From positions 1 through 33,273 of the forward strand of contig WLOB01000007.1 in the NCBI GenBank assembly GCA_009699505.1: a stretch of DNA of 33,273 nt, given 5' to 3'. Below are positions 1 to 33,273 of this stretch, piece by piece (position 1 is the first letter of the stretch; the number at the start of each line of letters is the position of its first letter). The translations under genes were made by a program, and so were the position numbers. The notes below the pieces were generated by a model, which was not told the origin of the DNA, searched no databases, and saw only the letters and a list, made by a program, of their open reading frames with translations. This DNA comes from Actinomycetota bacterium. Lineage in GTDB: Bacteria; Actinomycetota; Thermoleophilia; Solirubrobacterales; Solirubrobacteraceae.

Positions 1-25
1 GGGCGCCGGCACGGCGGGCGCCGGC

Positions 26-430
26 TCAGAACGCGACGCCGGCGCGGTCCTCCGCCGAGCCGATCGGCACGACGCGCCGGCCCAGCGGCAGCAGGCTGAT
101 CGGGACGAGCTTGAGGTTCGCGATGCCGAACGGGATGCCGATGATCGTCAGGCAGAGCAGCAGGCCGGTGAGCAGGTGCCCCAGCGCGAGCCACCAGCCC
201 GCGAGGAGCAGCCAGAGCACGTTGCCGATCCCCGACAGCACCCCGGCGTCCGCGGCGGGCACGACGGTCCGCCCGAACGGCCAGAGGCAGAACCCCGCGA
301 TCCGCAGCGCGGCGATGCTGAACGGGATCGTCACGATCGGGAGCACCATGATCAGCGCCGCGACCGCGTAGCCGAGCGCCATCCAGAACCCGGCGAGGAC
401 GAACCAGAGGACGTTCAGGACCAGGCGCAT
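26..430 (-). CDS. YccF-domain-like inner membrane protein
   Basis: 134 aa ORF with duplicated hydrophobic segment pattern (NVLWFVLAGFWMALGY / NVLWLLLAGWWLALGHLLTGLLLCLTIIGIPFGIANLKL) typical of YccF family. Confidence 0.85.
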   Translation of the reverse strand: MRLVLNVLWFVLAGFWMALGYAVAALIMVLPIVTIPFSIAALRIAGFCLWPFGRTVVPAADAGVLSGIGNVLWLLLAGWWLALGHLLTGLLLCLTIIGIPFGIANLKLVPISLLPLGRRVVPIGSAEDRAGVAF

Positions 431-473
431 GGTGCGAGCCTAGGGCCGGCCCCTGAACGGGAGGTGAGCGCGT

Positions 474-1340
474 TCAGGCCGCGGTCTTCGCGGCCCGCTT
501 CGGCGCCTCGGCCTTCCCGCCGCCCGTCCCCTTGCCCTTGGCGCCCCGGGCCTTCGCCAGGCTCTCCTCGAGGGCGGCCATCAGGTCCTTCGGCGCCTTC
601 TGGGCCTGCGGCTCGGGTTCGGGCTCCGGGATCTCGACCTTGCCGCTCCTGCGCTTCTCGTCGATCAGGCGCAGCAGCCGGACGCGGTGGCAGTCGTCGT
701 AGCGCGACGGGCGGAACTCGTCGGTGAGCTCGCCGATCAGGGCGACCGCGTCGTCGACCTCCCGCTTCGAGGGCTTGCCCTTCGCGCCCTGGGGGATCGC
801 GTCGATCTCGTCCGGGGACCGCAGCTCGTCGGCGAAGCGCATCGTGGTCAGGGAGAGCAGGCCGTCCTGCTCGCGCAGCGCGACGAGGTACTCCTTCGCG
901 CGGAGGACGATGCGGCCGATCGCGACCTGGCCGGCGTTGCCCATGACGTCGACGAGCAGCCGGTAGGCGCGGACGGGGCCGGCGCCGTCGCCGGACGGCA
1001 GCAGCCAGTAGGGGTGGTCGAAGTAGACGGGGTCGATGTCCTGCAGGTCGACGAAGAGGTCGATGTCGACGGTGCGCGTCTTCTCGGGCGCGGCGGCGTC
1101 GAAGTCCTCGTCGGTGAGGACGATCATCTCGCCGTCGTCGGTCTCCCACCCCTTGGCGATGTCCTCCCAGTCGACCTCCTCCCCGTCCGTCGACGCGACG
1201 CGCCTGGTCTGCACGCGCTCGCCCGTGTCCTTGTGGACCTGGTGGAAGTGGACGTCCTGGTCGCGGACGGCCGAGACGAGCTGCACGGGGACGTTGACCA
1301 GGCCGAAGCTCAGCGAGCCGGTCCACAGGGAGCGCGCCAT
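474..1340 (-). CDS. ku: Ku protein (NHEJ), short paralog with basic C-terminal tail
   Basis: MARSLWTGSLSFGLVNVPVQLVSAVRDQDVHFHQVHKDTGERV start, typical bacterial Ku core, Lys/Ala-rich tail; adjacent to second Ku and LigD. Confidence 0.93.
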   Translation of the reverse strand: MARSLWTGSLSFGLVNVPVQLVSAVRDQDVHFHQVHKDTGERVQTRRVASTDGEEVDWEDIAKGWETDDGEMIVLTDEDFDAAAPEKTRTVDIDLFVDLQDIDPVYFDHPYWLLPSGDGAGPVRAYRLLVDVMGNAGQVAIGRIVLRAKEYLVALREQDGLLSLTTMRFADELRSPDEIDAIPQGAKGKPSKREVDDAVALIGELTDEFRPSRYDDCHRVRLLRLIDEKRRSGKVEIPEPEPEPQAQKAPKDLMAALEESLAKARGAKGKGTGGGKAEAPKRAAKTAA

Positions 1341-2542
1341 CAGGAGCCCGCCTTCTTCGTCGTGGTGGTCTTCCGCTTCGGCGCGGCCTTGCCGGACGAC
1401 GTCTTCGAGGAGGACGACCGCTTCGCGGAGGTGGCCTTCGACCCCGAGTTCGTCGCGTTCTTCGTCGACGAGGCCTTCGACCCGGAGCCCGAGGCCTTCG
1501 ATCCCGAGGACGCCTTCGTCGTCGACGAGGCCTTCGACCCGGAGGAGGCCTTCGTCGTGGTGGCCTTCGAGCCGGACCCCGACGCCTTGGAGCCGGAGGA
1601 GGCCTTCTTCGACGACGAGGCCTTCGATCCGGAGGAGGCCTTCTTCGACGACGAGGCCTTCGACCCCGACGCGGACGACGACGTCGAGGACGAGCCCTTC
1701 GTCCCCGACGACGCCTTCGCCGACGCGGAGTCCTTCGTCGCGGCCTTGCGCTCCGTGCTCGTCCGGCGCTTCGGCCTCCCGCCGGCGAGGCTCGCCTCGA
1801 GGGCGTCGGCGAGGTCGCCGCCCTCCTCGGGTCGCCGCTTGGCCTTCTTGGGCTTCAGCCCCTTGCGCTTGCGCTCGATGAGGTCCATCACCGCCTCGCG
1901 GTAGGTGTCCTCGTGCTCCTCGGGCTTCCAGTCGTCCTGGAGCATCTCGACGAGCTTGCCCGCCATCTTCACCTCGCGGTCGCCGGGCGTCCTGCGCAGG
2001 GACGGCACCTCGAGGTCGTCCTTGTCGACGAGCTCGTCGTCGAAGCGCATCGTCTGCAGGCCGAGCGCGCCGCCGAGCGGCCGGACGGCGACGAGGTTCT
2101 CCCGGGAGCGCAGGACGAAGCGCCCGATGCCGACCTTCTCGCTCTGCTCGAGGGCGGCGAGCAGGACGCGGTAGGCGTGGTCGCCGCCGTCGCGGGCGCC
2201 GACGAGGTACGGCTTGTCGTAGAAGACCGGGTCGATCTCCTCCGCGCGGACGAAGTGCTCGATCGCGACGACCTTCGGGTGGGTGCCCTCGGCGGCCGCG
2301 ATCTCCTCCTTCGTCAGGAGGATCTGCTTCCCGTCCTCGTCGTAGGCCTTCTCGATGTCGCCGTAGGCGATCTCCTCGCCCGACTCCGCCCCGACCCGCT
2401 GGTGCTCGATGCGCACGCCGTCGGACGCACGGACCTCGCGGAACCGCAGCGTGTGCGGCGAGGTGGCCGAGAACAGCTTCACCGGGATCGCGACGGATCC
2501 GAAGGTGATGGTGCCGTTCCAGAGCGAGCGGGCGGCGGTCAT
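1340..2542 (-). CDS. ku: Ku protein (NHEJ), long paralog with Ser/Lys-repeat C-terminal tail
   Basis: MTAARSLWNGTITFGSVAIPVKLFSATSPHTLRFREVRASDGVRIEHQRV is the bacterial Ku N-terminus; long SSSKKASSGSKAS repeats at C-terminus; 1-bp-overlap junction with the neighbouring Ku ORF. Confidence 0.93.
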   Translation of the reverse strand: MTAARSLWNGTITFGSVAIPVKLFSATSPHTLRFREVRASDGVRIEHQRVGAESGEEIAYGDIEKAYDEDGKQILLTKEEIAAAEGTHPKVVAIEHFVRAEEIDPVFYDKPYLVGARDGGDHAYRVLLAALEQSEKVGIGRFVLRSRENLVAVRPLGGALGLQTMRFDDELVDKDDLEVPSLRRTPGDREVKMAGKLVEMLQDDWKPEEHEDTYREAVMDLIERKRKGLKPKKAKRRPEEGGDLADALEASLAGGRPKRRTSTERKAATKDSASAKASSGTKGSSSTSSSASGSKASSSKKASSGSKASSSKKASSGSKASGSGSKATTTKASSGSKASSTTKASSGSKASGSGSKASSTKNATNSGSKATSAKRSSSSKTSSGKAAPKRKTTTTKKAGS

Positions 2543-2600
2543 GGGTCCCGACGACTACCCCGCGGAGCCCGCTCGAACCACCCCTGCACGGTGCCGCCCG

Positions 2601-5273
2601 TCAGAGGTGGAGCTCGGGCAGCCGCTGCTCGAGCTCCAGGAGCGGCGCGAACAGGTCGCCGCGCCGGCGCACGCGCCCGAGCGTCTCGTCCGCCAGGAAC
2701 ACCAGCGTCCCGGGGTCGTCCGAGCGCTCGCACGCCTCGACCTCGTCCCAGTCCACGGGGGTCGAGACGGACGGTCGCTCGCGGGCCCGCAGCGAGTAGA
2801 CGCCGATCGTGGTCTTCGCCTGATCGTTCTGGCTCCAGTCGATGAGGACCTTCCGGTGGCGCAGCTCCTTGGCCATCTTCGAGACGACGAGGTCGGGGAG
2901 GTGCTCCTCGAGGAACCGCGCGAGCCACCGGGCGAACGGCTTCGTCTCGTCGTAGGACGCGTCGTCGGCCAGCGGGGCGTACATCTGCAGGCCCTTGGAC
3001 CCCGAGGTCTTGCAGAACGCGCGGATCTCGAACCGGGCCAGCACGTCGCGGACCGCGAGCGCCACGCGGCAGCAGTCGACGATGGAGGCGCCGGGTCCCG
3101 GGTCCAGGTCGAAGACCAGCGCGCGGGGGCCCGAGACGCCGTGCGGCGCGTCCGGCGCGCCGAGCGACAGGGACGGGTGCAGCTCGATCGCCGCGAGGTT
3201 GGCCGCCCAGAGGAGCGTCGGCAGGTCGTCGAGCAGGACGAAGTCCACGACGCCCTCCTTGCGGCCGTGCGGGACGGGCGTCGTGCGGACCCAGTCGGGC
3301 CGGTGCCTGTCGGCGTGCTTCTGGAAGAACGCCTTCTCGTCGACGCCGTTGGGGTAGCGCTTCAGCGTCATCGGCCGGCCGCGCCAGTGGGGGAGGGCGA
3401 CGGGCGCCACCGCCGCGTAGTACCGCAGGACGTCGGCCTTGGTGAAGCCGCCGGGGTAGAGCGCCTTGTCGAGGTTCGAGAGCTTGAGCGTGCGCCCGTC
3501 GACCTCGATCTCGACGCTCTTGCCCGACGACGGGATGAGCTCCTCGGGCTCGACCTCCGGCTCGTCGGGCTCGGGGACGTCGGGGACCGCGGGCGGCTCG
3601 GGCTCGCGGACGACGGCCGCCTCGACGGGCGCGCCCTTCTCGGCCCGGCCGCCGAGCGCCGCGGCGAGGACGTCGTCGGGGACGTGGTGGGGGTCGTCCG
3701 CCGCCGGTCCCGCCGCGGAGGAGGCGGCCGCCGGGCCCTGCTTCGCCGTCGACGCGCCCTTCGCCGTCGACCCGCCGCCGGACGCCGGGGCGCCGCCCAC
3801 CGCGTCCGTCTCGTCCTCGCCGACCGCCGGTCCCGTCGTCGCCGGGGTCTCCCGCACCACGTCGTGCGCGTCCTTGTCGTCGCGCAGGCCCTGGAAGGAC
3901 CCGTGGCGCACGGAGCCGTCGGACGTCCACTCCGCGAAGCGCACCTCGACGACGAGCGACGGCGTGCAGAACCGGGCGCCCCTCGGCGGCTGCCGGCCCT
4001 CGTACGGCGAGGTCCTGCGCTCGAGCCGCTCGAGCTTCGCGGTCAAGATCTTCAGGGTCTCCTGATCGAAGCCCGTGCCGACGCCGCCGGCGTAGCGCAG
4101 CGCGCCGTCCGCGTCGTACACGCCGAGCTGCAGCGAGCCCAGGACGCCCGCGCGGCCGCCCTTGCCGGGGATCCAGCCGCCGACGACGAACTCCTGGCGC
4201 AGCTCGTGCTTCACCTTGAGCCACGCGTCGGACCGGCGTCCGGGGCGGTAGATCGCGTCGGTGCGCTTGGCGATCACGCCCTCGAGCCCCTGCTCGGCGG
4301 TGGCGGCGAGGAGGCCCTCGCCCTGCCCCACGTACGCGCCGGGGGTCTGCCAGTGGTCGCCGTCCAGGCCGAGCTCCTCGAGCGCGGCGCGACGCTCCGT
4401 CCACGGCCGGTCGACGAGCGGGTGGCCGTCGAGCCACAGCAGGTCGAAGACCATGAGCGTCACCGGCCGCTCCTGCGCGAGGCGCTTCACGTGGGCGCCG
4501 CGGGCGTGCATCCGGGACTGCAGGGCCTGGAAGCTCGGGCGCCCGTCGTCGTCGAACGCCACGACCTCGCCGTCGAGGATCGCCTCGTGCGAGGAGAGCT
4601 GCCGGTTCAGGGCGCGCAGCTCCGGATAGGCGCCGGTGATGTCGTTCCCCGCCCGGGAGAACAGCGAGAACCGCCCCGGCTGCGAGCGGACCATCGCCCG
4701 GACCCCGTCCCACTTGACCTCGAAGGCCCAGTCGTCGGGCCGCGGGGGCAGCGTGCCGGGCCTGGCGAGCATCGGCTCGATCGCGGCGGGCATCTCCTCG
4801 GCCGTCTCGTCGACCGGCGGATCCATCCGGTGGATCATCCAGTCCTTCGGGTCCCTGCCCGCGTGGAACAGCGCGTACCTCCCCGTCAGGCGCTCCCCGG
4901 AGAACACGGCGATGATCTCGCCCTCCCGCCACTTCTCGACCTCGAACGTCCCGGCGTCCCAGATCGTCATCTCGCCCGCGCCGTAGTTGCCCTCGGGGAT
5001 CGTCTCCTCGAAGTCGAGGTACTTCAGCGGGTGGTCCTCGGTGTGGACGGCCTTGCGGTTGTGCCTCGGGTCCGTCGGGAGGCCGTTGGGGATCGCGAAG
5101 CTCGCCAGCGCCCCATCGTGCTCCAGGCGCAGGTCCCAGTGCAGCCGGGTGGCGTGGTGCTCGTGGACGACGAACCGCGGGGCGTCGGCCGGCGCGACGT
5201 CCTCGTCGCCCGACGGCTCCGGGGTGTCGGCGAAGGAGCGCTTGCGGCGGTAGTCCCTCAGCGGCTCGGCCAT
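2601..5273 (-). CDS. ligD: Multifunctional NHEJ DNA ligase LigD (phosphoesterase-ligase-polymerase order)
   Basis: PE domain (RFVVHEHHATRLHWDLRLEHDGALASFAIPNG), ligase motif (FEVKWDGVRAM), POL domain (KLSNLDKALYPGGFTKADVLRYYAAVAPVALPHWRGRPMTLKRYPNG). ORF open to 5294; start at 5273 (MAEPLRDYRRKR) preferred. Confidence 0.93.
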   Translation of the reverse strand: MAEPLRDYRRKRSFADTPEPSGDEDVAPADAPRFVVHEHHATRLHWDLRLEHDGALASFAIPNGLPTDPRHNRKAVHTEDHPLKYLDFEETIPEGNYGAGEMTIWDAGTFEVEKWREGEIIAVFSGERLTGRYALFHAGRDPKDWMIHRMDPPVDETAEEMPAAIEPMLARPGTLPPRPDDWAFEVKWDGVRAMVRSQPGRFSLFSRAGNDITGAYPELRALNRQLSSHEAILDGEVVAFDDDGRPSFQALQSRMHARGAHVKRLAQERPVTLMVFDLLWLDGHPLVDRPWTERRAALEELGLDGDHWQTPGAYVGQGEGLLAATAEQGLEGVIAKRTDAIYRPGRRSDAWLKVKHELRQEFVVGGWIPGKGGRAGVLGSLQLGVYDADGALRYAGGVGTGFDQETLKILTAKLERLERRTSPYEGRQPPRGARFCTPSLVVEVRFAEWTSDGSVRHGSFQGLRDDKDAHDVVRETPATTGPAVGEDETDAVGGAPASGGGSTAKGASTAKQGPAAASSAAGPAADDPHHVPDDVLAAALGGRAEKGAPVEAAVVREPEPPAVPDVPEPDEPEVEPEELIPSSGKSVEIEVDGRTLKLSNLDKALYPGGFTKADVLRYYAAVAPVALPHWRGRPMTLKRYPNGVDEKAFFQKHADRHRPDWVRTTPVPHGRKEGVVDFVLLDDLPTLLWAANLAAIELHPSLSLGAPDAPHGVSGPRALVFDLDPGPGASIVDCCRVALAVRDVLARFEIRAFCKTSGSKGLQMYAPLADDASYDETKPFARWLARFLEEHLPDLVVSKMAKELRHRKVLIDWSQNDQAKTTIGVYSLRARERPSVSTPVDWDEVEACERSDDPGTLVFLADETLGRVRRRGDLFAPLLELEQRLPELHL

Positions 5274-5350
5274 GTCGCTCGGTTCTACCCGCACGGCCGG
5301 GCCCCTGCACGTCGCGGGCGCGTACGGGGGAGGCGACCCCGCGTGCCAGC

Positions 5351-6589
5351 ATGGGCCGGGTGCCGTCCCGCCCAGCCCGCGACGTCGTCCTGCTCGCCGC
5401 GGCGATCGCGCTGTTCTCGCTCAACCTGCGCCCGGCGCTCGTGGCGGTCGGGCCGCTCGCGCCGCAGCTGCGCGCGGACACGGGCCTGAGCGCCGCGTCG
5501 ACGAGCCTCCTGACGACCCTGCCGCTCGTCTGCTTCGGGCTGTTCGCGACGCTGGCCCCGCGCCTGGGCCGCCGGGTCGGGCTCGAGCGGGCGCTCCTCG
5601 TGGCGCTGCTGCTGCTCGTGGCGGGGACGTCGCTGCGCCTGGCGGTGCCGACGGCGGCCCTGTTCGCCGGCTCGGCCGTGGCGGGGGCGGGCATCGCGAT
5701 CGCCAACGTCCTGCTGCCCGGGGTGGTCAAGCGCGACTTCCCGGACCGGACGGGCCCGATGATGGCGCTCTACTCCGTGGCGCTCAACGGGGGCGCGGCG
5801 CTCGCGGCGGGCGTCACGGTGCCGCTGGAGGACGCGCTCGGACTCTCGTGGCGCACCGCCCTGGCGCTCTGGGGCGTCGCGGCGCTGGTGACCGCCGTGC
5901 TCTGGCTGCCGCGGGCCCGGGCGGCGCCGCCCCGCTCGGCGGGCCCGTCCGAGCACGCCCGTGGGGTGTGGCGCTCGCCGGTCGCCTGGGCCGTCGCGCT
6001 GTTCATGGGCCTGCAGTCCCTCGAGTTCTACGCGCTCGCCGCCTGGCTGCCGACGATCCTGCGCGACGACGGCATGTCGGCGTCGACCGCCGGTCTGATG
6101 GCGGCGCTCATGAGCGCCTCGGGCATCGCGGCGTCGCTCGTCGTCCCCGTGGTCGCGGCCCGGTCGCGACGGCAGCGCGGCCTGACCGCCGTCGCGGCCG
6201 TCGGCTTCCTCGTCGGGCTCGTCGGCCTGCTGGTCGCCCCGGCGGACGGCGCGCTGGCCTGGGTTCTCGTGCTCGGCCTGGCGCAGGGGACGGGCATCAG
6301 CCTGGCGCTGACCCTCTTCGTCCTGCGCTCGCGGACGGCGGAGGCGGCGGGCGAGCTGTCCGGCATGGCGCAGACCGTCGGCTACCTCATCGCCGCGGCG
6401 GGGCCGCTGGGCGCGGGGGCGCTGCACGACGCGACGGGGACGTGGACGGCGCCGCTGCTCGCCCTGCTCCTGGGGCTCGTCGGCTTCGCGCTCGCCGGGT
6501 GGCGGGCCGGGGCCGACCGGACGATCGAGGCGCCCGTCCCCGGCGGCGGGCACCCGCTCGGGGGTCCGCCGCCGCCCGCGGCGGCCTAG
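5351..6589 (+). CDS. MFS transporter, CynX/NimT-like
   Basis: 412 aa with ~12 hydrophobic segments; N-terminus LLAAAIALFSLNLRPALVAVGPLAPQLRADTGLSAASTSLLTTLPLVCFGLFA. Confidence 0.85.
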   Translation: MGRVPSRPARDVVLLAAAIALFSLNLRPALVAVGPLAPQLRADTGLSAASTSLLTTLPLVCFGLFATLAPRLGRRVGLERALLVALLLLVAGTSLRLAVPTAALFAGSAVAGAGIAIANVLLPGVVKRDFPDRTGPMMALYSVALNGGAALAAGVTVPLEDALGLSWRTALALWGVAALVTAVLWLPRARAAPPRSAGPSEHARGVWRSPVAWAVALFMGLQSLEFYALAAWLPTILRDDGMSASTAGLMAALMSASGIAASLVVPVVAARSRRQRGLTAVAAVGFLVGLVGLLVAPADGALAWVLVLGLAQGTGISLALTLFVLRSRTAEAAGELSGMAQTVGYLIAAAGPLGAGALHDATGTWTAPLLALLLGLVGFALAGWRAGADRTIEAPVPGGGHPLGGPPPPAAA

Positions 6590-7287
6590 AAGAAGCTCGA
6601 GGCCACGGCGACCTCGATCCAGGCGGACACGACGATCACCGGGACGGCGACGACGGTGCAGGCCGCGACGGCCGCGAGCAGGTCGCGGTTGCGGTCCTTC
6701 GCCTCGAGCCACACCACGGCGGCCAGCGGCAGGAACACCGCGACGAGCTCGGGGACGGCGTGGGGGAGCAGGCGCACGAGGATGCCCGCCTCCGTGTACT
6801 GCCCCTGCGCCGCGACGCTCGCGAGCCCGTGGCCGAGGTTCAGCGCCTGCTGGACGATGGAGAAGACGGTCAGCGCGATGACCACGAGGAGCGCGGGCCG
6901 CTGGGCGTGGCGGTGGACCCAGCCCTGCACGCCGGAGAGCTCGCCGGCCTGGATCGGGATGGAGCGGCGGACGAGGTACGTGGCGAAGCAGACGAGCAGG
7001 TGCAGCAGGAGCACCGTGAAGTTGCGCCCGAGCACGAAGCCGAAGTCGACCCAGCGGGCGCTGGGGTCCGCGGCGATCAGCGCACCCCCGGACGGGTCGG
7101 CGGGCGTCGTGATCGCGACGATGTAGGTCCCGAGCAGCAGGATCGCCGAGACGACGGCGCTCAGCCCGACCCACGGCAGGAGCTGCGACGGACGGCGGAG
7201 CCAGGACGAGAGGGCGGCGCGCGTGTCGGCGACCGCGGCGTCGCGGGCGGCCAGCCGGGCGGCGGTCACTTCGTCGGTCGCGGCCAT
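6586..7287 (-). CDS. Multi-pass membrane protein, function unknown
   Basis: Hydrophobic segments (LLPWVGLSAVVSAILLLGTYIVAI, FTVLLLHLLVCFATYLV etc.); ORF open to 7509, start at 7287 (MAATDEVTAARLAARD) is a choice. Confidence 0.6.
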   Translation of the reverse strand: MAATDEVTAARLAARDAAVADTRAALSSWLRRPSQLLPWVGLSAVVSAILLLGTYIVAITTPADPSGGALIAADPSARWVDFGFVLGRNFTVLLLHLLVCFATYLVRRSIPIQAGELSGVQGWVHRHAQRPALLVVIALTVFSIVQQALNLGHGLASVAAQGQYTEAGILVRLLPHAVPELVAVFLPLAAVVWLEAKDRNRDLLAAVAACTVVAVPVIVVSAWIEVAVASSFF

Positions 7288-7526
7288 GAGCAGATCGTAC
7301 GGACCGGGGTCCGCTCCGGACAGCGCCTCATCGTCCAACGGGCCCGGCCGCGCGGCGTCGTCCGTGGCCGCTCGGTCGTCCGTCCCGGCGGGGGCGTCCG
7401 CGCCGCGTCCGGGACGTCCGTCGAGGGCCGGCGACGATCCGGGCACCGGCGGCGCGACGGAGGTCGGGTTGCCCCGGTCGCGGCGGAACGGCAGGATCAC
7501 GACGACCACGTACCCGGAGCCCCTCG

Positions 7527-7916
7527 ATGACCACCGCCCCGCGCATCACCGGCGTCGACTTCGTCACGCTGCCCGCCCGCGACTTCGACGAGTCGTTCCG
7601 GTTCTACGGCGAGACGCTGGGCCTGCGCTTCCGCACCCGCTGGGGCTCCATGCCCGCAGCGGAGTTCCAGGCCGGCAACCTCACGATCGCGATCATGGAG
7701 CCCACCGCGTTCGGCCAGGAGTTCGCGCCGCACCGCGTCCCGCTCGCCCTGCAGGTCGACGACGTGGCGGCGGCCCGCGCACACCTCGAGTCCCTCGGCG
7801 TCCGCTTCGTGTCGGACCTCATCGACAGCGGCGTGTGCCACCAGGCGATCTTCCTCGACCCGGCCGGCAACGCCCTGGACCTGCACCACCGCTACGCGCC
7901 GCCGACGGCCGTCTGA
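7527..7916 (+). CDS. VOC family (glyoxalase/bleomycin-resistance fold) protein
   Basis: GVDFVTLPARDFDESFRFYGETLGLRF...FLDPAGNALDLHHRY pattern. Confidence 0.88.
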   Translation: MTTAPRITGVDFVTLPARDFDESFRFYGETLGLRFRTRWGSMPAAEFQAGNLTIAIMEPTAFGQEFAPHRVPLALQVDDVAAARAHLESLGVRFVSDLIDSGVCHQAIFLDPAGNALDLHHRYAPPTAV

Positions 7917-8029
7917 CCGGCGAGGGCGCGGAGCGGGCCACCGCTGCGGGCCCGGCGGCGGGCGGCGGGACGGGAGCCGCCGGCTGCGCGTCCCCGGGCG
8001 GCCGGCGCACCGGCAGGGCCCGGGAACGA

Positions 8030-8056
8030 GGAGCGCCCGGGATCTCCGGGCGCTCC
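8030..8056. terminator. Perfect 11-bp stem hairpin, probable terminator (downstream of the tRNA remnant on -, or of the VOC gene on +)
   Basis: GGAGCGCCCGG-GATCT-CCGGGCGCTCC; no U-tract on either strand. Confidence 0.5.
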
Positions 8057-8061
8057 GTCAG

Positions 8062-8105
8062 GCGGGGGATGGAGGAATCGAACCTCCCGTTGCGGTTTTG
8101 GAGAC
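8062..8105 (-). other. 3' portion of a tRNA gene, probably tRNA-Trp(CCA): prophage attachment-site remnant
   Basis: Minus strand ...GAGTCTCCAAAACCGCAACGGGAGGTTCGATTCCTCCATCCCCCGC: anticodon loop CTCCAAA, T-arm GGAGG-TTCGATT-CCTCC, acceptor 3' strand ATCCCCC with discriminator G; sequence 5' of the anticodon loop is not tRNA-like; integrase gene lies immediately beside it. Confidence 0.8.
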
Positions 8106-8122
8106 TCACGTTGTTTCCTTTC

Positions 8123-9337
8123 TCACTGGCTGTTCTGGGTCTTGTGCGACTGCTGGTGCGAGTCGCGCTGTTCGGACTGCTGCTCGATGTGCTGTTCCAG
8201 GAGGCGTCCCGCCGCGCGGAGGTCGCTCTTGCCGACGTGCACGTACGTCGCGTCGAGGCTGTCGCGGCCGTGACCGACGATCACCCGGCGCACCTGGTCG
8301 GAGACACCGGCCCGCATCAGCCACGTGTCGTAGCCGTGCCGGAACTCGTGCGGCTCGTACCGCGGCATCCCGGCTGCGTCCCACGCCGCGTAGGCGTGCT
8401 CGCGCAGCCACTCCGGCGACACGTGGCCGCGCTGGTTGCCGGCGTACCTGGGCGGCAGCAGCAGCCCGGTACGCACCGACGTGCGGAGCATGTGCGCGCG
8501 GATCTCGTCGCGGAGCGGCTTGATCAGCGGCGCCCACCGGTCGGCGTGGTCGGACTTCGTGCCCGGCACGTGGATGAGGCCGCGGTCGAAGTCGACGTCC
8601 TCGACCGTGATCCACAGGCCCTCCATCAGCCGGGCGCCGGCGAACGCGAACAGCGCCCATGCCACCCGGTCCGCCTCCGGCACTGCCTGCAGCAGCCGGA
8701 CGGCCAGCGTCACCTTCGGCGCGCGCTTGCTCGACGAGCTGGGCAGCTTCGGCAGCTTCAGCCGGTCGGTGCGCGGGCTCGCCGGGATGATGTCGGTGGA
8801 GTCCGCGTACGCCAGGAGCAGACGCATCGTGTTGATGACGTTCCGCACCCTCGACGCCGACCGTCCGGCGGCCATCAGGTCGCCTGCCAGTTCGGCCACG
8901 TTGGCTTCCGTGATCGTGCGGACCTCTCGCTCGCGCAGGAGCGGCCAGCCGTTGCGGCCGATCTCCTCGATCCCGCGGATCGACTGCACGGAGTAGTTGA
9001 CGCGCCGCCGGTTCAGGATGCGGCCGTCGCGGGCGTCTCTCGCGAACCGCTCTACGAGGTCGTCCATCGTGAACCCCTTCATGCCGGGGCTCAGGGTGGC
9101 GCCGGCACGCCGACGGCGGTCCATCTCGCTCTTCCACTCCTCGGCGTGCGACCGCTCGCGGAACGTCTTGGCGACGGTGCCGCCCTGGCCGTCGCGTGCC
9201 TCGGGGTCCCAAGCGCGCGCGACGTACCGCAGACGGTCCTTGCAGACGCAGCGCTTGCCTTCGCGGGCGTTGCACCGGTCGATGTGCCGGGCCTTGACGC
9301 CGGCGACCTTCGTCGCCAGCTCGTAGGTGTCGGGCAC
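8123..9337 (-). CDS. int: Phage tyrosine integrase
   Basis: Catalytic pattern AGARLMEGL..., HEFRHGYDTWLMRAG, VGHGRDSLDATYVHV; Cys-containing N-terminus; adjacent to tRNA-3' remnant. Confidence 0.93.
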   Translation of the reverse strand: MPDTYELATKVAGVKARHIDRCNAREGKRCVCKDRLRYVARAWDPEARDGQGGTVAKTFRERSHAEEWKSEMDRRRRAGATLSPGMKGFTMDDLVERFARDARDGRILNRRRVNYSVQSIRGIEEIGRNGWPLLREREVRTITEANVAELAGDLMAAGRSASRVRNVINTMRLLLAYADSTDIIPASPRTDRLKLPKLPSSSSKRAPKVTLAVRLLQAVPEADRVAWALFAFAGARLMEGLWITVEDVDFDRGLIHVPGTKSDHADRWAPLIKPLRDEIRAHMLRTSVRTGLLLPPRYAGNQRGHVSPEWLREHAYAAWDAAGMPRYEPHEFRHGYDTWLMRAGVSDQVRRVIVGHGRDSLDATYVHVGKSDLRAAGRLLEQHIEQQSEQRDSHQQSHKTQNSQ

Positions 9338-9338
9338 C

Positions 9339-9533
9339 CTAGGCCTCGTTCTCGTCGACCCAGCGACGAAGCTCGCCGACGCTGACGCGCTTCACGCGAC
9401 CCTGCTGCACGAGACGCAGGTGCGGCCGGATGTGCCGGTCGAAGTGGTCGCGGCTGACGTGCAGCGCGGCGGCGGCCTCGTCAAACGAGAGCGCAAGGCG
9501 GGTGGCCAGGTCCGGAGACTGCGTCGCCTCCAT
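9339..9533 (-). CDS. Excisionase-like HTH (HTH_17-like) protein
   Basis: 64 aa: SFDEAAAALHVSRDHFDRHIRPHLRLVQQGRVKRVSVGELRRWVDENEA; immediately upstream of integrase. Confidence 0.75.
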   Translation of the reverse strand: MEATQSPDLATRLALSFDEAAAALHVSRDHFDRHIRPHLRLVQQGRVKRVSVGELRRWVDENEA

Positions 9534-9567
9534 CAGTTACGTCCTTCCATGTCGGGGCGCCGGGTCA

Positions 9568-10377
9568 TCAGATCGAGACGACGGGGCCGCTGCGGGCGAA
9601 GATCGGGGCGAGCACTTCGGTCGGGCTGATCGACCGGAGGTAGAGCTGCGTGACGTCGAGGCGGGCGTGGCCGAGCTGCCGCTGGACGGCGAGCAGGTCG
9701 ATGCCCTCGCGCCAGAGCTCGACGGCGTGGGCGTGGCGGAGCTGGTGCGGGGCGATCCGCTTCCGGATGCCGGCCTCCTTCGCCTTGCGCTTGAGGTCGC
9801 GGCGCACGTCGGTGTGCGACCAGACGCGGGTGCCGGACGTCGGGCCCGTAATGACGCAGAAGACAGGGCCGGGCTCGAGCGACTGGCGGTACTTCAGCCA
9901 CGGCTGGACGCGGCTCCACCCCCACGGGTCCATCATCGAGACGCGGCGCTTGCCGCCCTTGCCGGACCGGACGACGATCGACCCGTCGTCGGCGTGGAGA
10001 TCCGACTCGTTCAGGGCGAGCGCCTCGCTGATGCGGAGACCGGTGCGCCAGAGCACCACGATGAGGGCGTGGAGGCGGAGACCGGTCGGACGGTCGCCGC
10101 AGGCGAGGAGGAGTCGGGAGAGCTCGTCGACGGACGGCGGGTCGGGCGGGTACGTCCGACCCTTCGACTTGGGGGTGCGGCCCTTGTGGTAGCCGGGCAG
10201 CGTCGCGAGCGGACGCTTGTAGCCGCGAGCGTCGAGGAGGTTGTGGTCCTCGATGTCCTGCACCAGGCGCAGGACGCCGGCGGGCGGGGCGGTCTTAGAG
10301 ACGGCGAGCTTGCCGTCGGTGTCGTGGTGGTCGCGGTCCGGGCCGTCGGCGACGGCGCTAGCGTTGTTGGTGATCAC
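9568..10377 (-). CDS. Second tyrosine recombinase (XerC/D-like)
   Basis: WRTGLRISEALALNESDL, GKGGKRRVSMM, IAPHQLRHAHAVELWREGIDLLAVQRQLGHARLDVTQLYLR: Arg, Lys, HxLR, GH and Tyr positions all present. Confidence 0.9.
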   Translation of the reverse strand: MITNNASAVADGPDRDHHDTDGKLAVSKTAPPAGVLRLVQDIEDHNLLDARGYKRPLATLPGYHKGRTPKSKGRTYPPDPPSVDELSRLLLACGDRPTGLRLHALIVVLWRTGLRISEALALNESDLHADDGSIVVRSGKGGKRRVSMMDPWGWSRVQPWLKYRQSLEPGPVFCVITGPTSGTRVWSHTDVRRDLKRKAKEAGIRKRIAPHQLRHAHAVELWREGIDLLAVQRQLGHARLDVTQLYLRSISPTEVLAPIFARSGPVVSI

Positions 10378-10451
10378 TGGGTTACTCCCTGGGGGTCATC
10401 GCGCCGGGCGGGGTCCATCCGCCCGGCGCTGCGTGTGTCTGGGTTCTGGTC

Positions 10452-10937
10452 CTAGAACGGGATGTCGTCGTCGTTCGGGGGCTCCGGGGTCGGCGCGGAC
10501 GCCGCCTGCCCGGTCGGCTGCGGCGCCGGGGCGCCGAAGTCGCCGCCGGTGTTGCCCCAGCCGGAGGACGTCGGGTTCAGCAGGCCGCCGCCCTGGCTCT
10601 GGTTCTCGTCGCGGCCGCCGATGAACTGCACCTCCTGGGCGACGATCTCCACGGCCTCGCGCTTGTTGCCGTTGTTGTCCTGCCACTCGCGCCAGCGGAG
10701 CCGGCCGGACACGGCGACCTGGCGGCCCTTCGCGAGGTACTTCGCCGAGGCGTCGGCGCTGTTGCCGAAGACGGTGACGTTGAAGAAGTTGGGGGCGTCG
10801 GCCCACTGACCGGACTGGTCCTTTCGGCGCTCGTTGACGGCGACGCGGAGGGAGCAGACGGAGCCGCCGGACGGGAGTCCGCGGAGCTCGGGGTCGCGGG
10901 TCAGGTTCCCGACGATCGTGACGCTGTTGATGGGCAT
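10452..10937 (-). CDS. ssb: Single-stranded DNA-binding protein
   Basis: MPINSVTIVGNLTRDPELRGLPSGGSVCSLRVAVNERRKDQSGQWADAPNFFNVTVFGNSADASAKYLAKGRQVAVSGRLRWREW; acidic tail ending DDDIPF. Confidence 0.97.
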   Translation of the reverse strand: MPINSVTIVGNLTRDPELRGLPSGGSVCSLRVAVNERRKDQSGQWADAPNFFNVTVFGNSADASAKYLAKGRQVAVSGRLRWREWQDNNGNKREAVEIVAQEVQFIGGRDENQSQGGGLLNPTSSGWGNTGGDFGAPAPQPTGQAASAPTPEPPNDDDIPF

Positions 10938-10939
10938 GT

Positions 10940-11299
10940 TCAGTTGTCCTTGGCTGTGGTGATCGGGTGGAGGTGGATGAGCCGGCGGTCGTGGTCGGCG
11001 ACGCGCTCGGCGAGCTCGCCGAGCATCTGCTCGACGTTCGTGGGTTCGGGTCTGGCGGCCCAGCCGTGCAGAAGGAACCAGTCGGGGACGCCGGTGACCT
11101 CGGCGACGCGCGCTGCCCACACGGGGATGTCGTGCGGGGCGACGACCACCTGGCCGGTCTCGACGCGCTTGACCATGGTCGCCACGGGCCATCCCGGGTA
11201 GCGCTCGGCGAGCGCCTGGCCGAGGTCGGACTGGCGAGTGAAGCCGCCCCACGTTCGGGCCACGCGGAGCCGCCGGCCGAAGTCGGTGACCTCAGGCAT
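10940..11299 (-). CDS. HTH (XRE-like) DNA-binding protein
   Basis: FGRRLRVARTWGGFTRQSDLGQALAERYPGWPVATMVKRVETGQVVV...WAARVAEVTGVPDWFLLHGW. Confidence 0.6.
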   Translation of the reverse strand: MPEVTDFGRRLRVARTWGGFTRQSDLGQALAERYPGWPVATMVKRVETGQVVVAPHDIPVWAARVAEVTGVPDWFLLHGWAARPEPTNVEQMLGELAERVADHDRRLIHLHPITTAKDN

Positions 11300-11332
11300 G
11301 GCTGTCTCCGATCCGCCCGGAAGTAGCGCAGG

Positions 11333-12037
11333 TCACGCGACCAGCTCCATGACGTCCTGGCGAGCCGGCCGGGCCCACCGGCGGGCCGGCTGCAGCGCGT
11401 CGATGCGAGCGGCCATCGCGCCCGGTGAGGTGGCGGCCTTGCCGCGCGACGGGATGGCGGCGTGGTTGCGCGCGACGTTGGTCGAGTCGGCCGAGAAGAA
11501 CGGGTAGGGCCCGTCGCTGAGCGCCAGGCCGCGGAGCATGTGGAGCCGGGTGCGCGGAACGCCGCGTTCGTCGCAGGCGACGTCCATCGTCTCGGCCATC
11601 CGGCGCGTCCACGGGCCGGTCCCGAGCTTGGCGTACATCGCCGAGGACCCGATGCAGACCAGCGGCCACGTCGCCACGAGGCGCGCGAGGCGGTCGAGCG
11701 TCTCGTGCATGTGCCAGACCGGGGCGCCGCGGCGACCGTGCGGCCACTCGTCGATGAGCTGGTCGTTGGCGTCCTCGTCGCCGTCGATGACGTCGGGGAT
11801 GACCGCCCACGTCGTCGGGACGTCGAGCCAGCGGGCGGACCACTCGTAGTAGGCCGGCCAGTCGGTGCGCTGCCCGCGGGTCCACGCACCGAACGCGCCG
11901 TTGTCGAGCATCACGCTCTGGCCGATCTCGTGGCAGACGTCGACGTCGCGCGGGTCGGCGAAGCTGACGCAGAAGCACCGACCCGCAAGCTCGTAGAGCG
12001 CCGAGCGCGGAGTGATCGGGGTGCCGTGGTAGTGCAT
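11333..12037 (-). CDS. DpdA-like (TGT-superfamily) 7-deazaguanine DNA transglycosylase candidate
   Basis: SVMLDNGAFGAW resembles the TGT base-recognition motif (T/L)DSGGF; AVIPDVIDGDEDANDQLIDEWP, PVWHMHE, CIGSSAMYAKLGTGPW, LHMLRGLALSDGPYPFFSADSTNVARN; ATGA-coupled to a YhhQ-like transporter. Confidence 0.7.
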   Translation of the reverse strand: MHYHGTPITPRSALYELAGRCFCVSFADPRDVDVCHEIGQSVMLDNGAFGAWTRGQRTDWPAYYEWSARWLDVPTTWAVIPDVIDGDEDANDQLIDEWPHGRRGAPVWHMHETLDRLARLVATWPLVCIGSSAMYAKLGTGPWTRRMAETMDVACDERGVPRTRLHMLRGLALSDGPYPFFSADSTNVARNHAAIPSRGKAATSPGAMAARIDALQPARRWARPARQDVMELVA

Positions 12038-12570
12038 CACCGGTCCCTCCACGCGAGCCCGACCGCGGCGGAGACCGCGGCCTTCACGACGACCTGGGCG
12101 ACGACGACGGTCCACAGGAACTCCCAGGAGACGATCCCGGTGGTCAGCGGCGACAGGCCGACGACGGCGAACAGGATCGAGTCGAGGGTGCCGCCGAGGA
12201 CGCCGGAGACGGCGACCCGCCGGCCGACGCTGCCGTGCAGTCGGGTGAAGACCTCGGTGTCGAGCGTCTCGGCGAGCGCGAACGACAGCGCCGACGCGAC
12301 GGTGACCCAGAGCAGGTCGTCGTAGGCGAAGCTGACCGCGACGTTGGCGAGCAGCGCGGCCCCGACGGCGGCGTAGGCCGCGGCGCGGCCGAGCCGAAGC
12401 TGCACGAGGTCGCGGAGCACGAACGTGGCTGCGATGAACCACGTCCCCCAGGTGACGACCCAGTGCTGGCCGAGGGCGTCGAACGACCACGGCGTCTGGG
12501 TCGCCGTGACGATGTTGGCGGTGACGATCGCGGCGACGTAGACCGCCGCGATCGCGAGTCCGATCCTCAT
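12037..12570 (-). CDS. VUT/YhhQ (QPTR) family queuosine-precursor transporter
   Basis: MRIGLAIAAVYVAAIVTANIVTAT...WGTWFIAATFVLRDLVQLRLGRAAAY...SALSFALAETLDTEVFTRLH...RVAVSGVLGGTLDSILF. Confidence 0.85.
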   Translation of the reverse strand: MRIGLAIAAVYVAAIVTANIVTATQTPWSFDALGQHWVVTWGTWFIAATFVLRDLVQLRLGRAAAYAAVGAALLANVAVSFAYDDLLWVTVASALSFALAETLDTEVFTRLHGSVGRRVAVSGVLGGTLDSILFAVVGLSPLTTGIVSWEFLWTVVVAQVVVKAAVSAAVGLAWRDR

Positions 12571-12604
12571 GCCTGGTCCTCTCGGATTGCCCTCGCAGTA
12601 GGGG

Positions 12605-13546
12605 TCATGCCGCCACCTCTGCGGTCGTGTTGAACAGGGGTGCGTCGGCGACGATCCGGGCCCGTGCCATGGCGACGTACTCGGGGTTGATCTCGGTCCC
12701 GATGAACGACCTGCCGCGGCGCAGCGCGACGACCCCCGTGGTGCCGGCGCCGGCGAACGGATCAAGGACGGTGTCGCCCTCGTCGCTGCCCGCGAGGACG
12801 CATCGGTCGGCGAGGGCCGGGGGCATGCACGCGAAGTGCGCCCCGGCGAACGGCTTGGGCGAGATCGTCCAGACGTCGCGGGCGTTGCGCTTCCCGCCGA
12901 CGTCGTTCCACGCCTCCGTCTGGCCGCGCCCGCCGAGGCTCACGCGCTCCGGGCGGTTGAACCCGTTGCCGCTGCCCGACGTGCTCACGGCGTCCTCCGC
13001 GATGGCCTCGCGGTCGTAGTGGTACCGAGCCGACTTGGACAGCAGGAAGACGTGCTCGTGGGACGACGTCGGCCTGTCTGTTACAGGGGATGGCATCGGG
13101 TTCGGCTTCGCCCAGATGATGTCCGAGCGGAGGAACCACCCGTCCGCGCGGAGGGCGAAGGCCAGCATCCACGGGATGCCGAGCATGTCCTTCTGCTTGA
13201 CCGAGCCGCCAGGCCGGGCGCCGGGCACGACGCCGCGGTCGCGGAGCGCCGGGCGGTCCATGCCTTTCGTCCCGGGCGTCCGCGTCGTGCCGTCGTTCGT
13301 GGCGTAGCTGTCGCCGATGTTCAGCCACAGGGTGCCGTCGTCGGCGAGGACCCGGCGCACCGCGCGGAACACGTCCACGATCTCCGCGGCGTACTCCTCG
13401 GGCGTCGGCTCCAGCCCGATCTGCCCGTCGTGGCCGTAGTCCCGGAGGCCGAAGTAGGGCGGGCTGGTCACGCACGTCCGGACGCTCGAAACCTCGATGT
13501 CGGCGAGGCGCTCCCGAGCGTCGCCGGAGAGGATCTGCCACGTCAT
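12605..13546 (-). CDS. Site-specific DNA methyltransferase (N4-C/N6-A type)
   Basis: TSPPYFGLRDYGHDGQIGLEPTPEEYAAEIVDVFRAVRRVLADDGTLWLNIGDSY, later DPFAGAGTTGVVALRRGRSFIGTEINPEYVAMARARI. Confidence 0.95.
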   Translation of the reverse strand: MTWQILSGDARERLADIEVSSVRTCVTSPPYFGLRDYGHDGQIGLEPTPEEYAAEIVDVFRAVRRVLADDGTLWLNIGDSYATNDGTTRTPGTKGMDRPALRDRGVVPGARPGGSVKQKDMLGIPWMLAFALRADGWFLRSDIIWAKPNPMPSPVTDRPTSSHEHVFLLSKSARYHYDREAIAEDAVSTSGSGNGFNRPERVSLGGRGQTEAWNDVGGKRNARDVWTISPKPFAGAHFACMPPALADRCVLAGSDEGDTVLDPFAGAGTTGVVALRRGRSFIGTEINPEYVAMARARIVADAPLFNTTAEVAA

Positions 13547-14019
13547 GCGCTGTCTCGCTTCTGACCAGAAGTAGGGGCTCCGACGAGCTCGACGAAGCGG
13601 CCGCCGGTGAGGCGCTCGACGACATCGTCGACGTCCTTCGGTCGCCACAGGTACGACTCGATCGTCGGCGCGGATCGTTCGTCGATGCCGAGGTGGCCGC
13701 ACGCGACGCCGATGATGTCGGCGAGCGCCTGGCCCATCTGGTCGAAGCGGTCGAGCCACTCCTGCTGGCCGGGTCGCAGGCGCCCGGAGTTGGTCTTGAG
13801 CTCGACGGCGAGCATCTCAACGCCGCGGAGCATGATCAGGTCGGGGAATCCGGCGGTGTCGCCGACGACGGCCTGCGGCCGGCCGGTGCGGCGGCCGGGC
13901 CGGTTGTCGGGCATGTGCGCGATGGTCCAGCCGCCGAGGGTGGCGAGCTGCACGACCTGCATCTGCCAGCCGGCCTCGAGCAGGTGGCCCTTGTTGTTGC
14001 GGATGCGGCTGACGGTCAT
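13543..14019 (-). CDS. VRR-NUC domain nuclease
   Basis: GDTAGFPDLIMLRGVEMLAVELKTNSGRLRPGQQEWLDRFDQMGQALADIIG: PD-(D/E)xK-like motif. Confidence 0.85.
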   Translation of the reverse strand: MTVSRIRNNKGHLLEAGWQMQVVQLATLGGWTIAHMPDNRPGRRTGRPQAVVGDTAGFPDLIMLRGVEMLAVELKTNSGRLRPGQQEWLDRFDQMGQALADIIGVACGHLGIDERSAPTIESYLWRPKDVDDVVERLTGGRFVELVGAPTSGQKRDSA

Positions 14020-14165
14020 CGGTTCTGCTCCCTCTCGAGCTCGTGCTGCCGTGCCTCGACCTTCGAGGCGTAGGCGATGAGGGCCAGGACGCCGACGAGG
14101 CAGATCAGGGTGAAGGCGGTGACGGCGAGGACGAACGCCTCGGGCCAGGTCATGGCGAGCGGCAT
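14016..14165 (-). CDS. Small single-TM phage protein
   Basis: MPLAMTWPEAFVLAVTAFTLICLVGVLALIAYASKVEARQHELEREQNR; ATGA-type overlaps with neighbours. Confidence 0.6.
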   Translation of the reverse strand: MPLAMTWPEAFVLAVTAFTLICLVGVLALIAYASKVEARQHELEREQNR

Positions 14166-14428
14166 CAGAGGTCGCCGTCCCGTCGGGCTTCGGCGCGCTC
14201 GATCTCGCGCTCGGCTGCGTGGTCCCGAATCTCGTCGTCGGTGAGGTAGTCCTCGCCGTCGCCACCGCAGCGCGGGCAGTCGTACTCGACGCCCGGGATC
14301 AGAGCCTCGAGCGCGTCCTCCGCGTCGTCGAGGTCCGCGACGATCGTGCCGGTCCCCTCGCACCGCGGGCAGTCGACGAGCGGCGGGTCATCGGGCGGGT
14401 CGAGCATGTAGTCGCCGACGGTCTGCAT
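14165..14428 (-). CDS. Small zinc-ribbon-like protein (two CPRC motifs)
   Basis: LVDCPRCEGTGTIVADLDDAEDALEALIPGVEYDCPRCGGDGEDY. Confidence 0.65.
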   Translation of the reverse strand: MQTVGDYMLDPPDDPPLVDCPRCEGTGTIVADLDDAEDALEALIPGVEYDCPRCGGDGEDYLTDDEIRDHAAEREIERAEARRDGDL

Positions 14429-15003
14429 CACGAGCCCGCCTCGAAGAACGCGTCGGCCGGGTGCTCCGCTGCGACGGGGGTTTCGGCCTGGTCGTCGGCG
14501 ACCGGCACGTCCTCGATCTCCACGATCTCGGACTTCCAGTTGATCGCCTCCGTCTTCGTCGACGCGAGGTCGGCGCCGGCGTCGGTTCCGGAGAACTCGG
14601 ACAGCAGCGCGTTCAGCTTCTTGCCGTCGGCCTTCGGCACCTCGACGATCGGCACCGCCGCCAGGGCGCGGGCCTCGGTGATCTCGCCCGCGTCGGCGAG
14701 GCGCTGCAGCACCTTGCGGGCGCGGTCGGCGTCCCACCGGCGGGTGGCGGTGCGGGTCATCTTGACGCCGCCGTAGTACTTCGCGGACTCGATCGCGCCC
14801 TCGTGGAAGCGCTGCTCGATCTGGTCCTTCATCTGGGTGCGGAGCGTCGAGATGTTCGACGCGATCTGCGCGAGCTGGCCGTACACGGCGGCCTGGACGT
14901 CTTCGCGGGCGTCGACGAGGTCGGTGATGTCGAGGATCTCGCCGGTGTCGGTGCGGGTGACGCGCGGCTTGCGCTCGTCGTCGAGGTCGATGTGGATGAG
15001 CAT
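14428..15003 (-). CDS. Hypothetical phage early protein
   Basis: 191 aa ORF MLIHIDLDDERKPRVTRTDTGEILDITDLVDARED...; ATGA overlap with the following gene. Confidence 0.7.
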   Translation of the reverse strand: MLIHIDLDDERKPRVTRTDTGEILDITDLVDAREDVQAAVYGQLAQIASNISTLRTQMKDQIEQRFHEGAIESAKYYGGVKMTRTATRRWDADRARKVLQRLADAGEITEARALAAVPIVEVPKADGKKLNALLSEFSGTDAGADLASTKTEAINWKSEIVEIEDVPVADDQAETPVAAEHPADAFFEAGS

Positions 15004-15029
15004 GTGGCTGTGGTCCTGTGGTGGGGCGC

Positions 15030-15305
15030 CTAGGCGGCGCGGTGGTCTGCCGCTTCGCCCGCGGCAGCGGTGCCGGGCTCGGCCCGGAGGTGGTAGGTGG
15101 CGGTCCCGTTGGACTGCCGGACGGTGTCGATCCAGTAGCCGGCCTGACGGAGCTCGTAGACGCGCGCCGCGACCCGTTGGATCGGGGTGCCGCCGTCGAG
15201 CACGTCAGGTGCGGCGAACCGGGTCTCGTTGACGGGGCCGTTGCGCAGCGCCGCCAGCAGCCGCTGACGTTGCGTCGGCTTCCGGTGGAGCTGCGCGACG
15301 GTCAT
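15030..15305 (-). CDS. Small winged-helix-like protein
   Basis: MTVAQLHRKPTQRQRLLAALRNGPVNETRFAAPDVLDGGTPIQRVAARVYELRQAGYWIDTVRQSNGTATYHL. Confidence 0.65.
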   Translation of the reverse strand: MTVAQLHRKPTQRQRLLAALRNGPVNETRFAAPDVLDGGTPIQRVAARVYELRQAGYWIDTVRQSNGTATYHLRAEPGTAAAGEAADHRAA

Positions 15306-15550
15306 GCGATGTGGCCCGTGTCGGCGATCTGCTGCTTCAGGTCGCAGACGCGGCCGAGGTCCTGGGCCGCGTTGCCGAGCTCGCGGGCCGCGGCCTCCGA
15401 CGGCCCGAACTGCGTGACGTTGTCGAGCGCACGGCGGACGCTGAGCAGAGCTGCGTCTGTGAGTCCGTCGATTACGCCCTGCTGCCACTGGTCCTCGGGC
15501 GTGATCTCGCGGTCCTCGGGGCGGGCCGGAAAGCGGACGATGTTGCTCAT
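15302..15550 (-). CDS. Hypothetical small phage protein
   Basis: MSNIVRFPARPEDREITPEDQWQQGVIDGLTDAALLSVRRALDNVTQFG...; overlaps both neighbours by 4 bp. Confidence 0.6.
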   Translation of the reverse strand: MSNIVRFPARPEDREITPEDQWQQGVIDGLTDAALLSVRRALDNVTQFGPSEAAARELGNAAQDLGRVCDLKQQIADTGHIA

Positions 15551-16533
15551 GCCAGGACCCCCTCGGCCGGCGCCTGGGCCGGGAGCTCGTCGGCGGTGCC
15601 GTCGATCGTCTGCTGCTGCCCCTCCGGCTGGACGGCGTCGAGGAACTCGGTGTTCGCGATCATCTGCACGACCTGCTCCTGCGTCGCGGCGCGCATCCGG
15701 GCGCCGAGGTCGTTGTTCTCCGGGACCCCGGCGTCGGTGAGCAGCGCGTGGTACTGCGCGTTGCCGAAGTTCTTCGCGTTGCCGCGGGCCCGCAGCTCCT
15801 TGAACGCGCGCTTCAGCTCGTCCGTCGCGGCCGGCGCGGCCTTCTGGGCGGGCTCCGGCTGCTTCTCGGCGGGGGGTGCCGCGGGTGCGGGCTCGCGGGC
15901 CTCCTGGGCGGCCTGCGTCGGCAGCTCGGTGGGCGCCTGCTCGATCTGCCGCGACGCGTCGTCCGGGGCCTCGACGACGGGCGCGGTCGGCTCGTCGCCG
16001 GCCGGGAGCTCGGGAACGGCGTGGTCGCGGCTGGGGTCCATCTCGCCGATCGCGTAGACCCGGACGCCGTACGTCGTCTCAGGAGCGAACCAGGCGACGC
16101 CGTTGCTCATCGCGCGGCTGAGCAGCATGTTGCGGGCGTACTTCGCGTACATCCCGTTCGCGATGCCGGCGGTCTTCGCGTCGTCCATCGAGAACGACGA
16201 CTCGCCGAGCAGCTCGTCGTCGCGGTCGCGGTCGGCGGGCCAGCGGCGCCAGAACCGGAGGGTGCAGATCTCGTTGGTGAGGTCGACGACCTCGTAGTCG
16301 TAGCGCTCGCCCCACGGTCCGACGTAGGCGCGCATCCGCGACGCCTGGGCGTTGGCGGTGAGCTCGCACTTGCCCTTGACGAAGTCGATCTGCGACAGCG
16401 ACTGGGCGGGGCCCATGCCGAGGCCGCGTCCGAAGATCATCTTCGCGAAGAGCTCGGGGGCCTCGCCGGGCAGGAGGGACGCGAGGCCCTTCATCTGCTC
16501 GAGCTCAGCGGTGGGGATCGCGAGGGACGTCAT
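15547..16533 (-). CDS. RecT-like single-strand annealing protein
   Basis: LASLLPGEAPELFAKMIFGRGLGMGPAQSLSQIDFVKGKCELTANAQASRMRAYVG...; SSB in same operon. Confidence 0.75.
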   Translation of the reverse strand: MTSLAIPTAELEQMKGLASLLPGEAPELFAKMIFGRGLGMGPAQSLSQIDFVKGKCELTANAQASRMRAYVGPWGERYDYEVVDLTNEICTLRFWRRWPADRDRDDELLGESSFSMDDAKTAGIANGMYAKYARNMLLSRAMSNGVAWFAPETTYGVRVYAIGEMDPSRDHAVPELPAGDEPTAPVVEAPDDASRQIEQAPTELPTQAAQEAREPAPAAPPAEKQPEPAQKAAPAATDELKRAFKELRARGNAKNFGNAQYHALLTDAGVPENNDLGARMRAATQEQVVQMIANTEFLDAVQPEGQQQTIDGTADELPAQAPAEGVLA

Positions 16534-16850
16534 GCCGTCACCTCGTTCCAGAGGTCGTCGAACATGAACGCCGTGCCGGGCTCCGTCGGCAACGGCTTGA
16601 TGCCGTGGACCTTCGTGTAGTCGGCGACGGCGATGACGGTCCGTCCGGGGATCTGCTCCCACGACTGGACCCCGAATGCGTCGACCATCCGGCGGACGAA
16701 CTCGATGCCCTTGTCGCCCTTCAGGGCGTAGAGGCCGGCACCCTGACCGGAGCCGCCGTAGTCGAGGCGGACGATGGCGGTGAAGATGCCGTGGTCCTCG
16801 TAGCCGAGCTCGGTGCTGAGGGCCTTGGCGATGCGCTCTTCAGTGCTCAT
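16530..16850 (-). CDS. Hypothetical phage protein
   Basis: 106 aa ORF MSTEERIAKALSTELGYEDHGIFTAIVRLDYGGSGQGAGLYAL...; 4-bp overlaps with neighbours. Confidence 0.7.
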   Translation of the reverse strand: MSTEERIAKALSTELGYEDHGIFTAIVRLDYGGSGQGAGLYALKGDKGIEFVRRMVDAFGVQSWEQIPGRTVIAVADYTKVHGIKPLPTEPGTAFMFDDLWNEVTA

Positions 16851-17305
16851 GCCGAGACCCCGCTCGTGCTCGCGGACTTCTCGATGTGCGCCTCGACGGC
16901 ATCGGCGGTCGCGTTGCCGGTGGCGGTCGAGCGCAGCGAGTCCAGCAGCTGGCCGCCGCGGTCGATCGACGCCTGGGCGTCGTCGTCGTCGTTCGGCTCG
17001 TCCTCGACGAGCGCCTCGGACTGGCCGGCGTTCCGGGCTGCGACCCGGGCGACGACGATCTCGTTGACCTCCGCGACGCCACGAGCGAACTCGATGAACG
17101 CCTCGTCGGGCACGACCACGCGGTTCTGCGCGGACCCGTCGGGGATGCCGCTGACGACGTGAGCGCCGAGGCCCTCGCGGTCGGCGTCGTAGACCTGCAC
17201 GAACTGCTGGAAGCCGAGGTCGGACTTGTAGTGGACGGTCGTCATGCCGTCCTGGTGGAAGACGCTGACGGTGCTGTCGGCTGTGGGGTTGTCGATGCTG
17301 CTCAT
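16847..17305 (-). CDS. Hypothetical phage protein
   Basis: 152 aa ORF MSSIDNPTADSTVSVFHQDGMTTVHYKSDLGFQQFVQVYDADREG... Confidence 0.65.
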   Translation of the reverse strand: MSSIDNPTADSTVSVFHQDGMTTVHYKSDLGFQQFVQVYDADREGLGAHVVSGIPDGSAQNRVVVPDEAFIEFARGVAEVNEIVVARVAARNAGQSEALVEDEPNDDDDAQASIDRGGQLLDSLRSTATGNATADAVEAHIEKSASTSGVSA

Positions 17306-17340
17306 GGGTGCTCCGGGTTTCGGATGGGCCGCGCCGCCGG

Positions 17341-17436
17341 TACGATCCGGGGTGCGGTGACTGCTTTTGCGGTGCCGCGATTCACTGGCTGTGGATCTGC
17401 CGGCCTGGACTTCGCCCGTCGAGGCCGGCCTTGTTT
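17341..17436 (+). ncRNA. Candidate small antisense RNA or attenuator in an operon gap (speculative)
   Basis: TACGAT (-10-like, 17341-17346) followed by GCCGGCCT...AGGCCGGC hairpin (17399-17429) and TTGTTTC; no convincing -35. Confidence 0.25.
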
Positions 17437-17603
17437 CAGCGGGGGTGCAGGTGGCGGCGGGTGAAGAGGTCGCCGATGTGGCGGGGCCTCACGCTCTGGA
17501 TGTCGAGCGCGTCGGCGAGCTGCTCGCGGACGACCTGGCGCTTGACGTACTGCGCGGCGGCGTGGCGGGCGTGCTGCTCGAGCCGCTCGGTCGTGAGCTT
17601 CAC
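17436..17603 (-). CDS. Small hypothetical phage protein (GTG start)
   Basis: VKLTTERLEQHARHAAAQYVKRQVVREQLADALDIQSVRPRHIGDLFTRRHLHPR; GTGA overlap with 17600..17818. Confidence 0.5.
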   Translation of the reverse strand: MKLTTERLEQHARHAAAQYVKRQVVREQLADALDIQSVRPRHIGDLFTRRHLHPR

Positions 17604-17818
17604 GCGACGGCCCCGACGGGATCGGGGTCGCCGACCTCGTTCGTGCCGATCCACTGCGAGATTGCCTCGCGGTGGGCCTCGCCGATGCCGAGGCCGCGGA
17701 TCGCGGCATGCTCGGCAAGGGCGCTGAGGTGGTCGACCCGGGCCTTGAACGACACGACCTTGGTCGGGCCGTGGAGAAGGTCCGCGGGGTGCGGGGCCTG
17801 CCTTGTCGGTGTGCTCAT
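17600..17818 (-). CDS. Small hypothetical phage protein, first gene of the leftward early operon
   Basis: MSTPTRQAPHPADLLHGPTKVVSFKARVDHLSALAEHAAIRGLGIGEAHREAISQWIGTNEVGDPDPVGAVA. Confidence 0.6.
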   Translation of the reverse strand: MSTPTRQAPHPADLLHGPTKVVSFKARVDHLSALAEHAAIRGLGIGEAHREAISQWIGTNEVGDPDPVGAVA

Positions 17819-17899
17819 GGGGAGCAACCTAGCATAAGAGAAAGGAAAAGCGCAAGGGTCAAAGCAGGAGAACTTGCAGAAGGGAAAGCCGACGGGCCG

Positions 17900-17912
17900 T
17901 AACCTGCGCCCG
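17900..17912 (+). promoter_or_regulatory. Leaderless-type promoter of the repressor gene
   Basis: TAACCT (17900-17905) + 6 nt + GTG start at 17912. Confidence 0.45.
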
Positions 17913-18403
17913 TGCTCCCGATCGGAAGCCGCATCCGAGTGCGGAGGCTGGAACTCGACCTGACTCAGAAAGAGCTCGGGGAAGCCGTTGGCGACGGGGT
18001 CAGCAAGCAGACCGTGCGCAACTGGGAGGCTGGCCGTTCGGAGCCGACGAAACACAGCGCGGACCTAGCAGCAGCGCTGCAGTGGACCGAAGAAGAGCTC
18101 TGGGCCGGCCCGCCACCGCGGCGAGCGCAGGGCCCGAGGCGCGGCCCTCGGCGCCCAACCGCCGACGAGCGGTTCACGGACGCAGTCGGCGAGGGCCGCA
18201 GCAGCACCAAAGACCTCTTGCGCCAGGTCCGGGAGAGAACCCCCGACCGGCCGTTCCTCGCCTACCCCGAGCAACCAGCCACTCGCAGCGAGGTCGACGA
18301 GCTCCGCGCCCGCCTCGACAAACTCGAAGCCTGGGTCCGCGAACAGGACACCACCGCCACCGCAGCAGTCGACGACGCGGACGACCTCACCGCCGACGCC
18401 TAG
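17912..18403 (+). CDS. XRE-family HTH transcriptional regulator, probable prophage repressor
   Basis: IGSRIRVRRLELDLTQKELGEAVGDGVSKQTVRNWEAGRSEPTKHSADLAAALQWTEEELW; divergent from early operon. Confidence 0.88.
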   Translation: MLPIGSRIRVRRLELDLTQKELGEAVGDGVSKQTVRNWEAGRSEPTKHSADLAAALQWTEEELWAGPPPRRAQGPRRGPRRPTADERFTDAVGEGRSSTKDLLRQVRERTPDRPFLAYPEQPATRSEVDELRARLDKLEAWVREQDTTATAAVDDADDLTADA

Positions 18404-18457
18404 CCGCCTCGCGAGCGCGCACCTGGGCGCCCGCTCGCGCGCACGCGCGAGGCGGTG

Positions 18458-18508
18458 GAGAACGAGAACGAGCTTGAGGTTGAGTTCGAGCTTGAGGTAG
18501 AGGTGGAG
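18458..18508 (+). repeat. (GAGNNN)9 hexanucleotide-phased repeat
   Basis: GAG at 18458, 464, 470, 476, 482, 488, 494, 500, 506. Confidence 0.85.
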
Positions 18509-18510
18509 GC

Positions 18511-18732
18511 GGTAGACCCTTCGAAGGGTCTACCTGAGTCCAGGTAGTGCCTTCGAAGGGGCTTCGAAGGCACTTCGAAGGCACTCGGAAGCCCCTTCGA
18601 AGGGGCTTCGAAGACTCTCCGAAGGGGCTTCGAAGGCACTACCTGAGTCGAGATAGACCCTTCGAAGGCACTACGGAAGACCCTTCGAAGGCGCTTCGAA
18701 GGGTCTACCTGAGCGCAGATAGACCCTTCGAA
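18511..18732. repeat. Composite palindromic iteron array: 11 TTCGAA units (mostly 11-bp phase) plus 3 CTACCTGAG-type inverted-repeat linkers
   Basis: TTCGAA at 18520, 552, 563, 574, 596, 607, 629, 661, 684, 695, 727; degenerate units TCGGAA at 18585 and TCCGAA at 18618 keep the 11-bp phase; 24-bp perfect palindrome 18511-18534; 22-bp perfect palindrome 18588-18609. Confidence 0.95.
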
Positions 18733-18741
18733 GACCCTTGG

Positions 18742-18960
18742 TCAGGCGCCCGGAGGCGCCGGCCTAGAGGCGACGCGGTCGAGGATGGCGAGCATCCTCT
18801 CAACGCGTTCCTCGGGGACACCACACAACGCCAAGCGCTGCCGACGCTGCTCCTCGATGCCCGCGCGACGCATCGCCCGGAACACCTGGCGCTCAGCCTC
18901 GAGCGCCTTGACCTGCATGCCGAACCGGCTGTCGCCGGGGTCCTGAATGGTCGAGGACAT
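18742..18960 (-). CDS. Small hypothetical protein
   Basis: MSSTIQDPGDSRFGMQVKALEAERQVFRAMRRAGIEEQRRQRLALCGVPEERVERMLAILDRVASRPAPPGA; convergent with the repressor. Confidence 0.55.
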   Translation of the reverse strand: MSSTIQDPGDSRFGMQVKALEAERQVFRAMRRAGIEEQRRQRLALCGVPEERVERMLAILDRVASRPAPPGA

Positions 18961-19095
18961 GTCGTCTCCCGTCCGGCGTGGCCTCCATCCCCACCCTGGT
19001 GTGGGTGACCCCGCCGCCGGGCCACATGACGCCCCCCGTTACAAGAGCGCCGCGACGAGAGAGATGACCGTGCCAGCCGCTCCGGACGGACCTCG

Positions 19096-19107
19096 GAACG
19101 TGTGTTC
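19096..19107. promoter_or_regulatory. SOS (LexA/Cheo-box-like) palindrome GAAC-GTGT-GTTC
   Basis: cctcgGAACGTGTGTTCgct matches GAAC-RNRY-GTTC; sits between the 18742..18960 (-) and 19229..19978 (+) genes. Confidence 0.55.
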
Positions 19108-19115
19108 GCTTGGCG

Positions 19116-19142
19116 CCCTGCAGCTCCCCGGAGCATGCAGGG
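19116..19142. other. Strong hairpin in intergenic regulatory region
   Basis: CCCTGCA-GCTCC-CC-GGAGC-a-TGCAGGG, 12 paired bases per arm with one bulge. Confidence 0.7.
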
Positions 19143-19216
19143 GATAACCGATGTAAACCAATCGGTCGTCCAATCGAACACCGGACGAACGTGGGGGAGT
19201 GCCCCGGCTGGGCCGC

Positions 19217-19229
19217 TACTCTGCGCCGA
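19217..19229 (+). promoter_or_regulatory. Leaderless-type promoter of the lipoprotein gene
   Basis: TACTCT (19217-19222) + GCGCCG + ATG at 19229; same spacing as the repressor gene. Confidence 0.45.
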
Positions 19230-19978
19230 TGCGTAGTCACCGTCCCGTCCTGTACCTCATCGCAGTCGCTGCCCTTGGACTCGCCGGCTGTGGCTCCAAC
19301 GACGAACCATCCGCCCCCGTGGGAACCCAAGCTCAAGGGGCTGTGACCACCGTCAGTGCCGAAGAGGCGCCCGACCCGACGAGCGAGATCCGCGGCGTCG
19401 CGGATCGGTTCTACTCGGCCTACGACGCAGGTAAGTGGGACGAAGTCTGCGGGCTCATGGCCCCGAGCGCGAAGGCGCAGCTCGCGCAAGGGGCCGCCTT
19501 CCTTGGCACGAAGCCCGGGGATTGTGCTGGCACTGTCGCCGCAGCTTCAACGGCGGCGGGCAGTACCGGGCCGTCGAAGCCGAACGTAACGACGGTGAAG
19601 GTGGATGGCAGCAAGGCGGTCGCACCTGGGGCTCAAATGCAGGACGGCAGCCCTGCGGATCTAGCGTTTGAGAAGGCCGACGGGAAGTGGTTGATCGCTG
19701 CAGATCCGGAGGAGGAGGGATCGAGCGGCGAGGGCTTGCGCGCTCGCGTGCAGGAGTGGCCGAAAGCCTGGTGTCAGCTAGACGCGGGTGCCTCTCGCGA
19801 AGAACTCCGCAAGGCGCTCGGGAAGCCGACGGGCGGAACGGACGATCAGGACTCGTGGGAAGGCTTCGGGCTCGCGCTGACCGCCTTCTATGACGCCGAT
19901 CTGACGTCGTACCAGCTGCAGGTCGGCGAGGGCGATGTGCCCTGCGCCGACGTGCGCAAGGCCGCCGGCCGCGACTAA
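19229..19978 (+). CDS. Prophage-encoded secreted lipoprotein (candidate lysogenic-conversion/exclusion factor)
   Basis: MRSHRPVLYLIAVAALGLAGCGSNDEPSA signal peptide with LAGC lipobox; then NTF2/SnoaL-like helix ADRFYSAYDAGKWDEVCGLMAPSAKAQL. Confidence 0.8.
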   Translation: MRSHRPVLYLIAVAALGLAGCGSNDEPSAPVGTQAQGAVTTVSAEEAPDPTSEIRGVADRFYSAYDAGKWDEVCGLMAPSAKAQLAQGAAFLGTKPGDCAGTVAAASTAAGSTGPSKPNVTTVKVDGSKAVAPGAQMQDGSPADLAFEKADGKWLIAADPEEEGSSGEGLRARVQEWPKAWCQLDAGASREELRKALGKPTGGTDDQDSWEGFGLALTAFYDADLTSYQLQVGEGDVPCADVRKAAGRD

Positions 19979-20763
19979 CCGTTCTTCTGGCAGTAGTCGG
20001 TGATCGGCCGCGGGTCCTGCGACCCGCGGCCCTGCAGACCGAACCGGCCGTCGTTGACCATGAAGTGCACGTGCCACGCGTTTGCGAAGCCCGCGTGGCC
20101 GAGCACGTCGCCGGCCTGCACGACCTGGCCGACGCGCACCCGCGCGCCCTCGGCGTGACCGAACCCGAGGTGCAGGCCCTTCTTCAGCGGCCCGACCGTC
20201 TCGAGCAGCTCGACCTGGATGATGCCGTCACCGTCGGAGACCGGGTGGCCGCCGGACGGCTGGGCGCCCTTGCCCCACCAGCCGGAGCTGCGCACGTCGA
20301 TGACGCGACAGCGCGCCGGCGCGTACAGCAGCGCGTTCGCCGGGCAGATCAGGTCGATGCCGTCGTGGACCGGCGGGTGCCAGCCCCACGAGTCCTGCGT
20401 AACCTTCGCGACCAGGCGGTGCACGCCGGGCTCCGAGGCCTGCTCGAGACGCTTGACCAGCCGTCGGCGCCAGTCCGCGCGGACGTGGTACCTCTCAAGC
20501 TCGGCCGACGAGAACCGCTTGTTGCGGATCTTGATGCGCAACTCCGGCGTGATGCCGCCCTCGAGCGCGCCGGCGGCAATGCCGTACCCGTACGCGATCG
20601 ACGCGGCGAGCGACCGGTCACCGACGCCATAGGCGCCGGACTCGGGGTGCCGGTACGTCTTGGCGCCCCAGCCCTGCAGCACCTTGTTCATGGTGCGCTC
20701 CCACCCGGCGACGTCCTCGCCGCGCATGGGCGGTGTCGTGACCTTCAGCGTGCGGGAGCTCAT
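19975..20763 (-). CDS. Endolysin with M23 (LytM-type) peptidase domain
   Basis: VHDGIDLICPANALLYAPARCRVIDV...LHLGFGHAEGARVRVGQVVQAGDVLGHAGFANAWHVHFMV; N-terminal peptidoglycan-binding-like segment. Confidence 0.85.
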   Translation of the reverse strand: MSSRTLKVTTPPMRGEDVAGWERTMNKVLQGWGAKTYRHPESGAYGVGDRSLAASIAYGYGIAAGALEGGITPELRIKIRNKRFSSAELERYHVRADWRRRLVKRLEQASEPGVHRLVAKVTQDSWGWHPPVHDGIDLICPANALLYAPARCRVIDVRSSGWWGKGAQPSGGHPVSDGDGIIQVELLETVGPLKKGLHLGFGHAEGARVRVGQVVQAGDVLGHAGFANAWHVHFMVNDGRFGLQGRGSQDPRPITDYCQKNG

Positions 20764-21104
20764 GCCGGGTCCTCCGCGACGGTCTCGTCCTCGGGCTCGA
20801 TGCTGCCGGGGTCGTCGAGATCGTCTGCGTAGCCGACGTTGGGGGTGCTCACCGGGCCGGTCGGCGTCGCGCCGGTCACTCGGACCGTCTGGTCGGCTTG
20901 GCCGTTGTCGCGGCGGAACACGAGCTCCTCCCACTTCTGCGAGCCGAGCAGGAACGTGATCACGACGCCGCCGACGACGATCATCGCGACGCAGAACACG
21001 ATCGCCTTCTCGATCGAGTCGATCGCGCCGAGCAGCGCGACGATGACGGCCGCGATGGAGGCGAGGGCGCCGCTCAGGGCGGCGATGCGGTTGGGGGTGT
21101 TCAT
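20760..21104 (-). CDS. Two-TM membrane protein, probable holin
   Basis: MNTPNRIAALSGALASIAAVIVALLGAIDSIEKAIVFCVAMIVVGGVVITFLLGSQKWEEL + acidic tail; 4-bp overlap with endolysin. Confidence 0.65.
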   Translation of the reverse strand: MNTPNRIAALSGALASIAAVIVALLGAIDSIEKAIVFCVAMIVVGGVVITFLLGSQKWEELVFRRDNGQADQTVRVTGATPTGPVSTPNVGYADDLDDPGSIEPEDETVAEDPA

Positions 21105-21231
21105 AGGTGAGCCCTTCGGGTTCGGTGGCTGTGGATCGCGACGCCGGTGCCGATGGCGACCGCAAGGGGGATGCCGGACACCAGCGCGAGCGCCGGCGTT
21201 GAGAGGACCGCGACGCGGTGCAGGCGAACGC

Positions 21232-21639
21232 TCACGCGACCGGCACCTTGCCGAGCTGGCGGACTTGGTCCTCGAGGCGCATGACGCGGCCGACGAGCGC
21301 CTCAGCGCGTTCCTCCGCGGCCCGCAGGCGGGTGCGGAAGTCGAGCTCCATCTCGTCCTTCGCGGCACGCAGAGAGTCGATCTGGCCGACGACCTGGTCG
21401 ACGCGGGCGTTCGCGCGATCGGCGTCGGCCTGCGCCTCGCTGAGCGACGTGCGCATGTCGTCCATGCGGCCCTTCCACCACGCCTCGCGCTCGTTCGCGG
21501 TCTGCGCCTCGGTGAGCGCCACGTCGGTCGGGCCCTTCCGCCACGACCGGACAGCCTGGAACGCGAGCACCAGCATGGTGCCGAACGCGGCGAACCCTGC
21601 GAGGTAGTCCCCGATGGCGCTAGCAGCGAGGAACAGCAT
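21232..21639 (-). CDS. N-terminally anchored coiled-coil protein (lysis-region)
   Basis: MLFLAASAIGDYLAGFAAFGTMLVLAFQAVRSWRKG then long charged helix. Confidence 0.65.
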   Translation of the reverse strand: MLFLAASAIGDYLAGFAAFGTMLVLAFQAVRSWRKGPTDVALTEAQTANEREAWWKGRMDDMRTSLSEAQADADRANARVDQVVGQIDSLRAAKDEMELDFRTRLRAAEERAEALVGRVMRLEDQVRQLGKVPVA

Positions 21640-22136
21640 CAACGGCGACGGCGGGGTGGAGCCGCGATCTCGGCGAGCCACCACGGCACCAGTGCGCGGT
21701 GCCGCAGAACGAACGACCTGTTCATGACGAGCAATGCGACGGCGTAGTAGACGGCCATCGTCAGAACGGCGGCGCCCTTGAACTCGATGTACAGCGCCAG
21801 GCCGTTGAGGCCGAGCATCAGCGACAGCACAATCGCGCCGCGTGACGCGGGGATCGGCTTACGTAGCGTGATCGACACCACGATCACCGCGCAAGCCGCC
21901 ACGATGATCGCGACGTACAGGTCGGTGGCGTGGCTGCTGATGATCTTCGCGATTGTCAGGCGCTCAACGCCATCGCGAGTGATCAGGCCGACGATGCCGG
22001 CGATGCCGATGAGCATTGCGACGTACGCGTCGGGCCAGACGCTCGAGGCGGCGAGGCGGATGCGTCGCCATGCGGTCGATTCGACGGCGGCGTCCTGGAC
22101 CGCGCGGGCGGTCTGCAGCGGGATCACGGCCGCCAT
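21639..22136 (-). CDS. Multi-TM membrane protein
   Basis: VAMLIGIAGIVGLITRDG..., YVAIIVAACAVIVVSI, AIVLSLMLGLNGLALYI, VLTMAVYYAVALLVM. Confidence 0.6.
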   Translation of the reverse strand: MAAVIPLQTARAVQDAAVESTAWRRIRLAASSVWPDAYVAMLIGIAGIVGLITRDGVERLTIAKIISSHATDLYVAIIVAACAVIVVSITLRKPIPASRGAIVLSLMLGLNGLALYIEFKGAAVLTMAVYYAVALLVMNRSFVLRHRALVPWWLAEIAAPPRRRR

Positions 22137-22450
22137 CCCTTCGTGGTCGGCGACGTGAAGCCGGCGATGCGCGCGATGTCGGTGACACGTCGGCCTTCTG
22201 CGGTGGAGGACACCATCGCGGCGACGACGCACATCCCGAGGACGGCGTGGCCGCCGGCTATTGCTGCCGCGGGGCCGCGGGGGATGTCCCACCCGAACCC
22301 GTACGCGACGACCGGAACGGCGAGCGCGATCGTGACGATGCCCCAGAGGAGGACTGCCCACCGGCGGTACAGGAACGCCATGCGGGCGCAGAAGATGCCT
22401 TCGCCGATCCGCGCGAAGGCGAAGAAGACGAGGAGCGCGTCGATGATCAC
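22124..22450 (-). CDS. Multi-TM membrane protein
   Basis: MIIDALLVFFAFARIGEGIF..., WAVLLWGIVTIALAVPVVAYGFGW, AVLGMCVVAAMVS. Confidence 0.6.
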   Translation of the reverse strand: MIIDALLVFFAFARIGEGIFCARMAFLYRRWAVLLWGIVTIALAVPVVAYGFGWDIPRGPAAAIAGGHAVLGMCVVAAMVSSTAEGRRVTDIARIAGFTSPTTKGWRP

Positions 22451-22686
22451 GACTTGGTCCAGCCCGCAAGCAGCTTCATCGGCGGAACGGGCTCGGAACC
22501 GTCCGCGGCCTTCGTGGTGATCGTGACCCCGTCGCCGTGTTGCTTGGCGGTCAGCGTGACGTCACCGACCGGCCACGATGCTTCGAGGTTCGTTGCGCCA
22601 GCGTCCTCGAGCTTCGACAAGCGCGAGCCAGCCTGGTCAAGTGCAGCGATCAGCCACGCGCGGGAGGTCATCGACGGGAGAGACAT
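22447..22686 (-). CDS. Small hypothetical protein
   Basis: MSLPSMTSRAWLIAALDQAGSRLSKLEDAGATNLEASWPVGDVTLTAKQHGDGVTITTK. Confidence 0.55.
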   Translation of the reverse strand: MSLPSMTSRAWLIAALDQAGSRLSKLEDAGATNLEASWPVGDVTLTAKQHGDGVTITTKAADGSEPVPPMKLLAGWTKS

Positions 22687-23363
22687 CAGAACTCCTGGAC
22701 GGGACGCAGCTGCACATAGGCGTCCGCGATATCGACGCCGGCCTCGCCGGTTTCGGGGTAGTTGAGCATCCGGGCAGTAAGCGACACGACCTGGTTCGCT
22801 GTGAGCGTTCGCCGAATGGATCGGTGCCCGGAGCCGAACGGAAGCGGGTCGACGCTGCTAACGCCCCTACCGATCGCCTCGACCTGCACCGCTCCACTTA
22901 GCGTGCCGTCGATCGAAACGACCGCACCCGCCGACACCGCGAGCTGCCGGGATCGGATAGTTGCCGATACCTCGATGTCGAACTGCCCGGCGTAAGGCGC
23001 AGCGACAGTCGGCTGCGCGGAGGCCCCGCCCTCCCCAGCCCACGCGAACACGCTGGAGCTAGTCAGGGCAGTGATCGAACCAGTGGCGGATCGGCGAGTC
23101 CACGTGGTGATCAAGCGCCAGTCGGCACCGGTGTCCTGGTACCAGAGCTTGCGGTCGGTGGCGAAGTACAGCCGGTCCTCTACGCCGGCGTCCGGGCGGT
23201 TCGCGAAGGTGCCCCGCGAACGGGGAAGCATCAGGCCGTCGAGCTGATTCGTCAGCGTGGCGAAGTCCGCGGGGACGTTCGCCGGGTCGCTGCCGACGGG
23301 CCTGGTCAGCCCGAGGCGGGTGGTGTTCGACGGCACCCCCAGAGGGTCGCCCGCCAGGCCCAC
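22686..23363 (-). CDS. Minor tail / tail-fibre-like protein (GTG start)
   Basis: DQLDGLMLPRSRGTFANRPDAGVEDRLYFATDRKLWYQDTGADWRLI pattern of phage tail appendage proteins; follows gpI-like gene. Confidence 0.65.
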   Translation of the reverse strand: MGLAGDPLGVPSNTTRLGLTRPVGSDPANVPADFATLTNQLDGLMLPRSRGTFANRPDAGVEDRLYFATDRKLWYQDTGADWRLITTWTRRSATGSITALTSSSVFAWAGEGGASAQPTVAAPYAGQFDIEVSATIRSRQLAVSAGAVVSIDGTLSGAVQVEAIGRGVSSVDPLPFGSGHRSIRRTLTANQVVSLTARMLNYPETGEAGVDIADAYVQLRPVQEF

Positions 23364-23398
23364 GCGATCACGCGGGCCATGCGGTGCGCGGGGTCGGT

Positions 23399-24073
23399 CT
23401 ATGGGGTCAGGATGTCCGCGTAGTTCGTGTTTCCGGTCAGAAGCGCCCCATACGTCGGGTAGATGGGCGGCACGTCGTCGTAGTCGCGCTCGTCAGCCAG
23501 GCCGGTGTGCAGCACCACCCACGCCGGCTTGACCGCGCGGCCGGCGGCAAACAGGTCCTCGGGCGTGAAGTCGGGGTGGATGTCCGACGACCGGGGTCGC
23601 ACCTGCAGGTGGTACGCGCTGTCCGTCGTGGGGTCGGCCGGGTTGTAGCGGTCGCGGACGACAACGCGCTTCGCGCCCACCATCATCGCCTTCATCGCTT
23701 CGACGATCGCCGCGGTAGTGCCGCGCTCGAGGCGGGGACGACGGGCAACCCGGGCACGGATCGCCGCGACTACGGCCGGAGGTACGGAGGGCCCGACGTC
23801 CTGCGGGTGCACGGTCTCGCCGTAGAACTGAGCCGCCCACGGAAGGAACTCCGGCCTGCACGTTGCCGGGTCAGCGGCGACGATCCATCCCGGACGGCCG
23901 GCGTCGTCCTCACGCGCGACGTGCTCGAGCTCGTCCCACATCGACGCCTTCGCGTCGACAAGGGCAGCCAGGAGAAACCCGCCGTCGCTGTCGCGGTCGG
24001 TCTGAGCGCCGAGCCGCTTGTATCGCTCGGCGGCGAGCGGCCGCATGCCCCACGGCGGCTGACGGATGCTCAC
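23399..24073 (-). CDS. Tail protein, P2 gpI-like (GTG start)
   Basis: VSIRQPPWGMRPLAAERYKRLGAQTD...EFLPWAAQFYGE; directly follows baseplate J-like gene. Confidence 0.7.
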   Translation of the reverse strand: MSIRQPPWGMRPLAAERYKRLGAQTDRDSDGGFLLAALVDAKASMWDELEHVAREDDAGRPGWIVAADPATCRPEFLPWAAQFYGETVHPQDVGPSVPPAVVAAIRARVARRPRLERGTTAAIVEAMKAMMVGAKRVVVRDRYNPADPTTDSAYHLQVRPRSSDIHPDFTPEDLFAAGRAVKPAWVVLHTGLADERDYDDVPPIYPTYGALLTGNTNYADILTP

Positions 24074-25251
24074 CGGTCGAGCACCGTGATCGTCACCGTG
24101 CCGGGCAGCGGAAGCGGGAGCAGCCCTTCGAGCTCGAGGTCGGCGTTGACGCCGTTGATCGTCACCGACGTGCGGGCCCTGTCGACGCCGGTGACGGTGC
24201 CGAGCCGCTCGATGACCTCGGCGATGTAGACGCCGGTGGTCTGCGCCCAGCGGGGCGGACTGTCGCCGCCCTCTTCTCCCGGCCGAGGCGGCTCGCCCCA
24301 ACGGGCCGGCGACAGGTAGGAAGTCACGACGTCCTGCGCAAGGGCAGCGATGACGTCGTGGTCGTAGCCCGGCCACGCCAGAACGGTCGCCGCGACGTTC
24401 ACGGTCGTGTAGTCCGCCGTGACCACGTGCGCCTCGATCGTCGACGTGAGTGCGGCGTCGAGCAGCGCCTGGGCGGCTGCGACGACAGGGCCGGGCGGGG
24501 CTGTGCCGTCGGCGGCTCGGATGCCGACCGTGAAGTGGCCAGCCGCAACGGTGTCAAGGGGCGGGCCGGGGTCGGTGTTCTCGAGGCAGAGCGCCGCCTC
24601 GACACCTGGAACCTTCAGGGCGACGAACTCGGCGATGTCTGCAGCGGCGATCGGGCGGGGCGCCATGATGCGCGCGAGGCGTACGAGTCGGCCGAGGTGC
24701 GCGTACCGATCCTCCTCTTCAAGAGCGCCGGCCAGCGGACCGTCGAGCTCGGCGGCTACGCCGAACGGGAACTGCTCAAGGCCGAGAAGGTCCCCGGACG
24801 TGCCGTTGACGGCCGTGCCGACCTGCAGCGTCTGCACGGGGACTCCGGTGATCTCGGTCGTGCCGATGCTTGCGGCGTGGGCGCCGAGCGTCTGGATCGA
24901 CACCGGCTCGCCGTCGGGACCGATCCCCTCAAGGATTGTGCCGTCAGGCACGGTGACCGCGGTCGCGCCGGAGACGAGCAGTGTCGCGGTGCCCGTGGCG
25001 GGCGTTGCGAGACGACGGGGCTCCTGCAGCAGGCGGGTGAGGACGTCGATGACGATCTCCTCGGCCACGGTCAGGGCGAGCTGCGCGACGTCGGCCGCGG
25101 TCTGCGCGTCCGTCTCCACGTCCCACTCAAGCAGCGAGCCGGGGGCCAGAGTGATGTTCGGGAAGCGGTCAGCGAGCGTGTCCCGGGCGCGCTGGACGAG
25201 CATCTCGGGGTCGGCCTCGAACGGGCCGGCGACGAAGTCTTCTTCGGCCAT
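24070..25251 (-). CDS. Baseplate assembly protein J-like
   Basis: ARDTLADRFPNITLAPGSLLEWDVETDAQTAADVAQ...GTATLLVSGATAVTVPDGTILEG. Confidence 0.85.
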   Translation of the reverse strand: MAEEDFVAGPFEADPEMLVQRARDTLADRFPNITLAPGSLLEWDVETDAQTAADVAQLALTVAEEIVIDVLTRLLQEPRRLATPATGTATLLVSGATAVTVPDGTILEGIGPDGEPVSIQTLGAHAASIGTTEITGVPVQTLQVGTAVNGTSGDLLGLEQFPFGVAAELDGPLAGALEEEDRYAHLGRLVRLARIMAPRPIAAADIAEFVALKVPGVEAALCLENTDPGPPLDTVAAGHFTVGIRAADGTAPPGPVVAAAQALLDAALTSTIEAHVVTADYTTVNVAATVLAWPGYDHDVIAALAQDVVTSYLSPARWGEPPRPGEEGGDSPPRWAQTTGVYIAEVIERLGTVTGVDRARTSVTINGVNADLELEGLLPLPLPGTVTITVLDR

Positions 25252-25577
25252 CAGGCGGTACCGGTGACGCGGACGCCGACGATGGCTCCGGTGTCGGGGT
25301 CGGCGACGGCATCCCACTCAGCACGGTCTTCGAACTGGTCGAGAACGTCGGCGATCTCGTCGGCGTCGACGCTGGTGCCGAAGCGCGGGTCGGTGATGCC
25401 GAGCTCGGGATTCTCGATGCGCAGGCCGATGCGGGTCAGCAGGATCGCCCGTGTGCACTGGCGAACCTCGGCGAGGCTGTCCTGCGGGACGGTGGCGAAC
25501 GTCCCGACCCCGGTCTCGGGGTCGGCGGTCGCAGGGTCAAGTCGCAGCGGGATGGCGGGGTGTCCGGGGTCGGCCAT
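25251..25577 (-). CDS. GPW/gp25-family baseplate wedge protein
   Basis: EVRQCTRAILLTRIGLRIENPELGITDPRFG; precedes gpJ-like gene. Confidence 0.8.
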   Translation of the reverse strand: MADPGHPAIPLRLDPATADPETGVGTFATVPQDSLAEVRQCTRAILLTRIGLRIENPELGITDPRFGTSVDADEIADVLDQFEDRAEWDAVADPDTGAIVGVRVTGTA

Positions 25578-25585
25578 GAGGTGGC

Positions 25586-25843
25586 TCAGGCGGGGTGCCA
25601 GGCGAGCACGAACAGCTTCCCGCTGTCGGCGCGCTGGACCCACACGGTGTCGCCGGGCGCGGGGTCGGTGGCACCGCGAGGCGCCCAGCCGGGCACCTCG
25701 TGTGTGCGGCGGCGGCCGTACGCGTTGAGGGTCACGACGAGCAACGTGTCGGGGTCTGCCGGCGCAACGTCGACGGTGCCCTCCATGGGCCTGACGGGGG
25801 CAGTCTGCTGCCGGTCCAGCGCGGCCTCGTTCGGTTCGGGCAT
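25586..25843 (-). CDS. Hypothetical small baseplate-region protein
   Basis: MPEPNEAALDRQQTAPVRPMEGTVDVAPADPDTLLVVTLNAYGRRRTHEVPGWAPRG...GDTVWVQRADSGKLFVLAWHPA. Confidence 0.6.
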   Translation of the reverse strand: MPEPNEAALDRQQTAPVRPMEGTVDVAPADPDTLLVVTLNAYGRRRTHEVPGWAPRGATDPAPGDTVWVQRADSGKLFVLAWHPA

Positions 25844-25845
25844 GC

Positions 25846-27873
25846 TCAGTTCTTCCTGACGCCGACGTGGATGTGGCCCATGTGCCCGCCGTACTCCGGG
25901 GTGCGCCAGATGATCTGCACGCGGTAGCCGCGCCACTGGAACGTGTCGACGATCTTGCGCTTGCCAGTGCCGTAGTCGCGGCCGAACGCTCGGCCGAGCG
26001 CCGCGACGCCCGCGTCAAGGCTGCTGGACGGCGGCCCGTACAGCAGGTCGATACCGCGAACCCCGATGTCTCGGGCCGCCTGCCCAGAGTCGTTGCTTGC
26101 GTGATCGGAACGGTTGCCGGAGGTCGTGGTAGAGCCGCCACGGAAGCTGGACCCGACGTAGACACGCGACCCGCCAGCGCGGGCAGCAAGGCGGGCTGCC
26201 TGGTCGACGATGCCTTTCGCCCCTCCGGTGGTGGTGATGTCGCCTGCGGCCCCGCGAGCAGACTGGCCGCCGCCGGGCTCCGCCGAGGACGACGTGGTGG
26301 TGGTCGTGGTCTTCGTCTCGTTGGCAGGCTCGAGCTTGCGGGACTGCGGCCGAGCGAGCGAGACGGTGCACCGCAGAGCCATGCGGCCGCGGCCGATGTC
26401 GATGGGTCGAGCGAGGTCGCTGGTGACCGACGAGATGAGCCAGCGACCAGACCCGGGGCCCTCGCTCTCGATCGTGGCGACCTGTCCGGGTTCAGGGAGG
26501 CGGTCGGCGATGATCTCTGCCGTCGCTTCCTGGGCGGTGTGCCGGACTTCCCACTTCCAGTCGGGGCCCCTCAGGACTGCGGGGTGCTCCCGGCGGATGC
26601 GGAGGCCCACGGCTGCGGTGGCGAGTTCGCCGTCGGACGCGTAGACGCCGGCGTTGGCGAAGACCCAGTGGCGCCATCCGACCTCCCCGGCAAGGCGGTT
26701 CGCACAGGTGAGCGCGTCCTCCTTCTTGCCGTCCTGCCCAAGCTCGAACTCGTAGGCGATCTCCCGCGTCTCGGACGTTGTGGTGGACCGCGACGAGGAT
26801 TCGCTGGCGCCGCCTTGGCCGCCAGCCTTCAGCCATGCGTCGACGGTCTTCGTGGCCTCGTCCTCCCACCGGTAGTAGCCGCCGACCGAGACCTGCACGG
26901 CGGTGATCATCCGGTCGAGGTTGCCCGCACCGTTGCGTAGCGACCCGTGCTTCTGCTTCCAGCCGGCCTGGCCGCCGCGTCCGCCGGTCAGGAACATGCG
27001 GCAGGACCCGGTCGCGGTACGCCGGACCGACTCAGGGCCCCAAGGGGCGCGCTGCTGGAAGAAGCCGCGGGAGTCGGGGCCGGCGGTGTCGCCGTGGTTC
27101 AGGGGCCGCATGACGGACTCCTGTGTGGCGCACATGATCGTGGCGATCGTGACCCGGCGCGAGCAGTTCAGGCGGGCGCACTCGGTGAGGATGTCGACGA
27201 TCGCGCGGATCTGCGTGTCGTCCGCTCGGACGCCCTTGACGGTGGGGCGCTTCGATGCGGGCCAGCCGCGCCCGGTCGACCGGGCAGCGCTCGACGTCGC
27301 GCTACTGTCCGTCGATGTCGTCGGCCGCGAGCTCTTAGCTTCGCGCTGGGCGTCGAACAGCTCAGGGACGAAGAGGTCGCTGCCGCCGCCGGTGCGGTCG
27401 TACATCCGCCAGATGAATGCAGCGCGATTGACGCGGCCCCGGACCGCACGCATCGGGCGGGTGTTGCGCCGCAGCCACGCGCCAAGACGGTCCTCAAGGG
27501 CGATCGTCCAGCCGGTGTCCGACGGCTGCAGGCCCATCAGGCGCCACCAGATGCCGCCGACCTCGACGTCGATGTTGTCGTCCAACAGCAGGTCGTCCTC
27601 CCGGTCGAACAATCGGCCGGCGGACACGAGCGTCCGCTCTGGGTCGGACACCTCGAGCGTGAGGACGGCGGCGCCGGTGCGGGTCGCGGTGATCGGGGCG
27701 GACGTGACGCGGTCGGTGATGTCCGCAGACGCGTAGCTGCCGACGAGCACGACCTTGTTCAGCGCGGCAGCGGTCACGCCGGTGTCCGAACGCGGCCTGA
27801 TCCAGGGCCCGGGCTGCAGGCTCCTGGGGACCGACTTCGCGACGACCGCGCGGTTCTTGACTTTGCTGGCCAT
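25846..27873 (-). CDS. Large tail hub/baseplate protein with embedded lysozyme-like segment
   Basis: N-terminal VLTLEVSDPERTLVSAGRLFDREDDLLLDDNIDVEVGGIWWRLMG; internal IATIMCATQESVMRPLNHGDTAGPDSRGFFQQRAPWGP; C-terminal YVGSSFRGG...GYRVQIIWRTPEYGGHMGHIHVGVRKN. Confidence 0.75.
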   Translation of the reverse strand: MASKVKNRAVVAKSVPRSLQPGPWIRPRSDTGVTAAALNKVVLVGSYASADITDRVTSAPITATRTGAAVLTLEVSDPERTLVSAGRLFDREDDLLLDDNIDVEVGGIWWRLMGLQPSDTGWTIALEDRLGAWLRRNTRPMRAVRGRVNRAAFIWRMYDRTGGGSDLFVPELFDAQREAKSSRPTTSTDSSATSSAARSTGRGWPASKRPTVKGVRADDTQIRAIVDILTECARLNCSRRVTIATIMCATQESVMRPLNHGDTAGPDSRGFFQQRAPWGPESVRRTATGSCRMFLTGGRGGQAGWKQKHGSLRNGAGNLDRMITAVQVSVGGYYRWEDEATKTVDAWLKAGGQGGASESSSRSTTTSETREIAYEFELGQDGKKEDALTCANRLAGEVGWRHWVFANAGVYASDGELATAAVGLRIRREHPAVLRGPDWKWEVRHTAQEATAEIIADRLPEPGQVATIESEGPGSGRWLISSVTSDLARPIDIGRGRMALRCTVSLARPQSRKLEPANETKTTTTTTSSSAEPGGGQSARGAAGDITTTGGAKGIVDQAARLAARAGGSRVYVGSSFRGGSTTTSGNRSDHASNDSGQAARDIGVRGIDLLYGPPSSSLDAGVAALGRAFGRDYGTGKRKIVDTFQWRGYRVQIIWRTPEYGGHMGHIHVGVRKN

Positions 27874-28544
27874 CAGGCGCGGGGCAACTTCAGCATCCGG
27901 GGCCGGCCGGGCTTGCGGGGGTCCTTGATCGGCGGCTTTTGCAGCTTCGCGATCTCGCTCCACCGAGTCGGGTTGCCAAGCGTGCGGGCAGCGAACTCCT
28001 GCAGCGTCTCGTCGGCGAGAAGCTTCGCGGTGGGGTGCTTGACACGCTTACCGTTCTTCGTGCGGTACTTCGACCGGCCGCCCTTGTCGACATCGATCGC
28101 GTCGAGGTCGGGGGGCTCGCCGAGCGTGATGACGAGGTGCTGCCGGATCAGCCGGTTGTTCGTGTAAAGCGAGTCGCCCCACGACACGTCATCGATGACC
28201 CAGCGTGTCAGCGGAAGCGGAGGGACCTGGCCGAACACCTCGAGCTGGCGCGGGCCGCGGAACCCGCCGCCCGGAGTGGCGGTGCCGGTGCCGATGGACT
28301 GCAGGCGCTTGACCTGATCCGTGACCGTGGTGGCGCCCTTGAGCAGGATGACGGGCAGCGCCAGTTTGGCCTCGGGGTTCGCGGCCCAGTACCGCACCGC
28401 ACGCTTGCGCGGGACGGGCAGCGACTCCCAGCCCCCGAAGTCCCCGGACAGGGACGGCGGCTCAGTGTCAAGCAGCATCGTCAGCGACACCTGGTCGAAG
28501 ACTGCGCGCAGCATCACGTGTCCGTCGGGGACATCGGGCTTCAT
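27873..28544 (-). CDS. LysM-like tail assembly protein
   Basis: C-terminal VKHPTAKLLADETLQEFAARTLGNPTRWSEIAKLQKPPIKDPRKPGRPRMLKLP is LysM-like; follows tape measure gene. Confidence 0.75.
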   Translation of the reverse strand: MKPDVPDGHVMLRAVFDQVSLTMLLDTEPPSLSGDFGGWESLPVPRKRAVRYWAANPEAKLALPVILLKGATTVTDQVKRLQSIGTGTATPGGGFRGPRQLEVFGQVPPLPLTRWVIDDVSWGDSLYTNNRLIRQHLVITLGEPPDLDAIDVDKGGRSKYRTKNGKRVKHPTAKLLADETLQEFAARTLGNPTRWSEIAKLQKPPIKDPRKPGRPRMLKLPRA

Positions 28545-30406
28545 ACCGTCACGCCGTTCTGGGTGTCGATGGCGATCTCGGCCATGGCCTCGGCGAGCTG
28601 CCTCTTGCTGATCTCGACCTTGACGGTGACGGGCTGCAGCAGCCGCTCTCCGAGAGGTGTGGGTGCGGGACCACGGCCACTGCTTGCGGCTGGCGCCCGC
28701 TGGTTGGGGCTGAGCGGCTGCACCCTGACCGAGCCATCCGCACGGACTGTGTTGAGTTCGGGGCCGGCCTCGCCGGTCACGAACGACCCCATGCCGCGGA
28801 CCGTGCCGCCCTCGGCGAGCAGCGGGATGTCCGGCACCCCGATCGTGCCGCCGCCGATCGCGCCGAGCGGACCGAGGTCGACCTTCGGCACGGTGAACTC
28901 GAGGCCGTTCCACTTGCCGATGATCCAGTTCAGGGCGTTGCGGAACCCGTTCTTGATGCCGTCCCACAGGCCGCTGACCGCAGACCCGACCTTGCCCGGC
29001 AGGGAGCCGAGGAAGCCGACCATCGACATGAACTTGTCGCGCACCCAGCCGACGACGCTCGTGACGGTGCTCTTGATCTTCCCGAAGTTCGAGACAATGA
29101 GGATGATCGCGCCGCCGATCGGGCCTGTGAGAAGCCCGATGACCAACTTCCAGTTCTCTGCGATCCAAGACCCGACGGACTTCAGGATGCGCCACGCTCC
29201 GTCGACGGCGTTCCGGAAACCTTCGAAGCGCTTGTAGGCGTAGATGAGGGCGGTGCCGACTGCGATGACCGCCACCACGATCAGCGTGAGTGGATTGAGC
29301 GAAAGGGCGAACATCGCGACGCCGAGCGCCGTGAGGCCGATCGTGATTGCGGTGATCGCAGGACCCAAGGCGCCCACGCGCTGCAGCTCCGTGACGACCG
29401 CCGAGATGATCTTCGCCGCGAACGCGAAGACGGTGCCGACGACCTCACCGAACGTCTGCAGACCGCCCGACGCCACGATGGCCTCGAAAGCCTTCGCGAT
29501 GTCTTTCATCCCGGACGTCACGCCAGGCAGCGCGCCGTCTGCGATCTGGTCCAGGCCGCCCATCAGCGCCGCGAAGACCGGCGCCAGGGCGCGGACCACA
29601 CCCGCAAGGGTGCCGAACACGTCGGCGAGAGTCTGGAACGCCCACGCGATGCCGCCGTCGATGGTGGCCCGCGACACGCCCTCGAGCTGCGTGGTCAGCC
29701 ACTGCAGCCCGTCGATGAGGTACGGCATCGCGGCGGTCGCGATCAGCAGGAAGATCCGGAACAGCTGCAGCAGAGCGGGCAGCAGCACGGGCACGAGGTC
29801 CGCGACCGCGGCGATCAGCCCGTTGATCTCGGGGCCCATGCCAGCGAGACCGGTAGCGGCCTGGGAGATCGAGGTGCCGATGACGCTGCCGAGCGACTTG
29901 AACGCCGGCGCGATCTCGCGCACCAACGTGCCGATCGGTCCGAGCGCCTTCGCCAGCCCCTGGAACACGGGGTCGAATGCCGGGCCGAGCTCGTCCGACA
30001 GCAGCGTCTTGAACTCGCCGAACCGGTTCTTCAGCTCGTTGGCGGTGCTGCCGCCGACGTCGGCCATCTGCTCGAAGCGCTTCGTGGCACCCATCGCGAA
30101 CCCGGCCAGCACCGCACCGGCGCCGAGCGCAGCGATACCCAGCGCGCCAAGCGCGATGATGCCCGCGCCGGTCGCCTGCACCAGAAGGCCGATGCCCTGC
30201 GCGCCGGCGGTGATCGCGCACACCACGGCCAGGGCCTTCAGGCCGCGGCCGACATTCAGCGACCCGCGCTGCATGTCCGCGAACGGCCGGCGGGTACCGT
30301 CGGCGCTCTTGCCGAGCCGATCGACCGAATCGCCGGACTCGTCCATGTCCTTCCGGAACCGGCGTGCCCCGATGACCTTCAGCCGCGCGACGATCGTCTC
30401 GCCCAT
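28541..30406 (-). CDS. Tail tape measure protein
   Basis: 621 aa with long hydrophobic stretches (ITAGAQGIGLLVQATGAGIIALGALGIAALGAGAVLAG), position after frameshifted chaperones. Confidence 0.9.
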   Translation of the reverse strand: MGETIVARLKVIGARRFRKDMDESGDSVDRLGKSADGTRRPFADMQRGSLNVGRGLKALAVVCAITAGAQGIGLLVQATGAGIIALGALGIAALGAGAVLAGFAMGATKRFEQMADVGGSTANELKNRFGEFKTLLSDELGPAFDPVFQGLAKALGPIGTLVREIAPAFKSLGSVIGTSISQAATGLAGMGPEINGLIAAVADLVPVLLPALLQLFRIFLLIATAAMPYLIDGLQWLTTQLEGVSRATIDGGIAWAFQTLADVFGTLAGVVRALAPVFAALMGGLDQIADGALPGVTSGMKDIAKAFEAIVASGGLQTFGEVVGTVFAFAAKIISAVVTELQRVGALGPAITAITIGLTALGVAMFALSLNPLTLIVVAVIAVGTALIYAYKRFEGFRNAVDGAWRILKSVGSWIAENWKLVIGLLTGPIGGAIILIVSNFGKIKSTVTSVVGWVRDKFMSMVGFLGSLPGKVGSAVSGLWDGIKNGFRNALNWIIGKWNGLEFTVPKVDLGPLGAIGGGTIGVPDIPLLAEGGTVRGMGSFVTGEAGPELNTVRADGSVRVQPLSPNQRAPAASSGRGPAPTPLGERLLQPVTVKVEISKRQLAEAMAEIAIDTQNGVTV

Positions 30407-31265
30407 CAGGTGCTCCCCGGCTGCTTGCCGTTCATCGCCTGCGACAGGTAGACGGCCTCACGCTTCGCGCGATCGTCGACGGCCCGCACCGCGCCCGTCA
30501 CGACGACACGGGCGACCGCCCGCTCGAGCGGGTCGCCGTGCAGCAGCGCCGTGACCTGCGAATCGAGTCCGAGAGATGCGGCCTGTTCGACCACACGCAG
30601 CTCCCCCGGACTCAGGACCCCGGGTCGATGGACTCCGCGACGAGCTCGCCGGCATCGTTGAGGGTCTGGTCCACCGCCCCGGTGACGACGAGGGACGTGT
30701 CGGCCATCCACCGGCCGACCTCGTTCGCGAACGCCGCGAGCGCCGTCTCGTTGACCTGACGGGCCGGGCCCTCCTGGAACAGCGCCAGCAGCCCCTGCCG
30801 GGCCGACGACACCCGGACGGGCAGGAACTCGCCGACGTCGGTCAGCGTCGCGCGGCGCCCGTCGGTCAGGAGCTCGGCGGGGTCGCCGGTCTCCGGGTCG
30901 TAGAACGACAGGCCCTTGTGCGCCAAGCCGAGCAGGTCCGCGATGACCTTCGACATGTCGCTGCGGTCGCCGCGCGTCGACGCGCGCAGCTGCTTCGCGT
31001 CGCGCGGCGACAGCAGACCGAACTCGATGAGCAGCTCGCCGCCCCAGCCGGGCAGCTCCATGATCAGCTGCTTGACCTCGAGGCGCTGAACGTACGCCGC
31101 GCGGATGCGCTCGAACGGGCTGTCGGCCTGCGACACCGACGGCTCCTTGATGTCGTCGGCGCCCTGCACCTGGCGGACCTCGACGTCGGCCGGCTCGCCC
31201 GGCGCCAGGATCGGCTCGTCGTCGGTCTCGTCGTCGAAGCGGATGATGTCGTCGCCGTCGCTCAC
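30406..31265 (-). CDS. Tail assembly chaperone long form (gpGT-like) via -1 frameshift
   Basis: Second ORF (LSPGELRVVEQAASLGLDSQVTALLHGDPLERAVARVVVTGAVRAVDDRAKREAVYLSQAMNGKQPGST) in -1 frame of 30612..31265; slippery C CCG GGG at 30624..30618. Confidence 0.8.
30612..31265 (-). CDS. Tail assembly chaperone short form (gpG-like, GTG start)
   Basis: VSDGDDIIRFDDETDDEPILAPGEPADVEVRQVQG...VAESIDPGS*; between tail tube and TMP; GTGA overlap with tube gene. Confidence 0.85.
   Translation of the reverse strand: MSDGDDIIRFDDETDDEPILAPGEPADVEVRQVQGADDIKEPSVSQADSPFERIRAAYVQRLEVKQLIMELPGWGGELLIEFGLLSPRDAKQLRASTRGDRSDMSKVIADLLGLAHKGLSFYDPETGDPAELLTDGRRATLTDVGEFLPVRVSSARQGLLALFQEGPARQVNETALAAFANEVGRWMADTSLVVTGAVDQTLNDAGELVAESIDPGS
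30618..30624 (-). promoter_or_regulatory. Programmed -1 ribosomal frameshift slippery heptamer C CCG GGG
   Basis: Minus strand GAC CCG GGG TCC TGA; heptamer CCCGGGG, one codon before the zero-frame stop. Confidence 0.8.
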
Positions 31266-31699
31266 GAGGTCGGCAGCCCGGACGGCGTGTACGCCACGGT
31301 GAGCGTCTGCGCGTTGGACTCCGTCGCGTCGGACTCGGCCTCCTGGAACGAGCCGACGAACCCGGCGTGCTTGCGCGACATGACGACGCCGCGGCCCGGC
31401 GACCGGTACACGTCGACGATCGAGATCGGCGCCTTCTCCGCGGCGGCCTGCGTCAGCACGTCGAGCTTCCAGCCGTCGGTGTCCGGATCGAACGTGAACT
31501 CGAGCGACCCGTCGTCGACGCCGGGCTTGGCGTACAGGACGCGCCACCCGGTGTTGCCTCCGGGGTAGTGCGCGCCGCCCTCGTTCTTCACCTCGCCCGG
31601 GCTGTGCTTGTCGGCGATGCCGAGGTCGCGGGTCTGGCCGCCAACGATGACGGACACCGCGACGTCGCGGTTCTGGCTGGATGCGAGCAGCGTGGACAT
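31262..31699 (-). CDS. Tail tube protein
   Basis: 145 aa, MSTLLASSQNRDVAVSVIVGGQTRDLGIADKHSPGEVKNEGGAHYPGG...; between sheath and chaperone genes. Confidence 0.75.
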   Translation of the reverse strand: MSTLLASSQNRDVAVSVIVGGQTRDLGIADKHSPGEVKNEGGAHYPGGNTGWRVLYAKPGVDDGSLEFTFDPDTDGWKLDVLTQAAAEKAPISIVDVYRSPGRGVVMSRKHAGFVGSFQEAESDATESNAQTLTVAYTPSGLPTS

Positions 31700-31709
31700 G
31701 CCGGGGCTC

Positions 31710-33170
31710 CTAGAGGCGGTCGCGGACGGCGACGGCGGTGAACTCGATGACGACCATGCGCACCGACGGGGACGTCCGCAGCGACAGCTGGACGCGGACC
31801 TTGCCGGCCTCGATCTCGGCCGACGTCGACGTGATCGTCACGCTGTAGCCGCGGTCGCCGTCGACGGAGAACAGGCCCGACAGCGGCTCCTCGCTGTAGG
31901 GCTTACAGACGTTCTCGACGACGCCGCGGATCGTCTCGAGGCGAACGCCGTCGCCGTCGAGGGCGGTGAACAGGTACGTGCGAACCGCCGCACGGGCCTG
32001 GTCGATGATCGCCATGATCGTGCGGTGACCGGAGGCGAAGTAGTACTGCGGCCACCGCTGCGGGTCGACGACCGTGATCGCGTCCATCGCGCACACGCCC
32101 TCCGGCTCCTTGCGGATGACGGTGATGCCGGCGTCGGCGAGGAGATCCCAGTCCGCGTCGGTCGGGACGCGCGTGACGTCGATCGAGATGTTCGACGTGA
32201 CCTGCGGGCCGGCGGCCGCGCGGGCATGGCGCTGCGGGTGGTTGCGGTCGGTGCGCGCCAGGCGACCGGCCTGGCCGGCGGACGGCGGCACGTTCACGTT
32301 GACGTACGGGCCGATCGTGACGACCTCCCACGGCCACAGCAGCTGGCCGTACCGGCCGGCCTTCTCGCTGTCGAGGGCACGAACCGACGCGGCGGTCGCG
32401 ACGAGCGTGGCGGTGTCGGCGATGTCGGGCAGGTCGGCGAGGACGTGCCGGCCGAACGTGCGGCCGTGACGGAACAGCGCCTCGCGGACGAGCGCGGACG
32501 TGTAGCCGGGCGCGGCGATGGTGCCCGGGCCGAGGCTGCGGCCGAACAGGCCGAGGGCCGTGACGACGTTCGCGTCGGTGACGGCGGCGTCGGCGGACAC
32601 GCCGCCGGCCATCGCGATCGGGGTGTTCGCCTGGGTGACGGTCGGAGGCCACGCGGCGCTGCCCGCCTCGACGCGGATCAGGCCGGGGGTTGCGAGGCGC
32701 GCGATGGCCTCCTGGGTGCTGCCGGCCTCGACGGTGACCTTCGTGACGCCGGACTCCTTCAGCGTCAGCAGCACGCGGCCGGCGGACCCCGCAGCGACCG
32801 CGAGCGTCAGGCTGTTCGCCCAAGCGCCCGGGCCGTCGGCCTCGAGCTTCAGGACCGGCGCGTTGCCGGCGCCGGGCACGTCGGCCTTCGCGGTCGTGGC
32901 GGTCGCGTCGGCGGGGCGGACGACGAACGCGCGGCCGCCCTTCTCGCCGCAGTCGGCGAAGTACGACAGCAGCGACCGGACGAGGTGGCTGCCGCCGAAC
33001 GGCTCGCCGACCCAGTAGGCGATCTCGGCCGGCGACGTCAGCTCGATCGGACGGTCGACCGGGCCGCGGAGCGCGGGCCCGACGAACATGGCCGTGTCGA
33101 CCTCGCCCGCCTGGCGGCTGCCGCCAGCGCGGCGCTCACCTTCGATGACGGGAACTCCGGGGGCGGGCAT
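31710..33170 (-). CDS. Contractile tail sheath protein
   Basis: MPAPGVPVIEGERRAGGSRQAGEVDTAMFVGPALRGPVDRPIELTSPAEIAYWVGEPFGGSHLVRSLLSYFADCG; C-terminal half GVCAMDAITVVDPQRWPQYYFASGHRTIMAIIDQARAAVR... Confidence 0.9.
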   Translation of the reverse strand: MPAPGVPVIEGERRAGGSRQAGEVDTAMFVGPALRGPVDRPIELTSPAEIAYWVGEPFGGSHLVRSLLSYFADCGEKGGRAFVVRPADATATTAKADVPGAGNAPVLKLEADGPGAWANSLTLAVAAGSAGRVLLTLKESGVTKVTVEAGSTQEAIARLATPGLIRVEAGSAAWPPTVTQANTPIAMAGGVSADAAVTDANVVTALGLFGRSLGPGTIAAPGYTSALVREALFRHGRTFGRHVLADLPDIADTATLVATAASVRALDSEKAGRYGQLLWPWEVVTIGPYVNVNVPPSAGQAGRLARTDRNHPQRHARAAAGPQVTSNISIDVTRVPTDADWDLLADAGITVIRKEPEGVCAMDAITVVDPQRWPQYYFASGHRTIMAIIDQARAAVRTYLFTALDGDGVRLETIRGVVENVCKPYSEEPLSGLFSVDGDRGYSVTITSTSAEIEAGKVRVQLSLRTSPSVRMVVIEFTAVAVRDRL

Positions 33171-33268
33171 CAGGTCGTCTCCTTCGAGGCGCGCGTCTTC
33201 TTGACGGGCACCAGCTCACGCAGCCGGCCGGCAGCGATGAGCGCCTGGATCAGCGGCGAGTCGTTCAC
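33170..33268 (-). CDS. Small or partial ORF upstream of sheath
   Basis: VNDSPLIQALIAAGRLRELVPVKKTRASKETT*; overlaps the sheath start, may extend past the window. Confidence 0.45.
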   Translation of the reverse strand: MNDSPLIQALIAAGRLRELVPVKKTRASKETT

Positions 33269-33273
33269 AGAAC

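Follow-up and report, generated by a model that had tools for sequence, protein, structure and literature searches.

A predicted two-gene cassette for salvage of 7-deazaguanine bases and their insertion into DNA in a temperate contractile-tailed phage

Does a temperate phage modify its own DNA with bases that it scavenges and does not make? The question is raised by two small adjoining genes in the window, the whole 33,273-nucleotide stretch of Actinomycetota DNA that was analyzed. A sequence-only reading had described them as genes for a DpdA-like transglycosylase and a YhhQ/QPTR-type membrane protein, coupled through an ATGA overlap and carried by a temperate phage, with no FolE, QueD, QueE or QueC visible in the window, and had proposed that imported 7-deazaguanine precursors replace some of the G residues in phage DNA. 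The features of the locus are presented in Table 1. Both open reading frames were confirmed, on the minus strand, while the coupling was found to take another form, the stop codon of the Vut gene and the start codon of dpdA overlapping as TGATG. Purine-rich ribosome sites precede both starts (GAGAGG 5' of Vut and GGAGGG 5' of dpdA). The setting is as had been described: together with the two integrases, the SSB and the methyltransferase (for which the real start may be internal), the element carries a VRR nuclease, a RecT-like protein and a contractile-tail set (sheath, tape measure, baseplate), and is a prophage of a temperate contractile-tailed phage. Likewise, no Pfam domain match to QueD, QueE, QueC or FolE was obtained among the prophage ORFs scanned, and no riboswitch was found by Rfam search. 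The two tyrosine integrase genes differ from one another and adjoin at the left end of the prophage. On its left flank the prophage is adjoined by a bacterial end-joining set, consisting of two Ku-like genes and a large LigD-like ligase.

Table 1. Positions of features in the window, in host chromosomes and in other dpdA loci
Feature	Sequence	Position	Strand	Remarks
Vut_1/YhhQ-type membrane protein gene	window	12037..12570	(-)	177 aa; ATG at 12570, TGA at 12039-12037
DpdA-like gene	window	11333..12037	(-)	234 aa; ATG at 12037-12035, stop ends at 11333
TGATG stop/start overlap, Vut to dpdA	window	12035..12039	(-)	one base common to both; read from sequence
N6/N4 DNA methyltransferase gene	window	12605..13759	(-)	PF01555 E=4.5e-48; directly upstream of Vut, same orientation
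Single-strand DNA-binding protein (SSB) gene	window	10452..11252	(-)	PF00436 E=3.4e-35; prophage context
Tyrosine integrase gene	window	8123-9337	(-)	PF00589; prophage context
Tyrosine integrase gene	window	9568-10377	(-)	PF00589; prophage context
Two Ku-like genes and LigD-like ligase gene	window	474-5294		translations read by eye
Chromosomal Vut-queC site	G043 C1	269693-270914
Chromosomal Vut-queC site	G047 C52	66861-68097
Chromosomal Vut-queC site	G056 C2	1146482-1147703
Chromosomal Vut-queC site	G065 C1	43712-44937
Chromosomal Vut-queC site	G066 C16	31591-32821
Chromosomal Vut-queC site	G066 C2	62746-63962
Nucleoside 2-deoxyribosyltransferase/DUF4406-like ORF	L001	1658-2293		by eye; near dpdA
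Nucleoside 2-deoxyribosyltransferase/DUF4406-like ORF	L011	6627-7058		by eye; near dpdA
QueD gene paired with dpdA	L056	3702-4723		Caulobacter phage DMCA
Two dpdA paralogues	L010	4547-5236 and 5998-6675		one viral contig

The product of the downstream gene matched PHROG 887 (phage queuine tRNA-ribosyltransferase) with E=6e-52, and 107 phage records with a relative were identified by tblastn. Identity to the DpdA of Pantoea phage MED16 was about 35-40% (38.5% over the aligned part, E=5e-33) and to that of Salmonella phage 7-11 was 30-33% (E=8e-20). When a profile of the window DpdA clade, from which 7-11, MED16 and Iggy were left out, was compared by hhalign with the DpdA of phages carrying a FolE-QueD-QueE-QueC cluster, a match was obtained with prob 99 and E=7e-18. 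Taken together, the PHROG match, the homology to MED16 and 7-11 and the profile match bear out the earlier DpdA assignment. Pfam offered no family for the protein and no PF01702 match, a sequence-profile search of the PDB gave no match, and hhalign against a profile of the host-lineage TGT was not significant. Because the PDB, Pfam and host-TGT comparisons were negative, kinship to tRNA TGT is drawn from the DpdA family and from published work; membership in the DpdA family is good while the tie to tRNA TGT is indirect. The marks of a bacterial tRNA TGT were not seen: PF01702 gave no match, and the zinc motif CxCxxC, C-terminal in TGT, was found in none of 113 DpdA homologues versus all host-lineage TGTs. 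Membership in DpdA2 (Vibrio phage nt-1 type) was also rejected, the Foldseek match being weak (E=0.04) and the nt-1 protein much longer and of a different subfamily.

The motifs SVMLDNGAFGAW and SADSTNVARN, with the TGT-type catalytic Asp residues D45 and D184, are both present in the window DpdA, as had been read from this gene. A third catalytic Asp, D82, was invariant in the 113 homologues, as were H109 and G130, and D45, H166 and D184 were kept in 112 of them. The AlphaFold (AF2) model is a (beta-alpha)8 barrel (pLDDT 86) in which D45 ends barrel strand 3 and D184 ends strand 8, a placement which we take to be the general base and nucleophile arrangement of TGT. From motif and strand position, the two residues would be equivalent to D102 and D280 of the Z. 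mobilis enzyme. The structure comparison with DpdA/TGT that had been suggested gave a divided result. Foldseek matched the model to 29 phage proteins at E<=1e-3, many of them named queuine tRNA-ribosyltransferase, whereas only generic TIM barrels were returned from the PDB (best E=0.065), with no TGT among the best 50.

With respect to the membrane protein, the window Vut scored 35 bits against Pfam Vut_1 (PF02592), above the cut-off of 27.2, and its AF2 model contains six long helices (pLDDT 83). The score against TIGR00697 (queuosine precursor transporter) was 32.3 bits (8e-8), below the cut-off of 50.95. Relatives in the phage Vut clade do match TIGR00697 (best 2.4e-11), and the clade profile matched E. 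coli YhhQ (E=2.5e-7, prob 93). E. coli YhhQ (QPTR, COG1738; PMC5372724) resembles the window protein in Pfam family and in its six helices, and has in common with the clade the conserved regions ASxxxxxxxxxxDxxVFxxL and SxxxGxxxDS, while the window protein is divergent and shorter (177 vs 221 aa). Identity to other phage Vuts was only 20-29%; tblastn of the window Vut in phages produced no match, and profiles and sister Vut proteins were needed for detection. Foldseek matches to the PDB were weak and S-component-like only and were set aside as evidence. The Vut_1 score, the six helices and the clade match uphold the YhhQ/QPTR assignment, and the protein is likely, though not certain, to be an importer of 7-deazaguanine as predicted from its sequence.

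In an iterated profile search, Vut touched or overlapped dpdA in 32 of 40 viral loci, and three of the eight loci without Vut were cut off at a contig end. Most loci have the order dpdA-Vut, whereas Vut-dpdA is found in the window, in loci L003-L005 and in phages PEAT2 and Bhagsy; Pam5, RHph_N3_2, phiLM21, AB3P2 and Aoka also carry the pair. RHph_N3_2 is a phage of Rhizobium and Bhagsy one of M. smegmatis, a species whose genus reportedly has none of the Q genes (PMC6884629). Adjacent Vut genes were seen in about one quarter of the dpdA loci of bacterial genomes. When presence of Vut was mapped on a maximum-likelihood tree of 113 DpdA proteins, 14 changes of the label were counted, at least 11 of them forced by well-supported branches. 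Counting against a salvage cassette, no Vut was seen in loci L001 and L063, whose DpdA proteins are the closest to that of the window. Given the strength of the PHROG 887 match and the presence of the pair in dozens of loci that are unrelated, dpdA-Vut is a recurrent cassette and not a chance arrangement. In two loci without Vut (L001 and L011), ORFs resembling nucleoside 2-deoxyribosyltransferase/DUF4406 were observed near dpdA, and these could be another base-supply gene.

The window genome is a 75%-complete assembly and was compared with seven further genomes of its genus, six of which are 92-96% complete. While tRNA TGT is present throughout the genus, QueC, QueF, QueA, QueG, QueH, QueT and any other Vut were absent from the genomes compared; the host search for queC that the sequence-only reading had called for was therefore negative. 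Apparent QueC matches in the host were rejected as short hits to the ATP-loop only, at 20-30 bits versus more than 190 bits for real QueC. The dpdA cassette was absent from 40 relatives of the window genome, as expected of an accessory element. Across 49 host genomes, several of them MAGs, QueC was lacking in five of the 17 hosts with the Vut-linked form vs none of the 32 hosts without Vut (Fisher one-sided p=0.003 with kinship ignored, 0.001 with the window added). The five QueC-less hosts all belong to the alphaproteobacteria, and most of them to the Rhizobiales. A general necessity does not follow, since QueC is present in 12 of the 17 Vut-linked hosts and further Vut copies occur in four of the five that lack QueC. 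The host test supports salvage but falls short of proof.

These data suggest that the phage modifies its own DNA with scavenged bases, and we consider it likely that the two genes form a minimal salvage-and-insert DNA modification cassette. The Vut/QPTR protein would supply a non-producing cell with a 7-deazaguanine base from outside (preQ0, preQ1 or queuine), and the coupled DpdA would swap selected guanines in phage DNA for the imported base by the TGT mechanism, in which D184 would attack the nucleoside C1', D45 would serve as general base and the incoming base would displace the enzyme. We infer the substrate, the direction of transport and DNA as the acceptor; the families, the catalytic residues, the coupling, the conserved pair and the host lineage without synthesis genes are as described above. 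As a prediction, the salvage-only logic is well supported by the conserved pairing, by host genomics and by relatives with measured 7-deazaguanine in their DNA. Virion DNA of MED16 contains dADG by LC-MS/MS, with 0.13% of G modified, and is cleaved by enzymes whose sites include G (PMC8306585); dADG was likewise measured in phage 7-11, at 0.02% of G (PMC6884629). The DpdA proteins of these two phages belong to the same family and length class as that of the window and have its invariant catalytic motifs, and the phages are also without biosynthesis genes. They differ from the window in having no Vut beside dpdA and in their hosts: preQ0 is made by Salmonella itself and probably by the Pantoea host, and QueC is missing from the host lineage of the window. 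Phages with the FolE-QueD-QueE-QueC cluster (9g, CAjan, Iggy, R7M), whose DpdA is homologous to that of the window in the profile comparison, make the base, while the window cassette comprises import and insertion only. A YhhQ-type preQ0 transporter is also encoded by EC151 and PSTCR7, which have synthesis clusters; preQ0 transporters of phages had already been described within complete synthesis clusters (PMC8310023). No DNA modification was found in the DpdA-only mycobacteriophage Orion, whose host has no Q genes (PMC6884629); this result counts against function of the cassette, yet it is what the salvage model would predict if Orion is without a transporter.

The benefit of modification would most likely be protection from nucleases or restriction, and together with the neighboring methyltransferase the cassette may provide layered anti-restriction, as had been proposed. 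Modification in the measured relatives is at trace level and left MED16 DNA unprotected, so that anti-restriction in general may be too wide a reading of the benefit. A tentative alternative, which we think possible but doubtful, is that 7-deazaguanine marks only a few sites, for packaging, replication or regulation or against one host nuclease. The closest measured relatives, with only 0.02-0.13% of G modified and with MED16 DNA cut at G-containing sites, would fit such sparse marking (PMC8306585, PMC6884629), but modification in other DpdA phages amounts to about 30% of G and goes with resistance to restriction (PMC6884629), and low levels may mean a shortage of precursor that a transporter relieves.

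The host genus (G000-G007) has tRNA TGT with no Q synthesis gene and no known precursor transporter (QPTR, QueT), and it must either use some other queuine importer or have a TGT that does something else. In a survey of gut Actinomycetota, TGT without synthesis genes, often without a known transporter, was read as queuine salvage (PMC11130926). Because TGT is present with no preQ0 pathway and no QueA, QueG or QueH, queuine is the base expected in the salvage economy of this host. We nevertheless regard it as unlikely that the cassette imports queuine and inserts it intact to give deoxyqueuosine in phage DNA, a nucleoside for which the phages measured to date were examined with a negative result (PMC6884629). 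Lysogenic conversion, in which the prophage transporter feeds queuine to the host tRNA TGT while DpdA is incidental or acts on RNA, would suit a lineage that should need queuine, given its lack of QueA, QueG and QueH, that has no known precursor importer and that belongs to a phylum whose gut members are mostly predicted to salvage queuine (PMC11130926). This we hold to be quite improbable, as Vut is coupled to dpdA and not to TGT in dozens of phages including lytic ones, DpdA has no TGT zinc motif and the 40 relatives live without the cassette.

The gene neighborhoods of Vut also bear on its substrate in the salvage-and-insert reading. DpdA or Que genes adjoin Vut in most of the characterized Vut phages examined, the exceptions being mEp021, in which no DpdA was found within 2.5 kb of Vut, and one fragment; phage YhhQ is also located inside QueE/QueD/FolE clusters. 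Short Vut genes were also found in five host genomes within about 320 bp of chromosomal queC (Table 1); they suggest a chromosomal sister of the phage transporter and independently point to a place for Vut genes of this kind in 7-deazaguanine metabolism. The least likely reading, that Vut is a transporter for something else (a vitamin or other purine) and adjoins dpdA through moron packing in the early region, could appeal to the breadth of the Vut_1 family, the TIGR00697 score below the equivalog cut-off and mEp021, but is opposed by repeated independent pairing in both gene orders, by the YhhQ genes within synthesis clusters, by the adjacency to queC and by the clade match to E. coli YhhQ.

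Phages that have dpdA but lack synthesis genes made up the largest group in a 2019 survey, in which it was considered hard to predict whether their DNA is modified and in which YhhQ was reported to correlate with no group of phages (PMC6884629). Taken singly, DpdA and phage YhhQ are already known; the novelty lies in a salvage-only pair that is conserved as a unit, of which no description was found in the literature examined, with incomplete coverage. The conserved pair and the exclusive occurrence of the Vut-linked form in the QueC-less hosts sampled lead to a direct prediction, namely dependence on environmental 7-deazaguanine. Should this hold, how well phage DNA withstands host nucleases would depend on the supply of bases in the surrounding community, and the two genes together would offer a compact tool with which modified bases could be written into DNA. 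Two further arrangements of this DpdA type were observed among the viral loci: in Caulobacter phage DMCA it is paired with QueD (6-carboxytetrahydropterin synthase), and in another viral contig (L010) two dpdA paralogues lie near each other.

Follow-up and report, generated by a model that had tools for sequence, protein, structure and literature searches.

In phage lambda, 19-bp iterons lie inside the initiator gene, gene O, and are accompanied by an adjacent 40-bp AT-rich region, and the iterons of plasmids are generally phased with the helix (PMC5043065). ParR–parC has been described as well (PMC9426499). Here we compare these systems with an array found in the window, that is, the whole 33,273-nucleotide stretch of DNA that was analyzed, which is one entire contig; the genome is fragmentary, being split into 533 contigs and 75% complete. 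An earlier examination of this DNA, referred to below as the sequence-only reading, had interpreted the array as a cooperative protein-binding locus, such as a centromere or a replication origin, or as a multi-hairpin structure.

Architecture and setting of the array

The array, as assembled, comprises 229 bases of a prophage and resolved, with zero remainder, into 18 near-identical modules, three linkers and one extra G. Each module is an 11-bp GAAG-NNN-CTTC unit, and TTCGAA arises where modules abut; the linkers, of 10 bp each (n = 3), follow the pattern CTGAG(NNN)AG. The sequence-only reading had taken TTCGAA as the repeat unit. Its 11 perfect sites were all present where it had placed them (11/11), but the unit is better given as GAAG-NNN-CTTC, of which 18 modules, together with the linkers and the extra G, fill 18512-18740 exactly. 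The parts of the array, none of which is assigned a strand, are as follows.

18512..18740, no strand: whole phased array (exact decomposition, TTCGAA positions, phase 10.9 bp, R 0.97)
18512..18533, no strand: modules u1-u2 (GTAGACCCTTC, GAAGGGTCTAC), which with one flanking base per side form a 24-bp perfect palindrome
18534..18543, no strand: linker 1, CTGAGTCCAG, which with the flanking CTAC/GTAG arms forms the 'B' element 18530-18547
18544..18642, no strand: modules u3-u11, nine in an unbroken 11-bp register; u7-u8 form a 22-bp perfect palindrome, 18588-18609
18643..18652, no strand: linker 2, CTGAGTCGAG, from the module decomposition
18653..18674, no strand: modules u12-u13 (ATAGACCCTTC, GAAGGCACTAC), followed by the extra G at 18675
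18676..18708, no strand: modules u14-u16, from the module decomposition
18709..18718, no strand: linker 3, CTGAGCGCAG, from the module decomposition
18719..18740, no strand: modules u17-u18, from the module decomposition

The linkers and the two palindromes reported earlier (24 bp at 18511 and 22 bp at 18588) were all found in the sequence. Module arms facing a linker read GTAG/ATAG or CTAC, and GTAG/ATAG arms occurred beside linkers only. TTCGAA was present 13 times in the whole window; shuffled sequences predicted 3.1 occurrences, and none of them had as many as 13. With degenerate units included, the start-to-start spacings of TTCGAA were 32, 11 (seven times), 32, 12, 11, 11 and 32 bp, and the 11 perfect sites shared one helical phase (coherence R 0.97, period 10.9 bp), in agreement with the earlier statement that the units lie about one helical turn apart. 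The module centres fell into few, recurring classes (GGT, GCA, GGG and their complements), and GGG or CCC occupied the centre in only 4 of the 18 modules. In the nine inner modules, 3 of the 72 arm positions departed from GAAG/CTTC, as against 8 of the 27 centre positions from GGG (Fisher p 0.001). Such a pattern of conserved arms and variable centres is expected if the arms were contacted and the centre left free, but this test is suggestive only, because there are few modules and they are in part copies of one another. The GC content of the array (~0.58, compared with 0.71 for the genome) is among the lowest in the prophage.

The left part of the window carries apparent host genes encoding two Ku proteins (474-1340 and 1340-2542) and LigD (2601-5294). 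The second Ku gene has a low-complexity tail, in which long tandem repeats with periods of 18, 36 and 90 were seen at 1433-1719. The prophage extends from the integrase (9568-10377) to the right edge of the contig, where the contig end cuts it. Its genes include those for SSB, a DNA methylase, a VRR-NUC nuclease, a RecT-like protein and the XRE repressor, as well as M23 endolysin-like, baseplate, tape measure and tail sheath genes; a winged-helix protein (HTH_39 match) is encoded at 15030-15305. The region 11333-12579 has a gene for a queuine tRNA-ribosyltransferase-like protein (PHROG 887), beside a weak match to a queuosine-precursor transporter (Vut_1 / TIGR00697, below cut-off), and may be a prophage island for 7-deazaguanine modification of DNA. 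The features closest to the array are the following.

17600..17818, minus strand: 72-aa product of the first early gene, possibly a ribbon-helix-helix (RHH) protein
17912..18403, plus strand: XRE-family repressor-like protein, upstream of the array (HTH_3 8e-10; PHROG repressors)
18404..18455, plus strand: inverted repeat of high GC content (CCGCCTCGCG ... CGCGAGGCGG), immediately beyond the XRE stop codon, read from the sequence
18458..18511, plus strand: purine-rich hexanucleotide tract (GAGNNN)x9, with G-rich skew, directly abutting the array
18742..18960, minus strand: 72-aa ORF of uncertain gene status, its stop codon 1 bp beyond the array
19199-19978, plus strand: lipoprotein-like gene without a family match, between the endolysin and the array

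The hexamer tract had gone unmentioned in the sequence-only reading. The inverted repeat at 18404-18455 may be the XRE gene's own terminator hairpin, without a U-tract. Searches for families and for relatives of the 72-aa ORF at 18742-18960 gave zero matches, and the earlier placement of the array between convergent genes holds only if this family-less minus-strand ORF is a gene; if it is not, the array lies between two plus-strand genes, those of the XRE repressor and the lipoprotein-like product. The latter may be a lysogenic-conversion gene. A tRNA search found none and the integrase sits at 9.5 kb, which removes a tRNA or an attachment site from the candidates.

Occurrence of the repeat in other phages and genomes

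Within its own genome, the core palindrome CCTTCGAAGG was confined to the array, as a single locus, and so was the linker element, whose further degenerate matches were merely at control level. The search of related prophages that had been proposed with the earlier interpretation returned nothing: repeat scans of 13 regions near baseplate or RecT homologues in relatives detected zero comparable 11-bp arrays, and a 19-bp pattern of the array was found in 0 of 298 related genomes. No meaningful match to the array was obtained among phage and plasmid records, and a literature search for the repeat sequence returned zero papers. The linker element matched 95 stretches in IMG/VR, and at none of the loci checked did TTCGAA or module repeats adjoin it. 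One locus met in that search, on an unrelated viral contig (L378:2834-3076), carries tandem repeats of CTACCTGAGTTCAGTTAGAACATAT.

A scan of IMG/VR with the two-unit motif CTTCGAAGGNNCTTCGAAG detected 117 stretches, 106 of which lie within one phage gene family; of the other eleven, ten are viral loci that lack the gene, and in one (L113) the array lies outside it. When three units were required and the centres left free, IMG/VR yielded 15 stretches, all of them (15/15) within the same family. Its members share the protein pattern MRDY..FW.GKTGK.LR...GFEGASKGLRR...APSKPLRSQEQEQE, and PHROGs names the family (PHROG 1701) a DnaD-like helicase loader or replisome organizer. PHROG 1701 genes with 11-bp GAAGGGGCTTC arrays are found at IMG/VR loci L203-L282 (genes) and L008-L124. 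A second scan, at the protein level, yielded 80 loci, or 57 once near-duplicates had been removed. At two array sites, the codons for Gly, Ala, Lys, Leu, Pro and Ser were near-fixed to those that build GAAGGGGCTTC or its complement: GGG was used in 44/44 cases (background 0.23), CTT in 39/44 (0.14), CCC in 26/26 (0.23) and AGC in 26/26 (0.26), where the background is the mixed usage elsewhere in the same loader genes. The second array site is free of search selection, because it was absent from the protein-level query; the codon p-values overstate independence, because the counted sequences come from related phages. The synonymous codons thus show constraint on the DNA itself. The loader genes often contain two arrays ~250 bp apart, with AGGAAC-type hexamers after the second. 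We infer that these arrays are iterons placed within a gene, as those of lambda ori are within gene O, and the GAAGGGGCTTC arrays in PHROG 1701 genes likely represent an in-gene origin of replication. The window aside, the DNA-level constraint predicts, for many phages, an origin that could be tested directly.

Similar arrays also occur outside loader genes. Three viral examples lie near a replication initiation protein gene (L092), directly after a helicase/primase-like gene (L116) and, together with a hexamer tract, next to a head gene (L015); an array with an adjacent hexamer tract is thus common to the window and to IMG/VR arrays elsewhere. Dispersed intergenic 11-bp TTCGAAG arrays were also observed in the chromosomes of unrelated bacteria: a single Bacteroidetes genome has ~50 such loci, and Verrucomicrobia and Bacteroidales have several each. 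The ~50 copies in Bacteroidetes GWE2_42_24 (G303, L183-L202) are an extended palindromic element on 11-bp TTCGAAG repeats. Since these short chromosomal arrays are dispersed intergenic repeats that are not known to be linked to replication, the motif alone is no proof of replication.

Possible functions of the array

The interpretation that we favor, with a probability of roughly 0.4, is that proteins would bind the array cooperatively and in phase with the helix, and that it would most likely be an origin of phage replication of the iteron type. Each 11-bp module would be one site for a dimeric DNA-binding protein, with GAAG/CTTC arms and a 3-bp centre that is not contacted, and the sites would stand in tandem and in helical phase. 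The 10-bp linkers would hold the register, so that bound dimers would be placed on one face of the DNA, which might be wrapped or bent. The likely purpose would be an iteron-type origin for replication of the temperate phage, similar to lambda ori but intergenic. Protein binding, the identity of the binder and the start of replication at the array are all inferred, and the candidate binders suggested by the gene content are the 17600-17818 product, the winged-helix protein at 15030-15305 and XRE. Phasing across the linkers, the arm/centre pattern and the presence of the motif in phage replication genes support the cooperative binding proposed earlier. The origin reading was chosen because the same repeat recurs in the replication genes of many other phages, and this recurrence is circumstantial support for the origin or iteron option named in the sequence-only reading.

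A profile search of the six-frame ORFs of the window for a loader-family homologue gave zero matches, and no other initiator was recognised among the scanned prophage ORFs. We assign the array to neither of the families that it resembles: no initiator of the family was detected in the window, and two features, a place in the initiator gene and a fixed centre, are lacking. As the centres are GGGG-conserved in the loader genes and variable in the window, the protein that binds the array is probably a different one. There was no strongly AT-rich stretch at the array that would serve as an unwinding tract, no turn in GC skew at the array (GC skew was uninformative), and no DnaA box of the TTWTNCACA or TT(G/C)TCCACA type in the window. 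A broader proposal, which we regard as quite doubtful, is that phased 11-bp GAAG-NNN-CTTC arrays of a single kind, recognised by proteins that are either related or convergent, would be a replication-initiation platform both in the loader genes of many phages and, in expanded and intergenic form and with an initiator of an unrecognised family, in the window prophage. If true, such arrays, often beside hexamer tracts, would be a compact and searchable origin signature for uncultured temperate phages, and a new family of initiators would be reached through a prophage in which the scanned ORFs revealed no initiator.

The strongest rival to the origin reading, unlikely but deserving serious attention, is a selfish or neutral palindromic repeat, i.e., a slippage-expanded palindrome or a REP-like insertion at a harmless gene end that would be functionless for the phage. 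The dispersed TTCGAAG arrays of Bacteroidetes (~50 loci in one genome), Verrucomicrobia and Bacteroidales fit this explanation, as do the few recurring centre classes, which duplication predicts, the microsatellite-like hexamer tract adjoining the array, and the GTAG/ATAG linker-facing arms, which resemble the tag of GTAG REPs (PMC3733652). However, the array is a single locus: CCTTCGAAGG is found nowhere in the genome outside it, and 0/298 relatives have the 19-bp pattern; conserved arms with variable centres are not predicted by neutral slippage, and the helical register is kept by the 10-bp linkers. Membership of a REP family was rejected, as dispersed copies were not found in the genome and the palindrome and linker are confined to the array. 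An RNA-level element, a transcribed multi-hairpin that would terminate or stabilise transcripts of one or both flanking genes, appears improbable. Folded as RNA, the two strands of the array were far more stable than dinucleotide shuffles (z -10.8 and -11.5), the array directly follows the stop codon of the minus-strand ORF, as REPs do near gene ends, and the minus strand turns two arm mismatches into G-U pairs. Yet the real fold was no better, and mostly worse, than those obtained when module order or centres were shuffled (z +0.5 to +1.9), no U-tract (intrinsic) terminator was detected in 17000-20500, the array had no Rfam match, and XRE seems to be served by its own hairpin at 18404-18455. 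Tandem palindromes of any order would give the strong fold, with long hairpins as a by-product, and there was no sign of selection for a long hairpin. A selected long hairpin or cruciform as the main signal was rejected on the module-shuffle controls. As shuffling the modules did not make the fold worse, the multi-hairpin option of the sequence-only reading is weakened, and DNA sites explain the array better than a long hairpin.

RHH proteins typically bind tandem, phased sites that are spaced by about one turn of the helix. The array would fit such a protein, as a centromere-like or regulatory array comparable to ParR/parC or MetJ boxes, and the candidate is the 72-aa product of 17600-17818, whose predicted two-helix layout would suit an RHH fold. 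We consider this distinctly improbable: the model has low confidence (pLDDT 66) and was too poor for a fold search, the family evidence is a CopG-like PHROG at E 0.25 only, with no Pfam match, and the array is not at a promoter. A partition ATPase was recognised in none of the scanned prophage ORFs, although the contig end cuts the prophage, and the integrase argues against a centromere, since it makes partition unneeded. The centromere option of the sequence-only reading thus gained no support beyond one weak RHH-like neighbour. An operator array of the XRE repressor is very improbable; the XRE gene adjoins the array, but the array lies downstream of both neighbours, and the XRE/early promoter region (17819-17911), where an operator would be expected, contains zero module-like sites. 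The XRE operator was rejected on this lack of matching sites at its own promoter. Overall, the earlier interpretation is partly supported, and the specific functions remain putative.

Comparison with known systems

GTAG-tagged REPs and BIMEs are, like the array, palindromic, intergenic and near gene ends, and the arms beside the window linkers are GTAG-like, but REPs are dispersed in multiple copies, whereas in the window there is one locus only, and it is phased at 11 bp. In ParR/parC and MetJ-box RHH arrays, too, the sites follow one another at about one turn of the helix, a layout that suits cooperative binding; unlike them, the array is off a promoter and is accompanied by a weak RHH candidate and no recognised partition module. 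The arrays of PHROG 1701 loader genes are short, in-gene and conserved in their GGGG/CCCC centres, in contrast to the intergenic array of the window, which has 18 modules, variable centres and three linkers but lacks a loader gene; the hexamer tracts of the two also differ, in that their purine-rich strands are oppositely oriented. Both are nevertheless built of 11-bp GAAG-NNN-CTTC tandem modules, four window modules being exactly GAAGGGGCTTC or its complement, and in both a hexanucleotide tract adjoins the array. Lambda ori differs in its 19-bp in-gene iterons and its adjacent 40-bp AT-rich region, neither of which was seen in the window, where the array is neither in nor beside a recognised initiator gene and has the XRE repressor gene and a family-less ORF as neighbours. 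What the array would share with lambda ori is a temperate phage, repeated palindromic sites for an initiator dimer, and several phased repeats of one putative site, which in the window number 18 modules at 10.9 bp.
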